Source: an uncultured bacterium
GTDB lineage: Bacteria > Bacillota > Clostridia > Lachnospirales > Lachnospiraceae
Direction of reading: 5' to 3'
Length of the DNA: 64,000 nt
Assembly (NCBI GenBank): GCA_947381965.1
Contig: CANCXX010000002.1
Coordinates: forward strand, 83,548 to 147,547
Part shown: piece by piece, positions 1 through 64,000 of the stretch
How positions within the stretch are numbered: the stretch's first letter is position 1
Layout of the letters: the number at the start of each line of letters is the position of its first letter
Translations under genes and position numbers: made by a program
Notes under the pieces: generated by a model
The model's database searches: none
What the model was told of the DNA's origin: nothing
What the model saw: only the letters and a program-made list of their open reading frames with translations

Positions 1-262
1 GATGGATATTTTCCGGTTCCTTCTCAAGCCTCCTGTTGAGAGCCTGACCGATACGCTCACGCATTTCTGCAGCCGCGGCGTTAGTAAAAGTCACCACCAG
101 CAGCCGGTCAATGTCCACCGGATGAACCTCATCCGTAATCATACGTATAATCCGCTCCACCAGCACCGCAGTCTTCCCGGAGCCTGCCGCCGCCGAAACC
201 AGTATATTCCTGTCCCTCAGTTCAATTACTTTTTTCTGTTCAGGCGTAAATGAAATTGCCAT
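1..262 (-). CDS. addA: AddA helicase-nuclease subunit, 5' end only
   Basis: N-terminal fragment of the AddA (RexA) subunit of the AddAB helicase-nuclease, which processes double-strand breaks for recombination. The minus strand reads [17 protein letters not shown] and then a Walker A motif, [16 protein letters not shown], typical of UvrD/Rep-type superfamily 1 helicases. [17 protein letters not shown] stretch follows, matching helicase motif Ia. The gene runs off the left edge, so only about 87 codons are present and the nuclease domain is not visible. It starts 36 bp downstream of the addB stop, the usual addB-addA order of Firmicutes, which supports both calls. Confidence 0.93.
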
Positions 263-298
263 TTTTATACCTCCCCATACTGCCAGATAGTCTGAAAT

Positions 299-3200
299 TT
301 ACTTCCGGTTTTCCCCAAGTTCTCCCCGCATTCTCTCAAACACTTCATCATCCGGCAGCGCCGCCAAAAGTCGTGTATGGTATCCCGGTACTTTCTCTTC
401 AAAATCACATACTCCCTTATAAGCGCAAAAAGTACAGGACTGCTTTCCTCCCTGCTCACAGGGATTGACCTCTATATCTCCTGCAAGTATCCTTCTGCCA
501 AACTCTCTGATTTTATAGCTGACAAACTTGGAAACGGTTTCATAGTCCTCCCTGGCTATGGTGCTGGAGCGCAGGGAAAAACTTCCATCCTTTTTCCGCT
601 CTACCGGTATCACCATTGATTTCTCTGAAAAGTTTTTATCAAGCAGACCTACTACCTTTTCGTCCTCATTTACAATTCCGGTTGTTCTAAGTTCTTTTAG
701 AATTTCCTGATTGATTTCTTCCGGCGTCATCTCTTCCTTCGCCTTAACCAGCGGGTCATTTACATGATAATATAAAAGGGCCGCCGGAACCACTTCCTTA
801 TCCGGGTGGTTTCTGGCCGTAACCTCCGCCGCCACATTCATATACACCACCAGCTGCAGCTGCAGCCCGTAATACAAAGCTGCCAGATTAAATTTTCGGC
901 TGCCGGATTTATAATCAATCACCTTCACATAAACATGCGCTTCATCCTCACAGGTATCAATTCTGTCAATGCGCCCCCGCAGCTTCATCTGTTCTCCCTC
1001 AGAAAGAGCAATATTTACCGTCTCTAAGGCCTCCACTTTCGAGAATGACATTTCAAAAGAGGCCGGAACAAAGGAACCTTCCTTCAGCTGGGCTTTCAAA
1101 GTCCGTATGGTTCTTTTTAAAATCCGGTACATCCGCTCCACCATATACTCATAGCGGGCGCTGCTGTAAAGAACCGTTTCCCCATAAGATGCAGTGCATG
1201 CCTCTAAAACCTCCCAAAGCAGCCGGTCCCCTTCTTCTTCGTCAAAATCAAACCACGTAAGATTATTTTCTGAAAGTTTTCCTGCAAAGGCTTCCAGCAC
1301 TCCATGAAAAATATTACCCAAATCCGCCTGTTCAAAGCTGAATTCTTCCCGTTCTTTCAGCATCAGACCATATTGCAGGAAATGTGCATAAGCACAGGCG
1401 GCAAACTTTTCCAGACGGCTGACACTGTTTTCCAGCATACTGCCATAAAGCGCCTTTGCAACCGCCGATGCCAGGGGTCTGTGTTCATACCTGGAAAAGG
1501 CCGCTTCCTCCAGCTTCCGGGCGCATATGCCATAAAGCTCATCTTTTTCATATAGCTGGTATAACCCCCGAAGTTCCTCTTCTTTTAAAGCGCCCGCTCT
1601 GCCTTCAGCATAATCCCGAAGTCCCTCCGCCAAAGCAGACAAACCATCCTTTTTTCCTACAATCTGATGGAAAGCAGAATAAATAACGTCCGTTCTTTTT
1701 ATTTTCACTAAGGGAAAAAGCTTTAGCATCATATCCACCAGATAGGAAGGACGAATGCTTTTCCCCTGACTGCTTACCCTTGCATAGGACAGGTAGAGGC
1801 GTTCGGAAGGTTTGGTCATATTCATATACAGATATAGCCTTTGGATATACATCTGCTGTCTGGGTGTAGGGGCTAATTCAAACTCTGACTGCTGCAAAAA
1901 CTCTCTGTCAATATCCGAAATGATCCCCCCCCTAGAAGCTGTTCTTGGAATATTCCCGTCATTGACTCCCAAGAAAAATAATACTTTTACCTGCTTTAAA
2001 CGGCTCCGTTCCATATCCCCAACCACAATCCGGTCCACACTTCCGGGGATAATCCCTACTTCAATTTCTGCAAATCCTGCGTCTAAAATATCCGCAAATT
2101 CCCTAAGACTCATAGGCTCTTCTTCCAAAAGGCCCATTATCTGCTCCAAAACCTCCATAACAAGACGGTAAATCTGTGCATATTCTTTTGCCCGCTCCGA
2201 ATCTTTGTTTTCTTTAAAGTACAACTCATAGCCTGCAAGTTTTTCCTGAATTTTTCCGGCCACAATAAAATCATACAAGGTCCGTACCAGCTCTCCTGCA
2301 GTCTTTCTTTTTTCCAGAAGAGGGGCAATCTGTCCCATAAAGCGTTCTCTAAGGCTGTTGAGCTTCTCCAAAAAAAGTCTTTGTTCTTCTTCCTTTTCCT
2401 TCGTGCCTGCTAATTCCTGCTTTAAGTCCGCCCTACGCACAAATGCCTGACTCCACTTCTTTTTCCCTTTTATGCCAAGGGCCAGCACATAATTCTCCAG
2501 ATAATCAATCTCCTGGGGCTCAAATCCTGAAAGACCGCAGCGCAGATAGTGAAACACTGTTTCATAGGAAAAATCAAAAAGTACAATTTTCAGCGCGCTG
2601 CGTATATACTCAATAAACGGGTTCAGTAAAAGGCCCCTGGTTCTGTCCATAAATACAGGTATGTCATAGACAAGAGCTTCCCGCTCAAAATAGTCGGCAT
2701 AGGTTTCCAAATCTCCCACCACTACCGCCATATCCCGGTAGCAGTACCCTTCTTCCAGTACCAGTTTCTTAATCCGGATACAAACCTGCTGTACTTCCTT
2801 AGCCGGATTTAATGCCTCCATCAAATATATGCTTCCACTGCTCTCTTCCTCAAAAGGCTGTACCGGATACCGGAACAGGTGCTGTTCCAAATGGGCCATT
2901 TCTTTGTTATCGCCAAACCGTGGAAGAGGATTATTTTTAATAAAAATATCACCTGTTCTTTTAACATGAGCTTCCTTAGCCAGACGGCACAAATCTTTTA
3001 CGGTCTTTTTGCTAAGATAAAACAACTCCTGCTCTCCCTTAAGCAGGAACGGATCTTCCCTGATATCAATGGTGATGGAGACTATGACCCTTTCGGTCAA
3101 ACTAAGAAGCTCCTGAATCAGACGGTACTGAATAGGTGTAAAGCCTGTAAAACCGTCAAAAATAATCACACTGTCCCTTACAATGTGTGATTTCCCAACG

Positions 3201-3760
3201 GCTCGCGTCAAAAGGCCCAGGGTTTCTTCCGTGGTAATAAACCGTTCCTGTATGTAATCCTTAAACCCTTTATAAATAATTTCCAAGTCCTTTAATTTAC
3301 TGTGCAGCGCTCCCCGTCCCCTGGCAAACTCCGCCAGTTCCCCCACCTGACCGGTACTGATGCCATACTGCATAAACTCGGAAATTGCCGATTTGACTTC
3401 ATGGATATATCCTATTTTGTTTAAGTTCTTACCAATGACAGGCATTTGCCCCTGTAATGATGCCGCTACTTTCCGCAGCACCAGACTTTTTCCCGTGTCG
3501 TCCAGTACCGGCTTATTTCCGTACCCTGTTTCCTCAAAAATCCGGTGTGCCAGGCGCCCAAAGCTTAGCACGTCAATATTCATTATCCCACCGCATTCAC
3601 TGGCATTTACCAAATCCACCTGTGTCTGCATGGTAAATTGGTCTGGTACCAGGAACAGAAAATTACGCTTCTGTTCCTGGTTTGCCCAGGCAACAATATC
3701 TTTATGAAGCTGTCTGCTCTTTCCTGCGCCTGAACCGCCAAAATAAAACTGTAACCCCAT
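299..3760 (-). CDS. addB: AddB, ATP-dependent helicase/deoxyribonuclease subunit B
   Basis: Encodes 1153 residues, normal length for AddB, the partner of AddA in DNA end resection. Residues 7-15 carry a Walker A-like GGSGAGKS. The C-terminal RecB-type nuclease motif VIDYKSG is intact. The iron-sulphur site is also complete: one cysteine in KFAACAYAHF and three more in the C-terminal SCTFCAYKGVC cluster, as known for Bacillus AddB. The gene lies directly upstream of addA on the same strand and probably forms an operon with it. No frameshift or missing catalytic residue was seen. Confidence 0.96.
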   Translation of the reverse strand: MGLQFYFGGSGAGKSRQLHKDIVAWANQEQKRNFLFLVPDQFTMQTQVDLVNASECGGIMNIDVLSFGRLAHRIFEETGYGNKPVLDDTGKSLVLRKVAASLQGQMPVIGKNLNKIGYIHEVKSAISEFMQYGISTGQVGELAEFARGRGALHSKLKDLEIIYKGFKDYIQERFITTEETLGLLTRAVGKSHIVRDSVIIFDGFTGFTPIQYRLIQELLSLTERVIVSITIDIREDPFLLKGEQELFYLSKKTVKDLCRLAKEAHVKRTGDIFIKNNPLPRFGDNKEMAHLEQHLFRYPVQPFEEESSGSIYLMEALNPAKEVQQVCIRIKKLVLEEGYCYRDMAVVVGDLETYADYFEREALVYDIPVFMDRTRGLLLNPFIEYIRSALKIVLFDFSYETVFHYLRCGLSGFEPQEIDYLENYVLALGIKGKKKWSQAFVRRADLKQELAGTKEKEEEQRLFLEKLNSLRERFMGQIAPLLEKRKTAGELVRTLYDFIVAGKIQEKLAGYELYFKENKDSERAKEYAQIYRLVMEVLEQIMGLLEEEPMSLREFADILDAGFAEIEVGIIPGSVDRIVVGDMERSRLKQVKVLFFLGVNDGNIPRTASRGGIISDIDREFLQQSEFELAPTPRQQMYIQRLYLYMNMTKPSERLYLSYARVSSQGKSIRPSYLVDMMLKLFPLVKIKRTDVIYSAFHQIVGKKDGLSALAEGLRDYAEGRAGALKEEELRGLYQLYEKDELYGICARKLEEAAFSRYEHRPLASAVAKALYGSMLENSVSRLEKFAACAYAHFLQYGLMLKEREEFSFEQADLGNIFHGVLEAFAGKLSENNLTWFDFDEEEGDRLLWEVLEACTASYGETVLYSSARYEYMVERMYRILKRTIRTLKAQLKEGSFVPASFEMSFSKVEALETVNIALSEGEQMKLRGRIDRIDTCEDEAHVYVKVIDYKSGSRKFNLAALYYGLQLQLVVYMNVAAEVTARNHPDKEVVPAALLYYHVNDPLVKAKEEMTPEEINQEILKELRTTGIVNEDEKVVGLLDKNFSEKSMVIPVERKKDGSFSLRSSTIAREDYETVSKFVSYKIREFGRRILAGDIEVNPCEQGGKQSCTFCAYKGVCDFEEKVPGYHTRLLAALPDDEVFERMRGELGENRK

Positions 3761-3826
3761 AAATATCTCCTGTTATTTTTCTTTAAATAACGCGTGATTT
3801 TTACTAATATCTCCGTAATTGTATTA

Positions 3827-4642
3827 TCAGATATAAGGAATCATTTCTTTTACAGAGGAAAAAATCAAATGTGGAATTACCTCTGATGCTTCCACGTCTT
3901 CCATGCCTGCTTCCCCGCTAAGCACCAAAATCCCCCTATAGCCATTATTCACACCTGCCGCCACGTCTGTATACAGACGATCTCCCACCATGGCTGTGTG
4001 TTCTTTATCTGCCCCGGCTCTTTGTGAGAGATAATCCATAATATCTCCATTGGGTTTTCCAATTACATGATCAGGATACCGGAACGCTGAGGCGTGGATA
4101 AACGCGTGAATTGCCCCTATATCAGGGACATATCCTTTTTTTGTAGGACAGTTGTAGTCCGGGTGGGTGGCAATATAGGGAAGCCCTTCTCTGACAAGAT
4201 CACATACCCTGCACATTTTTTCATAGGTAAGCGTATTGTCAAACCCGGTTACTACTACCTCCGGCTCCTTTTCCTCCAGCCAAATCCCTTCTTCCTCAAA
4301 CTCTGCCTTTAGCAAATCATTTCCCAAAAGATACACTTTCTTTTTGGGAAAATGATGTTTCAGATAATCAATCGCCGCCATGCCGGAGGTGACGATTTGC
4401 TCTCTGTCGGTTTTCAGTCCCATCCGTCCAAGCTTTTCCATATATGCCTGGGGATTTTTGGAAGAATTGTTTGTCAGAAACACATACTTCTTTCCTGCAT
4501 GGGTAATTGCTTCAAGAAATTCTTTCGCTCCATCAATCCACCTGTCTCCCAGGTAAACCGTTCCGTCCATATCCAGCGCAAAACAGGTTATGTCCTTCAG
4601 GATCCCCTTTTCGTCCGTATCAACTTTAGGTATCATATTCAC
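3827..4642 (-). CDS. HAD-IIA family sugar-phosphatase-like hydrolase (NagD/AraL type)
   Basis: Encodes 271 residues of the haloacid dehalogenase superfamily, subfamily IIA. The nucleophile motif DMDGTVYLG lies near residue 29, a TNNSS motif II near residue 58, and the metal-binding GDRLYTDVAAG near residue 220. Family members dephosphorylate small phosphorylated metabolites such as 4-nitrophenyl phosphate, sugar phosphates or nucleotides. The substrate cannot be read from sequence. The start overlaps the stop of the upstream aminopeptidase P gene by 4 bp (ATGA), so the two are probably translationally coupled. Confidence 0.88.
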   Translation of the reverse strand: MNMIPKVDTDEKGILKDITCFALDMDGTVYLGDRWIDGAKEFLEAITHAGKKYVFLTNNSSKNPQAYMEKLGRMGLKTDREQIVTSGMAAIDYLKHHFPKKKVYLLGNDLLKAEFEEEGIWLEEKEPEVVVTGFDNTLTYEKMCRVCDLVREGLPYIATHPDYNCPTKKGYVPDIGAIHAFIHASAFRYPDHVIGKPNGDIMDYLSQRAGADKEHTAMVGDRLYTDVAAGVNNGYRGILVLSGEAGMEDVEASEVIPHLIFSSVKEMIPYI

Positions 4643-6447
4643 ACCTCACGGGTGGCATTCTTAAGCCAGGCTAACTCTTCCCCCTCAAAATAGGGTGCAA
4701 GCTTTTCATACACTTCCCTGTGATATTTATTCAGCCTTCTTTTATCTATTTCTTCCATACCAGACAGGTCAACGCCATCCAAGTCAATCGGGACATAAGT
4801 CAGATCTTCAAAATACATAAACTGGCCATATTCATTTTCCTCCCCTTTCCGGCACAGCAGCTCATTTTCAAGCCGGATTCCATGACTTCCTTCTATGTAG
4901 ATTCCCGGTTCATCCGTAGTCACCATTCCCTCTTCAAAAACTGCGCTGTCCTTATAATCATGAAGGATTTTCCACCTAAACCCATTGGGTCCCTCATGCA
5001 CGTTCAGGAGATATCCCACGCCATGTCCGGTTCCATGTTTATAGTCAAGTCCCTTTTCCCAGAAAATCTCCCTTGCACGGATATCCAGATTAACTCCCCG
5101 GCATTCCTTTAAAAATTTCGTATCCTTCAGCTGCAGCATGGCACGGAGCACAAGCGTAAAATGCTCTCTCATCTTTGGGGTAACTTCCCCCAGCACAAAA
5201 GTACGCGTAATGTCGGTGGTTCCCTCCATATAATGTCCGCCGCTGTCCACCATAAGAAGTCCTTCGGGCCGGATTTCGGCACAGGACTGGGGCTGTGCAC
5301 TATAATGAATAATGGCTCCATTTGCCCCATAAGCGCAGATGGTTTCAAAGCTTGGCTCTATAAAATGCTCCGTCTCCTTCCGGAGATTTTCAAGATACTT
5401 TGCCGCACTGATTTCCGTCATGGGAATTTTGCCCACATTTTTCTTCAGCCAGTACATAAAACGGGTAACCGCCACCCCATCCTTAATATGGGCCTTTCTG
5501 ATATTTTCTGTTTCTACCTGATTTTTCACCGCTTTCATAGCTGCTGTGGGATTTGGCTTGTCAATCACTTTCACAGCTTCGGAAAGTTCTTTTTTAAGCC
5601 GGCAGCTGATACGCCCTTTGCACAACAGCACCTTTTTATCATGAATTTCTGACACATACTGATAAAATTTATCGTATGGACACAGTTCGACTCCGCTTTC
5701 TTTCAGGTATTGCCGGACCTCTTCCGGCCAAATCTCATCCTTGTCGCCGTTTTTTTCGTCCTCCGCAAAAAGCAATACCTTTTCCTCTGTCACAACCCCA
5801 TAGGCAAGTACCACAGGACAGTTTTCCACATCATTTCCACGGATATTAAGAAGCCATGCGATATCGTCCAGAGTAGTCAATATATGGATATCCGCCCCTT
5901 CCTCCTTCATTTTGGCTCTTACACGGTCAATTTTAGATGCAGCGCTCTCGCCGCTATAGCATTCTTTCAATAAAAACACCGGATGGTGAACAAGGGCCGG
6001 ACGCTCCTTCCAGATGTCCTCTGCCAAATCTTTATCCCAGATAAGCTTTCCTTTTTTCTTTTCCAGTATCTTCTCATAAGCTTCCGCATCCTCTGCCTTT
6101 ATCACTCTTCCGTCAAAGCCTAAGGTTTGCCCCTCTTTCAGAATCTGTTCCAGATATTCCTTTACTTCCGGCACCCCCGGCTCCCCCATTTTCATCAGCC
6201 GGATACCTGTCCCTTCCAGCTCCCTGCCTGCCTGAATGAAATACCTGCCGTCCGTAAAAAGCGCCGCTTCCTCAGCAGATACTACCAGTGTACCCGCTGA
6301 TCCTGTAAAACCGCTAAAGTAGTTCCGCACCCTAAAAAAGCCGCTGACATATTCACTGTCATGATAATCCGATGTAGGTATCAGATAACAGTCTATCCCA
6401 GCAGCTTTCATACTTTCTCTTAATTTATGAAGTCTTTCCTTTATCAT
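4639..6447 (-). CDS. Xaa-Pro aminopeptidase (aminopeptidase P family, M24)
   Basis: Encodes 602 residues with the long three-domain layout of creatinase/aminopeptidase P enzymes: two creatinase-type N-terminal domains (about residues 1-310) and a C-terminal pita-bread metallopeptidase domain. Metal ligands are visible in VDSGGHYMEGTTDITRT (two Asp), GTGHGVG (His), TDEPGIYIEG (Glu) and IRLENELL (Glu). It should remove N-terminal residues preceding proline from cytoplasmic peptides. It overlaps the HAD gene downstream by 4 bp. Confidence 0.93.
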   Translation of the reverse strand: MIKERLHKLRESMKAAGIDCYLIPTSDYHDSEYVSGFFRVRNYFSGFTGSAGTLVVSAEEAALFTDGRYFIQAGRELEGTGIRLMKMGEPGVPEVKEYLEQILKEGQTLGFDGRVIKAEDAEAYEKILEKKKGKLIWDKDLAEDIWKERPALVHHPVFLLKECYSGESAASKIDRVRAKMKEEGADIHILTTLDDIAWLLNIRGNDVENCPVVLAYGVVTEEKVLLFAEDEKNGDKDEIWPEEVRQYLKESGVELCPYDKFYQYVSEIHDKKVLLCKGRISCRLKKELSEAVKVIDKPNPTAAMKAVKNQVETENIRKAHIKDGVAVTRFMYWLKKNVGKIPMTEISAAKYLENLRKETEHFIEPSFETICAYGANGAIIHYSAQPQSCAEIRPEGLLMVDSGGHYMEGTTDITRTFVLGEVTPKMREHFTLVLRAMLQLKDTKFLKECRGVNLDIRAREIFWEKGLDYKHGTGHGVGYLLNVHEGPNGFRWKILHDYKDSAVFEEGMVTTDEPGIYIEGSHGIRLENELLCRKGEENEYGQFMYFEDLTYVPIDLDGVDLSGMEEIDKRRLNKYHREVYEKLAPYFEGEELAWLKNATREV

Positions 6448-6543
6448 ACCTTTCCACTTTTCCTTTCTTAAGTATCATACGGTATTTTATTCTCACCGCG
6501 ATCTATTATATATGCAAAAAGTGAAAAGAACAACTTTAGCTTT

Positions 6544-6900
6544 TTATTTTTTCATTTTGGGGTTAAAAACCAGACTTGCCAGATACCCGAAAATCAGGGC
6601 CGCCGAGGTTCCAACCGCCCCTGCTTTAAAGCCGCCGGAAAACAGTCCCATAAAGCCCTCTTTATCCACAGCTTCCTTTACCCCTTTCATAAGTACATTG
6701 CCAAACCCAAGCAGCGGCACCGACGCTCCTGCTCCCGCAAACTCCACAAAGGGCTGGTACCACCCAAACACACCAATCACCGCCCCCAAACACACCAGCA
6801 GAACCATAATCCGGCCCGGCATCATTTTCGTTTTTTCCATTAAAATCTGAACCAGTGCGCAAATCAGCCCGCCAACCCAAAACGCATTAAAATAATCCAT
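6544..6900 (-). CDS. spoVAE: Stage V sporulation protein AE (SpoVAE/AEb type)
   Basis: Encodes 118 residues if started at MDYFNAF, where a GGGAGG Shine-Dalgarno lies about 6 bp upstream. An in-frame extension to 6972 lacks one and was rejected. The protein is hydrophobic with three to four membrane segments and contains the SpoVAC/SpoVAE signature VEFAGAGASVPLLGFGN. SpoVA proteins form the spore inner-membrane channel that moves dipicolinic acid during sporulation and germination. It is separated from the other spoVA genes here by about 5.6 kb of metabolic genes, and a sigma-G-like promoter lies upstream. Confidence 0.88.
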   Translation of the reverse strand: MDYFNAFWVGGLICALVQILMEKTKMMPGRIMVLLVCLGAVIGVFGWYQPFVEFAGAGASVPLLGFGNVLMKGVKEAVDKEGFMGLFSGGFKAGAVGTSAALIFGYLASLVFNPKMKK

Positions 6901-6960
6901 GATATCCTCCCTTCCTGCTTTAAGTGAAATAAAAGCTATCCGTATTTCTTTTTCATGGAT

Positions 6961-6989
6961 TATTATGTACATTAATTTTTATTTTATCC
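6961..6989 (-). promoter_or_regulatory. Putative sigma-G promoter of spoVAE
   Basis: On the minus strand GGATA (6985-6989) and CATAATA (6961-6967) are separated by 17 bp, about 60 bp before the spoVAE start. The Bacillus forespore sigma-G pattern is GHATR, 17-18 bp, CATnHTA. The -10 is perfect and the -35 has one mismatch. This is inferred from pattern only. Confidence 0.5.
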
Positions 6990-7034
6990 TTTTATTAGGC
7001 ATCCCGGCGACAAAAGCATAGCAATGAAAATGCT

Positions 7035-7802
7035 TTAGAAAACAAATTCGGTGTTTTCTTCCGAAACATTTGCGATTTTTCCAGCAAAACGTTTTCCCGT
7101 TTCCGTCTGTTTATATCTTTCAATCACTTCATAATTTCCCCACATGTGCATGGGAAATATCTTTTCTGCATTCACCTTCTGTAAAAAATAGTCCATTCCC
7201 AGACCGTATCCTTTTTCCAGTCTGGGGTCTAAGGGAACAAAGGCCGCGTCTATATGTCTTCCTGCAATTTTATCAATTTCTGCTTTATAGTCCCTTTCCA
7301 TTTTTTTATTCCATTCTAAAGGCTCTTCCTCCCAATACCAGTAATTCAAATCTCCTGCATGGTAAATACATTTGCCTTCAGCCGTTACCAGAAAAGCGGC
7401 TCCCTGGTCTGTGGAACGCAAAGCCTCAACTTGAAAGCCATCTTCCGGGCTTTTATACACACTTCCGCCTGCCATCCGGTTCAGTCGTTTTAAAATATCA
7501 GGTGATATTCCATTCCTTTCAAGATATTTTTCATTTAGCCTGATATCATTTCCAACAAAATAACATGTGTTTTTTGATATATTTTCCGCCCATGCAAAAG
7601 CAGAGAGCTGGAAATGGTCAGGATGCTTATGACTGGCAAAAACTAAAAGCTGCTTGTCATCCAAAAGTTCCGGGGCGAATCCTCCGCCCAGCCCCTGTCC
7701 TTTCGCCTTTATATAATCAAAAACCAGCAAAAAGCGATTCAATTCCACCGCAAACCCACTATGGTACAGATAAGTTACTTTTATCCGGCTTCCTGCTGCC
7801 AT
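7035..7802 (-). CDS. MBL-fold metallo-hydrolase
   Basis: Encodes 255 residues of the metallo-beta-lactamase fold. The metal motif appears as SHKHPDHFQ, equivalent to HxHxDH, near residue 57. Further ligands are likely in YHAGDLNYW and in the C-terminal FPMHMWG. The lineage resembles UlaG/RomA-type cytoplasmic hydrolases acting on small phosphoester or lactone substrates, but the substrate is unknown. A good SD (GGAGGAAGGA) precedes the ATG. It sits between spoVAE and the GH31 gene on the same strand. Confidence 0.85.
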   Translation of the reverse strand: MAAGSRIKVTYLYHSGFAVELNRFLLVFDYIKAKGQGLGGGFAPELLDDKQLLVFASHKHPDHFQLSAFAWAENISKNTCYFVGNDIRLNEKYLERNGISPDILKRLNRMAGGSVYKSPEDGFQVEALRSTDQGAAFLVTAEGKCIYHAGDLNYWYWEEEPLEWNKKMERDYKAEIDKIAGRHIDAAFVPLDPRLEKGYGLGMDYFLQKVNAEKIFPMHMWGNYEVIERYKQTETGKRFAGKIANVSEENTEFVF

Positions 7803-7853
7803 TTTCCTTCCTCCCTGTTTCTGCTATAGCACGTTGTAAACGCCCTTTAAGGA

Positions 7854-10190
7854 TCAGCATTTTGAATGCTGCTTCCAGATTTCCTCTCCGGTCCTTATTT
7901 CTATCTTTCCATACTCCTGATAGCCCTCATGCAGTTTTTCCACAGTTGCCGCGCCATTTTCATTTACAATTCTGTATTCATTGTACATACCCTGACGGTA
8001 TGCGAAGTCCTTGCCGTTGTCCTGATAGTGGGTGTAGGTTCCCTCTCCCGGATAGACTTCAAGAATCAATATATCATCTTTATCTTCTCCCACACAAAGC
8101 CGTGCCGGATATTTGGGAAGTACGGCCCCTGCCTTTACATAAATCGGGCATATTTCCAACGGAGCCTTTCTTACGAAAAAGCTTCCGCCCTCTTTTTCTT
8201 CTCCCGTCCAGTAGTCATACCAGATTCCTTCCGGCAGATATACCAGTTTTTCCCTTGCTCCCTGTTCTGCCACCGGCGCCACCAGAAGTCTGTCGCCAAG
8301 CATAAATTCGTCGTTCCGGTTCTTTAGATTTTCGTCCTTTTCATATTCCAGTACAAGGGGACGCAGCATGGGAATGCCTGTCTGCTCTGTTTCACGCATT
8401 AAATCATATAAGTACGGAAGCAGTTCGTATCGAAGATTTATATATTTTCTGCTGATAGCAAGTACTTCCTCCCCAAACTGCCAGGGCTCCTGTACCCGGC
8501 AGCCTGTTGCACAATGATTTCTAAACAGAGGCGAAAAACATCCGGCCTCAATCCATCTGGCAAACAGTTCCGGCGTACCGTCACTTCCAAATCCTCCAAT
8601 ATCCGTTCCCACAAAGTTCATGCCGGACATTCCCAGATTGCACAGCTGAGGAATCGCCATGCGCAGGTGGGTCCAGATACTGTGATTGTCTCCTGTCCAT
8701 GCAGTGGTATATTTCTGGGAACCGGAATAACATGCCCTGGTAATTACAAAGGGACGGTTTCCTGTCAGCCTCTTCCACCCTTCATAGGTTGCCTTTGCCA
8801 TATTGTGTCCATAAATATTATGAATCTGTGAATGAGGGGCAGGGGCATCTTCATCGGTAAAAGCCACATCATCCGGCAAAGGTCCCCGGAAGCTTGCCGG
8901 TTCATTCATATCATTCCATACACCCGATACACCAAGGTCCGTCAGAAACTTCTGTTTTTCTCCCCACCATCTGCGCACATCGGGGTTTCCAAAGTCAGGG
9001 TATACCGCATCCCCCGGCCATACCTCATTGACATAAATCTCTCCTTCCGGTGTTTTGGCAAAATATCCCTTTTCCCGGCCTTCCTCATAAACATAATAAT
9101 CCTCTTCCACCTTTACACCAGGATCAATAATGGTTACTGCCTTTATGCCCATTTCTTTTAAGTCGGATATCACTTTTCTTTCATCCCGATAGTTCTCTTT
9201 ATTCCAGGTGAAAACCTTATAATGATCCATATAATCAATATCAAAATGAATACAGTCACAGGGCAGATGATATTCCCGCAGCTTTCCGGCCACTTCACGG
9301 ATTTGTACTTCGGACTCATAGCCCCATCTTGACTGATGATATCCCAAAGTCCAAAGCTGCTGCATCGGGGCCCGTCCGGTCAGGCTGGTATAACCTGAAA
9401 TTACATTTTTAAGACTCTCTCCGCCTATAAAATAATAATCCAGATTTCCATCATCCGCGCCAAACAAATAGTAGTCATTACATTCTTTTCCCAAGTCAAA
9501 ATAAGTTTTATTATGATTATCAAAGAAAATGCCGTATCTTCCCTCTTCCTTCAAAACAAGCATAAACGGAATACTTTTGTAAAGAGATTTAAAATTATCT
9601 TCCTGAGGGTCCGGAATATCTGAATTCCACATTTCGTATTCATAGTGTCTTTTATTTAAAAAGCCAGTCTTATCTCCCAGACCGTAAATGCAGTCGGCAT
9701 CTTCCAGACATCTTACCTCCTGCACTCTGTAATCTTCCCCTGCCACAACGGAGGCCTCATGTCCTTCCTTTGCAAGCAGCTCAAGCGCCGCCTGACTGAT
9801 CAGCGCCGCTTTTTTCCTTTTTCCTCTGTAAGCCATGCTTAAGGGCCTGCCCTGTTTATCATAAAAGTCTACAAGAAAGCCATCGCTGACCTTTACGGTC
9901 AATTTACTGGTGCTGATTACCACGCTGCTTTCTTCCCATAATACTTCCGGAAGATTTTTATTTTCCTGTGCATCCCCGTTATTTTCCAAGGCGCTGCATC
10001 CGTTAAGCCTCTCCCCAAGCTCCCCCTCAATCGCTCTTGTTCTGTGTCCCGTACCTGTATAGTCGGCAAACACATTTATAATCCAATCTGAAATCACTTC
10101 TATACAGGGCCGTGTATGCGCTTCGGCTCCCTCAAAGGTAAAAAAAACTTTCTGTCCATTTACGTGGTATTCTTTTAATCTTCCGAACAT
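7854..10190 (-). CDS. Glycoside hydrolase family 31 (alpha-glucosidase type)
   Basis: Encodes 778 residues with the full GH31 architecture: N-terminal beta-sandwich, catalytic barrel and C-terminal beta domains. The nucleophile motif GVWNDMNEPASF lies near residue 424 and the acid/base motif TGDNHSIW near residue 500, both intact. Family members cleave alpha-1,4 or alpha-1,6 glucosides or alpha-xylosides. The WNDMNEP form favours alpha-glucosidase. No signal peptide is present, so it should act on imported oligosaccharides. The SD (AAGGAGG) is strong and the upstream EamA gene is only 22 bp away, suggesting co-transcription. Confidence 0.93.
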   Translation of the reverse strand: MFGRLKEYHVNGQKVFFTFEGAEAHTRPCIEVISDWIINVFADYTGTGHRTRAIEGELGERLNGCSALENNGDAQENKNLPEVLWEESSVVISTSKLTVKVSDGFLVDFYDKQGRPLSMAYRGKRKKAALISQAALELLAKEGHEASVVAGEDYRVQEVRCLEDADCIYGLGDKTGFLNKRHYEYEMWNSDIPDPQEDNFKSLYKSIPFMLVLKEEGRYGIFFDNHNKTYFDLGKECNDYYLFGADDGNLDYYFIGGESLKNVISGYTSLTGRAPMQQLWTLGYHQSRWGYESEVQIREVAGKLREYHLPCDCIHFDIDYMDHYKVFTWNKENYRDERKVISDLKEMGIKAVTIIDPGVKVEEDYYVYEEGREKGYFAKTPEGEIYVNEVWPGDAVYPDFGNPDVRRWWGEKQKFLTDLGVSGVWNDMNEPASFRGPLPDDVAFTDEDAPAPHSQIHNIYGHNMAKATYEGWKRLTGNRPFVITRACYSGSQKYTTAWTGDNHSIWTHLRMAIPQLCNLGMSGMNFVGTDIGGFGSDGTPELFARWIEAGCFSPLFRNHCATGCRVQEPWQFGEEVLAISRKYINLRYELLPYLYDLMRETEQTGIPMLRPLVLEYEKDENLKNRNDEFMLGDRLLVAPVAEQGAREKLVYLPEGIWYDYWTGEEKEGGSFFVRKAPLEICPIYVKAGAVLPKYPARLCVGEDKDDILILEVYPGEGTYTHYQDNGKDFAYRQGMYNEYRIVNENGAATVEKLHEGYQEYGKIEIRTGEEIWKQHSKC

Positions 10191-10212
10191 TTGAAACCTC
10201 CTTTTTTCCCTT

Positions 10213-11112
10213 TTATTTCCTGTTTCTGTTCCTGCCCCTTTCCGGCAGCTGAACCAAAATCACTGCTCCAAATACCAGAACGCATCCAAACAGCTCTCTG
10301 CTTGTAAGCTCCTGTCCCAAAATCACCCATCCTGCCAGCATGGAAACCACTGATTCCAATGAAAGAATGAGGGATGCAATTGTAGGGTCCAGGTCTTTCT
10401 GCCCAACAATCTGTAGCGTATATGCCACGCCGCTGGACATAATCCCCGCATAGGCTAAGGGAATAATACCGTCTATAAAACCGGAAAGCTCCGGTTTTTC
10501 GAACACAAGGGCAAGGATGCTGCTGATAATCCCGGCAGTCAGAAACTGGAGACAGGATAACTCCACACCATCCGCCCTGGGTGAAAAATAATCAATCACC
10601 AGAATATGTATGGAAAACAAAATGGCGCAGATAAATACATAAGTATCTCCCCTGCTTAGGGCAAATTCTTCACTCATACACAAAAGATACATGCCAAAAG
10701 CAGCAAGCACTGCTCCTATCCACACCTTTCCCGGTACCTTTTTTTTGAGAAAAATCCCCATAATCGGCACAATGATAATATACAAAGTAGTGATAAATCC
10801 CGCTTTTCCAACCGTAGTTTCGATAATCCCAAACTGCTGCAGCAAAGCCGCCGAGCAAAGGGCAATCCCGCAGCAAATACCGCCTGTAAGCGTAATCTTC
10901 AATCCGGCACGGGAAATGTTGTTTTCTTTGTCCTTTTTTCTGCGCACATATACAAGAGGAAGAAGCACTGCGCTTCCCATCAGAAACCTTGCTCCATTAA
11001 AGGAAAAGGGGCCCATATAATCCATCCCGACACTCTGGGCAACAAATGCCACGCCCCAGATAAATGCTGCCAGAAACAACAGGAAACTGCTTCTCAAAGC
11101 GTATTTTTTCAT
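10213..11112 (-). CDS. EamA/DMT-family transporter
   Basis: Encodes 299 residues starting at MKKYALRSS. That ATG has an AAAGGA SD, whereas the longer frame would need a TTG without one. About ten hydrophobic segments form two EamA repeats, characteristic of drug/metabolite exporters for amino acids, purines or other small molecules. The substrate is unknown. An arginine/asparagine-rich C-terminus follows the last membrane segment. It lies between the shikimate-kinase-like gene and the GH31 gene, all closely spaced. Confidence 0.9.
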   Translation of the reverse strand: MKKYALRSSFLLFLAAFIWGVAFVAQSVGMDYMGPFSFNGARFLMGSAVLLPLVYVRRKKDKENNISRAGLKITLTGGICCGIALCSAALLQQFGIIETTVGKAGFITTLYIIIVPIMGIFLKKKVPGKVWIGAVLAAFGMYLLCMSEEFALSRGDTYVFICAILFSIHILVIDYFSPRADGVELSCLQFLTAGIISSILALVFEKPELSGFIDGIIPLAYAGIMSSGVAYTLQIVGQKDLDPTIASLILSLESVVSMLAGWVILGQELTSRELFGCVLVFGAVILVQLPERGRNRNRK

Positions 11113-11156
11113 AGGTGTGTCCTTTCCATCTATTCTTTTCAAATCGTATTTTACTG

Positions 11157-11648
11157 TCAGCTCTTGCCGGCAATTTCCTCCACTATGCTTCTGATATCCC
11201 TGCCGCTGCAGTCAACAATCACATCTGCGTATTTTTCATACAAAACACAGCGTTCCTTGTATAAATCCAGAAGGGTGTATCCTTTTTTTAGTACAACGCC
11301 TCGTTCATGAAGATCCCCCAGCCGTTCCTTTAGCTCCTCATAAGGGAGCTTTAAGTATACGATACATCCCATATCCTTAAAATGGGCCATGGCATCCTTC
11401 CCATATACTGCGCTGCCCCCTGTGGCTATTACCGCTTTGTCTGCACAAATCGCCGCATTTACTTCATTTTCAAGCATAAGAAAACCTGCTTCGCCTCTTT
11501 CTTCAATCAACTGGTAAAGCAGTTTTTCATATTTCTCCTGAATGACAAGATCAGAATCAAGGAACTGGTACCCCAGCTTCTTTGCCAGCACTACCCCAAC
11601 TGTGCTTTTTCCTGCCCCTGGCATTCCAATCAATATAATATTTTCCAT
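11157..11648 (-). CDS. Shikimate-kinase-like P-loop kinase
   Basis: Encodes 163 residues from MENIILIGMPGAGKST. The Walker A motif GMPGAGKST, the DSD motif near residue 32 and a C-terminal ERCVLYEKYAD segment all match the shikimate kinase family. However, the shikimate-binding arginine normally found in an FRxxE motif is replaced (GFLMLENE here), and the usual GGG loop reads GGSAVYG. The protein may therefore phosphorylate another substrate. It sits between RidA and a DMT exporter, not in an aromatic amino acid operon. Family membership is secure and the exact reaction is not. Confidence 0.75.
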   Translation of the reverse strand: MENIILIGMPGAGKSTVGVVLAKKLGYQFLDSDLVIQEKYEKLLYQLIEERGEAGFLMLENEVNAAICADKAVIATGGSAVYGKDAMAHFKDMGCIVYLKLPYEELKERLGDLHERGVVLKKGYTLLDLYKERCVLYEKYADVIVDCSGRDIRSIVEEIAGKS

Positions 11649-11688
11649 ATTGGTTCCCCTGCCTGTACTATGCCATGCCCGTTCCTTT

Positions 11689-12063
11689 TTACACAACTGC
11701 AATAACTTCCACTTCACACAGCACATTCTTTGGCAATTCCTTTACGGCAACGCAGCTTCTGGCAGGCTTTCCCGTAAAATACTTTTCATAAACACTGTTG
11801 AATGCGGCAAAATCAGACATTTCAGCCAGAAAACAAGTGGTTTTAACCACATTTTCATAATCGGTTCCTGCTTCCTTTAACACTTCTCCCACATTCTTCA
11901 TAACCTGCTGTGCCTGAACGGTAATATCCCCCTCCGCAATCATCCCGGTTTCCGGGACAATGGGGATCTGCCCTGAGGCAAACAAAAAACCATTTGCAAT
12001 CATTCCCTGGGAATAAGGGCCTATGGCCGCAGGCGCCTTTGATGTTGCTACCTTTGTTAACAT
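11689..12063 (-). CDS. ridA: RidA family enamine/imine deaminase
   Basis: Encodes 124 residues from MLTKVATSKAPAAIGPYSQG. The AGGAGG SD 6 bp upstream chooses this start over longer in-frame ones. The GPYSQ segment, the FASGQIP strand, the conserved arginine in KPARSCVAV and the C-terminal CEVEVIAV are typical. RidA hydrolyses reactive 2-aminoacrylate and related imines formed by PLP enzymes. A CAG...CGGAACTGG hairpin repeat abuts its SD. Confidence 0.93.
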   Translation of the reverse strand: MLTKVATSKAPAAIGPYSQGMIANGFLFASGQIPIVPETGMIAEGDITVQAQQVMKNVGEVLKEAGTDYENVVKTTCFLAEMSDFAAFNSVYEKYFTGKPARSCVAVKELPKNVLCEVEVIAVV

Positions 12064-12076
12064 AATTTTCCTCCTG

Positions 12077-12145
12077 TTCCAGTTCCGCGCTCTTTGGGTC
12101 ATTCGCTGTTTCCAGTTCCGCTTCCTCCCAGGCCGGACTCTGTTT
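12077..12145 (-). repeat. Intercistronic hairpin repeat, two short units (5' of ridA)
   Basis: Two units with a period of 33 bp. On the mRNA (minus) strand each begins with CAG and ends CGGAACTGGAA. The unit nearest ridA folds as CAGCG...CG with a bulged CGGAA and then CTG. The last unit runs straight into the ridA SD. It fills most of the gap between the 82-residue gene and ridA. The same motif recurs upstream of guaB, dapL, a GT4 gene and the ANTAR gene. Confidence 0.7.
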
Positions 12146-12394
12146 TTAAATATTTCCTTCGTCCTTATCATCAAATTCCGCTGTTACATAAAATCCGCGT
12201 TCATTTTCAATGATACTGACGACCTTTCCCTCTCTGGCCAGCATACGCTCCCTGAAAGGGAAATTCCCGGACATGGCAAGGGAAGGATCAATGGTATAAT
12301 AATAGTTACTTGGAAGCACGCCTTCCGTCACCGTTACCTCATCCCCCTCCTTTAACAGGCCGGGGCGTTCCATTTTAAACTCCATCTGACGCAT
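12146..12394 (-). CDS. Small conserved-looking hypothetical protein, 82 aa
   Basis: Starts at MRQMEFKMERPG, with a GGAGG SD 7 bp upstream. An upstream in-frame extension has no SD. The protein is soluble, without cysteine pairs or membrane segments. It looks like a small beta-rich domain (VTVTEGVLP, REGKVVSIIEN, FYVTAEFDD). I do not recognise the family. It lies directly upstream of ridA on the same strand and is probably transcribed with it. Confidence 0.65.
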   Translation of the reverse strand: MRQMEFKMERPGLLKEGDEVTVTEGVLPSNYYYTIDPSLAMSGNFPFRERMLAREGKVVSIIENERGFYVTAEFDDKDEGNI

Positions 12395-12482
12395 ATCCAA
12401 ACCTCCATCCCCATCTATTTTAATAGGCTTTCTCCTATTTTTCAATCCATTTTTTCCCACTCTTATAAATTGATTTTTATAC

Positions 12483-12507
12483 TGAATCATATTCTCACGG
12501 AATGCGC
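12483..12507. repeat. Fragment of the 146-bp miniature element
   Basis: Twenty-three of 25 bases match the right-central part of the two complete 146-bp elements at 39328 and 51206, including the TTCTCACGGAATGCGC core. The inverted ends are absent here. It lies in the gap between spoVAB and the 82-residue gene. It may be a decayed relic, though a chance match cannot be excluded. Confidence 0.5.
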
Positions 12508-12533
12508 ATCAAAACTATGGCTCAAATTTTCCT

Positions 12534-13040
12534 CTACAGCCCGGACATATAAATCCCCTTTGCAAAATAAATCAGGCTGCCGGCCAGCTTTCCGCAGGCT
12601 GCCGCCGCAATCGCAATGCCAAGTCCGTGGCGGAATCCAATACGCCTTGCAAATATAGGAATGGAATCCAACATTTCCGCTATGGCAAGGGCAAGACATC
12701 CCACAAACATTCCTGCAAAAAAACCTCCCAATACAAGCAGACTATTTCCTGCCCACTTCCAGATAAGAAGCGTATCTGCCCCGAATATCTCCTTTGAAAG
12801 TACAAGGCCACCTAAATTTCCGTATTCTGAAAAAACACTTAAAAACCCGCCGCAGAGAGTACCGAAAATCACCGCCTCTTCCAACACAAACACCTTTTTG
12901 GCCACGTGCATTTTTCCTGCAAATCTTGGAATCAGTCCCACAGAAACCAATACGGTAAAAACCCCTGCGGATGCCAGAAATCCAAAGCTTAAACCGCATA
13001 TTCCAAGAAAAAGCTGTTTTAAAAACATCAGGTTAAACAT
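12534..13040 (-). CDS. spoVAB: Stage V sporulation protein AB
   Basis: Encodes 168 residues when started at MFNLMFLKQLF, whose ATG overlaps the spoVAA stop by 8 bp and has GGGAGGG upstream within spoVAA. A longer frame to 13073 lacks an SD. About five hydrophobic segments and the motif GCLALAIAEMLDSIPIFARR mark the SpoVAB family, an accessory membrane component of the SpoVA dipicolinate channel. It is coupled to spoVAA. Confidence 0.88.
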   Translation of the reverse strand: MFNLMFLKQLFLGICGLSFGFLASAGVFTVLVSVGLIPRFAGKMHVAKKVFVLEEAVIFGTLCGGFLSVFSEYGNLGGLVLSKEIFGADTLLIWKWAGNSLLVLGGFFAGMFVGCLALAIAEMLDSIPIFARRIGFRHGLGIAIAAAACGKLAGSLIYFAKGIYMSGL

Positions 13041-13659
13041 CAATTGTTTTTCCCTCCCTGTCAGCTGTTTCAATCAGCGCCTTATTTACATCCGTCTCAT
13101 ACACCCGCATTTCCACTTCAATCGGGGTCGGATCCTTGGTAATCCTTCTGCCTCCAATATGATTAAAAAACAAGATAATTCCTGCCGCCAGGCCGATAGA
13201 ATAGGATACTTCCAAAATGCTGTAGCCGTCGGCCGGGTATCCCATAACCATTTCATACACTCTGGAAAATATTTTATTAATGCTGATATCATTATGAAAT
13301 GCCATAATGGTAAAGCCAGTTCCAAAGAAGCTGATAGCAGCAACAAATACCATCTTTGCCCACTGCATAAATCCTTTGTGTCTGTTTACATTTACCAGTT
13401 CTATCAGTGTGGCATTTTCCCCAAGACTTTCCACAGACACACCGGGACAGGCATTCTCAATCAGTTCTATAACCTTTAATATGCTGATTACCTTCCTTTT
13501 TTTTTCTTTTTCACTGAACTGGTGAATTTTTAAGGCTTTCGCCTTTGCACATACAGTTTTATCCGAACAGTAAACGGAGGCAATGTCTTTTACACATACG
13601 TGCTCGTTCATCACCTCCGCATTCTGTTCCGCTTTTAAATATAAAACGATTCCTGCCAT
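13033..13659 (-). CDS. spoVAA: Stage V sporulation protein AA
   Basis: Encodes 208 residues: a soluble N-terminal domain (about 1-110) followed by two membrane segments (WAKMVFVAAISFFGTGF and a second near residue 165), the usual SpoVAA layout. A GGGAGG SD lies 6 bp before the ATG. A near-perfect sigma-G promoter lies about 55 bp upstream, so spoVAA-spoVAB is probably its own forespore transcription unit. Confidence 0.88.
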   Translation of the reverse strand: MAGIVLYLKAEQNAEVMNEHVCVKDIASVYCSDKTVCAKAKALKIHQFSEKEKKRKVISILKVIELIENACPGVSVESLGENATLIELVNVNRHKGFMQWAKMVFVAAISFFGTGFTIMAFHNDISINKIFSRVYEMVMGYPADGYSILEVSYSIGLAAGIILFFNHIGGRRITKDPTPIEVEMRVYETDVNKALIETADREGKTIDV

Positions 13660-13710
13660 ACTAACCTCCCTGCCAGAGCACGTCTGCTCTCTTTCTCTAC
13701 TTATACGGGC

Positions 13711-13740
13711 TAGTATGACCTTTTGCGCCTATTTATATTC
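13711..13740 (-). promoter_or_regulatory. Sigma-G-type promoter of spoVAA-spoVAB
   Basis: On the minus strand GAATA (13736-13740) and CATACTA (13711-13717) are separated by exactly 18 bp. This fits the GHATR-N18-CATnHTA forespore consensus without a mismatch, and the spoVAA SD follows about 40 bp later. It is the best sigma-G match in the window. Confidence 0.7.
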
Positions 13741-13746
13741 CATCTG

Positions 13747-14838
13747 CTATTCCAATATAAACTGCATGAAAACCGGGTCGTGGTCCGAAAATTCATATCC
13801 CCAGTCCATATGCTGATAATAATTTACATGCACATTCTCTGAAACAATAAATCCGTCCAATGTAACCGTATAGGTTGTGGCCTCATCATAAGGCGTCTGG
13901 GCGCTTCGACAGGTATTATGGGAAACATCTGAAGGCGGCCGTATCCCATCAATGGCCATGCGGAAACCTTTTGGAAGGCTTTCTCTCGGAAATGGATAGG
14001 CCCACTCCGGCGCATTTTCCTGTGCTCCTTCTTTTAAATTATGGTTAAAGTCCCCTCCACAGATCACATAGTTGCCTTTACCGTAATCCGCCTGCATGTC
14101 CTCATAAAGCATAGAAAGCTGTGCCTGCCTGATTTCATCGCTGCCTCCATAGGCCGACGTATGTACATTGTAAATACATAACTGCTTTCCATTTTCCGCA
14201 GGAATTCTGGATATAGAATAACATCTGTCCAAATCCACCAGCTTGCTGAAAGACTCTGAAATGGGAAGGCTCCTTCTCATAGTATCCGTTATTTCAGCCC
14301 TTGAGTAGGTGACAATCCCACTTTTATTTGCCCCATGGGGCTGCCATGGAGGGAAAAACAAAAACGGTGAATCATAATCCTGGGCAAAATCATAATAATA
14401 TCCCTTAATAAACTGGTTAATCAGCTCCAGTTCATCCACATGATAGGAACGGGTCCCGTCAATGTCCACCTCCTGCAAAAGAACAAAGTCCGGGGCAACA
14501 GTATTTACAATCTCCCCCATGGCGCTGACCGCTGCCATCACGCTCTCTTCATCTTTTGCCCAGGAGGATTTGCCTCCGTCCATAAAAAAACTGTAATCCT
14601 TCTGATAGGCGCCAAATCCAATATTATAAGTCATAACAGAGTATGCGCGTCCGGACACAACGGAAAAGTCCTCGTCAAAGTAAGCATTTTCCCCATTTCT
14701 TTTTACTTCCAGAGTCAGCTTATCCGACAGCCGGTAATATGTTTTAAAAACATAGGCCGCATACACGCCAAATACAATTAATACTGCCATCAGGCAAATA
14801 ATAATTTTCTTCACTCTTTTTTTCACTTTACTATTCAT
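13747..14838 (-). CDS. Membrane-anchored endonuclease/exonuclease/phosphatase-family protein
   Basis: Encodes 363 residues. An N-terminal membrane segment (about residues 11-31) after a Lys/Arg-rich start is followed by an EEP (DNase I-like) domain outside the membrane. Motifs include MTYNIGFG, LLQEVD, NVHTSAYGG, GGDFNHNL and the C-terminal SDHDPVFM, so the catalytic Asn, Glu, Asp and His residues are present. Members cut nucleic acids or phosphoesters, including sphingomyelin and inositol phosphates. The substrate is unknown. It lies between spoVAD and spoVAA, but nothing shows a sporulation role. Confidence 0.85.
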   Translation of the reverse strand: MNSKVKKRVKKIIICLMAVLIVFGVYAAYVFKTYYRLSDKLTLEVKRNGENAYFDEDFSVVSGRAYSVMTYNIGFGAYQKDYSFFMDGGKSSWAKDEESVMAAVSAMGEIVNTVAPDFVLLQEVDIDGTRSYHVDELELINQFIKGYYYDFAQDYDSPFLFFPPWQPHGANKSGIVTYSRAEITDTMRRSLPISESFSKLVDLDRCYSISRIPAENGKQLCIYNVHTSAYGGSDEIRQAQLSMLYEDMQADYGKGNYVICGGDFNHNLKEGAQENAPEWAYPFPRESLPKGFRMAIDGIRPPSDVSHNTCRSAQTPYDEATTYTVTLDGFIVSENVHVNYYQHMDWGYEFSDHDPVFMQFILE

Positions 14839-15050
14839 ATTTTAAATCTGCCTTTTCTCCCTGCTATTTCCCTTTTATTTTCTTTTTGCCAGTCTGTCAT
14901 AAATATTTTCCCATAATCGGCTCCCCCATGCAAGACTTTTTTATTCCCGTGAGAAATGAAAGCAAAACCAATATCAAAATTATCATAAAATCCTGACAAA
15001 AATATAGCAAACAGCATCCTCCGCCATTTGCTACATTCCTTATATTTTCC

Positions 15051-16088
15051 CTATTTACAACTTACCATTTCCACTCCATGGGCAATTCCCGGAATGCTCT
15101 GTCCTTCATTAAAGCTGGTCTTTGATAGTAAGGCTCCTGTAGGCACAAACAACACTCTTTTCCATCTGCCCTCTTCCAGCTGTTTTAAAATATAAGCCGA
15201 CAAAAGTACCGCGCTGCATCCGCAGCCGCTGCCTCCCGCATGGGCGTCCTGGCTTTTATCATATATTTCCATTCCGCAGTCCATATGCACCTTGGAAATA
15301 TCCATTCCCTTTTCCCGCATCATATCCCAAAGAGCCTTTTGTCCCACATTACCCAAATCTCCGGTAATAATCTTGTCATAATCAGAAGGCTTTCTGTCAA
15401 AGTCCGCCAAATGCTGGTAAATGGTATCTGCGGCGGCCGGAGCCATACACGCCCCCATATTCATGGAATCTTTTAATCCGAAATCCACAATTTTCCCTAA
15501 AGTCAGGCCTGAGATCATCGCCCGGTCCTTGTCGCTTTTTACACTGCTTAAAACAAATGCGCCGCTTCCTGTAACCGTCCATGTGGCAGAAAGTGGTCTT
15601 TGGTTTCCATATCCTAAGGGAAAACGGAATTCTTTTTCCGCACTGGCAAAATGGCTGGAGGTAACACAGGCAGCGTGTTCCGCCATGCCTCCTGCAATCA
15701 TAACTGTTGCCATGGAAATTGTAAGTCCGCAGGTGGAGCAGGCGCCGTACATACCTACCAGGGGAATCTGAAAACTGGCAAGTCCAAAGCTGCTGGCGAT
15801 GGATTGTCCCAAAAGATCTCCTGCAAATAAATATTTGATTTCTTTATTACTTAGCTCTGATTTTCCTATAGCCAGTAAAAGAGCCTCCTTTTGCAGGGTG
15901 CTTTCCGCATCCTCCCAAGTCTCACAGCCAAATTTATCATCTCCGCCCACCATGTCAAAACTGTCCCCAAAAGGTCCTTCCCCTTCCTTGGTTCCCACAA
16001 CTGACGCGCTTGCTCTTATAAAAACAGGTACCGGAACTTTTATACTCCGCTGTCCCTGTTCAAAAATTGCTCCAACCGTTGTATCCAT
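15051..16088 (-). CDS. spoVAD: Stage V sporulation protein AD
   Basis: Encodes 345 residues, standard for SpoVAD, the thiolase-fold dipicolinic-acid-binding subunit of the spore SpoVA complex. Recognisable segments are PVFIRASASVVGTKEGEGP, GMYGACSTCGLTISMA and the C-terminal HAGGSGCGCSAVLLSA. A GGGAGG SD precedes the ATG. It is not adjacent to spoVAC or spoVAE, unlike the contiguous Bacillus operon. Confidence 0.95.
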   Translation of the reverse strand: MDTTVGAIFEQGQRSIKVPVPVFIRASASVVGTKEGEGPFGDSFDMVGGDDKFGCETWEDAESTLQKEALLLAIGKSELSNKEIKYLFAGDLLGQSIASSFGLASFQIPLVGMYGACSTCGLTISMATVMIAGGMAEHAACVTSSHFASAEKEFRFPLGYGNQRPLSATWTVTGSGAFVLSSVKSDKDRAMISGLTLGKIVDFGLKDSMNMGACMAPAAADTIYQHLADFDRKPSDYDKIITGDLGNVGQKALWDMMREKGMDISKVHMDCGMEIYDKSQDAHAGGSGCGCSAVLLSAYILKQLEEGRWKRVLFVPTGALLSKTSFNEGQSIPGIAHGVEMVSCK

Positions 16089-16117
16089 AAAAAACCTCCC
16101 GATGATTAACTTTCAGT

Positions 16118-16146
16118 TAGTTTTTACCATCCGGAGATTTTTATTC
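16118..16146 (-). promoter_or_regulatory. Weak sigma-G-like promoter of spoVAD
   Basis: GAATA (16142-16146, minus strand) and AAAACTA (16118-16124) are separated by 17 bp. The -10 matches only five of seven consensus positions. It is listed because the other spoVA units have better matches in the same place. Confidence 0.3.
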
Positions 16147-16168
16147 GTTTTCCATTATTCCTTTAATA

Positions 16169-17275
16169 TTATTTTCCCGTTTTGTCCTTGCCTGCCACAC
16201 CATGGGATAATAAAAATTCTTTCCACAGGGAATTATATGCCCCTAACAAATGGATTTTATCAAAAGTATATTCTGAATTCAGGTTTCCCTCCTCGTCGCA
16301 GACCGCTTCATTCACATCTATATAAAAAATATGCTTATTGTCTGCCAGCGTAGCTATCGCATTATTTCTTGCATTAATATTGCTGTTGTTAAATATGGCA
16401 TCCTTACTGTCTTTTTCTTTGGCCACCCGCATAATTCCCTGGATAAAAATCTTAGCTTCCGGCGCCAGCTCCCTAAGGGCGTCTACCGTTTTCGTATATT
16501 CCTCCATAAAATTCTCAGTGGTGCCTCTTCCCAGCTCATTGATTCCCACCATTATATAGATTTTCCCGTAATTTTTTTTAGCAATTGCGTCCCGGACAGT
16601 TCCCATACCCTCAAAATCCTCTTCCAAAACCTGATAGATAGTAAGGGAAGTTTCGCAGAAGAAGTCCGCATGTTCAGACAAATCCGTATAATCCCTAAGC
16701 CCTACCGTTCTGGAATCTCCAATGAACATTGCGTCATCAAAATAGCTTTCATCCACTTGATCAAATTCATATTCCGCCGCCCGGATGATGCCTGCATCCC
16801 CATAAATATCCGCAGATATATGGTTTATATACTCCTCATGGGTGCTTTCCCTAAGAGGCGCTAAACGCTCCAGCTTACTTGCCTCTTCCTCCGCTTTTTT
16901 TGCCCCTTCTTCCACTCCGCTCATAACATCTCCCAAGGTTTTGGAAAAAATCCCGTCTTTCTGAGTGGGAGCCGATAGGTTCTCCTTAACATTGTCCTGT
17001 TTTTCTTCTTCCGGCAAAACCCCTCTCCCACCTTCCGGTTCTCCTTTTGCGGGCCCTCCTGCCGCCATCGTCTGTGCGTTTTCTCCCGAAAATATCTGCC
17101 AGGGATAAATGCCGTCCTTCATTGCCGTAAACATCACTGACAAAACCGGCGCTTTTAAAGGGTCATATTCCTGCCCTGCATAGACATTCCTTATTCCCCC
17201 TATTCCTATCAGTGAGAACAATATACCGGTAGTCAGCAATAAAAAAAACAGTGGACATTTTTTTATAAAATTCAT
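16169..17275 (-). CDS. SGNH/GDSL-family hydrolase, membrane-anchored
   Basis: Encodes 368 residues starting at MNFIKKC (GGGGAG SD); the longer frame is unsupported. An N-terminal signal anchor (about residues 8-30) is followed by a low-complexity region and an SGNH domain. The nucleophile block FIGDSRTVGLRDY, a GINELG block and the DKIHLLG block carry Ser, Asn and Asp/His catalytic residues. Directly upstream lies an MBOAT acyltransferase. Such pairs (AlgI with AlgJ/AlgX-like, PatA/PatB, DltB/DltD) transfer acyl groups to cell-surface polymers, and the same is inferred here. The polymer is unknown. Confidence 0.85.
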   Translation of the reverse strand: MNFIKKCPLFFLLLTTGILFSLIGIGGIRNVYAGQEYDPLKAPVLSVMFTAMKDGIYPWQIFSGENAQTMAAGGPAKGEPEGGRGVLPEEEKQDNVKENLSAPTQKDGIFSKTLGDVMSGVEEGAKKAEEEASKLERLAPLRESTHEEYINHISADIYGDAGIIRAAEYEFDQVDESYFDDAMFIGDSRTVGLRDYTDLSEHADFFCETSLTIYQVLEEDFEGMGTVRDAIAKKNYGKIYIMVGINELGRGTTENFMEEYTKTVDALRELAPEAKIFIQGIMRVAKEKDSKDAIFNNSNINARNNAIATLADNKHIFYIDVNEAVCDEEGNLNSEYTFDKIHLLGAYNSLWKEFLLSHGVAGKDKTGK

Positions 17276-17339
17276 CTTTCTCCCCTCCCCATACCGCAAG
17301 CGCTGCTTGTGATACGCACCATCTTCTGTCAAATATACT

Positions 17340-18719
17340 TTAAAACTTCAAATACATAAATGGATTTCCCGCACTGCAGGAAAGATAATAAACCGATACC
17401 CAGAATACAACCGCCAGTGCCACAGCCACTGCAGGGTTCTTTTTATGCTTTTCAAAAAACCGGAACACAGCTGGAATGCAGAGCGCGATTCCTGCAATAA
17501 AATAAATACTGTAGTTTTTTCCATACCGCATAATATCCTGCTGGTTCACCGCTATGCCTGGCCCCCCGATAAAAGGAAACAGACGGCCAAAGTATATCAA
17601 AAGCTGATTTAAATCTGTTATGGCAAACACCACCCATGTAAGGGGAATTATCAAAAGCACATAAAGGTTTCCAATCACCGGCACCCTGGAAAGATACTTT
17701 CCATATACCAGCTTTTCCAAAATAATAAAAAGCCCCAGCACACCGCCCCAGATTATGAAATTGACTCCATTCCCATGCCAGAAGCCTGTAAGCAGCCACA
17801 CTGCTCCAAGATTGACCGCCACTCTTGCATTATTTTTACAGCGGCTCCCTCCCAGCGGTATGTAAACATAGTCGCGAAACCAGCTTCCCAGCGTTATGTG
17901 CCACCTTCTGTAAAAATCAGAGATGCTTTTTGCCCCATAGGGATGATGAAAGTTTTCAATGAAATTAAAGCCCAGCATCACCATCAGCCCGGAAGCCATA
18001 AGGGAATATCCCCAAAAATCAAAATAAAGCTGTAAAGAGTATCCCGCTGCCCCAAGCCATGCCAAGGGCGTGGAAATACTTTGAAATCCTATCATCTGTA
18101 AATCATTCCACAAGATTGCCAGCCGATCCGCTAACAATACCTTCATCCCAAGTCCTGCGGCAAAATACTTTAGTCCATCCTCAAATTGTTCCAGGCTGCA
18201 GGTTTGCTCTAAGTCAAATTCTCCATCCTGATAACGCATAATCGGCCCTGACACCACCTGGGGAAACAGAGTAAAATACAGCGCCACATGGTAAAACTTC
18301 GGCTTGCCCCACACCTCTCCTCTCACCAAATCCACCTGGAAAGAAATCATCTTAAACACATAAAAGCTGATGCCAAGGGGAAGTAAGGCATTATCCACAA
18401 AAACTGCAAGAAATTTAAAGCCTATCAGCAACGCGGCGTCGAGAATGACTGCGCCCAGCATCAGATTTCTCTGCTTTTTCTTCTGCCATTCATGAGGCGC
18501 AAAGCCTTCTCCCGCCTTTTCCACCGCTTTGGAAAAGCAGTAGTTAACTGCTGTTGCCCCAAGCAGCAGGAAAATAAAAACCGGCTCTCCCACCGCATAA
18601 AATACAAGACTGCCCGCAAGTAGAACCCCTTTCCTGTATCTTGCAGGCATTACAAAATATAAAACGAAAAAAACTGGCAAAAACCGGAATATAAACTCCA
18701 AACTGGAAAAACTGACCAT
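17340..18719 (-). CDS. MBOAT-family O-acyltransferase (AlgI/PatA type)
   Basis: Encodes 459 residues when started at MVSFSSLEF, where an AGGGGATG-type SD lies upstream. The protein has ten or more membrane segments and the MBOAT signatures YRRWHITLGSWFRDYVYIPLGG (the full motif is slightly longer) and LTGFWHGNG with the catalytic His. It should move acyl groups across the membrane for transfer to a surface glycan, working with the SGNH protein encoded 64 bp downstream. The pair lies between spoVAC and spoVAD. Confidence 0.92.
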   Translation of the reverse strand: MVSFSSLEFIFRFLPVFFVLYFVMPARYRKGVLLAGSLVFYAVGEPVFIFLLLGATAVNYCFSKAVEKAGEGFAPHEWQKKKQRNLMLGAVILDAALLIGFKFLAVFVDNALLPLGISFYVFKMISFQVDLVRGEVWGKPKFYHVALYFTLFPQVVSGPIMRYQDGEFDLEQTCSLEQFEDGLKYFAAGLGMKVLLADRLAILWNDLQMIGFQSISTPLAWLGAAGYSLQLYFDFWGYSLMASGLMVMLGFNFIENFHHPYGAKSISDFYRRWHITLGSWFRDYVYIPLGGSRCKNNARVAVNLGAVWLLTGFWHGNGVNFIIWGGVLGLFIILEKLVYGKYLSRVPVIGNLYVLLIIPLTWVVFAITDLNQLLIYFGRLFPFIGGPGIAVNQQDIMRYGKNYSIYFIAGIALCIPAVFRFFEKHKKNPAVAVALAVVFWVSVYYLSCSAGNPFMYLKF

Positions 18720-18868
18720 ATCATCCCCTGCTTTTCTACTTTTTACTCCCCAGACGCCGCCTTCGGGAATCAAAGACCCTGGCGGCAGCCCCAAATGTCC
18801 ATTGACATTTATTGTATCATTCCTGACAAAAATCTACAAGAACGTTCCAAAAGTTAATATTTTCTTAT

Positions 18869-18897
18869 GAATATTTTTTTGCAAAACACCCAAAATA
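18869..18897 (+). promoter_or_regulatory. Putative sigma-G promoter of spoVAC
   Basis: GAATA (18869-18873) and CAAAATA (18891-18897) are separated by 17 bp, about 45 bp upstream of the spoVAC start. The -35 is perfect and the -10 has one mismatch to CATnHTA. The gene has an AGGAGG SD. Confidence 0.4.
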
Positions 18898-18940
18898 TAT
18901 ATCACTATTATGAAGTAAATCTAACACCAGGAGGCATACA

Positions 18941-19420
18941 ATGAGCGATAACAAAAGCCAGGAACAAATTTCACTGGAAAAAGATTACGAAGAATATGTC
19001 AAAAAAATTACCCCCACCCACAACCTGTATCTGCAGATGCTGAAAGCATTTATTACCGGCGGAATTATCTGCATTGTGGGGCAGGCTTTGTTGAACTTTG
19101 CAGGCAGCCGGATGGGAATGGATAAGGAAACCGCAGGCAGTTTCTGTTCTCTGATTCTGGTATTTATAAGCGTTATTTTAACAGGACTTAACATTTACCC
19201 ATCCATTGTAAAATTTGGGGGCGCAGGCGCCTTGGTTCCCATTACAGGATTTGCCAATTCCGTGGCCGCACCTGCTGTTGAGTTTAAAAAGGAAGGTCAG
19301 GTATTTGGCATTGGCTGTAAAATATTCACCATAGCCGGTCCCGTTATCCTTTATGGTATTTTTACCAGCTGGTTCCTGGGCCTTTGCTACTGGATTGGGA
19401 AAGCGGCCGGATGGTTCTGA
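18941..19420 (+). CDS. spoVAC: Stage V sporulation protein AC
   Basis: Encodes 159 residues with four membrane segments, and IVKFGGAGALVPITGFANS as the SpoVAC/AE signature. SpoVAC forms a mechanosensitive channel in the spore inner membrane involved in dipicolinate release. It is transcribed divergently from the MBOAT-SGNH-spoVAD group and convergently with the DUF6062 gene. The SD is AGGAGG, 7 bp before ATG. Confidence 0.93.
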   Translation: MSDNKSQEQISLEKDYEEYVKKITPTHNLYLQMLKAFITGGIICIVGQALLNFAGSRMGMDKETAGSFCSLILVFISVILTGLNIYPSIVKFGGAGALVPITGFANSVAAPAVEFKKEGQVFGIGCKIFTIAGPVILYGIFTSWFLGLCYWIGKAAGWF

Positions 19421-19442
19421 TATAAATGCCGGAGGCGCTTAT

Positions 19443-19474
19443 AAAAGCCGATTCACCTGGGCGAACCGGCTTTT
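19443..19474. terminator. Bidirectional terminator hairpin between spoVAC and DUF6062
   Basis: AAAAGCCG and CGGCTTTT form an 8-bp stem around a 16-nt loop, with A/T-rich arms that serve either strand. It sits between two converging genes. Confidence 0.7.
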
Positions 19475-19485
19475 AGCCATCCAAA

Positions 19486-20247
19486 TTATTTATTCATTTT
19501 ATAGGGTTCATCCGCCGGATAACCGCCCTTTAACTTCTGCATTCCTCTTTGTACGGCATCCTTGGAGTTTTTCCAGTCCGCATCCTTGTAGCGGTAATCA
19601 AACTTTTCCACCAGCCAGGAAACGTCCTCCTGCAGCCGCTCCATATTTTTCTCCATCAGGGCAAACATAGCCGGATAAAAGTCCTTTTTTTCCTTATCAT
19701 TCAAACGCGTTTCCGAATATTCACACAAATCTCCGAAATGATGCAGGCAAAAACCTTTGCTTTCCTTTATCCTGTTTCTAAAATCCCCATCACTTTTATA
19801 CATATAAAAGAAAGTGTCCATGTATCTGTCATAAGTGTCCGAAAAGCGGTTACAGATATAGCAGGACTTTTCTTTCTCCTGTACCCACATGCCAATTGGA
19901 TTCTCCCTTTCAGCGCTTTTCTTAAATTTCCCCATAAGAGTGGACTTGGAAGGCGTAAATTTTTTAAACTGCTCCTTCATCTCTTTATTCATCTGCATAT
20001 AATGCGTCTTTAAAATCCATCCGTTCCCCAGGGTATTGCCATAATCAAACATCTTTTTAAAATGCTCCCGGCAAAATCCCGCCTTGTCCGTAGCCTCTCT
20101 GACGTCACTTTCCATATAGGAGGAACCGGAGCCAAGAACAAAGTCAATAATATCCTGCTCAACCGCCCTCTCAATATAGCAAAAAGGACATTCGTCATTT
20201 GCATTGACCGCATCGTTCAGCGGTATGGTGTAAAGCTTCTCTTTCAT
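19486..20247 (-). CDS. DUF6062 family protein
   Basis: Encodes 253 soluble residues with four ordered Cys/His motifs: CPFCYIE near residue 20, FCREHFKK near 58, CYICNRF near 133 and FCLHHFGD near 166. The repeated CxxC...FCxxH pattern suggests two related metal-binding modules. The family is lineage-typical of Clostridia and its function is unknown. The TetR gene lies about 55 bp upstream on the same strand, so the two may be co-transcribed. Confidence 0.82.
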   Translation of the reverse strand: MKEKLYTIPLNDAVNANDECPFCYIERAVEQDIIDFVLGSGSSYMESDVREATDKAGFCREHFKKMFDYGNTLGNGWILKTHYMQMNKEMKEQFKKFTPSKSTLMGKFKKSAERENPIGMWVQEKEKSCYICNRFSDTYDRYMDTFFYMYKSDGDFRNRIKESKGFCLHHFGDLCEYSETRLNDKEKKDFYPAMFALMEKNMERLQEDVSWLVEKFDYRYKDADWKNSKDAVQRGMQKLKGGYPADEPYKMNK

Positions 20248-20301
20248 TTTCCTACCCTTCCCTTTCGTATTTTTATTCTATCCCCCTGCGAAATCAAAAT
20301 T

Positions 20302-20904
20302 TTATATGTAACAAAGGGTTTTCATCATGTCAAGATACTGCTTCACTTCCCCATAATATATTTCCGGCTGAAAAGAGCTTTCCCTGAAATGCTCTGCCAT
20401 TAGCCCGTCAGCCACATATTCTATGGTTTTCGTAAGCAGCCCCACATCCGTTTCTTTTTTGAAACTGGTAAGGTCCGCCCGCTGCAGGATTTCCTCATAT
20501 AATCCTGCAAGAACTTCCCGCTTATCCTCTGTCTCCACCAACGCCTCGCTGACAATTTCTTCCCGGCTCTTGTTTAAAAACTGAAGCATATATGGATAAT
20601 TTTTCATTACCTGCAGCTGGGAAAGTTTAATCTGGCTGATAAGCATAAAATAATCTGTTTCTTTTGCCGACACGCCTGTGGAAAGCTCCAGCATCATATA
20701 CCTGACACTGTAATCATAAATAAATGAATACAGCCCCAGCTTACTGATAAAATAGTGAAACAGCAATCCTTTACTGATGCCTGCTTCTTTCACGATATCG
20801 TCTGTACTGGCATGGGCATACCCATGAAGCGCAAACATCTTAAGGGAAGCATTAATCATTCTGTCCTGTTTTTCTTTTTTTAAATCAAAAAATTTATCAT
20901 TCAT
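20302..20904 (-). CDS. TetR/AcrR-family transcriptional regulator
   Basis: Encodes 200 residues starting at MNDKFFDLKKEKQDRM, with a GGGGG SD. The TetR helix-turn-helix is clear at about residues 10-55 (HGYAHASTDDIVKEAGISKGLLFHYF is the core region). The C-terminal ligand domain is unassigned. Two TTGACT/AGTCAA palindromes lie about 140-180 bp upstream and could be its operators, which would imply autoregulation. Confidence 0.88.
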   Translation of the reverse strand: MNDKFFDLKKEKQDRMINASLKMFALHGYAHASTDDIVKEAGISKGLLFHYFISKLGLYSFIYDYSVRYMMLELSTGVSAKETDYFMLISQIKLSQLQVMKNYPYMLQFLNKSREEIVSEALVETEDKREVLAGLYEEILQRADLTSFKKETDVGLLTKTIEYVADGLMAEHFRESSFQPEIYYGEVKQYLDMMKTLCYI

Positions 20905-21041
20905 GTATTTCCCCCTGCATATACAGACAGCCCTCACAAAAGGACGGACAGACCGCTCTTCCCACACCTTTCTGTTATATGCTGCATTTTCATTTGTTTA
21001 TTCCCGCAAGCAATGAGTCAACCGGACGCGAAGCCATCCGT

Positions 21042-21087
21042 TTGACTTTCAGTCAACAGATTGCTATCATTGACTTTATTAGTCGAA
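21042..21087. promoter_or_regulatory. Paired TTGACT...AGTCAA palindromes, candidate TetR operators
   Basis: Positions 21042-21056 are a perfect palindrome, TTGACT-ttc-AGTCAA. Positions 21070-21087 repeat it as TTGACT-ttatt-AGTCGAA. They lie in the 350-bp gap between the divergent tetR and 21255 genes. Nothing else was found in this gap apart from A/T-rich sequence before the 21255 gene. Confidence 0.45.
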
Positions 21088-21254
21088 TTTAACTATAACA
21101 TATTTGACGACTTACTTCAATCATTTCCGTAACAGTTCCTTCTATAAATGAAGCCCTAAAAATTTTATGGATTTTTTATACATATTCTCTTTTCAATTTC
21201 ACAAAATAGTATTAAGATATTACTAGATGATGAACAATCGAAAGGAGTACCCTT

Positions 21255-21818
21255 ATGTCCAAAAAATTTGGTAAATTTTTACTCTTCTCCGCTGTAGCCG
21301 GCGCTGCTGCTTATGGTGCATATCACTATTTCCAGACGAAAGACAACGCTCCTTCCTCAGACAAAGACGAGGATACGGATGATGATTTCGATGATTTCAG
21401 CGAGGACCTTGATGAGGATACCGACGTAACCAAAGAACGATCCTACGTCTCCTTAAATCTTGATAAGGCGGAGGCCATCGCTTCCGAAGCCTTTCATAAA
21501 GCCAAAGAAGTTATTGCTGATTCTGTCCAGCAGGTTAAGGATACCGTTAAATCCGTTACAGAAGGCCAGTCAGTTTCTGAAACAAACTTCACAGATTTAA
21601 CTGCTGTAAATAAGGAAAAAAATGCGGAAAAAGAGACAGATACCAGTGGGGCGGATGAGGAAGCTTCCACCGATAAGAAAGCGGAAGACGCTTCACAGAC
21701 AGAACCCGTAAAGGACGAAACTGCCCCGGCAGAACCTTCCGCCGAAAATGTTTCTTCTGAAACTGCCTCCTCCGACTCTTCCCAAAAGGTAGAAGAGTTC
21801 TATAACGACTCCGTGTAG
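21255..21818 (+). CDS. Acidic membrane-anchored hypothetical protein
   Basis: Encodes 187 residues, preceded by an AAAGGAG SD. A short Lys-containing N-terminus and one hydrophobic segment (about residues 8-24) are followed by a strongly acidic Asp/Glu stretch (about 35-58). An amphipathic Ala/Lys/Glu region (70-105) and a Ser/Thr/Glu/Ala-rich disordered tail follow. The helix KAEAIASEAFHKAKEVIAD recalls apolipophorin- or YtxH-like proteins, but I assign no family. It is divergent from tetR and shares its candidate operator region. Confidence 0.75.
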   Translation: MSKKFGKFLLFSAVAGAAAYGAYHYFQTKDNAPSSDKDEDTDDDFDDFSEDLDEDTDVTKERSYVSLNLDKAEAIASEAFHKAKEVIADSVQQVKDTVKSVTEGQSVSETNFTDLTAVNKEKNAEKETDTSGADEEASTDKKAEDASQTEPVKDETAPAEPSAENVSSETASSDSSQKVEEFYNDSV

Positions 21819-21828
21819 ACAAAAATCA

Positions 21829-21893
21829 GCCTGCCTAAAACGTGTCCGGAATCATTCCTGTAATTTCCGCACGCCTTAAGCAGGTTGTTTTTA
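21829..21893. terminator. Imperfect stem-loop between convergent genes
   Basis: CAGCCTGC...GCAGGTTG and an inner CGTG...CACG with a GGAAT/ATTCC core form a bulged hairpin, followed on the plus strand by TTTTT. It lies between the acidic-protein gene and the converging MocR gene and is likely a terminator. Confidence 0.45.
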
Positions 21894-21940
21894 TTCCCAT
21901 TCGCAAGGGGCCAAATGTCTGCCTGCAGCAGGGTCATTGA

Positions 21941-23410
21941 TTATAAAAAATGGGACCATGCCTTTTTCAAAAGACTGATTCCATAAGATATCTCCTGCTC
22001 TTCCAGCGCGCCATATCCTAAAAGAACCGTTCCTTCAAAAAGAGTCCCCTCTATTCCGCTTTTTTTCATACAGGCATCCGATATGCCATACAGCCTTACC
22101 CCCTCTTTAGCCGCCGCTTTTAAAAGCTCTCCCTCCGGTATTTTCCTGCGGCTGGCAAGGAGAATATGGAGCCCTGCATTTTCACCGGACACCACAAATT
22201 CCTTTTCAAAGGCAGAAAGCTGCCCCAGCAGGAAATCGTGCTTAAGCCTGTATATCTTTCTCATTTTATTTAAATAGCGTTCAAAATAACCGTCTCTGAT
22301 AAATTCATTTAATATCCGCTGGTCAATACGGGAAACTGTGGAGGCATAAAATCCACAGCTTTCTTTATAAACGGAAAGAAGCTTTAAGGGCAGAACCATA
22401 TAACCCACACGTATGGCAGGGGCAATCGACTTGGAAAATGTACCCATATAAATCACTTTTCCTTTCCTGTCAGAAGCCTGCAGGGAAGGAATGGGCTTTC
22501 CCTTGTACCGGAACTCACTGTCATAGTCATCTTCAATCAGGTAACGCTCTTCCTCCTCGTTGGCCCACTTTAAAAGCTCCAGTCTTCTTCCTATGGGCAT
22601 AACAATTCCCGTAGGATACTGGTGGGAAGGCATTACATATGCCACCCTTGCTTTCGTTTCCCGGAGCTTTTCCACATCCATGCCGCTGCTGTCCATGGGA
22701 ATTGCTTCTATTTCATAAGCAAAAGACCGGAATACTTTGTAGGCCCGTTTATAGGTAGGCTCCTCCATGGCGACCGGCACATGACGGCCTAATATTTTTT
22801 CCAGCAGCATAAAAAGATAATCTGTGCCGGCCCCTACAATAATCTGCTCCGGCCCACAGTTTACTCCTCTGGAAGAGTGAAGATACCTGCTGATGGTTTC
22901 CCTAAGCGCCTCGTCCCCTTGGGCGTCCCCCAGCGCAAACATTTCACTGTTGGCATCCACCAGAATATTTTTCGTTATTTTCTTCCATGTGGCAAAGGGA
23001 AAAGCTTTCAGACTTATGGCATGTGGGGAAAAATCATACTTTACAGGAAAGCGCTCTTCTCTCAAAAGCTCTTTATCCCCCCTGTCATCCAAAATTGAGA
23101 GGTTCTCTGCCGCTTTTTCTGATATTTTTTCTTCTTTTCCCACAGATAAATGAAATAAATCCTCTGCCGGACTTACAAAATATCCCTTACAGGGCCTTGC
23201 CTCCACATATCCTTCCGCCACCAGCTGTCCATAGGCAACGTCCACCGTACTTCTGGCTACCTGCAGATATTCCGCCAGAAAACGGGCAGAGGGAAGCTTC
23301 TCCCCCACCAGAAGCTTCCCTTTCCTTATTTCCTCTTTAATGTATTCATAAATCTGCTGATACAGACATTTGCCTTCTGCATCCGTTAATTGAATGGCCA
23401 GATCCATCAT
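21941..23410 (-). CDS. MocR/PdxR-type regulator (GntR HTH fused to aminotransferase domain)
   Basis: Encodes 489 residues with the ATG-ATG start at 23410; the longer frame has no SD. A GntR winged helix (about 10-80: CLYQQIYEYIKEEI, LPSARFLAEYLQVARSTV) is joined to a fold-type I aminotransferase domain whose PLP lysine lies in YMGTFSKSIAPAIRVGY near residue 326. Such proteins sense PLP or amino-acid derivatives, and PdxR members control pyridoxine synthesis. No pdx genes are nearby. The start lies 7 bp from the glnS stop. Confidence 0.9.
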   Translation of the reverse strand: MMDLAIQLTDAEGKCLYQQIYEYIKEEIRKGKLLVGEKLPSARFLAEYLQVARSTVDVAYGQLVAEGYVEARPCKGYFVSPAEDLFHLSVGKEEKISEKAAENLSILDDRGDKELLREERFPVKYDFSPHAISLKAFPFATWKKITKNILVDANSEMFALGDAQGDEALRETISRYLHSSRGVNCGPEQIIVGAGTDYLFMLLEKILGRHVPVAMEEPTYKRAYKVFRSFAYEIEAIPMDSSGMDVEKLRETKARVAYVMPSHQYPTGIVMPIGRRLELLKWANEEEERYLIEDDYDSEFRYKGKPIPSLQASDRKGKVIYMGTFSKSIAPAIRVGYMVLPLKLLSVYKESCGFYASTVSRIDQRILNEFIRDGYFERYLNKMRKIYRLKHDFLLGQLSAFEKEFVVSGENAGLHILLASRRKIPEGELLKAAAKEGVRLYGISDACMKKSGIEGTLFEGTVLLGYGALEEQEISYGISLLKKAWSHFL

Positions 23411-23417
23411 TGCTATA

Positions 23418-25127
23418 TTAATCCTTTTTAGGAAGCACATAAGAACTTTTCAGAGAAACAATTCTGTTAAACACAAGCGCTCCCTCCTTTGAGTCCTTTG
23501 TATCCACACAGAAATATCCCTGACGCACAAACTGGAAGCTTTCATAGGGTTTTGCATCTTTAAGCCCCGGCTCTAAGAAGCACTCCTTCAAAACCGTAAG
23601 GGAATTGGGATTTAAGTTCAGGCTTCCATCTTCATTATATACACCCTTTTCTTCGTCAATGATATTTTCATAAAGCCTTACCTCAGCCTTCACCGCTTCC
23701 TTTGCAGGCACCCAATGAATGGTTCCTTTTACCTTACGTCCGTTAAAACCGCTGCCGCATTTGGTTTCCGGATCATATGTGCAGTGCACTTCAATGACCT
23801 TTCCCTGTTCATCCTTCACGCAGCCTGTACATGTAACAAAATAAGCGTTCATCAGGCGCACCTCATTGCCCGGATACAGCCGGAAGTATTTTTTCGGCGG
23901 TTCCTCCATAAAATCTTCACGGTCAATGTAAAGTTCTCTGCCAAAAGGTATCTGCCTGGTGCCCATTTCTTCATTCTCAAGATTGTTGGCAGCCTCCAGC
24001 ATCTCCACCTGATCCTCCGGGTAGTTGTCAATAATCAGCTTTACAGGGTCCAGGGCCGCCATCATGCGAGGGCGCTTTAATTTTAAGTCTTCTCTGATAC
24101 AGTATTCCAGCATCGCATAGTCTGCGGAAGAGTTACTTTTGGACACCCCGCACAGCTCCACAAACATCCTGACAGACTCCGGTGTAAACCCTCTTCTCCT
24201 TAAAGCGGCAATGGATACCAGCCTTGGGTCGTCCCAGCCGTCCACAATGCCCTCTTCCACCAGTTTCTTAATATATCTCTTGCCTGTTACCACATTGGTC
24301 AGATACATTTTTGCAAACTCAATCTGTCTGGGAGGATTCGGGTATTCCAGCTCCCGGACCACCCAGTCATAAAGAGGTCTGTGATCCTCAAACTCTAACG
24401 TACAAATAGAATGGGTAATGCCCTCAATGGCGTCTTCAATTGGATGGGCAAAATCGTACATAGGGTAAATACACCATTCATCCCCGGTATTGTGATGGGA
24501 CATATGGGCAACACGGTAAATGATAGGGTCCCGCATATTTATGTTAGGAGACGCCATATCGATTTTTGCACGAAGCGTCTTTTCCCCGTCTGCATATTCC
24601 CCATTTTTCATTTTTTCAAAAAGCGTAAGATTCTCTTCAATACTGCGCTCACGGCTGGGGTCGTTCTTTCCCGGTTCCGTAAGAGTTCCCCTGTATTCCT
24701 TCATTTCCTCTGCAGAAAGATCTGACACGTAGGCTTTTCCTTTGCGTATCAGCTTTACTGCCGCTTCATACATCTGCCCAAAATAATTGGATGCAAAAAA
24801 CAACCGGTCCTCCCAATCCGCACCCAGCCACTTAATATCCGCAAGAATAGACTCCACAAACTCGGTCTTTTCTTTGGTGGGATTGGTATCGTCAAAGCGC
24901 ATGTTGAACTTTCCGTTATATTCCTTTGCAAGGCCATAATTAAGAAGGATACTCTTGGCATGCCCAATATGCAGATATCCATTGGGCTCCGGCGGGAATC
25001 TGGTGTGTACGGTATTATATACACCCTCTGCCAGATCCTTATCAATCATCTGCTCTATAAAGTTTCTGGAGCCTGTCACCTGGGATTCTTCCTTTAAATC
25101 ACTGTTTTTTTCTTCAATCTCACTCAT
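23418..25127 (-). CDS. glnS: Glutamine--tRNA ligase
   Basis: Encodes 569 residues. The class I HIGH motif is in [15 protein letters not shown] near residue 52, and the GlnRS-type C-terminal beta-barrels are present. The second signature motif, usually MSKR/KMSKS, reads [12 protein letters not shown] here, keeping the Lys but not the Met-Ser. The flanking GWDDPR and [11 protein letters not shown] segments are normal. This indicates direct charging of tRNA-Gln, though GatCAB may coexist elsewhere. An SD of GGAGGGG lies about 11 bp upstream. It follows the GGDEF-EAL gene by 20 bp. Confidence 0.95.
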
Positions 25128-25147
25128 AACTTATTAGCCCCTCCAGC

Positions 25148-27841
25148 TCATTTGCGCTGGGGCCATACCTCCTTTTTGTTCTTCTGCGCATATTTTTTTT
25201 CAAAGGCCCTAAAAGACATGGGCCGGTCAAAGTAATATCCCTGTACCTGTCCAACGCCCATTTCCGATAAAATCTCAAGCTGCCCTTTCGTCTCCACGCC
25301 TTCCACACACAATTGGACATCAAGATTTTCCGCTAAATCACCTACCATTCTGATAAATGACCGGGCGTACGCATCCCTGTCCAGGTCCTTCACAAAGCTT
25401 TGGTCCACTTTAATCAAATCCAGCGGAAATTCCCTGATATGGTTTAAAGAAGAATAGCCGGTTCCAAAGTCATCCAGCGCAATCTGGACTCCCAGCTTCT
25501 TAATCCCTGACAAAATTTCCCTCATATGCTCCATATCGTTTATTGCCAAATCCTCTGTCACTTCAAGCATAAGATTATGGGGCGTTATTCCTGTATCTTT
25601 AATAACTTTTTCTATTGTTTCCACAATATCTGTCTGTAAAAGCTGGACTACTGAAAGATTTACATTGACTTTGTATTCCGGATGACCGCTTCGGTTCCAC
25701 TTTCTGCAGTTTTTACAGGCTTCCTGCAGTACATATGCGCCAATGGGATTAATCAGCCCCAAATATTCTGCCATGGGTATAAATTCTGACGGTAACATAT
25801 ACCCCATTTCTGCATTATTCCAGCGTATTAAGGCTTCCGCTCCTATACAGGAATAATTCTTTCCCCGTATGTCAATAATCGGCTGGTAGTATACTTTAAA
25901 TTCCTGGTATCCTTTAACCGTAGCATCCCGCATATTCTTTTCCATGTCAAGGCGCTTGCCTGACCGGGCATCCATATCATCGCAATAGCGGGCCATTCTG
26001 TTCTTTCCGCCTTTCTTGGCCTCATACATGGCAATGTCCGCCTTTTTTACCAGCTCATGGACTTCGCTGCCCTCTGTTGGAAATTCCACTGCCCCCATGC
26101 TCATGGTGCAGTAATAATCTGCATCCTTTAAAAACCAGGGCTTTACAAAAATTTCTTCTATGGATGCAATAATTTTATCTAATTGTTCATACTGCTCCGG
26201 CGGCACAATAATAACAAACTCGTCTCCGCCCATCCGGTAACAGCACTCTTCAATTCCTTCCACCTGCTTTAAGCTGTGGGAAATGGCCTTTAACAGCACA
26301 TCTCCATACTGGTGCCCCAGCCCGTCATTGATATGCTTAAAGTTATCCAGATCCATATAAAGCAACATCCCCTTACGGCCTTGGGCAGACGCCTCTTCCA
26401 CATATCTTGCAAGATCATCCTCACAGCCCATGCGGTTATAAAGACCTGTCAGAAAATCAATACGGACCTGTTTTTCCAGCTGTTTTTGATAGTTCTTCCT
26501 TTCCGTAATATCATACAGTACACATAAAAGAGCGTTTCCGCCGTCTCCCCATTTTATCCTTGTATGATAAAAGTCAAACCAGCGCTCTTTTTGTGAGTCG
26601 TACACTTCACGGTAGTTGCCGTCTTCCTGCAGCCACCCATCAAACACAGAATTTATTGTTTTGCTTTCCAGTTCTTCTTTAAAGGCACGGCGCATACTAC
26701 GGTTAGCAAACAGCATTTCCCCTGTGGCAATATTTTTCACATAAACTGCACTTTCCACATGATCCATCATAGTTTCCAGAGATACATTCACATTAGAAAG
26801 GGTATCCCTCTGGGCACGTCTTGAAAGAATGCTTTGCAGAATTTTAACAGCATCGTTTAAAAATTTTATTTCTCCCAGCGTCCAGGTACGCTCTCTTGTG
26901 ATTTCTCCAAAGCATACCCGCAGATTTTCCAGATTATCCGCCATAACAGGCATTATAATAACTGCCTTAAGCCCCAAAGCTTCCAGTTCTTCTTTTTCTC
27001 CTGCATTTTTCATGGATGCAGCCGAAAGTACCAGAGTCTTTTCCGTGCGCAAAAGAGAGATATCCGTAAAGGTTTCAAACTCCCATACCGTTTTCTTTTT
27101 ACACCATTTAGACATGATATGAGGATACTGACCACTTTTTGATATCCGGTAAACTGCCGCTGTGCTTAAGTCCAGCAGTTCCCCCACCAGGCTTAACAAT
27201 CTGCTGATAATCACTTCCGTAGGTTCTCCGCTTTCAAGAAACTGTATCGCCTCAGTTAACGCCTCTGCACGTTTCTGTCCCGCTGCCATTTCTTTTTCAG
27301 AAAGACGGCTCCTTCTGTCTGCCATGTCTGCGCTGACCTTTGCGCATTTATAAGAAAGGAGTTCATTTGAAATGTCCCTCAGGGTATCTATGGTCTTTAA
27401 AAACTGCCTTTCACTTATCACATTGGTAATTCCCTCAAGAGGGGGATTTTCATAATCTTCCGTATCTTTCACATCATCCAGCACGCCACAAACAAGCCAG
27501 TTGATTACCGCCTTGCCCTGTACCCGGCCTGATATCAAAGCCAGACGCACATTGGGGTAAGCGGTTGTCTCAACGGCCTGGTCCTCAAGTGTACTTTCAG
27601 AAACCCGGAGCAGCATATTCTGAAACTGCTCCCCGTCTATAGTCTTCTTTACTTTGTCAGCTTCCTCCGGCCTGCCGCCAAAACTGGTAAACGGATTCCC
27701 CTGACTATCCACGCAGCATACAAATATGTTCGCAATATTGCAAAAGTAATGCTGCCATTTTTCCAGTTCCCTTCCCTTAACAAGGCTGCTTAGTAATGTC
27801 TCTTCCTCCTGCCCGTAAAGCAGATCCTCCAGGTCATTCAT
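25148..27841 (-). CDS. GGDEF-EAL c-di-GMP signalling protein with sensory N-terminus
   Basis: Encodes 897 residues without clear membrane segments. In order: an N-terminal PocR-like sensory region (about 15-150), a GAF-like region (170-330), PAS (340-450), GGDEF (455-615) and EAL (635-890). The cyclase motif MGGDEFVI is intact near residue 539. The phosphodiesterase residues are also intact: EALIRW, VNVNLS, LEVTEDL, DDFGTGYSSL, IKVDQSF and CVEGVE. It could make and degrade c-di-GMP, and which activity dominates is unknown. The SD is AAGGAGAAGG. Confidence 0.92.
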   Translation of the reverse strand: MNDLEDLLYGQEEETLLSSLVKGRELEKWQHYFCNIANIFVCCVDSQGNPFTSFGGRPEEADKVKKTIDGEQFQNMLLRVSESTLEDQAVETTAYPNVRLALISGRVQGKAVINWLVCGVLDDVKDTEDYENPPLEGITNVISERQFLKTIDTLRDISNELLSYKCAKVSADMADRRSRLSEKEMAAGQKRAEALTEAIQFLESGEPTEVIISRLLSLVGELLDLSTAAVYRISKSGQYPHIMSKWCKKKTVWEFETFTDISLLRTEKTLVLSAASMKNAGEKEELEALGLKAVIIMPVMADNLENLRVCFGEITRERTWTLGEIKFLNDAVKILQSILSRRAQRDTLSNVNVSLETMMDHVESAVYVKNIATGEMLFANRSMRRAFKEELESKTINSVFDGWLQEDGNYREVYDSQKERWFDFYHTRIKWGDGGNALLCVLYDITERKNYQKQLEKQVRIDFLTGLYNRMGCEDDLARYVEEASAQGRKGMLLYMDLDNFKHINDGLGHQYGDVLLKAISHSLKQVEGIEECCYRMGGDEFVIIVPPEQYEQLDKIIASIEEIFVKPWFLKDADYYCTMSMGAVEFPTEGSEVHELVKKADIAMYEAKKGGKNRMARYCDDMDARSGKRLDMEKNMRDATVKGYQEFKVYYQPIIDIRGKNYSCIGAEALIRWNNAEMGYMLPSEFIPMAEYLGLINPIGAYVLQEACKNCRKWNRSGHPEYKVNVNLSVVQLLQTDIVETIEKVIKDTGITPHNLMLEVTEDLAINDMEHMREILSGIKKLGVQIALDDFGTGYSSLNHIREFPLDLIKVDQSFVKDLDRDAYARSFIRMVGDLAENLDVQLCVEGVETKGQLEILSEMGVGQVQGYYFDRPMSFRAFEKKYAQKNKKEVWPQRK

Positions 27842-27873
27842 AGTAAGCCTTCTCCTTATACCTTTATTCGTCT

Positions 27874-28089
27874 ATAGGTAATTGCGAAACTTGTAAACTT
27901 GATGAATATTCTGACAATCTATTCTGCCAAAAGCCTTATGCACCATGAAATCAAGACCATAGAAGACAGGAGGGACGCTACCCGACTGTCTTCTGACCTG
28001 CTGGGCTTGATGAAATGCCCGGTGCAACAGGATTTGAGTGGAATATATTGTCAGAATATTTCCACAACTTCGAGTTTCGCAATTACCTA

Positions 28090-28090
<1 letters not shown>
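27874..28090. mobile_element. 217-bp palindromic miniature element at the guaB stop codon
   Basis: The ends are inverted copies of ATAGGTAATTGCGAAAC, and a second inverted block ATATTCTGACAAT follows a less conserved stretch. Inside, TGCACC/GGTGCA, ATCAAG/CTTGAT and GAAGACAG/CTGTCTTC continue the pairing to the centre, so the whole element is one long imperfect hairpin. A perfect 9-bp direct repeat, TATTCGTCT, flanks it (27865-27873 and 28091-28099), as expected of a target-site duplication. It has no coding capacity. The last element base supplies the final A of the guaB TAA stop. Confidence 0.85.
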
Positions 28091-29683
<1,593 letters not shown>

Positions 29684-29697
29684 TTTTTTATTTAGAA

Positions 29698-30192
29698 TTA
29701 GTCTTTGAATACTTTTCTGGGGGCTACTGCCTGCATAGCATTAATCATTTCCGCATTTGGCTCGAAAATAACCTTCTGTTTTCCATCATAAAAAAATACA
29801 TATCTGGTATCCGGCTGCTTCTCCTCCCCTGAACTGTAGTCCACGGTTTTATCATTTCTGTTTTTGAAATTGTCAAGGTGCCAGGATTTGATGGGCGCCA
29901 CGATCTCCATCTGACCTAAATCAAAAACCGCAACTCTTTTACGTCTGCTCTTAGCCATTACCTTGTCAATGGTAAGCTCCTTGTCCACATAAAGATACTC
30001 ATACTCCAAATCGGCATTCAGATTAATAAAATAAGCGCCAATGCCAATTGCAATACCGATTAAAAATGCCGGCATAAATATAAGCCCCAGAAACAAAAAC
30101 CCGCCGCAGAGCATCATTGACAGGATTTTAAGGAGCGTTAAATACGCCGGAGTTTTTCTTTTAATCATCCATTCTACATATGTTTCGTTCAT
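29698..30192 (-). CDS. DUF6106 family membrane protein
   Basis: Encodes 164 residues starting at MNETYVEWM, chosen because GGAGG lies 5-6 bp upstream. A longer reading would begin at the TTG just before that SD. Two adjacent hydrophobic segments (about 20-55) are followed by a soluble C-terminal domain with basic RRKR and a VFFYDGKQKVIFEP strand. The family is common in Lachnospiraceae with unknown function. It is separated from guaB downstream by the hairpin repeat. Confidence 0.82.
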   Translation of the reverse strand: MNETYVEWMIKRKTPAYLTLLKILSMMLCGGFLFLGLIFMPAFLIGIAIGIGAYFINLNADLEYEYLYVDKELTIDKVMAKSRRKRVAVFDLGQMEIVAPIKSWHLDNFKNRNDKTVDYSSGEEKQPDTRYVFFYDGKQKVIFEPNAEMINAMQAVAPRKVFKD

Positions 30193-30444
30193 ACTTTCCT
30201 CCAAATGTTTTTTATGGTCCCTGACGGGCAGATAGATATTTACATTATGATATTATATTTTTCTCAAACTTGCAAGACATATCAATCCTGCTTTTTCCGT
30301 CTTTCCCCAAATTTTACAAAAAATTTACCATCTTTTTATAGAATATCCTTTCTCGTGCGTTGACACATTTTTACAAAATCGTTATGATAATAACTGTGGC
30401 TGAGAAAGGCGGGAGCGAAAAACGCTCCGGCATGGAGGATTGTA

Positions 30445-31302
30445 ATGAATAAAAAAGAAAAAGAGCCCCGTGAATACCGGGGAGTAAACGATGAAATCAG
30501 GGAACAGCAGCGGAAAACAAAGGACATGACCCTGAAAGGAAAACTGCAGTATTTCTGGGATTACTACAGGTATCATACTCTGGCGGCTGTGTTCATCACA
30601 TTTATGGCCGTTTCACTGATACACAATGTTGTCACCGCCAAGGATTATATTTTTAACGGAATTATGCTAAATGCCTACAGTCTGTCCTCCCAGAGCATTG
30701 AAACGGCTTTCGCGGAATATGCAGGACTGGATACGGAAAAATATGAGTGCTTTATTGATACCTCTTCCACAATGTCTTTGGACAACCACACGGAATATGA
30801 GATGGCAACCGGGCAGAAAATCGTTGCCATGATCCAGACCCGTGACCTGGACGCAGTGGTTTTTGACTCGGAAATGTTTAATAATTATTCCTATAACCAA
30901 ATGTTCTGTGACCTTAGAAATGTTCTGACCGAAGAAGAACTTGCCCGGCACAAAGACAATCTTTATTATATAGAATATGCGGAAATTCGGAAAATGGAAG
31001 AAGACTCTGATTATATCTGCCCGGAACTTGTAACGCCTTACGATGACCGCACGCCGGAAGGCGTTGCTGCCGAAGCGGAAAAGCACAGGCACCCTGAAAA
31101 TATGGAAGAGCCTGTACCTGTGGGAATTTATATGGCGGACTCCCCTTTTGCAGTAAAAAGCAATTCTTACTTTCATGTAATTCCAATCTTTGGGATTGTC
31201 ACCTCTTCTGAAAGATACGATACTGCAAGACAATATCTGGAATTTTTGTGGGATGACACCATTGATTTTTCACAGATGGAAGATACAGAATCCCTTTGGT
31301 AA
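30445..31302 (+). CDS. Single-pass membrane protein of unknown function
   Basis: Encodes 285 residues with a GGAGG SD. A charged cytoplasmic N-terminus of about 45 residues is followed by one hydrophobic segment (about 51-70). The rest is an extracellular domain rich in acidic residues, with no cysteine pair or catalytic motif that I recognise. The C-terminal part (RYDTARQYLEFLWDD) resembles the end of solute-binding-protein-like folds, but this is speculative. It stands alone, convergent with the ABC permease. Confidence 0.72.
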   Translation: MNKKEKEPREYRGVNDEIREQQRKTKDMTLKGKLQYFWDYYRYHTLAAVFITFMAVSLIHNVVTAKDYIFNGIMLNAYSLSSQSIETAFAEYAGLDTEKYECFIDTSSTMSLDNHTEYEMATGQKIVAMIQTRDLDAVVFDSEMFNNYSYNQMFCDLRNVLTEEELARHKDNLYYIEYAEIRKMEEDSDYICPELVTPYDDRTPEGVAAEAEKHRHPENMEEPVPVGIYMADSPFAVKSNSYFHVIPIFGIVTSSERYDTARQYLEFLWDDTIDFSQMEDTESLW

Positions 31303-31313
31303 GCAGATACATG

Positions 31314-31348
31314 CCCCCTAAAAGACGGTGTAACCATCTCTTAGGGGG
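31314..31348. terminator. Terminator hairpin between convergent genes
   Basis: CCCCCTAA (31314-31321) pairs with TTAGGGGG (31341-31348), extended by AAGA/TCTT-type pairs, and TTTCTATTTT follows on the plus strand. It ends the 30445 gene and may also serve the converging ABC permease. Confidence 0.75.
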
Positions 31349-31389
31349 ACTTTCTATTTTCAAAGTCATCTTCCGCAAAAGACAAAATT

Positions 31390-34062
31390 CTACCCTATAT
31401 TTTCATCCCGCACCGCATCAATGATGGTATCTTTTTTGATTCTGCCTGAAGAAAGCAGATAAGACACCGTTACGGCTGCCATAACCACCACTATACTAAG
31501 CAGAAGTTTTCCCCAGGGCATAAAAGGCAGCATTTCCGCCCAGGTCACATCCACGATTTTCATCAAAAGGAAAAGCAGCATAAATACAGATGGCAGGGCA
31601 ATAAAAACCGGAGTAAACGCCATCCGTATTCCCTCCAGCAAAAGCAGCATTCCAACTCCTTTGCTGTCCATCCCCACAGATCGAAGCATGGCAAACTCCC
31701 GCCGGCGGCGCATCATCGTATGGGAAACTGCCGATAAGGTATTGGATACGCCAATCAGTCCCAGCAAAAGACCAATACAGTTTACCACAGCTTCCATGGC
31801 CTGCATCCCCGTCGCTTCGTACTGCTCTTCCTCTGCACTGCTGATAATTGTAATGTCTTCCGATGCCATTACAGACCTGCATAATTCTCTCACCTGCTCT
31901 GTCACCTCCAGATCATCTTCCGGCCGGGTTTTTATTTTGATATGCGTATTATAATGTCCTCCCCGGTCCGGCGAAAGCTCTCCGGCAATGGCATAGTACA
32001 CGGTAAGGGGCATATAAAAATTGATGGTATAATTATTCCTTACATCGCTGAGCTGAAGCTCCTTATCCGCCACTCCTCCGATTTCTATGGGAACCGAATA
32101 ATCAGACTCCACATCATCTTCGCTTTTTTCTTCTGCAACAATCGTCTCTCCTTCCAGAAGATTCAAATGGGAGTATGACTGTTCCGATTTTTGGCTGTTG
32201 TTAACCACGTCCGGGTAAAGAGGTGCGCTGCTTACTGCCAGTGCCCTGATATGATCCGTTTTATAATATTCTGACGGTTCATATCCGCAAATCCGGCAGT
32301 ATTCGTCAAATCTTTCATCCTGTATTCCATACAGATATATACGTAGTCTGTATTTCCCATCCCGTTTTACCAGTCCCCACTTATTCAGATCAAGGGCTTC
32401 AAACCCGCCTCTCTCCTGGAACGCCTCTGACTCCTTTTCTGGAGAAACCCAGGCAGCCATTCTGGAAACACTGTAGTAAATACTGTCCTCTTCTCCCGGA
32501 ACGGCAAGAACCTTAGACAGAAATTCCCTGTCCGGCTCCATTGTCCCGTCAAGACGTACATAAATGTTATGATAGCCTGCCATTCTGTTTCTTTTGCTTA
32601 AAAAATCATTCAGACACATAAAAGTAAAAAAACCGGTAAGAAGCATCAGGCATAAGGTCAGCGACAGCACGCTTGCCCGGAAACCTCTTCTGTTTGCATA
32701 ATGGGAGGCTGCTGCCAGCTCTCCCAGTGGGCCTGATATTCTCCGGGATATTGAATACCTGCGCCCTCTTTGTTTTGGTAAAGAATGTCTGCCTGTTCCC
32801 TCCTGCATTCGTATGGCCTCTACAGGCGACAGCTTTGCAATCTGCAGAGCCGGAAACAAAGCAGCTGTCAACACAGTCAAAAAAGAAAGAAGCCCGGATG
32901 CAAAGGCCAGAAACGGTGAAAAGCGAATTGTAACAGGAAAATACAGCAGTTCTCCTGCAATATTTGTATAAACACCCATAACAGCCATCGTAAATAAATA
33001 GCCTATACCAGTACTTAGCAAAATGGGAATAATCGAAAGTATAGCTCCTTCCATAAGAATGGACACCGCTATTTGTCCGGGCGTCGCCCCTACAGAGCGG
33101 AACATTCCCAGCTGTTTCATGCGCCCGGAGGCAGATATCCGGAAAGCGCCGTGTATAATCATTACAAAGGCTCCTGCTGCCAGTAAAATAAGAATGCCAT
33201 AGACCATAGGGCCTCCCAGCTGTTCTATGCCTATTTCCATCTCAGGAGGAAAAACAAAATTTTCCGTTAAAAGCATTGTATGGTACTGAAAGTGATTTTT
33301 ATATCTGCCATATTCATCCTTTTCAATCCCTATTGCATCCGCAATCTGAGGCATCAGCTCATAGGTTTTCCGGATATCTGTAAACTTTACATAGACGACC
33401 AGTTCCTCTCCCTCCGGAAGGCTTTCTCTTTCCATATATCCCATGGCATAATATCCCTGCACCGAAGTACTGGTAGTCACATCAAGACTTCCCACCAGCG
33501 TAACCTGTTCCTGCCCCGTCCTGTAAAAGACTTCCCCTTCCCGTTTCACCTGTTCAATATTAAGTGTTTCTTTCCCCAGACGCCTTTCCCCTTCAGGAAG
33601 GGTAATAGTATCTCCGATTTTGTACATGGGATTCTGTTCAAAAAAGGTCTTAGACACCACAATTTCTCCTGACGCTTTGGGCGTACGCCCTTCTATAACC
33701 GCATTCTTCTCTCCCATAAGATTCCAGTAATTTTCATCTGCATTCCGTAAAATCAGGTAGGGAAGCTGACTTTCTTCTGAAAGCTTTAAATATGCAAAAG
33801 GCCCCTTTACCATGGTTTTATCCACGTACAAATGATTATCCACTATGGCCAGCTTTTCCGGGGAAATTTCTCCGCCCAGCTCTCCGTGCCACTGTCCGTT
33901 CTGGTACTCTTCAATCTCAATTTGCCACATAAGCTGGGTGTAGCCTGCAGTACACATAGCGCATAGCAGGGTAGAGGACAGTAAAATGGCTGCCATAATA
34001 GACAGGGACGTGCGTCTGTTCTTTCTGATGGTATTTAAAGTGTAAGAAAATAAGACTCTCAT
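31390..34062 (-). CDS. FtsX-like ABC transporter permease
   Basis: Encodes 890 residues with the MacB/FtsX architecture: an N-terminal membrane helix, a large extracellular domain and a core helix bundle near residues 275-430. A second anchor near residue 480, a second extracellular domain and three C-terminal helices (about 760-880) follow. The EFAMLRSVGMDSKGV and MKQLGMFRSVGATPGQI segments are typical FtsX coupling motifs. It overlaps its ATPase gene by 4 bp. With the adjacent two-component system it probably handles cell-envelope peptides or lipoproteins; the substrate is unknown. Confidence 0.92.
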   Translation of the reverse strand: MRVLFSYTLNTIRKNRRTSLSIMAAILLSSTLLCAMCTAGYTQLMWQIEIEEYQNGQWHGELGGEISPEKLAIVDNHLYVDKTMVKGPFAYLKLSEESQLPYLILRNADENYWNLMGEKNAVIEGRTPKASGEIVVSKTFFEQNPMYKIGDTITLPEGERRLGKETLNIEQVKREGEVFYRTGQEQVTLVGSLDVTTSTSVQGYYAMGYMERESLPEGEELVVYVKFTDIRKTYELMPQIADAIGIEKDEYGRYKNHFQYHTMLLTENFVFPPEMEIGIEQLGGPMVYGILILLAAGAFVMIIHGAFRISASGRMKQLGMFRSVGATPGQIAVSILMEGAILSIIPILLSTGIGYLFTMAVMGVYTNIAGELLYFPVTIRFSPFLAFASGLLSFLTVLTAALFPALQIAKLSPVEAIRMQEGTGRHSLPKQRGRRYSISRRISGPLGELAAASHYANRRGFRASVLSLTLCLMLLTGFFTFMCLNDFLSKRNRMAGYHNIYVRLDGTMEPDREFLSKVLAVPGEEDSIYYSVSRMAAWVSPEKESEAFQERGGFEALDLNKWGLVKRDGKYRLRIYLYGIQDERFDEYCRICGYEPSEYYKTDHIRALAVSSAPLYPDVVNNSQKSEQSYSHLNLLEGETIVAEEKSEDDVESDYSVPIEIGGVADKELQLSDVRNNYTINFYMPLTVYYAIAGELSPDRGGHYNTHIKIKTRPEDDLEVTEQVRELCRSVMASEDITIISSAEEEQYEATGMQAMEAVVNCIGLLLGLIGVSNTLSAVSHTMMRRRREFAMLRSVGMDSKGVGMLLLLEGIRMAFTPVFIALPSVFMLLFLLMKIVDVTWAEMLPFMPWGKLLLSIVVVMAAVTVSYLLSSGRIKKDTIIDAVRDENIG

Positions 34063-34742
34063 TTTCCCACCTCCTCATCAGACAAAATTCTGCCATCCTC
34101 TATGGTAACGATTCTGTCTGCCTCCAAAGCAATTTTTTCATCGTGGGTAATCAGCAGAACGGTCTGCTTATACTTTTTGTTGGACAGTTTTAAGAGCCCC
34201 AAAATCTCTTCTGAGTTTTTCCGGTCCAGATTGCCAGTGGGTTCGTCCGCCAGAAGAATTGCCGGACGGTAAATTAACGCTCTTGCAATCGCTGCTCTTT
34301 GCTGCTGCCCTCCCGACAGCTGACTGGGCAGATGAGTCAAACGCTCTTTCAGCCCCAAAATTTCCACCAGCTCTTCAAACCGTTTTTCGTCCGGTTTCTG
34401 ATTGTCCAATAGCATTGGAAGCAAAATATTCTGTTTAACATCAAGAGACGGAATTAAATTGTAAAACTGGTAAATAAGGCCTACCTTACGCCTTCTGAAA
34501 ACCGCGCACTGCTTTTCATTTAATGTGGCGATATCCGTATTTTCAATAAAAATCCTTCCACTACCTGGTTTATCCACACCTCCCAGCATATGCAGCAATG
34601 TTGATTTCCCGGAGCCGGAAGCCCCTATAATTGCAATAAATTCCCCTTTTTCCACGGATAAATTTATATCCTCAAGAGCTTTCACCTGGTTCTGCCCGCT
34701 GCCATAAATTTTAGTCAGCTTCTCACACCTTAAAATTTCCAT
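34059..34742 (-). CDS. ABC transporter ATP-binding protein (MacB/LolD type)
   Basis: Encodes 227 residues from MEILRCEKLTK, with a CAGGGAAA SD-like site. Walker A GASGSGKST, Q-loop, signature LSGGQQQRAAIARAL, Walker B ILLADEPTGNLD and H-loop LLITHDEK are all intact. It powers the FtsX-type permease encoded immediately downstream. The histidine kinase gene ends 58 bp upstream. Confidence 0.95.
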   Translation of the reverse strand: MEILRCEKLTKIYGSGQNQVKALEDINLSVEKGEFIAIIGASGSGKSTLLHMLGGVDKPGSGRIFIENTDIATLNEKQCAVFRRRKVGLIYQFYNLIPSLDVKQNILLPMLLDNQKPDEKRFEELVEILGLKERLTHLPSQLSGGQQQRAAIARALIYRPAILLADEPTGNLDRKNSEEILGLLKLSNKKYKQTVLLITHDEKIALEADRIVTIEDGRILSDEEVGK

Positions 34743-34800
34743 ATAGTTTCCCTGCCTTTCCGCTTTACTATAACAGGGCAAAATGACAATCTGGTGACAA

Positions 34801-35985
34801 TTACATATTTTTATAAAATAAAATTACAAACCGGGCGCCTCCTTCCCTCCGGTTTTCCCCGCGGATTTCTCCCCCCTGACTCTCAATCAGGGATTTAGCA
34901 AGTGATAGTCCGATGCCTGTTCCCTCTTTTCCAACTGTGTTTCCCCTGTAAAAACGCTCAAACAAATGGGGCAGGTCTTTGCTGTCAAACCCCATTCCTT
35001 CATCTTCTATGGCAATTCCTGTGTAAACCGGATTATCCCATACCCGAACGCAAATTTCCGTTCCCTCCGGCGAATGCTCAGAGGCATTTTTTAACAGACT
35101 CCCCAATGCCTCCTTCATCCACCCCAGATCACAGGATAAGTAAATATCTTCTTCCCCCCATAATTTAATCCGCTGACCTTTCTTTTCAATCAGCGGCCAA
35201 AGAGACTCCAGACCGCAGGATATCAGCTCTTCTGCCGGAATGCGCCTGATCTCAAAAGACAGCACGCCTGCCTCCGCCCTTGCCAGGGTAAGCAGGGCTG
35301 CTGTCAGTTCACTTATCCGTTCTATCTGCCCTTCCATTTTTTGTATCTGTAACCCAGCCTCCGGATCTGTTACTCTGTGCGCTAAAAGTTCACACAGCAC
35401 AGACAGGGAGGTGAGGGGCGTTTTCAGCTGGTGGGAAATATCTGTAAAACTGCGTGCCTGGTTCTCCTTCTCCTGCTTTAGTCTCTCACGGCTTTCCCTA
35501 AGAGCCAGTACTGTCTTATAGATTTCATCTTCCAGGTTAGAGAGAAAATCCTGGCTTCTTTCAGGGAATGTAAAATAACTGCCTTCTTCCACCTGACGAA
35601 GATATTCTGTAAGATTTTCAGCCCTTTTCTTTAACCCTTTTTTCTTCCTGCCTGCCGCATACAGCGCTCCCGCCGTTCCCATGCCTGCCGCAACAAACGC
35701 ACCTGCTCCCAGCGCGGCATAAATATGTCCTGCTGGCAGATGTCCATGATACCCATACCTTGCCAGAATTTCTCTTCCCTGTACAAGCCGTCCCTCTTCT
35801 GTTTCCTTTAACGCGCCGGCAATTTGGGACTGCCGATCAGGAAAGGCCGCCGTCACTGCGGCTATCCTGTCATAAAGATACGCCTCCCCCTGCCAGAAGC
35901 TGCCAAAAGCCGTCACCATACAAAAAAAGAAACAGGATACAAAAACTGTCGCTGCAAAAGCAAAGTCGGATTTCCTTCCCATCAT
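34801..35985 (-). CDS. Sensor histidine kinase of the ABC-exporter operon
   Basis: Encodes 394 residues. Two membrane helices (about 8-28 and 86-108) flank a short extracellular segment of about 55 residues. A linker, a HisKA domain with ISHQLKTPLTSLS near residue 185 and a HATPase domain with EDEGMGFD and GTGIGLSLAKSL follow. All catalytic motifs are present. Its start overlaps the response-regulator stop by 1 bp (TAATG). The gene order regulator, kinase, ATPase, permease suggests the pair controls the exporter. Confidence 0.93.
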   Translation of the reverse strand: MMGRKSDFAFAATVFVSCFFFCMVTAFGSFWQGEAYLYDRIAAVTAAFPDRQSQIAGALKETEEGRLVQGREILARYGYHGHLPAGHIYAALGAGAFVAAGMGTAGALYAAGRKKKGLKKRAENLTEYLRQVEEGSYFTFPERSQDFLSNLEDEIYKTVLALRESRERLKQEKENQARSFTDISHQLKTPLTSLSVLCELLAHRVTDPEAGLQIQKMEGQIERISELTAALLTLARAEAGVLSFEIRRIPAEELISCGLESLWPLIEKKGQRIKLWGEEDIYLSCDLGWMKEALGSLLKNASEHSPEGTEICVRVWDNPVYTGIAIEDEGMGFDSKDLPHLFERFYRGNTVGKEGTGIGLSLAKSLIESQGGEIRGENRREGGARFVILFYKNM

Positions 35986-36659
35986 TAATCGTCCTCCACC
36001 CGGTATCCAATTCCACGTACTGTTTTAATCACCTGCCGGGATTCTTCCCCCAGCTTTTCCCGGAGCCGCTTGATAGTGACAGTCAGTGTGTTATCATTTA
36101 CATAATCCCCGCAATTATCCCACAAGTACTGAAGCAGCGCATTCCTTGTAAGGGTTCTGCCTTTATTTTCCATCAGATAAAGCAACAGCCGGTATTCTCC
36201 GGCTGTCAGGGGAACCTGCCGCTCTCCCGTCCAGACAAGAGTCTTATTTTTATCAAGCAGAATACTTCCGCACCGTAATGTTTTCTTACTCTCCTCCCAA
36301 TTTCCCTGACGGCGCAGCACCGCCCGTATGCGGGATAGCAAAACCCCTGCTTTAAAAGGCTTGGTCACATAATCGTCTGCTCCCATGTCCAGTCCTTTAA
36401 TAATATCCTTTTCATCTTCCCTTGCTGTAAGAATAATGACGGGCAGCCCGTCTTCCTTCCGGTTCTTTTCAAGAAAAGCCCACCCTTCCCCGTCCGGAAG
36501 TCCCAAGTCAAGCAACACCAGTGAAAAGGCCTTTTCATCCATGGCAAAGGCCTTTTCCAAAGTAGAAGCCGCCCTTATCTCAAATCCCGCTTCCCTTAAA
36601 TATTCTGACAATCCATAAACAATCGTATGGTCATCTTCAACCAGCAATATCTGCTTCAT
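35985..36659 (-). CDS. OmpR-family response regulator of the ABC-exporter operon
   Basis: Encodes 224 residues from MKQILLVEDDHTIV, with an AGGAGGCGGGG SD. It has a receiver domain with the phospho-acceptor Asp in LVLLDLGLPDGEG, the signalling Lys in DDYVTKPF and a C-terminal winged helix (NDNTLTVTIKRLREKLG). It pairs with the kinase downstream. Hairpins occupy the 211 bp upstream. Confidence 0.94.
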   Translation of the reverse strand: MKQILLVEDDHTIVYGLSEYLREAGFEIRAASTLEKAFAMDEKAFSLVLLDLGLPDGEGWAFLEKNRKEDGLPVIILTAREDEKDIIKGLDMGADDYVTKPFKAGVLLSRIRAVLRRQGNWEESKKTLRCGSILLDKNKTLVWTGERQVPLTAGEYRLLLYLMENKGRTLTRNALLQYLWDNCGDYVNDNTLTVTIKRLREKLGEESRQVIKTVRGIGYRVEDD

Positions 36660-36704
36660 ACATTCCCCGCCTCCTAAATTTGTATTGCAGCTAAGCTGCA
36701 GGAT

Positions 36705-36746
36705 ATTTGACCCTCCCGGCATTCGTCAAATGGATGCTTCACATCC
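36705..36746 (-). other. Two adjacent stem-loops in the leader of the two-component/ABC operon
   Basis: ATTTGAC and GTCAAAT (36705-36711 and 36725-36731) form one stem. GGATG and CATCC (36732-36746) form a second immediately beside it. They lie 45-90 bp upstream of the response-regulator start. They could be a terminator of the dnaJ-like gene, an operator or a leader structure. Confidence 0.4.
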
Positions 36747-36870
36747 GCTTAAGTCCTTGCCCCTGGGAATAAAAAAGCAGATGTTTCCGGCAAGCCTTTC
36801 ACTTCTTCCTTCCACACCTGCATAGCGCCATCGATCTTTCATCCTCTGATGTGCCTGCTTTACCCTATTA

Positions 36871-37575
36871 TCAAAACCTGTAATAAGGGATGCCTCCACA
36901 GCAAAGCCCTCCGCCTCCACAACACAAATTACAAATCATATTTGCAATACATATCTTAAGGCACAATCCGTCTCCCGCTATATAGGGATGTCCATAGCTG
37001 TGCTGTCTCTGACGGTACCATGTGCCTCCATTTTCGAACTGATATACCAGATTACTGTATGTCCGGCTGCCTGGTTCTAATGCTGCAGCCTTTCTTGCAT
37101 GTTCCAGCGCTGAAACCTGATTTCCCAATCCTGCATGGGCAAGGGCGCTGTAATAATACCAGCGGGCGCCTCTGGCCTGCTCTTCCATACCGTCTAAAAC
37201 ATTGCGGGCTTCTTTGTAATAACCATTCCTTACATAATTACCTGCTGCCCTTAAATACCCGTCTTCCTCATAACCGGTATCTGAACTGCCAAAACCTCCA
37301 AACCCGCCAAAACCTCCAAAACTTCCAAAATCTCCTGCTCCTCCGGCGCTGCGGCTTCCGCCATAGCCGGTTCCATGATAGCTATAGCCTTCCGTCCTCT
37401 CCTTCATCACCTGCTGGTATGCCTGCTGTATCTCTTTAAATTTTTCCTCAGCCGCCTGGGGATTATCAATATTGGCGTCAGGATGATATTTTCTGCTGAG
37501 AGCTTTATATGCTTTTTTTATCTCTTCTTCTGTGGCATTTCTGGAAACACCTAAAACCTCATACGGATCTCGCAT
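36871..37575 (-). CDS. J-domain protein with glycine-rich linker and cysteine-rich tail
   Basis: Encodes 234 residues from [15 protein letters not shown]; the longer frame is unsupported. A J-domain with intact HPD motif (RKYHPDANI, about residue 32) is followed by a Gly/Phe-rich stretch (about 85-110). A TPR-like helical region ([27 protein letters not shown]) and an unusual C-terminus, [16 protein letters not shown], complete it. J-domains stimulate Hsp70 ATPase activity. The tail may bind metal or a membrane. The gene overlaps the end of the DUF5685 gene by 17 bp, so the two are coupled. Confidence 0.88.
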
Positions 37576-38440
37576 TTTCCACTCCCCGGCTGCTTCTTTC
37601 CTTTTCTTTGCGCAGTTCTTCTTCTCTTTTCTGTCTGACCATTTCATACCGGTACCAGACACCGGAATAAAGAATATTTCTTAATATTTCCACATTTTCA
37701 ATTACAGGAAGCTTTTCAAATTCCTTACAACACCCTGCCATAATCATAGTCAGAATTGTTTTAACTTCTTCTTCAAAATCGGGATCATTAAACCGCTTGA
37801 TCAAAGGGTTATATCTTCCCCCTCTGGCATCTTCTTCAATATCCTCATAGGCATCCATAAGGTAAATAAACTTTCCCAGATAGACTCCCATTGTCTTAAG
37901 GCTGTCATGCCATTCATCCTCCCTGACAGCCATGATCTCCCCCATAATATCCCCAAATATTCCCGCCATTTGGTCCACATCCTGATTATTTTTCTTTTCC
38001 TGTGCGGAAAGCTCCCGCATAAGACTTTCCATGCGCTTAGCTTTTTTGCCATATCTGGCACAAATATTTCTGTAAGCTTTCTTTAACATTTTTCCATAGG
38101 CTAAGCGGGTAAACTTGTGTTCATCCTCCCAGTCGTCCCTACACTTGTAATAAGTAAAAAGCAGATTCATATCTGCCCCATAAAAAGAAAACCCATTGGT
38201 TCTTATGGTATGTTTTTCAAAAGGGTGGGCGGCACACTTGATTTCCCCCACCTCTGTTTCCGGTTCATACAGACTGCTAAGCAGCATTACAAGGAACGTC
38301 ATATCGTAGGATAAACTAATCTGCCCCGTTCTTCCGAATCGGCTCTTTAAAGCCTGACACAGACCACAATAATAAGAATGGTAGATGTCAAACTCTTTAA
38401 ATTTCATATCCCCCTTGTTGATAATGATATATCCAAACAT
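37559..38440 (-). CDS. DUF5685 family protein
   Basis: Encodes 293 residues, mostly helical and soluble. The N-terminus carries [17 protein letters not shown], an early CxxC-like pair, with further cysteines at [11 protein letters not shown] and YYKCRDD. A conserved [15 protein letters not shown] block lies near residue 205. The family is lineage-typical with unknown function. It is translationally coupled to the downstream J-domain gene and lies 29 bp from a zinc-ribbon membrane protein gene upstream. The three probably act together. Confidence 0.83.
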
Positions 38441-38469
38441 GGCATTCTCCCATCTGGCTTTAGATTCTG

Positions 38470-38862
38470 TCAGCTTTTTTTAATAAAGGTCTGGGCACAT
38501 TTGGGACACTTAATTTCAACTTTTCCTTTTCCCCTCGGAATTCTTATCTTCTGCCTGCAGGAAGGACATCTGTAAATATGATGGGTCTTTCTTTGCTGCA
38601 TTTCCCTCTTCCATGTGACAAACCTCTGCCTGACCTTATATTCATACCGCAAATACACAGAGTTCTCCGCTCTTCTTTTATAGATATTTTTGGAAAACAT
38701 TCTGAAATATGAATAAACAAGGATGGCTGCCCCCAGCCCATAGAACAATTTTCCACCAAATAATGACAGCCCAAAACATACAATCACCAAAATCATCAAA
38801 GAGCGGTTCAACTGGTCGCTTCCATATCTTCCCTGCATAAATCGGTAAAACTTTTCTTTCAT
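38470..38862 (-). CDS. Small membrane protein with C-terminal zinc ribbon
   Basis: Encodes 130 residues from MKEKFYRFMQGRYG (ATG preferred over an upstream TTG). Two hydrophobic segments (about 22-55) are followed by a basic linker and a CPSC...CPKC zinc ribbon at the C-terminus (about 98-120). The function is unknown. Its place upstream of DUF5685 and the J-domain gene suggests a membrane-linked chaperone or assembly module. Confidence 0.8.
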   Translation of the reverse strand: MKEKFYRFMQGRYGSDQLNRSLMILVIVCFGLSLFGGKLFYGLGAAILVYSYFRMFSKNIYKRRAENSVYLRYEYKVRQRFVTWKREMQQRKTHHIYRCPSCRQKIRIPRGKGKVEIKCPKCAQTFIKKS

Positions 38863-39000
38863 TACGGTCAACGCCTTTCAACTTTTGTTCGGTTTTCCTG
38901 CTTATTATCCTACTTCTTTCCCGGTCATAAATCAATAAACGCAATATAAAGGAATATAAAGAATTTCTAAAAAGAACCATCCGTCAATTGCCTTCTACGG

Positions 39001-39025
39001 AAAAAAGACTGCGCGCCGCACAGTC
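39001..39025 (-). terminator. Intrinsic terminator of the 37-codon gene
   Basis: On the minus strand GACTGTGC pairs with GCGCAGTC (one G-U pair) around a short loop and is followed directly by six T. It lies about 40 bp past the stop of the small membrane-peptide gene. Confidence 0.75.
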
Positions 39026-39064
39026 CTTTTCTTTTCACTGCAATATAAGGAACTTCTTACATAA

Positions 39065-39178
39065 TCAGTCCTCAATATCCTGATCTGCTGCAACAGCAGA
39101 CACTACTGAGGATACCACCGACACCACTACTGCTATAATGATAACCAGCATTCCGCCTGCCAATAACATAAATTCCAT
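39065..39178 (-). CDS. Small hydrophobic membrane peptide, 37 aa
   Basis: The frame encodes MEFMLLAGGMLVIIIAVVV, then a Ser/Val/Ala-rich helix and the acidic end AADQDIED. An AAAGGAG SD lies 8 bp before the ATG and a good intrinsic terminator follows, so it looks like a complete small transcription unit. One transmembrane helix of about 25 residues is predicted, with a negatively charged tail. I do not recognise the family. It resembles small stress or regulatory membrane peptides only in form. Confidence 0.65.
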   Translation of the reverse strand: MEFMLLAGGMLVIIIAVVVSVVSSVVSAVAADQDIED

Positions 39179-39327
39179 TGCCACATCTCCTTTTACTCAG
39201 CAGCCCCTTAGCCGCCGTTCCTGTCACATACCAAAATATATTATTTACCGCCACATCTATTTTACTAAATATAAAATGGTTTTTCAACTATAAAATTGAT
39301 TCTTATCGGGAATTTACTGGCTAGAAA

Positions 39328-39473
39328 GTTACTATTCACGGCCTAGGAGCCGCTCATAGCAACAATTCGGAGCGATATTCCAAGTTTTGCTTCGCAAAAA
39401 TCGCCCCTCACTCCTGCATCATGTTCTCACGGAATGCGCCACAAGTGCGCATTCCTGACCCGTGAATAGTAAC
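39328..39473. mobile_element. 146-bp miniature inverted-repeat element, copy 1
   Basis: It begins GTTACTATTCACGG and ends with its exact complement CCGTGAATAGTAAC. Flanking bases are GCTAGAAA on the left and GCTGGAAA on the right, an 8-bp duplication with one mismatch. Inside are TTTTGC/GCAAAA and GGAATGCGC/GCGCATTCC hairpins. It differs from copy 2 (51206-51351) at four of 146 positions. There is no open frame. It lies between the two very small genes. Confidence 0.85.
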
Positions 39474-39537
39474 GCTGGAAACACCTCTTCCACATACTTT
39501 CTGCTCTGATAACCATAAAATCCCTCTCTGTTTATTC

Positions 39538-39567
39538 TTGAACATACAATTGTGCATATGTTAAAAT
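39538..39567 (+). promoter_or_regulatory. Putative sigma-A promoter of the 40-codon gene
   Basis: TTGAAC (39538-39543) and TAAAAT (39562-39567) are spaced by 18 bp, about 50 bp before the ATG at 39617. The elements match four of six and five of six consensus positions. Confidence 0.45.
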
Positions 39568-39616
39568 AGTTCTACCTGTTAACGGCCTGCAGCTGTTAAA
39601 AATAAGGAGGAAGATT

Positions 39617-39739
39617 ATGGGACAAGTGGCAAACCAGATGGCTTTAGAATTACTTTTTAAAATCAGGGATAAAATCAAAGATAAAAAGACTGCCCCAAAA
39701 CAGGCGCAAAAAGGAAAGGACAAAAACAAAAAAGGGTGA
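39617..39739 (+). CDS. Small basic peptide, 40 aa
   Basis: Encodes MGQVANQMALELLFKIRDKI followed by a Lys/Gln-rich tail ending KDKNKKG. A strong AAGGAGG SD lies 7 bp before the ATG and a plausible promoter sits upstream. The N-terminal half forms an amphipathic helix and the C-terminal half is strongly positive, suggesting nucleic-acid or membrane contact. I do not recognise it. The last six codons lie inside one arm of the large palindrome at 39721-39874. Confidence 0.62.
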   Translation: MGQVANQMALELLFKIRDKIKDKKTAPKQAQKGKDKNKKG

Positions 39740-39874
39740 AAGAGATATCTTGGTTCTTTCTGATGTTTGGGTAAATTCGTTATTCTCGTTTGGCTTATAA
39801 CAAATCCAAAGAATATGTGGATACCCAAAGTTCAGAAAGAACCGATATCTTTCGTGACATCCCTTCTGTTTTTG
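39721..39874. repeat. Large imperfect palindrome overlapping the 40-codon gene's 3' end
   Basis: Paired blocks from the outside in: CAAAAAC/GTTTTTG, AAGGG/CCCTT, GATATC/GATATC, GGTTCTTTCTGA/TCAGAAAGAACC, TTTGGGTA/TACCCAAA and TTTGG/CCAAA around a central loop. The RNA would fold into one hairpin of about 150 nt. No convincing flanking duplication was found, so transposition is not shown. It may terminate or stabilise the small-gene transcript. Confidence 0.65.
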
Positions 39875-39995
39875 TGTATAATGAAAGCCAGCAGCTAAAC
39901 TTGTACGGAAATATGAAATGAAAAATTTATTTTCTATATATTTCCGCAAACAGCTGTAAATAATAACAAAATTACTAATTTCAGGAGGTACTCAC

Positions 39996-41141
39996 ATGAT
40001 AACAAATGATATTCTCTACATTGGTGTAAATGACAGAGATATCGACCTTTTTGAGGGTCAGTATCCGGTTCCTGACGGTATTGCCTATAATTCCTATGTG
40101 ATTATGGATGAAAAAATAGCCGTGATGGATACTGTTGACAAACGGAAACAGGAAGATTACCTGGCAAATCTGGAACATGCCTTAGGAGGCAGATGTCCTG
40201 ATTATCTGGTAGTGTCCCATGTGGAGCCGGATCATGCTTCCAGCGTGAGGGCTTTTCTTGATAAATATCCTTCTGCACAGCTGGTAGGCAATGTCAAGAC
40301 CTTTCAAATGCTTTCCCAGTATTTTGACTTAAACCTTGCGTCGGCGCTGACGGTCAAAGAAGGGGATACTCTCTGTCTTGGACGCCACCAGCTTCATTTC
40401 CTTATGACGCCTATGGTTCACTGGCCGGAGGTTATGTTTACCTACGATAGCACGGACAAGGTTCTGTTTAGTGCAGATGCTTTTGGCAAATTCGGCGCTT
40501 TGGACGCAGACCAGGACTGGGATTGTGAGGCCAGAAGATATTACTTTAACATTGTAGGGAAATTTGGGATGCCTGTCCAGACAGTCCTGAAAAAGGCGGC
40601 CGCCCTGGATATTCGGATTATCTGTCCTTTGCATGGTCCCATTTTAAAAGAAAACCTAAGCCATTATCTGGAAAAGTACAATATCTGGAGCAGCTATGAA
40701 CCGGAAACCGAAGGGGTTTTCATTGCCTATGCCTCTCTTCACGGCAACACTGCACAGGCGGCAAGGAAGCTGGCGCTTATTTTGGAGGAAAAGGGCTGTC
40801 CAGGCGTAACCGTAACAGACCTGGCAAGAGACGATATGTCAGAGGCCCTGGAAGACGCCTTCCGTTATGGAAAGATCGTTTTCGCCGCATCTTCTTACAA
40901 CGGCGGTGTTATGCCGTTTATGGAAGACTTTCTTCACCACCTGAAGGGAAAGAACTTTCAGAAACGGACAGTGGCTTTTATAGAAAATGGTTCCTGGGCG
41001 CCCTCCGCCAAAAAAACAATGACGGACATTCTCTCCCAGATGAACAATATCACCATCTTAGACAGCTCTGTCACCATACGCGGTGCCATGAAGGAGGATA
41101 CGATTAAAGAACTGGAAGCTTTGGCGGACAGCCTGTTATAG
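39996..41141 (+). CDS. FprA-type A-type flavoprotein (flavodiiron protein)
   Basis: Encodes 381 residues in two domains. A metallo-beta-lactamase-like domain (1-245) holds the di-iron ligands, with SHVEPDHASS (HxExDH) near residue 75 and H ligands in PMVHWPEV and CPLHGP. A flavodoxin domain (about 250-381) has the FMN loop YASLHGNTAQAA. These enzymes reduce O2 to water or NO to N2O and protect anaerobes. An AGGAGG SD precedes the ATG. It stands alone on the plus strand. Confidence 0.95.
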   Translation: MITNDILYIGVNDRDIDLFEGQYPVPDGIAYNSYVIMDEKIAVMDTVDKRKQEDYLANLEHALGGRCPDYLVVSHVEPDHASSVRAFLDKYPSAQLVGNVKTFQMLSQYFDLNLASALTVKEGDTLCLGRHQLHFLMTPMVHWPEVMFTYDSTDKVLFSADAFGKFGALDADQDWDCEARRYYFNIVGKFGMPVQTVLKKAAALDIRIICPLHGPILKENLSHYLEKYNIWSSYEPETEGVFIAYASLHGNTAQAARKLALILEEKGCPGVTVTDLARDDMSEALEDAFRYGKIVFAASSYNGGVMPFMEDFLHHLKGKNFQKRTVAFIENGSWAPSAKKTMTDILSQMNNITILDSSVTIRGAMKEDTIKELEALADSLL

Positions 41142-41214
41142 ACGGCAGTATTAATTTGTTTTTCCATAAAGCAGTCCTGCACATATCACGCCTGTCCGGA
41201 GTCCATTTTTCCGG

Positions 41215-41258
41215 CAGGCTGTAACAGGCCGAAAAGGTTTTATGCCTGTTACAGCCTG
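41215..41258. terminator. Strong hairpin between convergent genes
   Basis: CAGGCTGTAACAGGC (41215-41229) pairs perfectly with GCCTGTTACAGCCTG (41244-41258). No long T-run follows on either strand. Its position between the flavoprotein and the converging PepSY gene suggests bidirectional termination or 3'-end stabilisation. Confidence 0.6.
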
Positions 41259-41284
41259 AACCTTGTCTATAAAGATTTACCCAT

Positions 41285-42091
41285 TTAATCTTTATCCGCT
41301 TCCGCCTTCAGTATTTCGCCGCTTACCGCATGGATTTCATAGTCATACTCCATCTGTCCCATCACAAATTCCACTTCGTAAACCATAACGCCATCGTCTT
41401 CATCCAATTTTACCTTTTTCCTTGTTACCTCCGTTTCTTTAAGTCCTGCATGGTTTAAGGCTTCTTCCCATGCTGCCTCCTCCCCAATATAGGTACTTCC
41501 TTCCATATGGCTATGATTATTATGATAGTTATGGATATTAATTGTGTCCATGCTTTTTTCCAGCACGGTTCCCAGGTAAAGGTCCATTTCATATTCGTAT
41601 TCTGTGTTTCCTATCATAAATTCGACTTTATAATGCTCTGCACGGCCATCCTCATAACCAATAAAGCAGCTTATATAAGAGGTGTCGCTTTCTTTTACCC
41701 CTGCGTCTGTAAGAGCTGCTTCTTTTGCCGCATCTTCCCCTATATAATCCGCGCCGTCCATCGGGGACGCTGTCCCGGCTGCATCATTATCCATCTGAGA
41801 TAATGTACTGCCTTTTACTGCATCTGCCAGTTCATCTGAAGCGTCATCACCTGCAGGAAGAACCTCCGTGCCTTCTCCCTCTATACCGTTCCCGGCAGAT
41901 TCTTCTTCCCTTTGCTGCTGCACATCTGAAACTGCCTCTGCAGAAGGTACACTTTCCGGCCTGCCATCCGAACCTGTGTTTTTACTTACCAGGCCAAAGG
42001 CCGCAAAGCCCAGCAAAAAGGCTGCGACAGCTACAACTGGCAGCATAAGTTGTGCTTTTTTCCCCTTAGCGGGTGTTTCTTTTTCTGACAT
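41285..42091 (-). CDS. PepSY-domain membrane-anchored protein
   Basis: Encodes 268 residues from MSEKETPAKGKK, with an AAAGGAG SD. One membrane segment (about 15-36) and an acidic Ser/Glu-rich linker are followed by two PepSY repeats. These are YIGEDAAKEAALTDAGVKES (about 115-185) and YIGEEAAWEEALNHAGLKET (195-262), each ending in a YEYEMDL/YDYEIHA strand. PepSY domains often inhibit peptidases or sense the envelope. A histidine-rich stretch (NIHNYHNNHSH) joins the repeats and may bind metal. Confidence 0.88.
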   Translation of the reverse strand: MSEKETPAKGKKAQLMLPVVAVAAFLLGFAAFGLVSKNTGSDGRPESVPSAEAVSDVQQQREEESAGNGIEGEGTEVLPAGDDASDELADAVKGSTLSQMDNDAAGTASPMDGADYIGEDAAKEAALTDAGVKESDTSYISCFIGYEDGRAEHYKVEFMIGNTEYEYEMDLYLGTVLEKSMDTINIHNYHNNHSHMEGSTYIGEEAAWEEALNHAGLKETEVTRKKVKLDEDDGVMVYEVEFVMGQMEYDYEIHAVSGEILKAEADKD

Positions 42092-42119
42092 ACTTTTGAT
42101 ACTCCTTTCTATATCTGGC

Positions 42120-42167
42120 CCCTGCAAAATAAGTTTTTTGACTTGTGTTCCTTTTCTTTTTGCAGGG
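42120..42167 (-). promoter_or_regulatory. Inverted repeat in the PepSY gene leader
   Basis: CCCTGCAAAA (42120-42129) and TTTTGCAGGG (42158-42167) are perfect 10-bp complements around a 28-nt loop, within the expected 5' leader and about 30 bp from the start codon. It could be an operator or an mRNA hairpin. Confidence 0.45.
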
Positions 42168-42195
42168 ATCCTGTCAGATAAGTTTATGTCTGATT

Positions 42196-42223
42196 ATTAT
42201 ATACCATTTTCCTTTTTTGTCAC
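42196..42223 (-). promoter_or_regulatory. Putative sigma-A promoter of the PepSY gene
   Basis: On the minus strand GTGACA (42218-42223) and a consensus TATAAT (42196-42201) are 16 bp apart, about 105 bp upstream of the start codon. The rest of the gap from 42224 to 42514 holds nothing I can assign. Confidence 0.55.
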
Positions 42224-42514
42224 ACCCCTTTATTCCAGAGCATATCTGAAAAATGCTTTCTGTCAGACGTGCGACACAGTTTGTGGGAGATTTGTGCCAA
42301 ATAAAGGGTCCATAGCGGGCTATGTTACCTGAATTTGGTGCAAATATCACGCAAATGTGGGACGTGGTTTTCCGCGTATAGACAGCTGGAATGATTTTTT
42401 AAGCACGCTCTTGGAAAATATAAGACATATATTTGTCCTCCCTGTCAGGAAAGGCGTTTTCCATATACTGTAAAACATGGAATTTTTGTTAAATATGACA
42501 TAAAAATCTCTAAA

Positions 42515-42543
42515 TTGACATATTATCTTTCATCTATTATTAT
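42515..42543 (+). promoter_or_regulatory. Sigma-A promoter of the DUF5684 gene
   Basis: TTGACA (42515-42520), a 17-bp spacer and TATTAT (42538-42543) give a near-consensus vegetative promoter. A short hairpin, GATGATG-tcagg-CATCATC (42551-42569), follows at the expected transcript start. Confidence 0.7.
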
Positions 42544-42652
42544 AAGAATAGATGATGTCAGGCATCATCTTTCACATGGAAGCATATTCTTATAAAATTA
42601 CGGAATGATTTTCTTGTGAGATTATTTTCTTATGAAAGGAGGGGCCAAAGAA

Positions 42653-43042
42653 ATGGATTATAATTATGACTCCGCAGATTTACTCCTGACTATGATTGGT
42701 ACTGGCGCTTTCACCGTATCCATGATTGTTTCCCTTGTAATTTGTGTTTTAACTATCATTGCAATGTGGAAAATCTTCACAAAAGCAGGAAAACCGGGAT
42801 GGGCAAGTATTGTACCGCTCTATTCCCAATACTGTCTCTTTGACATTGCATGGGGAAATGGCTGGTTATTTTTACTGTGCTTTATACCTTGTGTAAACCT
42901 TGTTGTTATGATTATGCTGTATATCAAGCTTGCAAACGCTTTTGGCAAGGGCACCGGATTCGGAATTGGTCTAATTCTCTTAAATACCATTTTTGTCCTG
43001 ATTCTCGGACTTGGAGACGCAGAATATATAGGACCGCAGTAA
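42653..43042 (+). CDS. DUF5684-type integral membrane protein
   Basis: Encodes 129 residues from MDYNYDSADLLL. The SD AAAGGAGG lies about 10 bp upstream; an upstream ATG has none. Three or four membrane segments are present, with the family motif KAGKPGWASIVPLYSQY between the first two. Members are small membrane proteins of unknown function, sometimes linked to signal peptidase I. A near-consensus promoter and a terminator bracket it as a single-gene unit. Confidence 0.85.
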   Translation: MDYNYDSADLLLTMIGTGAFTVSMIVSLVICVLTIIAMWKIFTKAGKPGWASIVPLYSQYCLFDIAWGNGWLFLLCFIPCVNLVVMIMLYIKLANAFGKGTGFGIGLILLNTIFVLILGLGDAEYIGPQ

Positions 43043-43049
43043 CATGAAC

Positions 43050-43083
43050 AGCAGGCAAAAGCTTTTATATACTTTTGCCTGCT
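43050..43083. terminator. Terminator hairpin after the DUF5684 gene
   Basis: AGCAGGCAAAAG and CTTTTGCCTGCT form a perfect 12-bp stem with a 10-nt loop, followed by an A/T-rich run. It sits between converging genes. Confidence 0.75.
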
Positions 43084-43124
43084 GTAATTTTTATCTGTGC
43101 ATGAAACGCTAACACATATTCTTT

Positions 43125-44045
43125 TTACTGTTCTGATACTTTTTCACAAAGCTGCAGCCTGAAAGGATATTTTTCGTCACCTTCATATATAATATCAACC
43201 TGGAACAAGCTGCCTGACGCAAGGAACTGGGAGGAATAAACAGGCACAAAAATTTCTATCTGCTCTCCCGTTTCAAAACTGCCTGACGCGTCTTTTTGTA
43301 TAATAACCGTAAACAGCGTTCCAAGAGGCGACTTTTCATTTTCATCATAAATCTCCATCTCTTTCGTCACTTCCACAGTCAGATTAAAAGTTTCTCCTTC
43401 CATAAATTCTTTCTCTGACTCTAAATCATTTATGGATGATTGGAGTAATCCGCCTTCCATATCCGCCGTCTCCGTTTTGGCTGCTTCACTGCCGGCGCTT
43501 TCTTTATCCATTCCAGCTGTTGCGCTGCCCTTTGGCACACCGCTTTCCCCTGATGCTCCTTCCATTTCACCAGCATCCTCTTCTTTCCATTTCATTTCTT
43601 CTTTTTCCCGTCTATCCGCTTTCCCCTGTATGCCGTTTTCCTCTGCCCCTTCTGCAATATCAGCTGCTTTTGCCTCTTCAGGCATTGCTTCTTCTGCTGT
43701 TTCACAGGTTTCTTCTGAAACCGCCCCTCCATCGGCAGTGTCATATGCACTTTCCATGACCCTGTCTGCTGCGCCTCCGGAAAAAGACTTCTTCTGTACC
43801 TGACTTATGGAAAGGAGCGCAGGAATCCCCACAACCGCACAGAGCACTGCCGCTGCCATTCCCAAATAATGTGCAGGTATGACGGACTTTTTCTTTCCGG
43901 TTGTCTTTTTCACCATACCATTTTTTTCTTCCTGCTTCTGCTCCGGTGCGGATTTCTCCTTAAGTCCGGCTTCAATTCGGTCCCACAAGTCCGGAATTTC
44001 ATTTTGGGCAAGTTCCTTATATGCCTGTTCAAAATCCTTACTCAT
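43125..44045 (-). CDS. Putative membrane anti-sigma factor
   Basis: Encodes 306 residues. A short N-terminal cytoplasmic region starts MSKDFEQAYKELAQNEIPDLW, one membrane segment lies at about 57-80, a long acidic low-complexity region spans about 90-205, and a C-terminal beta-rich domain follows. It overlaps the upstream ECF sigma gene by 8 bp, so it is the likely partner anti-sigma. It lacks the classic zinc-binding HxxxCxxC motif, so the pairing is inferred from context. Confidence 0.72.
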   Translation of the reverse strand: MSKDFEQAYKELAQNEIPDLWDRIEAGLKEKSAPEQKQEEKNGMVKKTTGKKKSVIPAHYLGMAAAVLCAVVGIPALLSISQVQKKSFSGGAADRVMESAYDTADGGAVSEETCETAEEAMPEEAKAADIAEGAEENGIQGKADRREKEEMKWKEEDAGEMEGASGESGVPKGSATAGMDKESAGSEAAKTETADMEGGLLQSSINDLESEKEFMEGETFNLTVEVTKEMEIYDENEKSPLGTLFTVIIQKDASGSFETGEQIEIFVPVYSSQFLASGSLFQVDIIYEGDEKYPFRLQLCEKVSEQ

Positions 44046-44607
44046 ATCCGCACCTCCTTAGCTTTTTCATTGCGCTTTGGTATTTCCATGTGACAGTTCC
44101 CATGGGAATCCCCAGACTTTGTGCAATTTCCTTAAAAGTCAGCTCTCCTAAAACCTTCAGACTGACAATCTGTCTCTCCCCAGGTTTTAAAGTTGCAAGC
44201 GCCTGACTTACCGTCATGCCTCCAATCACTTCCTGTTCCACTTTATTTCCCATATCCGCCAGATACAGATTGCCCTTCTCCTGTTCCTCTTCCGGTGCCG
44301 TACCTAGATCCTGCATCATGGCGGTCAGTTCTTCTCTCTTGTGCTTTCTCAAAAAATCAATCGCCATATTTCTTGCCATGGTAGCAAGATAACCTTTATG
44401 GCCGCTTCCTGGTTTAAACTGCTCCGCCTTATCCCACAGCCTGATAAAAAAATCACTGGTCACATCTTCTGCATTTTCTTTACTTTGCAGCACTTCATAG
44501 ATAATCCGGTAAATATACCCCACATAATTTTCATAGATTTCTTTAAGCCCGGTCTTATCCCCCTGTACCATTCGTGCCACAGCCTTTTCAAACTGATACT
44601 CGTTCAC
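44038..44607 (-). CDS. ECF-type RNA polymerase sigma factor
   Basis: Encodes 189 residues from a GTG (VNEYQFEKAV), chosen because AAGGGAGG lies 5 bp upstream; an earlier ATG has no SD. Region 2 (ENAEDVTSDFFIRLWDKAEQF, YLATMARNMAIDFLRKHKR) and region 4 (LKVLGELTFKEIAQSLGIPM, VTWKYQSAMKKLRR) are clear. It should direct a stress or envelope regulon under control of the downstream membrane protein. Confidence 0.92.
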   Translation of the reverse strand: MNEYQFEKAVARMVQGDKTGLKEIYENYVGYIYRIIYEVLQSKENAEDVTSDFFIRLWDKAEQFKPGSGHKGYLATMARNMAIDFLRKHKREELTAMMQDLGTAPEEEQEKGNLYLADMGNKVEQEVIGGMTVSQALATLKPGERQIVSLKVLGELTFKEIAQSLGIPMGTVTWKYQSAMKKLRRCGYE

Positions 44608-44709
44608 AATTACCTCCCTTTTCATTGGTACGGATTACGCTGGGTCATTTTATGGAAAAACAATCATTTGCTTTTGCAGACAATTGGCCAAAAACAGAAG
44701 ACCACCTGC

Positions 44710-44750
44710 TTCCCATTATCAGTGTACATCCTATACTCTGATAATGGGAA
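44710..44750. other. Perfect 13-bp inverted repeat upstream of the ECF sigma gene
   Basis: TTCCCATTATCAG (44710-44722) pairs with CTGATAATGGGAA (44738-44750) around 15 bases. There is no T-run directly after it on the minus strand. It could terminate the DUF3788 gene or act as an operator for the sigma operon. Confidence 0.5.
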
Positions 44751-44800
44751 ATACAAATGATCTTTTCCCTTTCTTCGTTACTGGCTTTTTCATTTAATTA

Positions 44801-45211
44801 TCATGAGACTTTAACCGATAGTAACGCTTTTATATCATCCAAATGTTCTTTACATGTAACGCGGTAATGAATCCACCCGCCGTCACCACAGGCATATTTA
44901 TTTTCTATATACTCCTGTGTGTATTTCCTTAACCTCGGATAAACAGTCTGGTATTGTTTATCCGATAGCCTCATCATAACAGTAAAGGCATTTATTTCAG
45001 CAAAAATATTGCAGACAAGCTTGTTTTTCTTTCTGTGCGCTATCCCCCAGCCATAGCTATTGCCATAAGGAAAAACAATCTTTTGCTCTGTTTGAAAGCT
45101 GTCTGTCAGCCACCCATTAAGCAGAGAAAATCTTTCCCCATTCTCACCGCAAAACTCTGTCATTTCTTCAATTGTTGGTGTTGCCTGTTTGTTGAGCATC
45201 CTTTCATACAC
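44801..45211 (-). CDS. DUF3788 family protein
   Basis: Encodes 136 residues. The start is a GTG with GAGGA 7-8 bp upstream; the next ATG (MLNKQATPT) sits too close to an SD-like AAAGG. The fold is the small YdhG-like DUF3788 type, with the motif YGWGIAHRKKNKLVCNI near residue 55. The function is unknown. It is a single gene, downstream of dapL on the same strand. Confidence 0.8.
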   Translation of the reverse strand: MYERMLNKQATPTIEEMTEFCGENGERFSLLNGWLTDSFQTEQKIVFPYGNSYGWGIAHRKKNKLVCNIFAEINAFTVMMRLSDKQYQTVYPRLRKYTQEYIENKYACGDGGWIHYRVTCKEHLDDIKALLSVKVS

Positions 45212-45255
45212 AGCATTTTCCTCATCTTTCTTTTGGCATATAATGGCTGTTTGCT

Positions 45256-46470
45256 TTATAATGCTTTAATTCTGTCCACAGCTTCCACCGTATTTTCGTA
45301 ACTGCCAAACGCGGTCAGCCTGAAATAAGTTTCGCCGCTTGGTCCAAAACCTGAACCGGGCGTTCCCACTACATTCGCCTTTTCCAGAAGATAATCAAAG
45401 AACTCCCAGCTTGTCATCCGTCCCGGCGCTTTCAGCCATATATAAGGTGCATTTACCCCTCCCGACACTTCATAGCCTGCGTCTTTTAAGCCCTCCAAAA
45501 TATATTTTGCATTATTCATATAATAAGCAACCTGTTCCTTTAACTGGGCTTTTCCCTCTTTGGAATATACTGCTTCCCCGGCCCGCTGCACAATGTAAGG
45601 CGCACCATTGTATTTGGTGCCGTGCCTTCTTGCCCACAGGGAATGAAGGGCTACTTCCCCACATTTTAAATCCTTGGGAATTACAGTAAAGCCAAGGCGC
45701 ACGCCTGTAAACCCGGCGTTCTTTGAAAAGGAGCGCAGTTCAATGGCGCAGGTTCTTGCGCCTTCACATTCATAAATGGAATGGGGCACATCAGACTCGG
45801 AAATATAGGCTTCATAGGCGGCATCATAAATAATAACAGCTCCCACCCTGTTTGCATAATCCACCCACTCTTTTAGCTGATCCTTTGTGATTGTTGAGCC
45901 GGTTGGATTATTGGGGAAGCACAGGTAAATCAGATCTGGTGTTTCTTTCGGAAGTTCAGGTGCAAAATTGTGTTCTGCCGTACATGGCATGTAAATTACA
46001 TCACTCCAGGTTTCCGCTGCGCTGTCATAAACACCGGTTCTGCCTGCCATAACGTTTGTATCCACATATACAGGATATACCGGATCGCAGACAGCAATCT
46101 TATTATCTGTACTAAAAATCTCCTGAATATTTCCAGAGTCACACTTAGCTCCGTCAGATATAAAAATTTCATCTGCTGAAATTTCACATCCTCTGGCTTT
46201 ATAATCATTTTCAGCTATGGCATTCCTTAAAAACTCATAGCCCAAATCCGGCGCATACCCTTTAAAGGTTTCCGCTTTTGACATCTCGTCCACGGCCCCA
46301 TGAAGGGCATTTATAATTGCCGGAACCAGAGGCTGGGTCACATCCCCGATTCCCAGACGTATAATTTTCTTGTCCGGGTGCGCCGCTGCATAAGCATTGA
46401 CCTTCTTTCCTATTGTTGAAAATAAATAACTGCCAGGCAGCTTCAAATAATTCTCATTAATTTTAAACAT
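45256..46470 (-). CDS. dapL: LL-diaminopimelate aminotransferase
   Basis: Encodes 404 residues of a fold-type I PLP enzyme. It opens [17 protein letters not shown] and has the PLP lysine in [14 protein letters not shown] near residue 247, with substrate-loop sequences characteristic of DapL. It converts tetrahydrodipicolinate directly to LL-diaminopimelate, bypassing the succinyl and acetyl branches, for lysine and peptidoglycan synthesis. dapF is upstream in the same operon, separated by tandem hairpin repeats whose end abuts the dapL SD. Confidence 0.96.
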
Positions 46471-46481
46471 TTTTCCTCCTA

Positions 46482-46715
46482 TTCCAGTTCCGTAATTGTC
46501 CTTCTGGCGCCAAAACCTACAAAGGAAAATCAGCCTGCTTTGCTGTCTGCTTTTCCTCTGGGCACCATTCAGACAATTACTGTTTCCAGTTCCGTAATTG
46601 TCCTTCTGGCGCCAAAACCTACAGAGAAAAATCAGCCTGCTTTGCTGTCTGCTTTTCCTCTGGGCACCATTCGGACAATTACTGATTCCAGTTCCGTAAT
46701 TGTCCTTCTGGCGCG
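46482..46715 (-). repeat. Tandem 102-bp intercistronic hairpin repeats between dapF and dapL
   Basis: Two nearly identical full units (46482-46583, 46584-46685) and a partial third (46686-46715). Each folds: GTAATTGTCC pairs with GGACAATTAC, GGCGCC with GGCACC (one wobble), and AGGAAAA with TTTTCCT. In the mRNA sense each is bounded by CAG and CGGAACTGGAAT, and the last abuts the dapL SD AGGAGG. The partial unit meets the dapF stop. Confidence 0.85.
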
Positions 46716-46721
46716 TTTATT

Positions 46722-47564
46722 TTAATCTATTGTTATTTCACCTTCGAAAACGGTAACGGCAGGACCAGTCATGTAAATCAGATTTTCCTTCCGGTCCCAC
46801 AGTATCTTTAAGCTTCCTCCTGATAGTTTGACAGTAACTTCTTCCTTCGTCAGGCCGTTTAACACGCATGCTGCCACAACTGCACAGGCGCCTGTCCCAC
46901 AGGCTAAGGTTTCTCCGGTTCCTCTCTCCCAGACCCGCATTTCCACGTTTTCCCTATCCACTACCTTTACAAATTCTGTGTTAATACGATTGGGAAACCG
47001 CACATGGTTTTCAAAGCATGGGCCAATCTTCTCAAGGGGAAGGTTTTCTATCTCATCCATAAATATAACCGCATGGGGATTGCCCATAGACACACATGTC
47101 ATTGTGTAGGTTTTATCCTCAACCTCAATTCTGTCACCAATGACTTCCTCTTTGTTGGAAATGACAGGGATATCAGCAGCTTTAAATATGGGAGAACCCA
47201 TATTGACTTTAACAGTCGAGACTTTTTCTTCCTCTACGAACAAATCCAAATATTTAATTTTGCCACAACTGATAACACTGATAAAGGTTTTATCTGTCAT
47301 TTTCCTGTCATAAACAAACTTAGCCACACAGCGGATCCCGTTTCCGCACATTTCACCGCGGGAACCATCCATATTGTACATTTCCATTTCAAAATCCGCT
47401 TCTTTTGATTCATTAATGAAAATAACGCCATCCCCGCCGATTCCAAAGTGCCTGTCGCTAAGACGCCTTACGATTTCCGGCTTTTGTTCCATGGATATCT
47501 GCTCTCTTGTTCCGTCCACATAAATATAATCATTGCCGCACCCGTGCATTTTCGTAAATTTCAT
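46722..47564 (-). CDS. dapF: Diaminopimelate epimerase
   Basis: Encodes 280 residues with both catalytic cysteines: MCGNGIRCVAKF near residue 73 and LACGTGACAVVAA near residue 223. It interconverts LL- and meso-diaminopimelate, following DapL in the same pathway. It begins MKFTKMHGCGNDYIYVDG, the usual DapF start. The gap to dapL (about 250 bp) is filled by tandem hairpin repeats, unusual within a two-gene biosynthetic operon. Confidence 0.97.
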   Translation of the reverse strand: MKFTKMHGCGNDYIYVDGTREQISMEQKPEIVRRLSDRHFGIGGDGVIFINESKEADFEMEMYNMDGSRGEMCGNGIRCVAKFVYDRKMTDKTFISVISCGKIKYLDLFVEEEKVSTVKVNMGSPIFKAADIPVISNKEEVIGDRIEVEDKTYTMTCVSMGNPHAVIFMDEIENLPLEKIGPCFENHVRFPNRINTEFVKVVDRENVEMRVWERGTGETLACGTGACAVVAACVLNGLTKEEVTVKLSGGSLKILWDRKENLIYMTGPAVTVFEGEITID

Positions 47565-47693
47565 ATTTCACCTCCCCATAAGCAACCTTAAGTCTGCCAT
47601 TATTTACAGCTTTATCGCTTACAGCAACAATATAACACAATTTTTTCTGTGGTAACATTATTTTTTTTGCGCCTATATATGCAAAAAATGCTT

Positions 47694-49244
47694 TCACTGG
47701 ATATTTACTTTATGAGTGACCAGATATCTGCCCCCTTGCAGTTCTTCAATTTCCAGACTCATTTCACAGGAAGAAGCACCCACTATTGTCATGGCATCCT
47801 GCGCATACCCCTGCCGGTAGGCTTCCCTCTGGTAAGCCCGGTTCCACTCTTCCAAAAGCGCCTCCCCTTCTATTACATTATAAAATTCATAATTTCCGCG
47901 TCCTGCCGATGTGATTTGACTATAACAGTCATCATAATAATCCCAGATACTATGCAGAACGCTTTCTTCTGTAAGTCCCAATTCCTCCAAACTTTTTAAC
48001 CCGGCCTCCGGGGACTGCTCCAGATTCCTGTACTGCTGGCCATTGCAGGGAGGAAGGTAAACAGACAGTTCCTGCCGCACATGGGTATCTGCATAGTCCT
48101 GATCTGTTTTGTTAAAATACTCATAGTTTCCGCCCTCCGTATCATCCCAGGTGGCATCCACATTATAAAAGCCGTCTTCCAGCATAACGATATTCCAGGC
48201 ATGGTTTTCTCCTGCATACCCAGTACAATAATAGCATGGAATTCCTGCCTGCTGCATCAAATACTGATAAGCTCTGGTATACCCGGCGCACACCGACTGT
48301 CCGTTTACCAGCGCGCTGTATGCGCTCTGGTTCATTTCCGCTCCCAAATTGTAATTGACTTTATCAATCAACAGATTATGAATGGCTTTTTCCTTTGCAT
48401 AATTGTCTGCAAGCCCTTCTGTCTGACTTAAAATTGCACTGGCATTTTCCGAAAAAGCTGTTTTTGCCTCCTCCAGATTTTGGACCGTCCGGTTAAAACG
48501 CAGATCGACTTCCACACACTGTCCGCTTCTTGTATACTTACAAAAGTACGCTGTTTCCAGCCAGAAAAGCTCCGGATGGTCATTAAACACCGCATAAAAT
48601 ACATTTTTAAGCTGGGAAGCCTCTATTTCCTCCACTGGCAAAAAGGCTGCATTCAGCACACTGGCGTTTGCATAAATTTGACGGTAAAGATGTTTTCCCT
48701 TTTCATCCAGCATAGAATAATATGGATAAAATAAGCTGTCAAAAATCAGGCCGTCCCCGGTTTCTCCCGGTCCAATCTGATTCTGTAAAAGCTCTGCCGC
48801 ATCGTCCTCAATCTGCTCCCCTTCATCCCGTACCTGCTGATAACCGTTTCTGCCGGATACCTTTTCCGGTACATGGATATCCCTCTGGCTGGGAGGAACA
48901 TATTCCGGGCTGATATCTTCCGAAAGGCCCTCATTTCCATTTCCCAAGACAGCCCCATTTTCCGGCCCAGGCTCCCCTTCCCCCTCCTTCGGAGCCATTT
49001 CTTCTGACCACGTATTTCCCGGCTCTCTTACAGATCCTTTCGTTTCCCAAATCCCGTTATTCTCTTGCTGCAATCCAGCCTGTACAGGTTCATTTAAAAC
49101 AATGTCTGTCTGCTTCCGGTCTGGGTACAAAAACTGTGCAACCGCTTCTGTTATTTCCGGGTTAACGGCACACACAACAATCAGGCTGCTTGCGCCTATA
49201 AGTAATACCATCAGCAAAATACATAATCCTTTTAAAACTTTCAT
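47694..49244 (-). CDS. Membrane-anchored transglutaminase-like protein
   Basis: Encodes 516 residues from MKVLKGLCILLM; the ATGA overlap with the recQ stop supports this start. An N-terminal anchor (about 5-27), a Pro/Glu/Gly-rich linker (40-150) and a C-terminal transglutaminase-like domain are seen. The triad is Cys in GQSVCAGYTRAYQ (near 318), His in GENHAWNIVML and Asp in YNVDATWDD. Such domains act as proteases or crosslinkers on extracellular proteins. The substrate is unknown. Confidence 0.88.
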   Translation of the reverse strand: MKVLKGLCILLMVLLIGASSLIVVCAVNPEITEAVAQFLYPDRKQTDIVLNEPVQAGLQQENNGIWETKGSVREPGNTWSEEMAPKEGEGEPGPENGAVLGNGNEGLSEDISPEYVPPSQRDIHVPEKVSGRNGYQQVRDEGEQIEDDAAELLQNQIGPGETGDGLIFDSLFYPYYSMLDEKGKHLYRQIYANASVLNAAFLPVEEIEASQLKNVFYAVFNDHPELFWLETAYFCKYTRSGQCVEVDLRFNRTVQNLEEAKTAFSENASAILSQTEGLADNYAKEKAIHNLLIDKVNYNLGAEMNQSAYSALVNGQSVCAGYTRAYQYLMQQAGIPCYYCTGYAGENHAWNIVMLEDGFYNVDATWDDTEGGNYEYFNKTDQDYADTHVRQELSVYLPPCNGQQYRNLEQSPEAGLKSLEELGLTEESVLHSIWDYYDDCYSQITSAGRGNYEFYNVIEGEALLEEWNRAYQREAYRQGYAQDAMTIVGASSCEMSLEIEELQGGRYLVTHKVNIQ

Positions 49245-51082
49245 TGTAGTCCTTCCCGCACGCACTGTAAAAATCTTTCTCCATACTTCTCAAACTTGTA
49301 TTCTCCCACCCCTGAAACTGTCAGCATTTCCGACTTGGTCTTAGGTTTTATACTGCACATATGAGTTAGTGTTTTATCTGAAAATACAATATAAGGGGGC
49401 ACCTTTTCCACTCTGGCAATCTCCAGCCGGAGCTGACGCAGTTTCTCAAACAGTGCAGTTTCTTCTTCTGTAAATATTCCCGGCTGCCCGCCGCTTCCTT
49501 TCTTTTTCCCGGTCTCCGTCTTGGCCGGATGGACCTGCTCCTTTGCCATTTTCATAACAATCTGCGTATCCCCATGAAGCACATTTCCGGACTGTTCTGT
49601 CAGCTTCACCACCGCATATTCATCATTTGTTACCATCAGATATTCATTCACAAACAGATGATTTAAAATCTGCCTTATTTTATGTACCGGCACCTTGGCA
49701 AGAACGGCATAAAAAGGATTTTCATTCATCCGGTAGTTACGTATTTTCGCCGTATTTGCCCCATGAAGCGTATCAATAATCACATTTGCGCCATACCTTT
49801 GACGGCTTGCCTCCACACAGCCGATAATTGCCTTTACATGTTCAGTTACATCCACATTTTCAAACTGGCTTAAACAATTGGAACAGTTGCCGCAGTAATT
49901 TTCCCCGTACTCCCCAAAATACCTTAAAATATAATCCCGCAGACATTCATTGGTAAAACAGTAAAAGGTCATCTTCCGAAGCCGCTCCCTGTCCCTTTCC
50001 ATCACAATTCTTCTTGTTATTTCATCCAGCTCCTGATTGTCCTGATTGTTTTCTATAAAAAACTGGTTGGTCACAACATCCTGCCCGCCATATAGAAGAA
50101 TACACTCCCCTGGCTGTCCGTCACGGCCCGCCCTTCCCGCCTCCTGATAATATGATTCCAGATTCTTTGGCATTCCAAAATGAAGTACAAAGCGGACGTT
50201 GGACTTGTCAATTCCCATGCCAAAAGCGTTGGTGGCCACCATCACCGGCTTTTTGTCATAAATAAAATCTTCCTGATTGTTCTTTCTCTCTTCATCGCCA
50301 AGGCCTGCATGGTACTTTGCAGCCGGAACCCCTGCCGCGTTTAATTTTCCCCAGACTTCCTCCACCATTTTTCTGGTGAGACAATATATAATTCCACTGT
50401 CCTTGGGATGGATATCCAGATAGTTCTTAACAGCGCCATACCTGTCCTTCGGCGCCATCACTCCAAAATAAAGATTTTTCCGGTCAAACCCTGTTGTGAT
50501 AAGAGCCGGGTCCTGAAGCAGCAAAATATCAATGATATCTTCTTTTACCTCTTTGGTAGCAGTTGCAGTAAACGCCGCCACAACCGGACGCACTGCCAGC
50601 TTATTTATAAAATCAACAATCTTTAAGTACCCCGGCCGGAAATCCTGTCCCCACTGGGAAACACAGTGGGCTTCATCCACCGCCACCATTGCAATAGACC
50701 CATGAAGGGCAAAATCCAGAAACTCCGCCGTCATAAGTCGCTCCGGCGCCACATAAATAATAGGATAACGCCCTTCCCTTGCATAGGCCAGGGCCTTTCT
50801 GTACTGCCCCGGCGTTAAAGAACTGTTTAGATATGCCGCATGAACCCCTGCCTGGTTTAAGCCTTCCACCTGATCTTTCATCAGGGATATCAGCGGGGAA
50901 ATCACCAAGGTAATTCCCTCCATCATAAGGGCAGGCACCTGGTAACAAATGGATTTTCCCGCACCGGTAGGCATAATTCCAAGCACATCCCTGCCATTTA
51001 ATATATTATCAATCAAGTATTCTTGTCCCTCACGGAAGGAGTCATACCCAAAATACTGCTTTAATATCTGTCGTCTGTCCAA
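49241..51082 (-). CDS. recQ: ATP-dependent DNA helicase RecQ
   Basis: Encodes 613 residues: helicase core with MPTGAGKSICYQ (near 38) and VDEAHCVSQWGQDFRPGY (near 134), a zinc-binding RQC region (CTNECLRDYIL.., NYCGNCSNCL) and a C-terminal HRDC domain (about 525-613). It unwinds recombination intermediates. Its stop overlaps the transglutaminase start by 4 bp. A 146-bp miniature element lies about 120 bp upstream. Confidence 0.95.
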   Translation of the reverse strand: MDRRQILKQYFGYDSFREGQEYLIDNILNGRDVLGIMPTGAGKSICYQVPALMMEGITLVISPLISLMKDQVEGLNQAGVHAAYLNSSLTPGQYRKALAYAREGRYPIIYVAPERLMTAEFLDFALHGSIAMVAVDEAHCVSQWGQDFRPGYLKIVDFINKLAVRPVVAAFTATATKEVKEDIIDILLLQDPALITTGFDRKNLYFGVMAPKDRYGAVKNYLDIHPKDSGIIYCLTRKMVEEVWGKLNAAGVPAAKYHAGLGDEERKNNQEDFIYDKKPVMVATNAFGMGIDKSNVRFVLHFGMPKNLESYYQEAGRAGRDGQPGECILLYGGQDVVTNQFFIENNQDNQELDEITRRIVMERDRERLRKMTFYCFTNECLRDYILRYFGEYGENYCGNCSNCLSQFENVDVTEHVKAIIGCVEASRQRYGANVIIDTLHGANTAKIRNYRMNENPFYAVLAKVPVHKIRQILNHLFVNEYLMVTNDEYAVVKLTEQSGNVLHGDTQIVMKMAKEQVHPAKTETGKKKGSGGQPGIFTEEETALFEKLRQLRLEIARVEKVPPYIVFSDKTLTHMCSIKPKTKSEMLTVSGVGEYKFEKYGERFLQCVREGLQ

Positions 51083-51205
51083 TGCTCTTTTCCTTTACAT
51101 ATATGTTCTGCCATCTTTTTACCAGAGGGCGTTATTTATATTATATGCCGTCAATAGATTTCAGGCAATGAATTTTCAAAAATCATCACGGAAGTCAAAA
51201 TTAAT

Positions 51206-51351
51206 GTTACTATTCACGGCCTGGGAGCCGCTCATAGTAACAATTCGGAGCGATATTCCAAGTTTTGCTTCGCAAAAATCGCCCCTCACTCCTGCATCAT
51301 GTTCTCACGGAATGCGCAACAAGTGCACATTCCTGACCCGTGAATAGTAAC
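51206..51351. mobile_element. 146-bp miniature inverted-repeat element, copy 2
   Basis: The ends are GTTACTATTCACGG and CCGTGAATAGTAAC, exact complements. A perfect 8-bp direct repeat, AAATTAAT, flanks it (51198-51205 and 51352-51359). It is 97 percent identical to copy 1 by eye (four differences). It has no coding capacity. A transposase supplied elsewhere is inferred. From 51360 to 51892 I see no gene; a plus-strand open frame at 51463-51732 has no SD and no recognisable domain. Confidence 0.88.
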
Positions 51352-51892
51352 AAATTAATATCTAAGTTTTTTGAAATGCTCTTTTAATATCTTGTTATTT
51401 TAATTCGTTCACTATATAATTAAAACAAGTGCTGGTTCTGGGAAGAGTGCGGTTATACCGTATTGCCGGTGTCTCGGTTCACTTTTATGGATATCCCGGA
51501 GGAACACACGGCAGCCAGTACTTTTTTATTTTCCCAGGCAACAGGCATGGTGGCTGCTTACAGACATTTAACCACTGCCACAAGAGTCAAGCCTCCGGCT
51601 CCACAATCGGCTCTGCGGCGTCTTAATCCATTTTACTTGTTACGTTCACAAAATATCCGTCAAAATTTTCCCCGCTCCGCCTTTTACGCATCTGCTTTAG
51701 CACTTCCCATGTACATTGGACGTGGAAAATGAATATATAGCTAAAATTGTCTGTTATATAGCTGTTTATCATTTAATGGGCCAAATGATTGATTATATTG
51801 CGCAAGTTAAGTATAATAAAATTAACGCAACAGGAATTTTCACGATAAAAAAGCCTGCTATTGTAAGCATACACAAAAGAAAGGAAGATAAA

Positions 51893-52864
51893 ATGGCCGA
51901 TACGAACCTGGCACAGGCAATTGAGGCGGCAAATGTCTCAAGCTCCTATGATACAAACATAAAATTCCTGCTTGCAGACAAACAAATACTGGCGCGGATT
52001 TTAAAGTATGCCGTTTCGGAATTTAAGGATATGGCAATTGAGGATATTATGGCCAGTATTGGAGAAGATATTGAAATTGGAACGAGGCCGTTGGATGCAG
52101 GTCTTTCTAATTTGGGACGTGTAAATGCAGACAGCACAGAAGACAATATTCCCGGAGAGGGAAAAATTTTCTTTGATATTCGTTTTACGGCATATCATAA
52201 AGAAACAGAAATGAAATTTTTAATTAATCTGGAGGCACAACGCTCGTCAGATCCCGGTAAATTAGGGTATCATCTGGAAAACAGGATCATATTTTATCTT
52301 GCCCGGATGATTTCCGCACAGAAACAAACCGAATTTTACCACAGTGATTACGATAATTTAAAAAAGGTACGAAGCATATGGCTTTGTTTAGATAACAGTG
52401 AGGACGGTGATTCCATTGAGGAGATTAGCTTTAACAGGAATCCCATTTTTGGAAAAAGAGAAAATCCATATGATTTGGATTTGGTGCGGGGTATCATTAT
52501 TAACATAAGAAATGGAAAAAACATAAAGACTTCCCAAAACATACTAATCTCCATGCTGGAAAAACTACTTTCCGAGGCGAGCGTGGAGGAAAAGAAGCAT
52601 ATACTTACAGAAGAATATGGGATGATAATGACAACCGAACTGGAAGGGAGGATGAAGACTATGTGTAATTGGTCAGAAGCTATTGGAGAAATAAATTTTG
52701 AAAAAGGCATGGAAAAGGGCATAGAAAAAGGCATTGGAAAAGAGCGATGTAGCGCTATTTTGAGGATGATTCAGGCCGGTTTTACAAAGGCACAGATTCT
52801 ATCCTGTGGCTATACCGAAAAGGAATTTTCGCAAGTAGAAAGCGCTTTGTGCACAAATGTATAG
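51893..52864 (+). CDS. Rpn-like PD-(D/E)XK nuclease-family protein
   Basis: Encodes 323 residues from MADTNLAQAIEAAN, with an AAAGGAAG SD; the upstream extension is unlikely. A PD-(D/E)XK nuclease fold is suggested by FFDIRFTAYHKETEMKFLIN, which holds the D...ExK-like core (about 95-125), and by the LINLEAQRSSD strand. The C-terminus carries the repeat EKGMEKGIEKGIGKE typical of Rpn/transposase_31-like proteins. These are linked to recombination and to phage defence in some lineages. It is isolated on the plus strand beside a miniature element. Confidence 0.75.
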   Translation: MADTNLAQAIEAANVSSSYDTNIKFLLADKQILARILKYAVSEFKDMAIEDIMASIGEDIEIGTRPLDAGLSNLGRVNADSTEDNIPGEGKIFFDIRFTAYHKETEMKFLINLEAQRSSDPGKLGYHLENRIIFYLARMISAQKQTEFYHSDYDNLKKVRSIWLCLDNSEDGDSIEEISFNRNPIFGKRENPYDLDLVRGIIINIRNGKNIKTSQNILISMLEKLLSEASVEEKKHILTEEYGMIMTTELEGRMKTMCNWSEAIGEINFEKGMEKGIEKGIGKERCSAILRMIQAGFTKAQILSCGYTEKEFSQVESALCTNV

Positions 52865-52969
52865 GCTGCTCAGACGCCAAATTAATTATCCAAAGTCCCC
52901 TCATTTATGGATATTTATTGGATTTTTGTTTGATATCCAGATCATGCAAAGATTCGCTTCTGCACTATA

Positions 52970-53000
52970 AGAATACCGCAGGAAAAACCTGCGGTATTCT
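52970..53000. terminator. Bidirectional terminator
   Basis: AGAATACCGCAGG and CCTGCGGTATTCT are perfect 13-bp complements around AAAAA, between the convergent Rpn-like and histidine kinase genes. Confidence 0.8.
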
Positions 53001-53024
53001 ATTCCCTGGAAAAATTAATTATTC

Positions 53025-55340
53025 TTACCAGCTGATGCACACTTTAAATAGGTCTCCATCTATCTCCACCTGCAGTCTGCCGCCCTGCAGTTCCACAAAG
53101 CTTCTTGCAATTGCCAGCCCCAATCCACTGCCCTCTGTATTCCGGGAACTGTCTCCCCTTACAAACCGCTCTGTCAAATCCTCCGGTGCCACATTCAGCT
53201 CTGCGGCGGACATGTTTTTCAATTCTATTTCAATCCCCTTTTCTGTCTTTTCCGCATTCACATAAACTCTCGTATGAGGCATGGCATATTTTATAATATT
53301 GACATAAAGGTTTTCAAACACCCGATAGGTTTTCTGGCTGTCCAGTTTTAAAATTACCTTTTCCTCCGGTATATGGAAACGGAAAATCAAATCTGCCTCT
53401 TCCACCTGATCCTCATATTCCAGATAAACCTGACGCATCAAATTACAGATATCCACGTCCACAGGGGTCAGGGATATATTGCCGCTGCTTGCTTTGCTCA
53501 CTTCAAATAAATCCTCTATCAGAAATTTTAACCGCTCCGATTTCTTTTTCAGCACTGTCAGATATTCCATTCTCTGGTCCGGCGAAAGCCTTTCATCTTC
53601 TAACAGTTCAATGTATGTTGTGATGGCTGTAAGGGGCGTTTTTAAATCATGGGAAACATTTGTGATTAACTCTGTTTTCATTTTCTGACTTTTTACCTCC
53701 TTGTCAACCGCTGCCTTAAAGCCGTTTTGTATTTTAGAAAGTTCTACTTTGTACGATTCAAATACGCCCCAGTCCTTATCAAACTCTGTCTGTAAATTTC
53801 CATCTGCAATTGAACGGGTTGCCGCAAAAAGATTGTGATACTGTTCCTGTATTTTTTTCACATAATTTTTTAGCATTAAATACAAAATAACGGAATACAG
53901 AACCAATGCAGCCCATCCCAGGACCCACATAAAACTGATGGCCGCAAGCAGAACGAAATTAACAATTACTAACTTCCGTATCGTTTTTTCGGCTTTCCCT
54001 CCCAGGTCCACATGGAGGATTTCTTCCTTAAGCGCTTCTTTTTTCCTTCTTACGCTGCCTGCTGCCCCTTTTATAAATCCGACAATCAAGCTTCTATCTT
54101 TCACAAATGCTTTAGGACCTGTATCAAACACCTCTCCTAAAGTGGTGATCAGATAATACCAGATTCCAAAAACAAGCAAGAGCGTTCCTCCATTAATTAA
54201 AACGGTCATCGCCGGATAAAAAGCCTCCGGCAAAAATTCCAGATAATTTTGATACACTTCCGGGAAATACCCGCTGTTTGTAAAGCAGACCAACCCCACT
54301 ATCATATAGCCAAACATAAAGAAAACACAAAACATAGAAAACAAGCTTATTTCCAGGTGCATTTTACATATGCCCAAGTGGTGCAGACAGTATCTTTTAT
54401 TTCTTGTAAATAAAAGAGCAGTCAGCCCAATCACTGTCAAAACCGCCATATAAATTCTCATTGTTCCGGCTTCCAGATAAGCGTTTCTCATTTCCATACG
54501 GTAGTGGAATGCAAAATCATTATTTTTACTCCACACTGTCCGCATATTGGCCTTTTGCTCTTCTGTAAGGGCATAAATAAAGGTCACATCTTTGGGCTTA
54601 TCCACCAGCTGTAGTGAAAGCTTTTCTCCATCTTCAAAATAGTAAGTTTCTTTATAACGACAGCTTGAATAATACATTTGCTCTCTGAAGGCATTCTCAA
54701 TCCACTCTCCTGCCATAAAGCTCTGCACGCTTTTTAACAGTTCGTCAGGCTTTTCATCCCTTACTGAAATATCTGAAAGATTTCCCTTTCCGTCATATGT
54801 CAACATAACATAATAAATATAAGGTATCTCATCCTTCGAAAGGTTATCTTCTTTATACAGCTTTTCAATTTCCTTTCCTGTATTCTTGATAATCTCTCCG
54901 CTTTCATGGTCAATCACACAGTAATCCATCATTAATGTGAGCAGGTTCATGGTTTCATCTTTCCAGTTTGACATAAGCCGGTCATTCATCACTGTTTCCA
55001 GCTCTTTTATCACCGAGTCCGCTGTCCTTTCATTTTCAAACCAAATTCCCTCTTCCCGTTCTTCCCATGTGATTTTTCCTCTTTCCGTCACCAGATACAA
55101 ATCGGAAAAACTTACCTCTTCCTTTTCAGTCTTATCCAGCATACTCTTGTAAAGCACAAGGTTGCTCTGATATAAAATCCGCAAAAGGTCACTTCCCCGC
55201 AGACCATCTGTATAATAGCTGGCCGCTTGTTTTCCAAGAACAGGATAAAAAGCGATAAACGCCACAGCCGCCAGAATCACAATGCTCCCTGCTATCAAAA
55301 AACTAAATTTTTTACTGCTTTTCAATTTTGTATCCAACAC
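53025..55340 (-). CDS. Large sensor histidine kinase with multi-helix membrane region
   Basis: Encodes 771 residues; the likely start is GTG, inside the last codons of the response-regulator gene. The parts are one N-terminal membrane helix (about 14-34), an extracellular domain of about 260 residues and five or more further membrane helices (about 295-490). A HAMP-like linker, HisKA with NVSHDLKTPLTAITTY near residue 560 and HATPase with GSGLGLAIARSF follow. It pairs with the regulator it overlaps by 29 bp. The architecture recalls VanS-type kinases in its catalytic half only. Confidence 0.9.
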   Translation of the reverse strand: MLDTKLKSSKKFSFLIAGSIVILAAVAFIAFYPVLGKQAASYYTDGLRGSDLLRILYQSNLVLYKSMLDKTEKEEVSFSDLYLVTERGKITWEEREEGIWFENERTADSVIKELETVMNDRLMSNWKDETMNLLTLMMDYCVIDHESGEIIKNTGKEIEKLYKEDNLSKDEIPYIYYVMLTYDGKGNLSDISVRDEKPDELLKSVQSFMAGEWIENAFREQMYYSSCRYKETYYFEDGEKLSLQLVDKPKDVTFIYALTEEQKANMRTVWSKNNDFAFHYRMEMRNAYLEAGTMRIYMAVLTVIGLTALLFTRNKRYCLHHLGICKMHLEISLFSMFCVFFMFGYMIVGLVCFTNSGYFPEVYQNYLEFLPEAFYPAMTVLINGGTLLLVFGIWYYLITTLGEVFDTGPKAFVKDRSLIVGFIKGAAGSVRRKKEALKEEILHVDLGGKAEKTIRKLVIVNFVLLAAISFMWVLGWAALVLYSVILYLMLKNYVKKIQEQYHNLFAATRSIADGNLQTEFDKDWGVFESYKVELSKIQNGFKAAVDKEVKSQKMKTELITNVSHDLKTPLTAITTYIELLEDERLSPDQRMEYLTVLKKKSERLKFLIEDLFEVSKASSGNISLTPVDVDICNLMRQVYLEYEDQVEEADLIFRFHIPEEKVILKLDSQKTYRVFENLYVNIIKYAMPHTRVYVNAEKTEKGIEIELKNMSAAELNVAPEDLTERFVRGDSSRNTEGSGLGLAIARSFVELQGGRLQVEIDGDLFKVCISW

Positions 55341-56019
55341 CCCACACCACCTTTAAATATTTTGGTTCCTTTGGATTAACTTCAATTTTTTCACGTATTT
55401 TTCTGATATGCACCATAATGGTGTCTGTATTAATCGCCTGTTCATTCCAGACTCTCTCATAAATTTCTTCCGCACTGAACACCCTTCCCGGATTCTTCAT
55501 TAAAAGCATTAATATTTTAAACTCTAATGGGGTCAGCTTTACCGGCTTGCCGTCCACAAAAACTTCCACTGTCTCTTCATTCAGTTCAAGCCCCCCGATC
55601 ACATAAACCTTTTCATTTTGTCTGCTGCCTCCCACCGCCTCCAGAAATTTTCCATACCTGCGCAGATGAGAGTTTACCCGTGCAAGCAGTTCCATAGTAG
55701 TAAAGGGCTTCGTCACGTAATCGTCCGCTCCCATATTCAGCCCCATAATTTTATCCACTTCCTCTGACTTGGCTGAAAGCATAATAACCGGAAATTCATG
55801 TCCCTGTTCCCGCACCTTCATCATCATGGTGATGCCATCCATTCTCGGCATCATAACGTCCACAATCGCTAAATGGATTTCCTCCTGATTGATTTTTTCT
55901 AACCCTTCCACTCCATCAGCCGCCTGGAATACAATGTATCCCTGATTTTTCAAATATATCTCGATTCCTTCCCGAATTTCCTTGTCATCTTCTACAATTA
56001 AAATATGATATGCTTCCAC
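55312..56019 (-). CDS. OmpR-family response regulator
   Basis: Encodes 235 residues from a GTG with AGGGCAGGA upstream. The receiver domain has acidic residues in VEDD, the phospho-acceptor Asp in LAIVDVMMPRMDG and the Lys in DDYVTKPF. The C-terminal winged helix ends INTDTIMVHIRKIREKI. It is the partner of the overlapping kinase gene. The GT4 and DedA genes lie upstream on the same strand. Confidence 0.94.
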   Translation of the reverse strand: MEAYHILIVEDDKEIREGIEIYLKNQGYIVFQAADGVEGLEKINQEEIHLAIVDVMMPRMDGITMMMKVREQGHEFPVIMLSAKSEEVDKIMGLNMGADDYVTKPFTTMELLARVNSHLRRYGKFLEAVGGSRQNEKVYVIGGLELNEETVEVFVDGKPVKLTPLEFKILMLLMKNPGRVFSAEEIYERVWNEQAINTDTIMVHIRKIREKIEVNPKEPKYLKVVWGVGYKIEKQ

Positions 56020-56063
56020 TGTGTAAGTCCTGCCCTTTCTTTCCGTCTTTCTGATTTCACTGT

Positions 56064-57260
56064 TTATGAGTATACCATATTTCCGTTCCGATTCCCATGA
56101 TTGCGCTTTTGTCTTTCTTTTTCTGCTCTAAGCCGGACCGCCCTTTCATAAACCCAGGCTGCCTGCCGTGCAATCTCTTCACTGCTGTAAAGCCGGGCGG
56201 TTTCCTTTGCCCCTTCCCGCAGGTAATCCAATTCTCTTTTTTCCAGCACATCCATAATCTTAAAGGAAAATTCTTTTTCTGACACGTCTGTCATATACCC
56301 GTTTTTCCCATTAATTACCACATCTTCCGTTCCCGTGGCATGCAGGGCAATGACAGGCGTTCCTGCGGCCATTGACTCAAGCAGTACAATTCCCTGGGTT
56401 TCCGACAAAGATGAAAATAAAAATAAATCAGCTGCATGGCAATAATCTTTAATTTCCCTATTAGGTACCTTTCCCACAAATACGACTTCCTCACAAAGGC
56501 CAAGTTCTTTCGCTTTTTTTTCTATGGTTGACCGATATGGTCCATCCCCCACAAACGCAAGTTTAAAATCACTTCCACAGATATCTTTACGGATTTTCAT
56601 GCTTCTTAAAAGAAACTCCAGATTTTTTTCTTTTGCCAGCCTTGCCACGGTACAAAAAAGGTACTTTTTTTCGCCTGCAAGCTCACTTCTGATTTTTTCC
56701 GCCCTTTCTTTGTCCGGGAAAAAACTGTCCTGTGTAAGACCTGTGGGCAGCACTTTTATATCGCTTTTTAGTTGAATCTGCTCCAGATAATCCTTCATTA
56801 GAGGGGTAGGTGCAATCACCATGTCACAATGTCTGGTACAGTTTCTGATATAGGCCGGAATCAGGCTTTTAAAAGCGGAAAGTCCAATATAATGCAGGTA
56901 CTGTTCATATCTGGTATGGTATGTAAATACCAGCGGCACATGATACTTCCATGACAGATACCTGGCAGCGCTTCCTATCATCATAGGATGGTGGACATGT
57001 ATCACATCAAAATCCCCTTCCCGGAACCTTCTTTCTATTTCCGGGTCAAAACTGTTTGGCACAGAGAAGCCCCCTGCCACCCCCCGTAAAAGAGATTTGT
57101 ATCTTACTACATCCATTTCTCTCTCCTGACCATCATAGCTTGGGGCAAAAACTACTACTTGATGCCCCTGCTCTCTTAAACTATCAGTCAGTCTCTCCAC
57201 TGAAACCGGCACGCCAGCCACAAATGGTTTATAATTATTTGTCATCATTGCAATTTTCAT
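56064..57260 (-). CDS. Glycosyltransferase family 4, glycolipid-type
   Basis: Encodes 398 residues of GT-B fold. The N-terminal MTNNYKPFVAGVPVSVERL and FDVIHVHHPMMIG segments and the C-terminal SETQGIVLLESMAAGTPVIA (the EX7E-like motif) are typical of GT4 enzymes, close to the diacylglycerol glucosyltransferase group. It probably makes a membrane glucolipid from UDP-sugar, though another acceptor is possible. The upstream dedA gene is separated by a double hairpin repeat. The SD is AGGAGAT. Confidence 0.88.
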   Translation of the reverse strand: MKIAMMTNNYKPFVAGVPVSVERLTDSLREQGHQVVVFAPSYDGQEREMDVVRYKSLLRGVAGGFSVPNSFDPEIERRFREGDFDVIHVHHPMMIGSAARYLSWKYHVPLVFTYHTRYEQYLHYIGLSAFKSLIPAYIRNCTRHCDMVIAPTPLMKDYLEQIQLKSDIKVLPTGLTQDSFFPDKERAEKIRSELAGEKKYLFCTVARLAKEKNLEFLLRSMKIRKDICGSDFKLAFVGDGPYRSTIEKKAKELGLCEEVVFVGKVPNREIKDYCHAADLFLFSSLSETQGIVLLESMAAGTPVIALHATGTEDVVINGKNGYMTDVSEKEFSFKIMDVLEKRELDYLREGAKETARLYSSEEIARQAAWVYERAVRLRAEKERQKRNHGNRNGNMVYS

Positions 57261-57273
57261 TCCAGATCTCCTA

Positions 57274-57445
57274 TTCCAGTTCCGCAGCCTCCTCTGCCAG
57301 TGCCTTTTACCTGCAGAACAATTCCTGCCTGTTCCATACCGTAATTGTTCTGCGCACTGTTCGTTCCGGCTGCTGTTTCCAGTTCCGCAGCCTCCTCTGC
57401 CAGTGCCTTTTACCTGCAGTGAGCACTGTTCGTTCCGGCTGCTGT
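57274..57445 (-). repeat. Two intercistronic hairpin repeats between dedA and the GT4 gene
   Basis: Both units are bounded, in the mRNA sense, by CAGCAGCC and GGCTGCGGAACTGG, with an inner CAGTGC/GCACTG stem. The unit next to the GT4 gene carries an extra nested hairpin, CAGAACAATT/AATTGTTCTG, in its loop that the other unit lacks. The proximal CGGAACTGGAATA abuts the SD. The distal unit ends 12 bp from the dedA stop. Confidence 0.82.
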
Positions 57446-57456
57446 TTTAAATATTC

Positions 57457-57966
57457 TTAAACAAAGTAACCAAGAACTACATCTCCAAGAAAGTAACCTG
57501 CACCTACAAATACCAGATTCCAAAGACATATTCCAAGTGTGGAACTGACTGTGTATTTCACCAGATTCATTTTGCATACCCCTGCCGGAATGGAAATCAG
57601 CGTCCTTATCATGGGTATCAGCTTGCTAAGAAAGATACCCACGCTCCCTTTTTCCCTTATCCATTCAAGTTTTTCCTCTATGGCCGGCCTTTGTTTTGGA
57701 AATTTATTCAGGTATTTTTGCAGAAATAGTTCCCCCCCTTTGTAACCCAGCCAGTATAAAATCAAACTTCCTGTCAGGCCAGCTGCCACTGTTATAATCA
57801 GCGCAGGTATAAAGTGGATATTACCCTTCGCCGCCCAAATACCTGCCAGCGGCATTATTACCCCTGCCGGAAATCCAGGGAGATTCATATACTCCAACAA
57901 TACAATCACAAAAATCGCAATACCTCCATATCTTGCAAAATACTGCATAATCACATCCATCGTCAT
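57457..57966 (-). CDS. DedA-family (VTT-domain) membrane protein
   Basis: Encodes 169 residues, shorter than the usual 200 or so, but containing the core. It has four or five membrane segments, the family block LPGFPAGVIMPLAG and the re-entrant motif FLSKLIPMIRTLISIPAG. DedA proteins recycle undecaprenyl phosphate or flip phospholipids. It is upstream of the GT4 gene and is probably co-transcribed with it. A degenerate copy of the hairpin repeat lies 5' of its start. Confidence 0.9.
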   Translation of the reverse strand: MTMDVIMQYFARYGGIAIFVIVLLEYMNLPGFPAGVIMPLAGIWAAKGNIHFIPALIITVAAGLTGSLILYWLGYKGGELFLQKYLNKFPKQRPAIEEKLEWIREKGSVGIFLSKLIPMIRTLISIPAGVCKMNLVKYTVSSTLGICLWNLVFVGAGYFLGDVVLGYFV

Positions 57967-57989
57967 TTCTTACACATCCCTTCATTATT

Positions 57990-58035
57990 TATGGTTCCGT
58001 AACCGCTCTCCTTTGTACTGCAATTACTGTTTTCA
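57990..58035 (-). repeat. Degenerate intercistronic-type hairpin repeat upstream of dedA
   Basis: On the mRNA strand CAGTAA...TTACGGAAC flank a short variable stretch, matching the closing stem and CGGAA bulge of the other repeats, but the terminal CTGGAAT is altered to a CCAT-like end. The rest of the 58036-58236 gap is A/T-rich, with no gene seen. Confidence 0.4.
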
Positions 58036-58236
58036 TAGTAAACGGCAAATTTATTTGTAATCTACTATAGTTTGTAAACTCCCCTTTTGATATATAACGT
58101 ATTATAAAGATACAATACCTCAAAAAAATAAATAGAATCCTGCCAAAATTCTTAAGAACTTCTAAATTAAAGATTATTAAAAGTTTAACCCAGGATTTTT
58201 AGTACCAAATATCAGCTGTAAGAAATTATTTCACTC

Positions 58237-58268
58237 AAAAAGCCCCGGATAAAGGCTCCGGGGCTTTT
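58237..58268 (-). terminator. Terminator of the methyltransferase gene
   Basis: AAAAGCCCCGG pairs with CCGGGGCTTTT around an ATAAAGGCT loop, and the minus strand continues with T-rich sequence. It lies about 25 bp past the methyltransferase stop. Confidence 0.85.
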
Positions 58269-58290
58269 CAATATATATTTACAACACGAT

Positions 58291-59049
58291 TTATATTTTT
58301 CTTGCTATGACACTGTACCAGTCTGTTTCCTCTATGTCCACTCCTGGAATACATGCCGGGAAATTCATTATTTCAATATCGGAATAACCCATTTTCTGTA
58401 TCTTATTTAGCAGCATCTTTCTTTGAATTGGATTGTAGTGTTCCTGAAAATGTTCTCTTTGGAATATTCGATTGTCTTTCTCAAAGGTATATAGTAATTG
58501 AAAATCCATGGTATCATCCTCATGGTAATCCCACACCTGTACCAGATTAATTCTTGTGTCCCCGTCAAAAAACGGATTGTACAGGTAAAATCTCTTTCTT
58601 TCACGCAGAATTTTATCCCAGTTCCGAATATCAAAGTACAGATAGCCGCCTTTTTTTACCAGCTTGTCCATCTGCTCTAGCGTCGATAGGACCTCTTCAT
58701 TATTCACATGGGGCAGGGAGTTTCCTGTACTGGCAACACAGTCAAATTTCTCCTCAAACTGATCAGATACACTTCTGAAATCACAACACTTCAGCTCTAT
58801 ATCAATCTTGCCCATCTCTGCTTTTTGGCGGCATCTGTCCAGCATTGCCCTGCTTAAATCTGAACCGGACAACCGGATCCCCAAGTCTGCTGCAGGCAGT
58901 GTAACATTACCGGAGCCAATGCTTACGTCCAAAAGTGATTTTATCTCTCGGCTGCTTCCTATTGTTTCCCAATGTTTTTTGTAAATCTCCCGTCTGCTTT
59001 CATCCTCTATCAAATCATAAATATCCGCTCTGTCATATAAACTTGCCAT
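58291..59049 (-). CDS. Class I SAM-dependent methyltransferase
   Basis: Encodes 252 residues. The Rossmann motif I appears as LLDVSIGSGNVTLPAADLG near residue 40, motif II as IELKCCDFRS and motif IV as DCVASTGNSLPHV. It is of the methyltransferase 11/25 type. The substrate is unknown. The SD is GGGAGAGGA. It lies 18 bp downstream of the small CDCPAC protein gene. Confidence 0.85.
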   Translation of the reverse strand: MASLYDRADIYDLIEDESRREIYKKHWETIGSSREIKSLLDVSIGSGNVTLPAADLGIRLSGSDLSRAMLDRCRQKAEMGKIDIELKCCDFRSVSDQFEEKFDCVASTGNSLPHVNNEEVLSTLEQMDKLVKKGGYLYFDIRNWDKILRERKRFYLYNPFFDGDTRINLVQVWDYHEDDTMDFQLLYTFEKDNRIFQREHFQEHYNPIQRKMLLNKIQKMGYSDIEIMNFPACIPGVDIEETDWYSVIARKI

Positions 59050-59067
59050 ATATCCTCTCCCTCACAA

Positions 59068-59430
59068 TCAATTAACCAATAATTCTTCTTTCTTTTCCAA
59101 AATGGAAGCACATGCTGCGCACGCCGGGCAGTCGCAATATTTTGCGCCGGATTCCTTCAACTCCTTTGCGTGAGCTTCCACCTTTTCCGCCATCTCTTCC
59201 CCAAATACCTGTACACCCGCCTTTGAACCAGCAAATGCGATCAGGCTGTCAACAGGCATAATATCCTGTTCAAGCTCTGCAATCAGCCTTCTGGTCTGTT
59301 CATCCTCCTTCTCTGTTCCAAGCGCGTCCAGCCATTCCTGTCCTGCCGCTTTCGCCTCCGCGCTGCAGGAATGGGCATTTATCATCTCTTTTACCTTCTG
59401 CTCTACAAACTCTTTTACACTTTGATTCAT
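59068..59430 (-). CDS. Small cysteine-cluster protein, 120 aa
   Basis: The start at MNQSVKEFVEQKV is chosen because GAAAGGA lies 8 bp upstream, while the ATG 9 bp earlier touches it. The protein is all-helical and acidic, with a CDCPACAAC cluster near the C-terminus and an isolated Cys near residue 21. Homologues in Lachnospiraceae are sometimes labelled Hsp90-like, but no Hsp90 domain is visible. The cluster could bind metal or undergo thiol exchange. Function unknown. Confidence 0.75.
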   Translation of the reverse strand: MNQSVKEFVEQKVKEMINAHSCSAEAKAAGQEWLDALGTEKEDEQTRRLIAELEQDIMPVDSLIAFAGSKAGVQVFGEEMAEKVEAHAKELKESGAKYCDCPACAACASILEKKEELLVN

Positions 59431-59611
59431 CTTTTTCATCCTTTCTCATATTTATTATATATTATACTGTTACATAAAAAATTAATTAACTGACACATTG
59501 CCTCCTTCCTCCGCCTTGCATATGAAGCAATCATCTTACGCCAATGTATCAGAAATTAAATATTTAATGTACGATCCTGAATCCTTGATACTGGAACATG
59601 AATTTTCTGTG

Positions 59612-59932
59612 CTAATTTATATTCTGACAATCCCACTGACAGCGTTTCAGGTCAACATGAAATTTATCCTTCAATGGAGTCCCTTCCTGCCGCAACAGAT
59701 ATTCCTGCTGGCGCCATCCGGGAACCAGCCGTCCTGCATGGTTGACCACCCTATGGCAGGGATACCTCCCATAAAACTCCGCCATGCTGAGGACTTTTCC
59801 CACAAGACGCGCATTTTTATCCCTGCCAATCAGCTTTGCAATCTGCCCATAAGTTGCAACGCTTCCCTCCGGAATTTCCTCTACTACGGAAAGTATTTCA
59901 TAAATAAGCGATTCATTTAAAATACGTCCCAT
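59612..59932 (-). CDS. MGMT-family DNA-binding/alkyltransferase-like protein
   Basis: Encodes 106 residues from MGRILNESLIYE. It contains only the C-terminal DNA-binding domain of O6-methylguanine methyltransferases, with the active-site PCHRVV near residue 60. Short alkyltransferase-like proteins usually have Trp in place of the Cys, so this one may retain transfer activity. It follows the full-length enzyme by 2 bp, suggesting a coupled pair. Confidence 0.85.
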   Translation of the reverse strand: MGRILNESLIYEILSVVEEIPEGSVATYGQIAKLIGRDKNARLVGKVLSMAEFYGRYPCHRVVNHAGRLVPGWRQQEYLLRQEGTPLKDKFHVDLKRCQWDCQNIN

Positions 59933-59934
59933 TT

Positions 59935-60468
59935 CTATAACGCCTTTCCTTTTGTAGGCACAAACAGCTTTTCCATATCCACACCTTCCAAAGTAAGAAG
60001 CCACTTCTTTTTATCCATTCCCCCTGCATACCCTGTCAGACTGCCATCAGAGCCTACTACACGATGACAGGGGATGATAATGGAGATCTCATTATGCCCC
60101 ACCGCACCACCTACCGCCTGCGCAGACATACGGGAAAGCCCCCGCTGCCCCGCAATCATTTTCGCCAGTTCCCCATAAGTCACCGTCTCCCCATATGGAA
60201 TCTGTTGCAGGAGTTTCCACACGCTGAGCCTGAACGGAGAGCCAATCATGTGGATGGGCGGCATAAAATCCGGCTCCTTCCCGGAAAAATAAATATCCAG
60301 CCAGTTCCTCACGTTCTCAAAAACTGGCAGCTCTTTTTCCTCATGTTCCGGGTTAAGGCTGTCGGCATAAAATTTTTCACCTTCAAACCACAATCCTGTC
60401 AGGCCAATCTCGTCGGCGGCAAGAAGAATTTCTCCCACCGATGACTGATACTTTGCTGTATACTCCAT
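59935..60468 (-). CDS. ogt: Methylated-DNA--protein-cysteine methyltransferase
   Basis: Encodes 177 residues with an N-terminal domain (MEYTAKYQSSVGEILLAAD) and a C-terminal MGMT domain carrying the acceptor cysteine in IIPCHRVVGSDGSL near residue 139 and the GQRGLSRMSAQAVGGA DNA-binding helix. It removes O6-alkyl groups from guanine in a suicidal reaction. The short MGMT-like gene follows immediately downstream. Confidence 0.93.
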   Translation of the reverse strand: MEYTAKYQSSVGEILLAADEIGLTGLWFEGEKFYADSLNPEHEEKELPVFENVRNWLDIYFSGKEPDFMPPIHMIGSPFRLSVWKLLQQIPYGETVTYGELAKMIAGQRGLSRMSAQAVGGAVGHNEISIIIPCHRVVGSDGSLTGYAGGMDKKKWLLTLEGVDMEKLFVPTKGKAL

Positions 60469-60683
60469 TGTCGTTTTCTCCTACTCATAATACTTCTATA
60501 AAGATTTCTCTGATGATTGCTTTATCCTCAATAATTACAATCTAACAGGCCATTTTAACCTTCATGACTATTTTTGTATTTGCACCGGCCGTGCCCCTTT
60601 TTCACATAAAAAATAAGGCTCCCCTCCATTATAATCTATTCAAAGTTAAGTTCAATAGATTTGAAGCGCACCACTGCAGATTT

Positions 60684-61943
60684 TCAGATTCCTGAAGAAT
60701 CTTTGTACTGATTCCACAGCTTCCCACTGCAAAGGCAAAGTGCCGTACCTATAAAGGCCGCAGCCGTCCACAGCCATATGGCAAATGACCATCCCTTATG
60801 CTGTACTGCCCATGCAATTCCAAAGCTGGAAAGAGCGCTCCCCACATAGGTGCAGGAATTCAATAGGCCGGAAACGGTGCTTACATTTCCGCTCCTTTTA
60901 AAATAAGGAGGAATCATGCTTACAAGAATTACATTCACTCCATACATACATCCGGTAATAAGCGCCGCCAGAAAAACGGATATCTGTACGCAAAAATCCG
61001 GAATAAAAGACAACAACAGTGCGCCCAGGAATCCGGCCAAAAATACCATACCTGCACACAACAATTCATTTTTAATCAGCTTTCTGTTTAAAACAGATGT
61101 TATTTCCAGGCAGATAATCGAAAAGATGGGCAGCGTTACACCGCTTAAAATAGACAGTGAGCTGTCAAGCCGGAAAGTCTCCGCCAGATAGCCTGGCATC
61201 CATGTGGTAATTCCATCCCGCAGGCTCCCCTGCATAACAATTGCAAACATAATAACAGGCAGTAACAGGCGAAGGTTTCCGGAAAACAACGACCTCTGCT
61301 CCTTTCTCTGCATCCGGCTCCTGCCGCCATGCGCCCCCGGCTCTTGCTTTCCCATCTGTGCCTCCAGCCGTGTTTCTATCATGGCAATTCCCCTGATCCA
61401 CAGAAAGGCAAAGCAAAAGGCAGCTCCGGCACATAGGAAAAAGACACTCCTCCACCCTTTCCACATAATACAAAATGGCGCTGCCAGATAAACAAATATC
61501 GTCCCCGCCGAGGAACCCCAGGTGACTCTCACACACCCCTTTTTATACTGTTCATCATCCAGATAAGCTGCTAAAATTTTTACCATCGGGGGCCACATCA
61601 GCGCCTGTGCAAAACCGTTTATACACCAGAAAACCAGCATAAGCCCCGGTTTGGCAGATACCGGCACAAGTACATTCATAGTTGCTGAAACTAAAATGCC
61701 TGCAAAAATCAGCTGCCTTGGTTTCATTCTGTCTCCCAGCCATCCACTGACCAGCTGTCCTGCGCCATAGGTAATAAAGCTCCCCGTAAGCGCCATAGAC
61801 GCCGCTGCTTTACTGATGCCTTCTGCTCTTTCCATTTCAATCAGAACAGCCCCATAATTGATCCTTGTAATATAACTGATAAAATAACAAACTGTGCATA
61901 ATGCCACAAGCAGCCTGCAAAATTTATTTTTTTCCCTGTCCAC
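60684..61943 (-). CDS. MFS transporter (organophosphate/sugar-phosphate antiporter-like)
   Basis: Encodes 419 residues from a GTG (VDREKNKFCRLLV) with GGGGAG upstream, inside the last codons of the deoR gene (20-bp overlap). It has twelve membrane segments. The SYITRINYGAVLIEM, GAGQLVSGWLGDRMKPR and WGSSAGT segments fit the MFS OPA branch. It is translationally coupled to the DeoR regulator, which suggests uptake of a phosphorylated sugar or similar compound under its control. Confidence 0.87.
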   Translation of the reverse strand: MDREKNKFCRLLVALCTVCYFISYITRINYGAVLIEMERAEGISKAAASMALTGSFITYGAGQLVSGWLGDRMKPRQLIFAGILVSATMNVLVPVSAKPGLMLVFWCINGFAQALMWPPMVKILAAYLDDEQYKKGCVRVTWGSSAGTIFVYLAAPFCIMWKGWRSVFFLCAGAAFCFAFLWIRGIAMIETRLEAQMGKQEPGAHGGRSRMQRKEQRSLFSGNLRLLLPVIMFAIVMQGSLRDGITTWMPGYLAETFRLDSSLSILSGVTLPIFSIICLEITSVLNRKLIKNELLCAGMVFLAGFLGALLLSFIPDFCVQISVFLAALITGCMYGVNVILVSMIPPYFKRSGNVSTVSGLLNSCTYVGSALSSFGIAWAVQHKGWSFAIWLWTAAAFIGTALCLCSGKLWNQYKDSSGI

Positions 61944-62712
61944 TTTTTTCTCCCCTGAAAATTCGAATCCTGTTTTCCTGATATAAGTCAAAAATTTCAT
62001 CCCTGAGCCCTGAATCGGAAACAATCGTATACCCTTCTTTTAAATCTGCCAGTTTTAACAGACCGCTTTTTTCAAATTTATTGCTGTCTGCCAGAAATAC
62101 TGTATTGTCCGACTGATCCATCATTTTTTTCTGCACCGGATACAAATTTTTATCATAATCCATGACTCCATACTGCAAAGATATTGCTGAGGGAAATATA
62201 AAAGCTGTGAACGCATGAAACCGATCTAAAGCCTCCAGCGTCCATGCGCCGTAAAAAGCATTTTCCTTGTGACAGAAAAGACCGGAACATAAATAAAGTT
62301 CAAAGTTTTCTTTTACACGCAGCGCCTCAAAAACATCCAGCGAGTGGGTAATAACTGTAAGTTTTTCAAAGCGTTCTTTCAGCATTTTGGCAAATTCCAC
62401 TGCCGTACTGCCGCAGTCGGTCATAATCGTATCATTTTCATGAATCAGCGTTGCTGCATACCTGACCAGCTCCTGTTTACGGTCATGATTTTTTTCTGTC
62501 CTTTCCTGCCGGGTCGGATATTCTCCGCTTCGTGGAATTCTTAGAGCTCCACCATGAACACGCTTAAGGCATCCCTGCTTTTCCAATTCTAATAAATCCC
62601 TGCGGATTGTTTCAACAGATACCGGAAACATGGCTGCCAGTTCGCTGATTCTGACCCCTGCCTTTTCATTCAACAGCTTCTTAATGGCTTCCTGTCTTTC
62701 AATAGAAAACAT
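61924..62712 (-). CDS. DeoR/GlpR-family transcriptional regulator
   Basis: Encodes 262 residues. The N-terminal helix-turn-helix (MFSIERQEAIKKLLNEKAG, VETIRRDLLELEKQGCLKRVHGG) is followed by the sugar-phosphate-binding domain with TDCGSTAVEFAKML and FLADSNKFEKSG. It probably represses the coupled MFS gene until a phosphorylated sugar binds. Repeated TTGCAAAT boxes lie in its upstream region and may be operators. The SD is AAGGAG. Confidence 0.92.
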   Translation of the reverse strand: MFSIERQEAIKKLLNEKAGVRISELAAMFPVSVETIRRDLLELEKQGCLKRVHGGALRIPRSGEYPTRQERTEKNHDRKQELVRYAATLIHENDTIMTDCGSTAVEFAKMLKERFEKLTVITHSLDVFEALRVKENFELYLCSGLFCHKENAFYGAWTLEALDRFHAFTAFIFPSAISLQYGVMDYDKNLYPVQKKMMDQSDNTVFLADSNKFEKSGLLKLADLKEGYTIVSDSGLRDEIFDLYQENRIRIFRGEKSGQGKK

Positions 62713-62740
62713 TGTTAATTTCTCCTTTTTGTATTATATT

Positions 62741-62785
62741 CCAACATAAATACAATCATTTGCAACTATTTGCAACTCCTAAGGC
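62741..62785 (-). promoter_or_regulatory. Promoter region and repeated TTGCAAAT boxes upstream of deoR-type gene
   Basis: On the minus strand two TTGCAAAT-like boxes lie 11 bp apart, followed by a TATAAT-like hexamer about 20 bp before the SD. The boxes may be the regulator's own operators. No other feature was seen up to the terminator at 62897. Confidence 0.35.
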
Positions 62786-62896
62786 AAATTATAACAATTA
62801 ATCCCACATACTGCAAGTTAATCATATGTGGGTCCAATCTGCAAAAGTTTTGGTGCTGTGCAGTAAAAGCTGATTACTCCACCCTATAAACGCAAA

Positions 62897-62933
62897 AAAG
62901 GTGCATGGCTTATATTTTACTCCATGCGCCTTT
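62897..62933 (-). terminator. Intrinsic terminator downstream of the GNAT pseudogene
   Basis: AAAGGTGCATGG and CCATGCGCCTTT pair with one mismatch. On the minus strand the stem is followed by TTTTTT. Confidence 0.75.
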
Positions 62934-63003
62934 ACGCTGTTATTTTGCTATTAAATTATTTCTCTGACCATGCTGACTGCATAACTTCATATCATCAGGG
63001 GAA

Positions 63004-63343
63004 TTATAAGAATAATTTTAAAACTATTTCCTCATCATTCATTTCTCCATTTTCTTTAAAGCCAAATTGGTGATAAAGTGATAGAGCTATTATCAATCAT
63101 GAATCTCCATAGCCAATACTTATCTTCTGGGTCTTCATTTTCTTCATCCCATGCAAACATGGTAAATCCTATCATTTTATCATCTGCATAAATTGCAAAT
63201 GATTGTACAATATTGGCGTTTTCCTGCGCCTCCTTTAAAGAATCTTGATTTGAAGCGATATATTCCGATTGTTCAGGACTTACTTTTAGCGCAAAACACT
63301 CCTGCTTATTTTGTTCTGTAATTTCTTTCAATGTTATTTTCAT
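63004..63343 (-). pseudogene. GNAT acetyltransferase with internal deletion and frameshift
   Basis: The frame from 63343 encodes a normal GNAT N-terminus (MKITLKEITEQNKQECFAL ... YWLWRFMID) and then shifts to an unrelated tail ending at 63056. In another frame the following bases encode a GNAT C-terminus, ALSLYHQFGFKENGEMNDEE, ending in KLFL and a stop at 63004. The acetyl-CoA-binding segment between FMID and ALSLYHQ, usually about 40-50 residues, is missing. The join therefore looks like an internal deletion that also broke the frame. It is unlikely to be functional. Confidence 0.82.
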
Positions 63344-63380
63344 AGTAACACTCCTGTAATTTCGGTTCAGACACGCATTA

Positions 63381-63932
63381 TCACGGCAGTCCCATCATCG
63401 CCAGAACCATCTGTGCCGTTTCCACCATATTTGTTCCACTGTCCATACTACATTTCTGGATATATCTGTGGGCTTCCTCTTCTGTCATATGGTTTCGGCC
63501 CATCAAAACCTCCTTTGCCTGCCCAATCAGCTTTACTTCCTCTGCGTTCCGTTCTCTTGGTTTTGATTTAAGCTTCCGCTTCTGCCTCTCCATATTCTGA
63601 ATCATCATGTTAAGAGTTCCAAGAAGTTCATGCAGCTTTAAGGGCATGGAAAGGCACATGATACCACTCTCTACCCCGCCGCTTATCAGATGCCTGGAAG
63701 CCATAAGCAGCATTTCAAAACCTGCAGGCAAAAACTCATAAAGCTGTGAATATATCATATCCGGCAGTTTATACCCACAAAGAATAATACCTCCGTTTAA
63801 CCCATCTGCCTGTGCAATTGCCTGTGCCCCCGTAGTACATACTCCTGCCACCGGAATACCCTTTCCAAGCAAAAGGCTTTTCATTTTTCTGGCATCATCC
63901 ATTTTGGGAAGGGCTACAATTACACTGGTCAT
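63381..63932 (-). CDS. ANTAR-domain response regulator
   Basis: Encodes 183 residues from MTSVIVALPKMDDARKM, with a GAGGTG SD. A degenerate receiver domain (about 1-115) is followed by a coiled region and a C-terminal ANTAR RNA-binding domain (AKEVLMGRNHMTEEEAHRYIQ, about 130-180). ANTAR proteins act as antiterminators on paired hairpins in leader RNAs. The receiver's phospho-acceptor position reads CGYKLPDM, so no clear Asp is present at the usual site. A hairpin repeat abuts its SD. Confidence 0.88.
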   Translation of the reverse strand: MTSVIVALPKMDDARKMKSLLLGKGIPVAGVCTTGAQAIAQADGLNGGIILCGYKLPDMIYSQLYEFLPAGFEMLLMASRHLISGGVESGIMCLSMPLKLHELLGTLNMMIQNMERQKRKLKSKPRERNAEEVKLIGQAKEVLMGRNHMTEEEAHRYIQKCSMDSGTNMVETAQMVLAMMGLP

Positions 63933-63945
63933 TTTGTCACCTCTA

Positions 63946-64000
63946 TTCCAGTTCCGCATCCGCCCTCTTCAGCTCCTTCTTCCTTCAGAGCAAATCCTGT
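63946..64000 (-). repeat. Intercistronic hairpin repeat upstream of the ANTAR gene (cut by window edge)
   Basis: In the mRNA sense it ends GCGGAACTGGAATA directly before the SD and contains ACAGGATTTGCTCTG, shared with the repeat 5' of guaB. Its other half lies beyond the window. Confidence 0.7.

Follow-up and report, generated by a model that had tools for sequence, protein, structure and literature searches.

A dispersed, lineage-restricted element of about 100 nt is found in the genome of an uncultured bacterium of the Lachnospiraceae, where its copies end at the Shine-Dalgarno (SD) sequence of a downstream gene and point in the direction of that gene. Comparison with relatives indicates that the copies were inserted. 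Single copies also appear to be kept as sense RNA, with selection on the sense-strand fold acting copy by copy, the main evidence being the changes that separate tandem neighbours. On these sequence comparisons we lean towards an RNA module of mobile origin that was inserted and then kept as a cis-acting 5′ leader element of the downstream cistron.

The unit and its place before the SD

The window, a stretch of 64,000 nt from contig CANCXX010000002.1, holds the motif CGGAACTGGAA(T/C)A at 12075, 29556, 46480, 57272 and 63944, each time on the minus strand and fused to an SD and start codon. With up to two mismatches allowed, 15 matches are present in the window against 2.45 expected, and none of 100 shuffles reached 15; the five hairpin loci of the original prediction are thus real. 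The stem sequences it gave are present and its stems stand, but the hairpin extends further than it proposed. The unit is about 100-108 nt long, from AACAGC to GCGGAACUnnAA, and consists of AACAGC, a basal stem (P2/P3), an internal loop, P4 and an apical hairpin (P5), followed by a bulge of 8-9 nt on the 3′ side, the return strands and finally GCGGAACUnnAA. The predicted fold energy of full units is about -25 to -56 kcal/mol.

All features in the window lie on the minus strand. Upstream of ORF 45256..46470, which from its N-terminus we take to be a dapL-like aminotransferase, two full units and the 3′ piece of a third are found. The full unit nearest the SD is at 46480..46582 (G000:C2:130027-130129, G000 being the window's own genome; E 2.5e-17 with our covariance model R1), the second is at 46582..46684 (R1 E 6.9e-18) and has the same stem, GTAATTGTCC/GGACAATTAC, and the ragged third piece, recognised by eye, is at 46685..46713 on the upstream side of the array. 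ORF 28090-29544, presumably guaB-like, is preceded by a full unit at 29556..29661 (R1 E 4.3e-21) with a collapsed mini-unit just upstream of it. Before ORF 56064-57260 there is a full unit at 57272..57375 (R1 E 1.5e-13) in tandem with a shortened one, missing part of the apical hairpin, at 57375..57444 (R1 E 4.8e-5). Collapsed units alone remain at 12075..12130, where two of them (motif matches at 12075 and 12108), absent from the R1 matches, precede an ORF with its ATG at about 12063 that we assume to be RidA-like. The unit before the ORF starting at about 63932 is truncated by the end of the window and contig, leaving its 3′ end (63944..64000, by motif match). The degenerate copy predicted near 57990 was recovered by eye as a collapsed unit, ACAGTAA...GGTTACGGAACC, at 57975..58031, before the SD and ATG of ORF 57457-57966.

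Exact copies of CGGAACTGGAA number 88 in the 4.3 Mb assembly, and the reversed pattern is found once; by eye, some of the 88 are isolated motifs that lie within coding sequence and belong to no unit. Model R1 found 110 units genome-wide among 150 first-look candidates scored, possibly a lower bound, and a broader model, R2, matched 100 of the 107 candidates scored in the same genome. The assembly is a draft of 92 contigs with 7.3% contamination in which contigs C14 and C44 duplicate some loci; as these two contigs carry near-identical arrays and flanks, the draft probably mixes strains.

The 110 units fall into 76 arrays, and the 75 with context comprise 47 with one, 22 with two and 6 with three full units. 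Within arrays the tandem period is 100-110 nt, and copies at one locus usually share their stem sequence. Median identity is 0.95 for the 46 unit pairs within one stretch and 0.58 for the 5207 pairs from different stretches. Just one of these 5207 exceeds 90% identity, joining two contig ends that are possibly one locus, and with so few highly similar copies at different loci nothing points to a recent burst here. The arrays are fixed at their 3′ end and mostly ragged at the 5′ end: in 54 of 74, a further unit ends no more than 22 nt before the first full one. For most arrays the distance to an upstream ORF on the same strand is at most 100 nt, an operon-like placement.

The original prediction of a single orientation toward the downstream gene, directly against its SD, holds throughout this genome and in other genomes (see below). 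Under a rule that called for a same-sense ORF of at least 60 codons, or one open at the contig end, and left the SD aside, a start codon and ORF follow all 65 judgeable arrays of the 75 with context, and in 60 of the 65 the start codon is 9-17 nt past the last model base. A stricter rule that includes the SD is passed by 64 of the 65 and by 369 of 4440 positions drawn at random from these loci, so that position and orientation relative to genes are not random. The sole failure, C43:26498, has an ATG without a recognised SD. The remaining 10 arrays are all near contig ends; two of them, on C27 and C53, are followed by about 50 nt of nearly identical non-SD sequence, AGTCCAGCTAA.AAATGTCAATAG, and may be exceptions to the SD rule. 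Going by the names we would give them, the downstream genes presumably serve core metabolism, translation, transport and regulation, and they appear functionally unrelated.

Selection on the sense-strand fold

The suggestion that selection acts on RNA structure is strongly supported by covariation, by an excess of G-U pairs and by the changes between tandem copies. When 27 units from the window's genome were aligned with MAFFT in the ordinary way, without fitting to the structure, 84 double-change cells were counted against 27.9 (sd 4.8) after shuffling. A larger alignment of 142 distinct sequences, which is model-fitted and leans toward the structure, gave 1339 against 414, and sliding the partners destroyed the signal. 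The number of pairs with double changes was no better than chance in the large alignment (29 against 28.0; 156 of 500 shuffles), and in the small one it was 19, with 20 reached by a slide of one column. Cell counts and the covariation score do discriminate the fold from the controls.

Four helices covary strongly. The 3-bp CAG/CTG base, for which the original prediction had named a lack of covariation as grounds for refutation, is not among them: among the units of the window's genome it is intact in 97.5% of cells and shows no double change, and across genomes two of its pairs hardly vary and the outermost fails to pair in 57 of 141 sequences. The constancy of the 3′ motif in the cross-genome set stems largely from the patterns used for the search; the constancy of the 5′ CAGC does not.

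The strand on which the fold is maintained can be read from the mismatches. With the outer three pairs left out of the count, paired positions read on the sense strand hold 168 G-U against 31 A-C combinations, the shuffled expectation being 424 and 360; restricted to the window's own genome, the counts are 113 and 24. Purine-purine mismatches also far outnumber pyrimidine mismatches at paired positions.

Tandem neighbours were compared in 47 pairs, at least 85% identical, from 38 loci, in alignments that were fitted to the model and with pairs that are not fully independent. Among these, 43 single changes alter a Watson-Crick pair, 29 of them producing G-U, 6 A-C and 8 other combinations; 15 further changes are without any Watson-Crick state. 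With the proportion of transitions in unpaired columns taken as a simple yardstick, about 23% G-U would be expected (nominal p 1e-9). The excess is seen in both kinds of transition, with 17 C>T changes giving G-U against 4 G>A changes giving A-C, and 12 A>G against 2 T>C. In unpaired columns, moreover, A/G change is commoner than C/T change. Given this, a simple mutational strand bias is not the explanation. Paired columns change at about half the rate of unpaired ones (0.025 against 0.047). Same-sense single-stranded DNA could lie behind part of the G-U pattern, and selection between tandem copies could be partly older than their arrival.

Distribution and origin of the copies

In a species collection, a search with the tandem pattern returned at least 117 stretches, of which 14 were unrelated and removed by eye, leaving 103. 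The 70 titled stretches are labelled Lachnospiraceae, Acetatifactor muris DSM 23669, Blautia, Lachnoclostridium or, more broadly, Clostridia or bacterium. Among the matches listed, the SD starts 1-2 nt past the unit in 82 of the 103 loci, and an automatic test for SD, start codon and ORF was passed by 90 of 98 judgeable arrays against 314 of 4120 random positions. The eight failures include arrays that continue into more units or have a start codon without a recognised SD; one, L214, has no clear gene. At another locus, L146, short tandem repeats of the terminal motif alone, GCGGAACTGGAATCAAA, stand before the SD, as if the hairpins had collapsed to their base.

Within the window's genus, 9 of 37 genomes, its own included, carry the element by model R2, with 100, 56, 54, 29, 25, 18, 10, 6 and 1 matches. 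In a sample of the family, 7 of 299 genomes do, again counting its own; here 13 candidates were scored per genome under stricter filters, which makes both counts and absences less sure. None of 12 genomes from other families of the same order has an R1 match. The 46482 array has no match in phages and plasmids, and the one viral contig that matches the 18-base end pattern lacks a surrounding unit by eye.

Orthologues of 19 downstream genes, from 61 usable loci, were sought in three carriers (G001, G002 and G046) and two non-carriers (G030 and G008). The gene names, which we assigned from N-termini, are presumptive. Orthologues were found for 18 of the 19, mutS2 having no match in the five relatives, and 80 stretches were fetched. 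Most are empty and by eye still have an SD, which shows that the copies were inserted. The cleanest empty site is argF, where the flank is conserved up to an insertion point directly before GGAGG. Clear R2 units are at dapB in G001, gltD in G002 and purF in G046, and weak R2 matches at tyrS and guaB in G046, where collapsed remnants were also recognised by eye at dapL, purH and hom. In the 31 stretches from the two non-carriers, R2 found no unit.

The original prediction had considered a mobile repeat that brings its own SD. Insertion is borne out, but the empty orthologous sites already have an SD, at similar spacing by eye, and a repeat carrying its own SD was rejected. At gltD, dapB and purF, the element of one species does not have its nearest relative at the same gene of the other (ranks 11 to 58 of 89); orthologous descent was rejected for them on this ground, which suggests repeated hits on the same sites and gives no support for long retention at one site. 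A classical MITE has terminal inverted repeats and a target-site duplication; here AACAGC and GCGGAACT, the two ends, do not form inverted repeats by inspection, and a possible TAG duplication is seen at argF and gatA alone. An origin of the stem arms by copying of the local flank was also tried and gave a null result with all units masked (7.140 against 7.132; 523 of 1000 shuffles as high).

Another repeat family, unrelated to this one, likewise stands directly against the SD, with the form GTTTGTGTCTGCGCTGC...CACAAAC...GCAGCGCAGAAAT|GAGG-ATG. It was seen at L152, L197, L206, L220, L316 and L356-L367, with a copy in the window's genome at C77:11956-12012, and a start codon and ORF follow 16 of 17 distinct loci. 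Its loop TCTGCGCTGC is complementary to the 3′ sequence GCAGCGCAGA, and by eye several copies change both sides together; this complementarity makes an H-type pseudoknot likely. The exact pattern is present in 11 of the 37 genomes of the genus, and six loci gave no Rfam match.

Possible roles and related systems

The comparisons show that copies were gained at certain sites, directly 5′ of an SD and in the sense of the gene. Under the reading we favour, the unit would fold in the mRNA into a stable hairpin ending at the SD and would serve the downstream cistron in cis as a 5′ module. The conserved base, ACAGC / GCGG(A/U)ACU, would most likely be a structured handle for an RNA-binding protein or RNase, and the bound handle would set the cleavage, stability or initiation of that cistron. 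Covariation and sense-strand constraint, by which a cis-acting RNA is recognised, are both found. Counted against this role are that most orthologues do without the element, that the downstream genes look unrelated, and that the SD is no more accessible than with a shuffled element. In computed exposure, the real SD scored 0.627 against 0.616 with a dinucleotide-shuffled element (61 loci, p 0.59) and 0.628 against 0.659 with the element removed (53 loci, p 0.22), and insulation or shielding of the SD by the hairpin was rejected because exposure is no better than in the controls. As no partner survived the searches, SD exposure showed no gain and the downstream genes are diverse, a leader module was chosen as the most likely explanation.

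Its main rival is that the element is purely selfish, a non-autonomous mobile sequence with the SD as its target that folds for its own mobilisation, perhaps through an RNA intermediate, with its position reflecting target choice and loss of harmful insertions; we regard this as distinctly less probable. Such an element would account for the patchy presence and empty sites, the fixed 3′ and mostly ragged 5′ ends, the collapsed remnants in G046, the same-gene sites apparently hit repeatedly, and a second repeat family with the same preference. It fits less well with the constraint between neighbouring tandem copies, with the lack of recently dispersed copies in the window's genome, where every judgeable array found by model R1 has a sense start codon downstream, and with the absence of the RVT_1 and Y1 families each from some copy-rich genomes. 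A reverse transcriptase partner was rejected, there being no RVT_1 match in five carriers (G001, G006, G041, G046 and G048). The element may also be a bacterial counterpart of SINEs, its copies made from a concatemeric or circular RNA template, inserted with the 3′ end intact at the SD and later kept by the host as leader modules, which seems to us rather improbable. If true, it would explain why the units of an array are nearly identical, fixed at the end next to the SD and ragged at the 5′ end, and the insertion machinery would be something other than RVT_1 or Y1, or no longer encoded as such.

Hairpin form, high copy number, intergenic location and tandem arrangement would suit a REP-like single-strand DNA hairpin moved by a Y1 (HUH) transposase, but this is very unlikely given that no Y1 match was found in two carriers, G002 (56 copies) and G048 (10 copies), both drafts, on which a Y1 partner was rejected. 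Nor was a unit found at 13 Y1 gene loci, 6 of them from carriers. The excess of G-U over A-C also speaks against it, though same-sense single-stranded DNA could give part of that, and by inspection the unit has no GTAG or CGTC tag. Only slightly less doubtful is an operator for CsrA or a paralogue, with the GGA of the CGGAA bulge and that of the SD as a double site. A CsrA operator requires GGA in the loop; an unpaired GGA does adjoin the SD, but in 9 of 75 arrays the last unit has GGU in its bulge. The protein family is present in 33 of the 37 genomes of the genus, and at least two copies over the cut-off are found in 7 of 9 carriers against 5 of 28 non-carriers, a tally made after two other families had been tried, with several carriers among the larger genomes and genomes that are not independent. 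Carriers G001 and G232 have a single CsrA-family match, and a divergent third type is present in 3 of 15 carriers searched, so that a CsrA paralogue as partner, promising by count, was not upheld by the type-specific search. Least probable of all are transcription attenuators or terminators: the folds are stable enough, but by inspection the unit is followed by an SD and not by a U-run, as the GC-rich hairpin of an intrinsic terminator would be, and most arrays sit as close to the upstream ORF as is usual within operons.

The divergent CsrA-like type is short (60-71 aa) and strong in 3 of 56 genomes searched, all element carriers, at L368 (G000:C25), L371 (G046) and L373 and L374 (G034). At L373 the CsrA-like gene is itself preceded by the 3′ end of the element.

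The original prediction also knew of no described element with this layout, and our searches agree. In the window Rfam 15 gave no match at the gathering threshold, eight loci searched at E up to 1 returned RsmY alone (22.1 bits against a gathering threshold of 57), and no description of the element was found in open-licence PMC papers. Judged by the parts of the papers cited here, the nearest described phenomena found are the TAACTGA repeats of Beggiatoaceae, BOX elements and REPs. The TAACTGA direct repeats of marine Beggiatoaceae are similar in forming dispersed sets, mostly forward, just upstream of start codons, without a functional pattern in the downstream genes, and a translational role has been proposed (PMC4679880). 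They are heptamers with a recognisable SD in about 10% of regions, whereas the element here is a covarying hairpin of about 100 nt ending at the SD. The BOX elements of Streptococcus pneumoniae are likewise interspersed, with a tandem internal module, a predicted RNA fold, a mobile origin and effects on co-transcribed genes, but they are also located between convergent genes, and the portion of the source at hand describes no SD locking (PMC3049150). BOX elements consist of boxA-(boxB)n-boxC modules, and none of these was seen here.

REPs and REPINs, with their RAYT transposases, are high-copy intergenic palindromes that are possibly transcribed; in the sections available they are 20-40 bp long, GTAG/CGTC tagged, mostly downstream of genes and often in opposite orientations (PMC3733652). 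The present units are instead about 104 nt, untagged, upstream of genes and in one orientation, with the base CAGC/GCGGAACT. The processing stem-loops of Clostridium cellulolyticum are also intercistronic and tune cistron abundance, but 27 of 33 were predicted at 3′ processed sites and 6 at 5′ sites, and the source, as far as its available text goes, does not describe them as a repeat family (PMC4423207). As these systems are described there, none combines SD locking, a single orientation and a covarying fold of about 100 nt.

The element is thus a structured repeat at one functional site and in one orientation, with its fold under selection between neighbours. Genomes rich in copies amount to dozens of natural insertions with empty orthologues as controls, a system that lets one test how a mobile sequence may become a leader element and what recognises the SD as a landing site.
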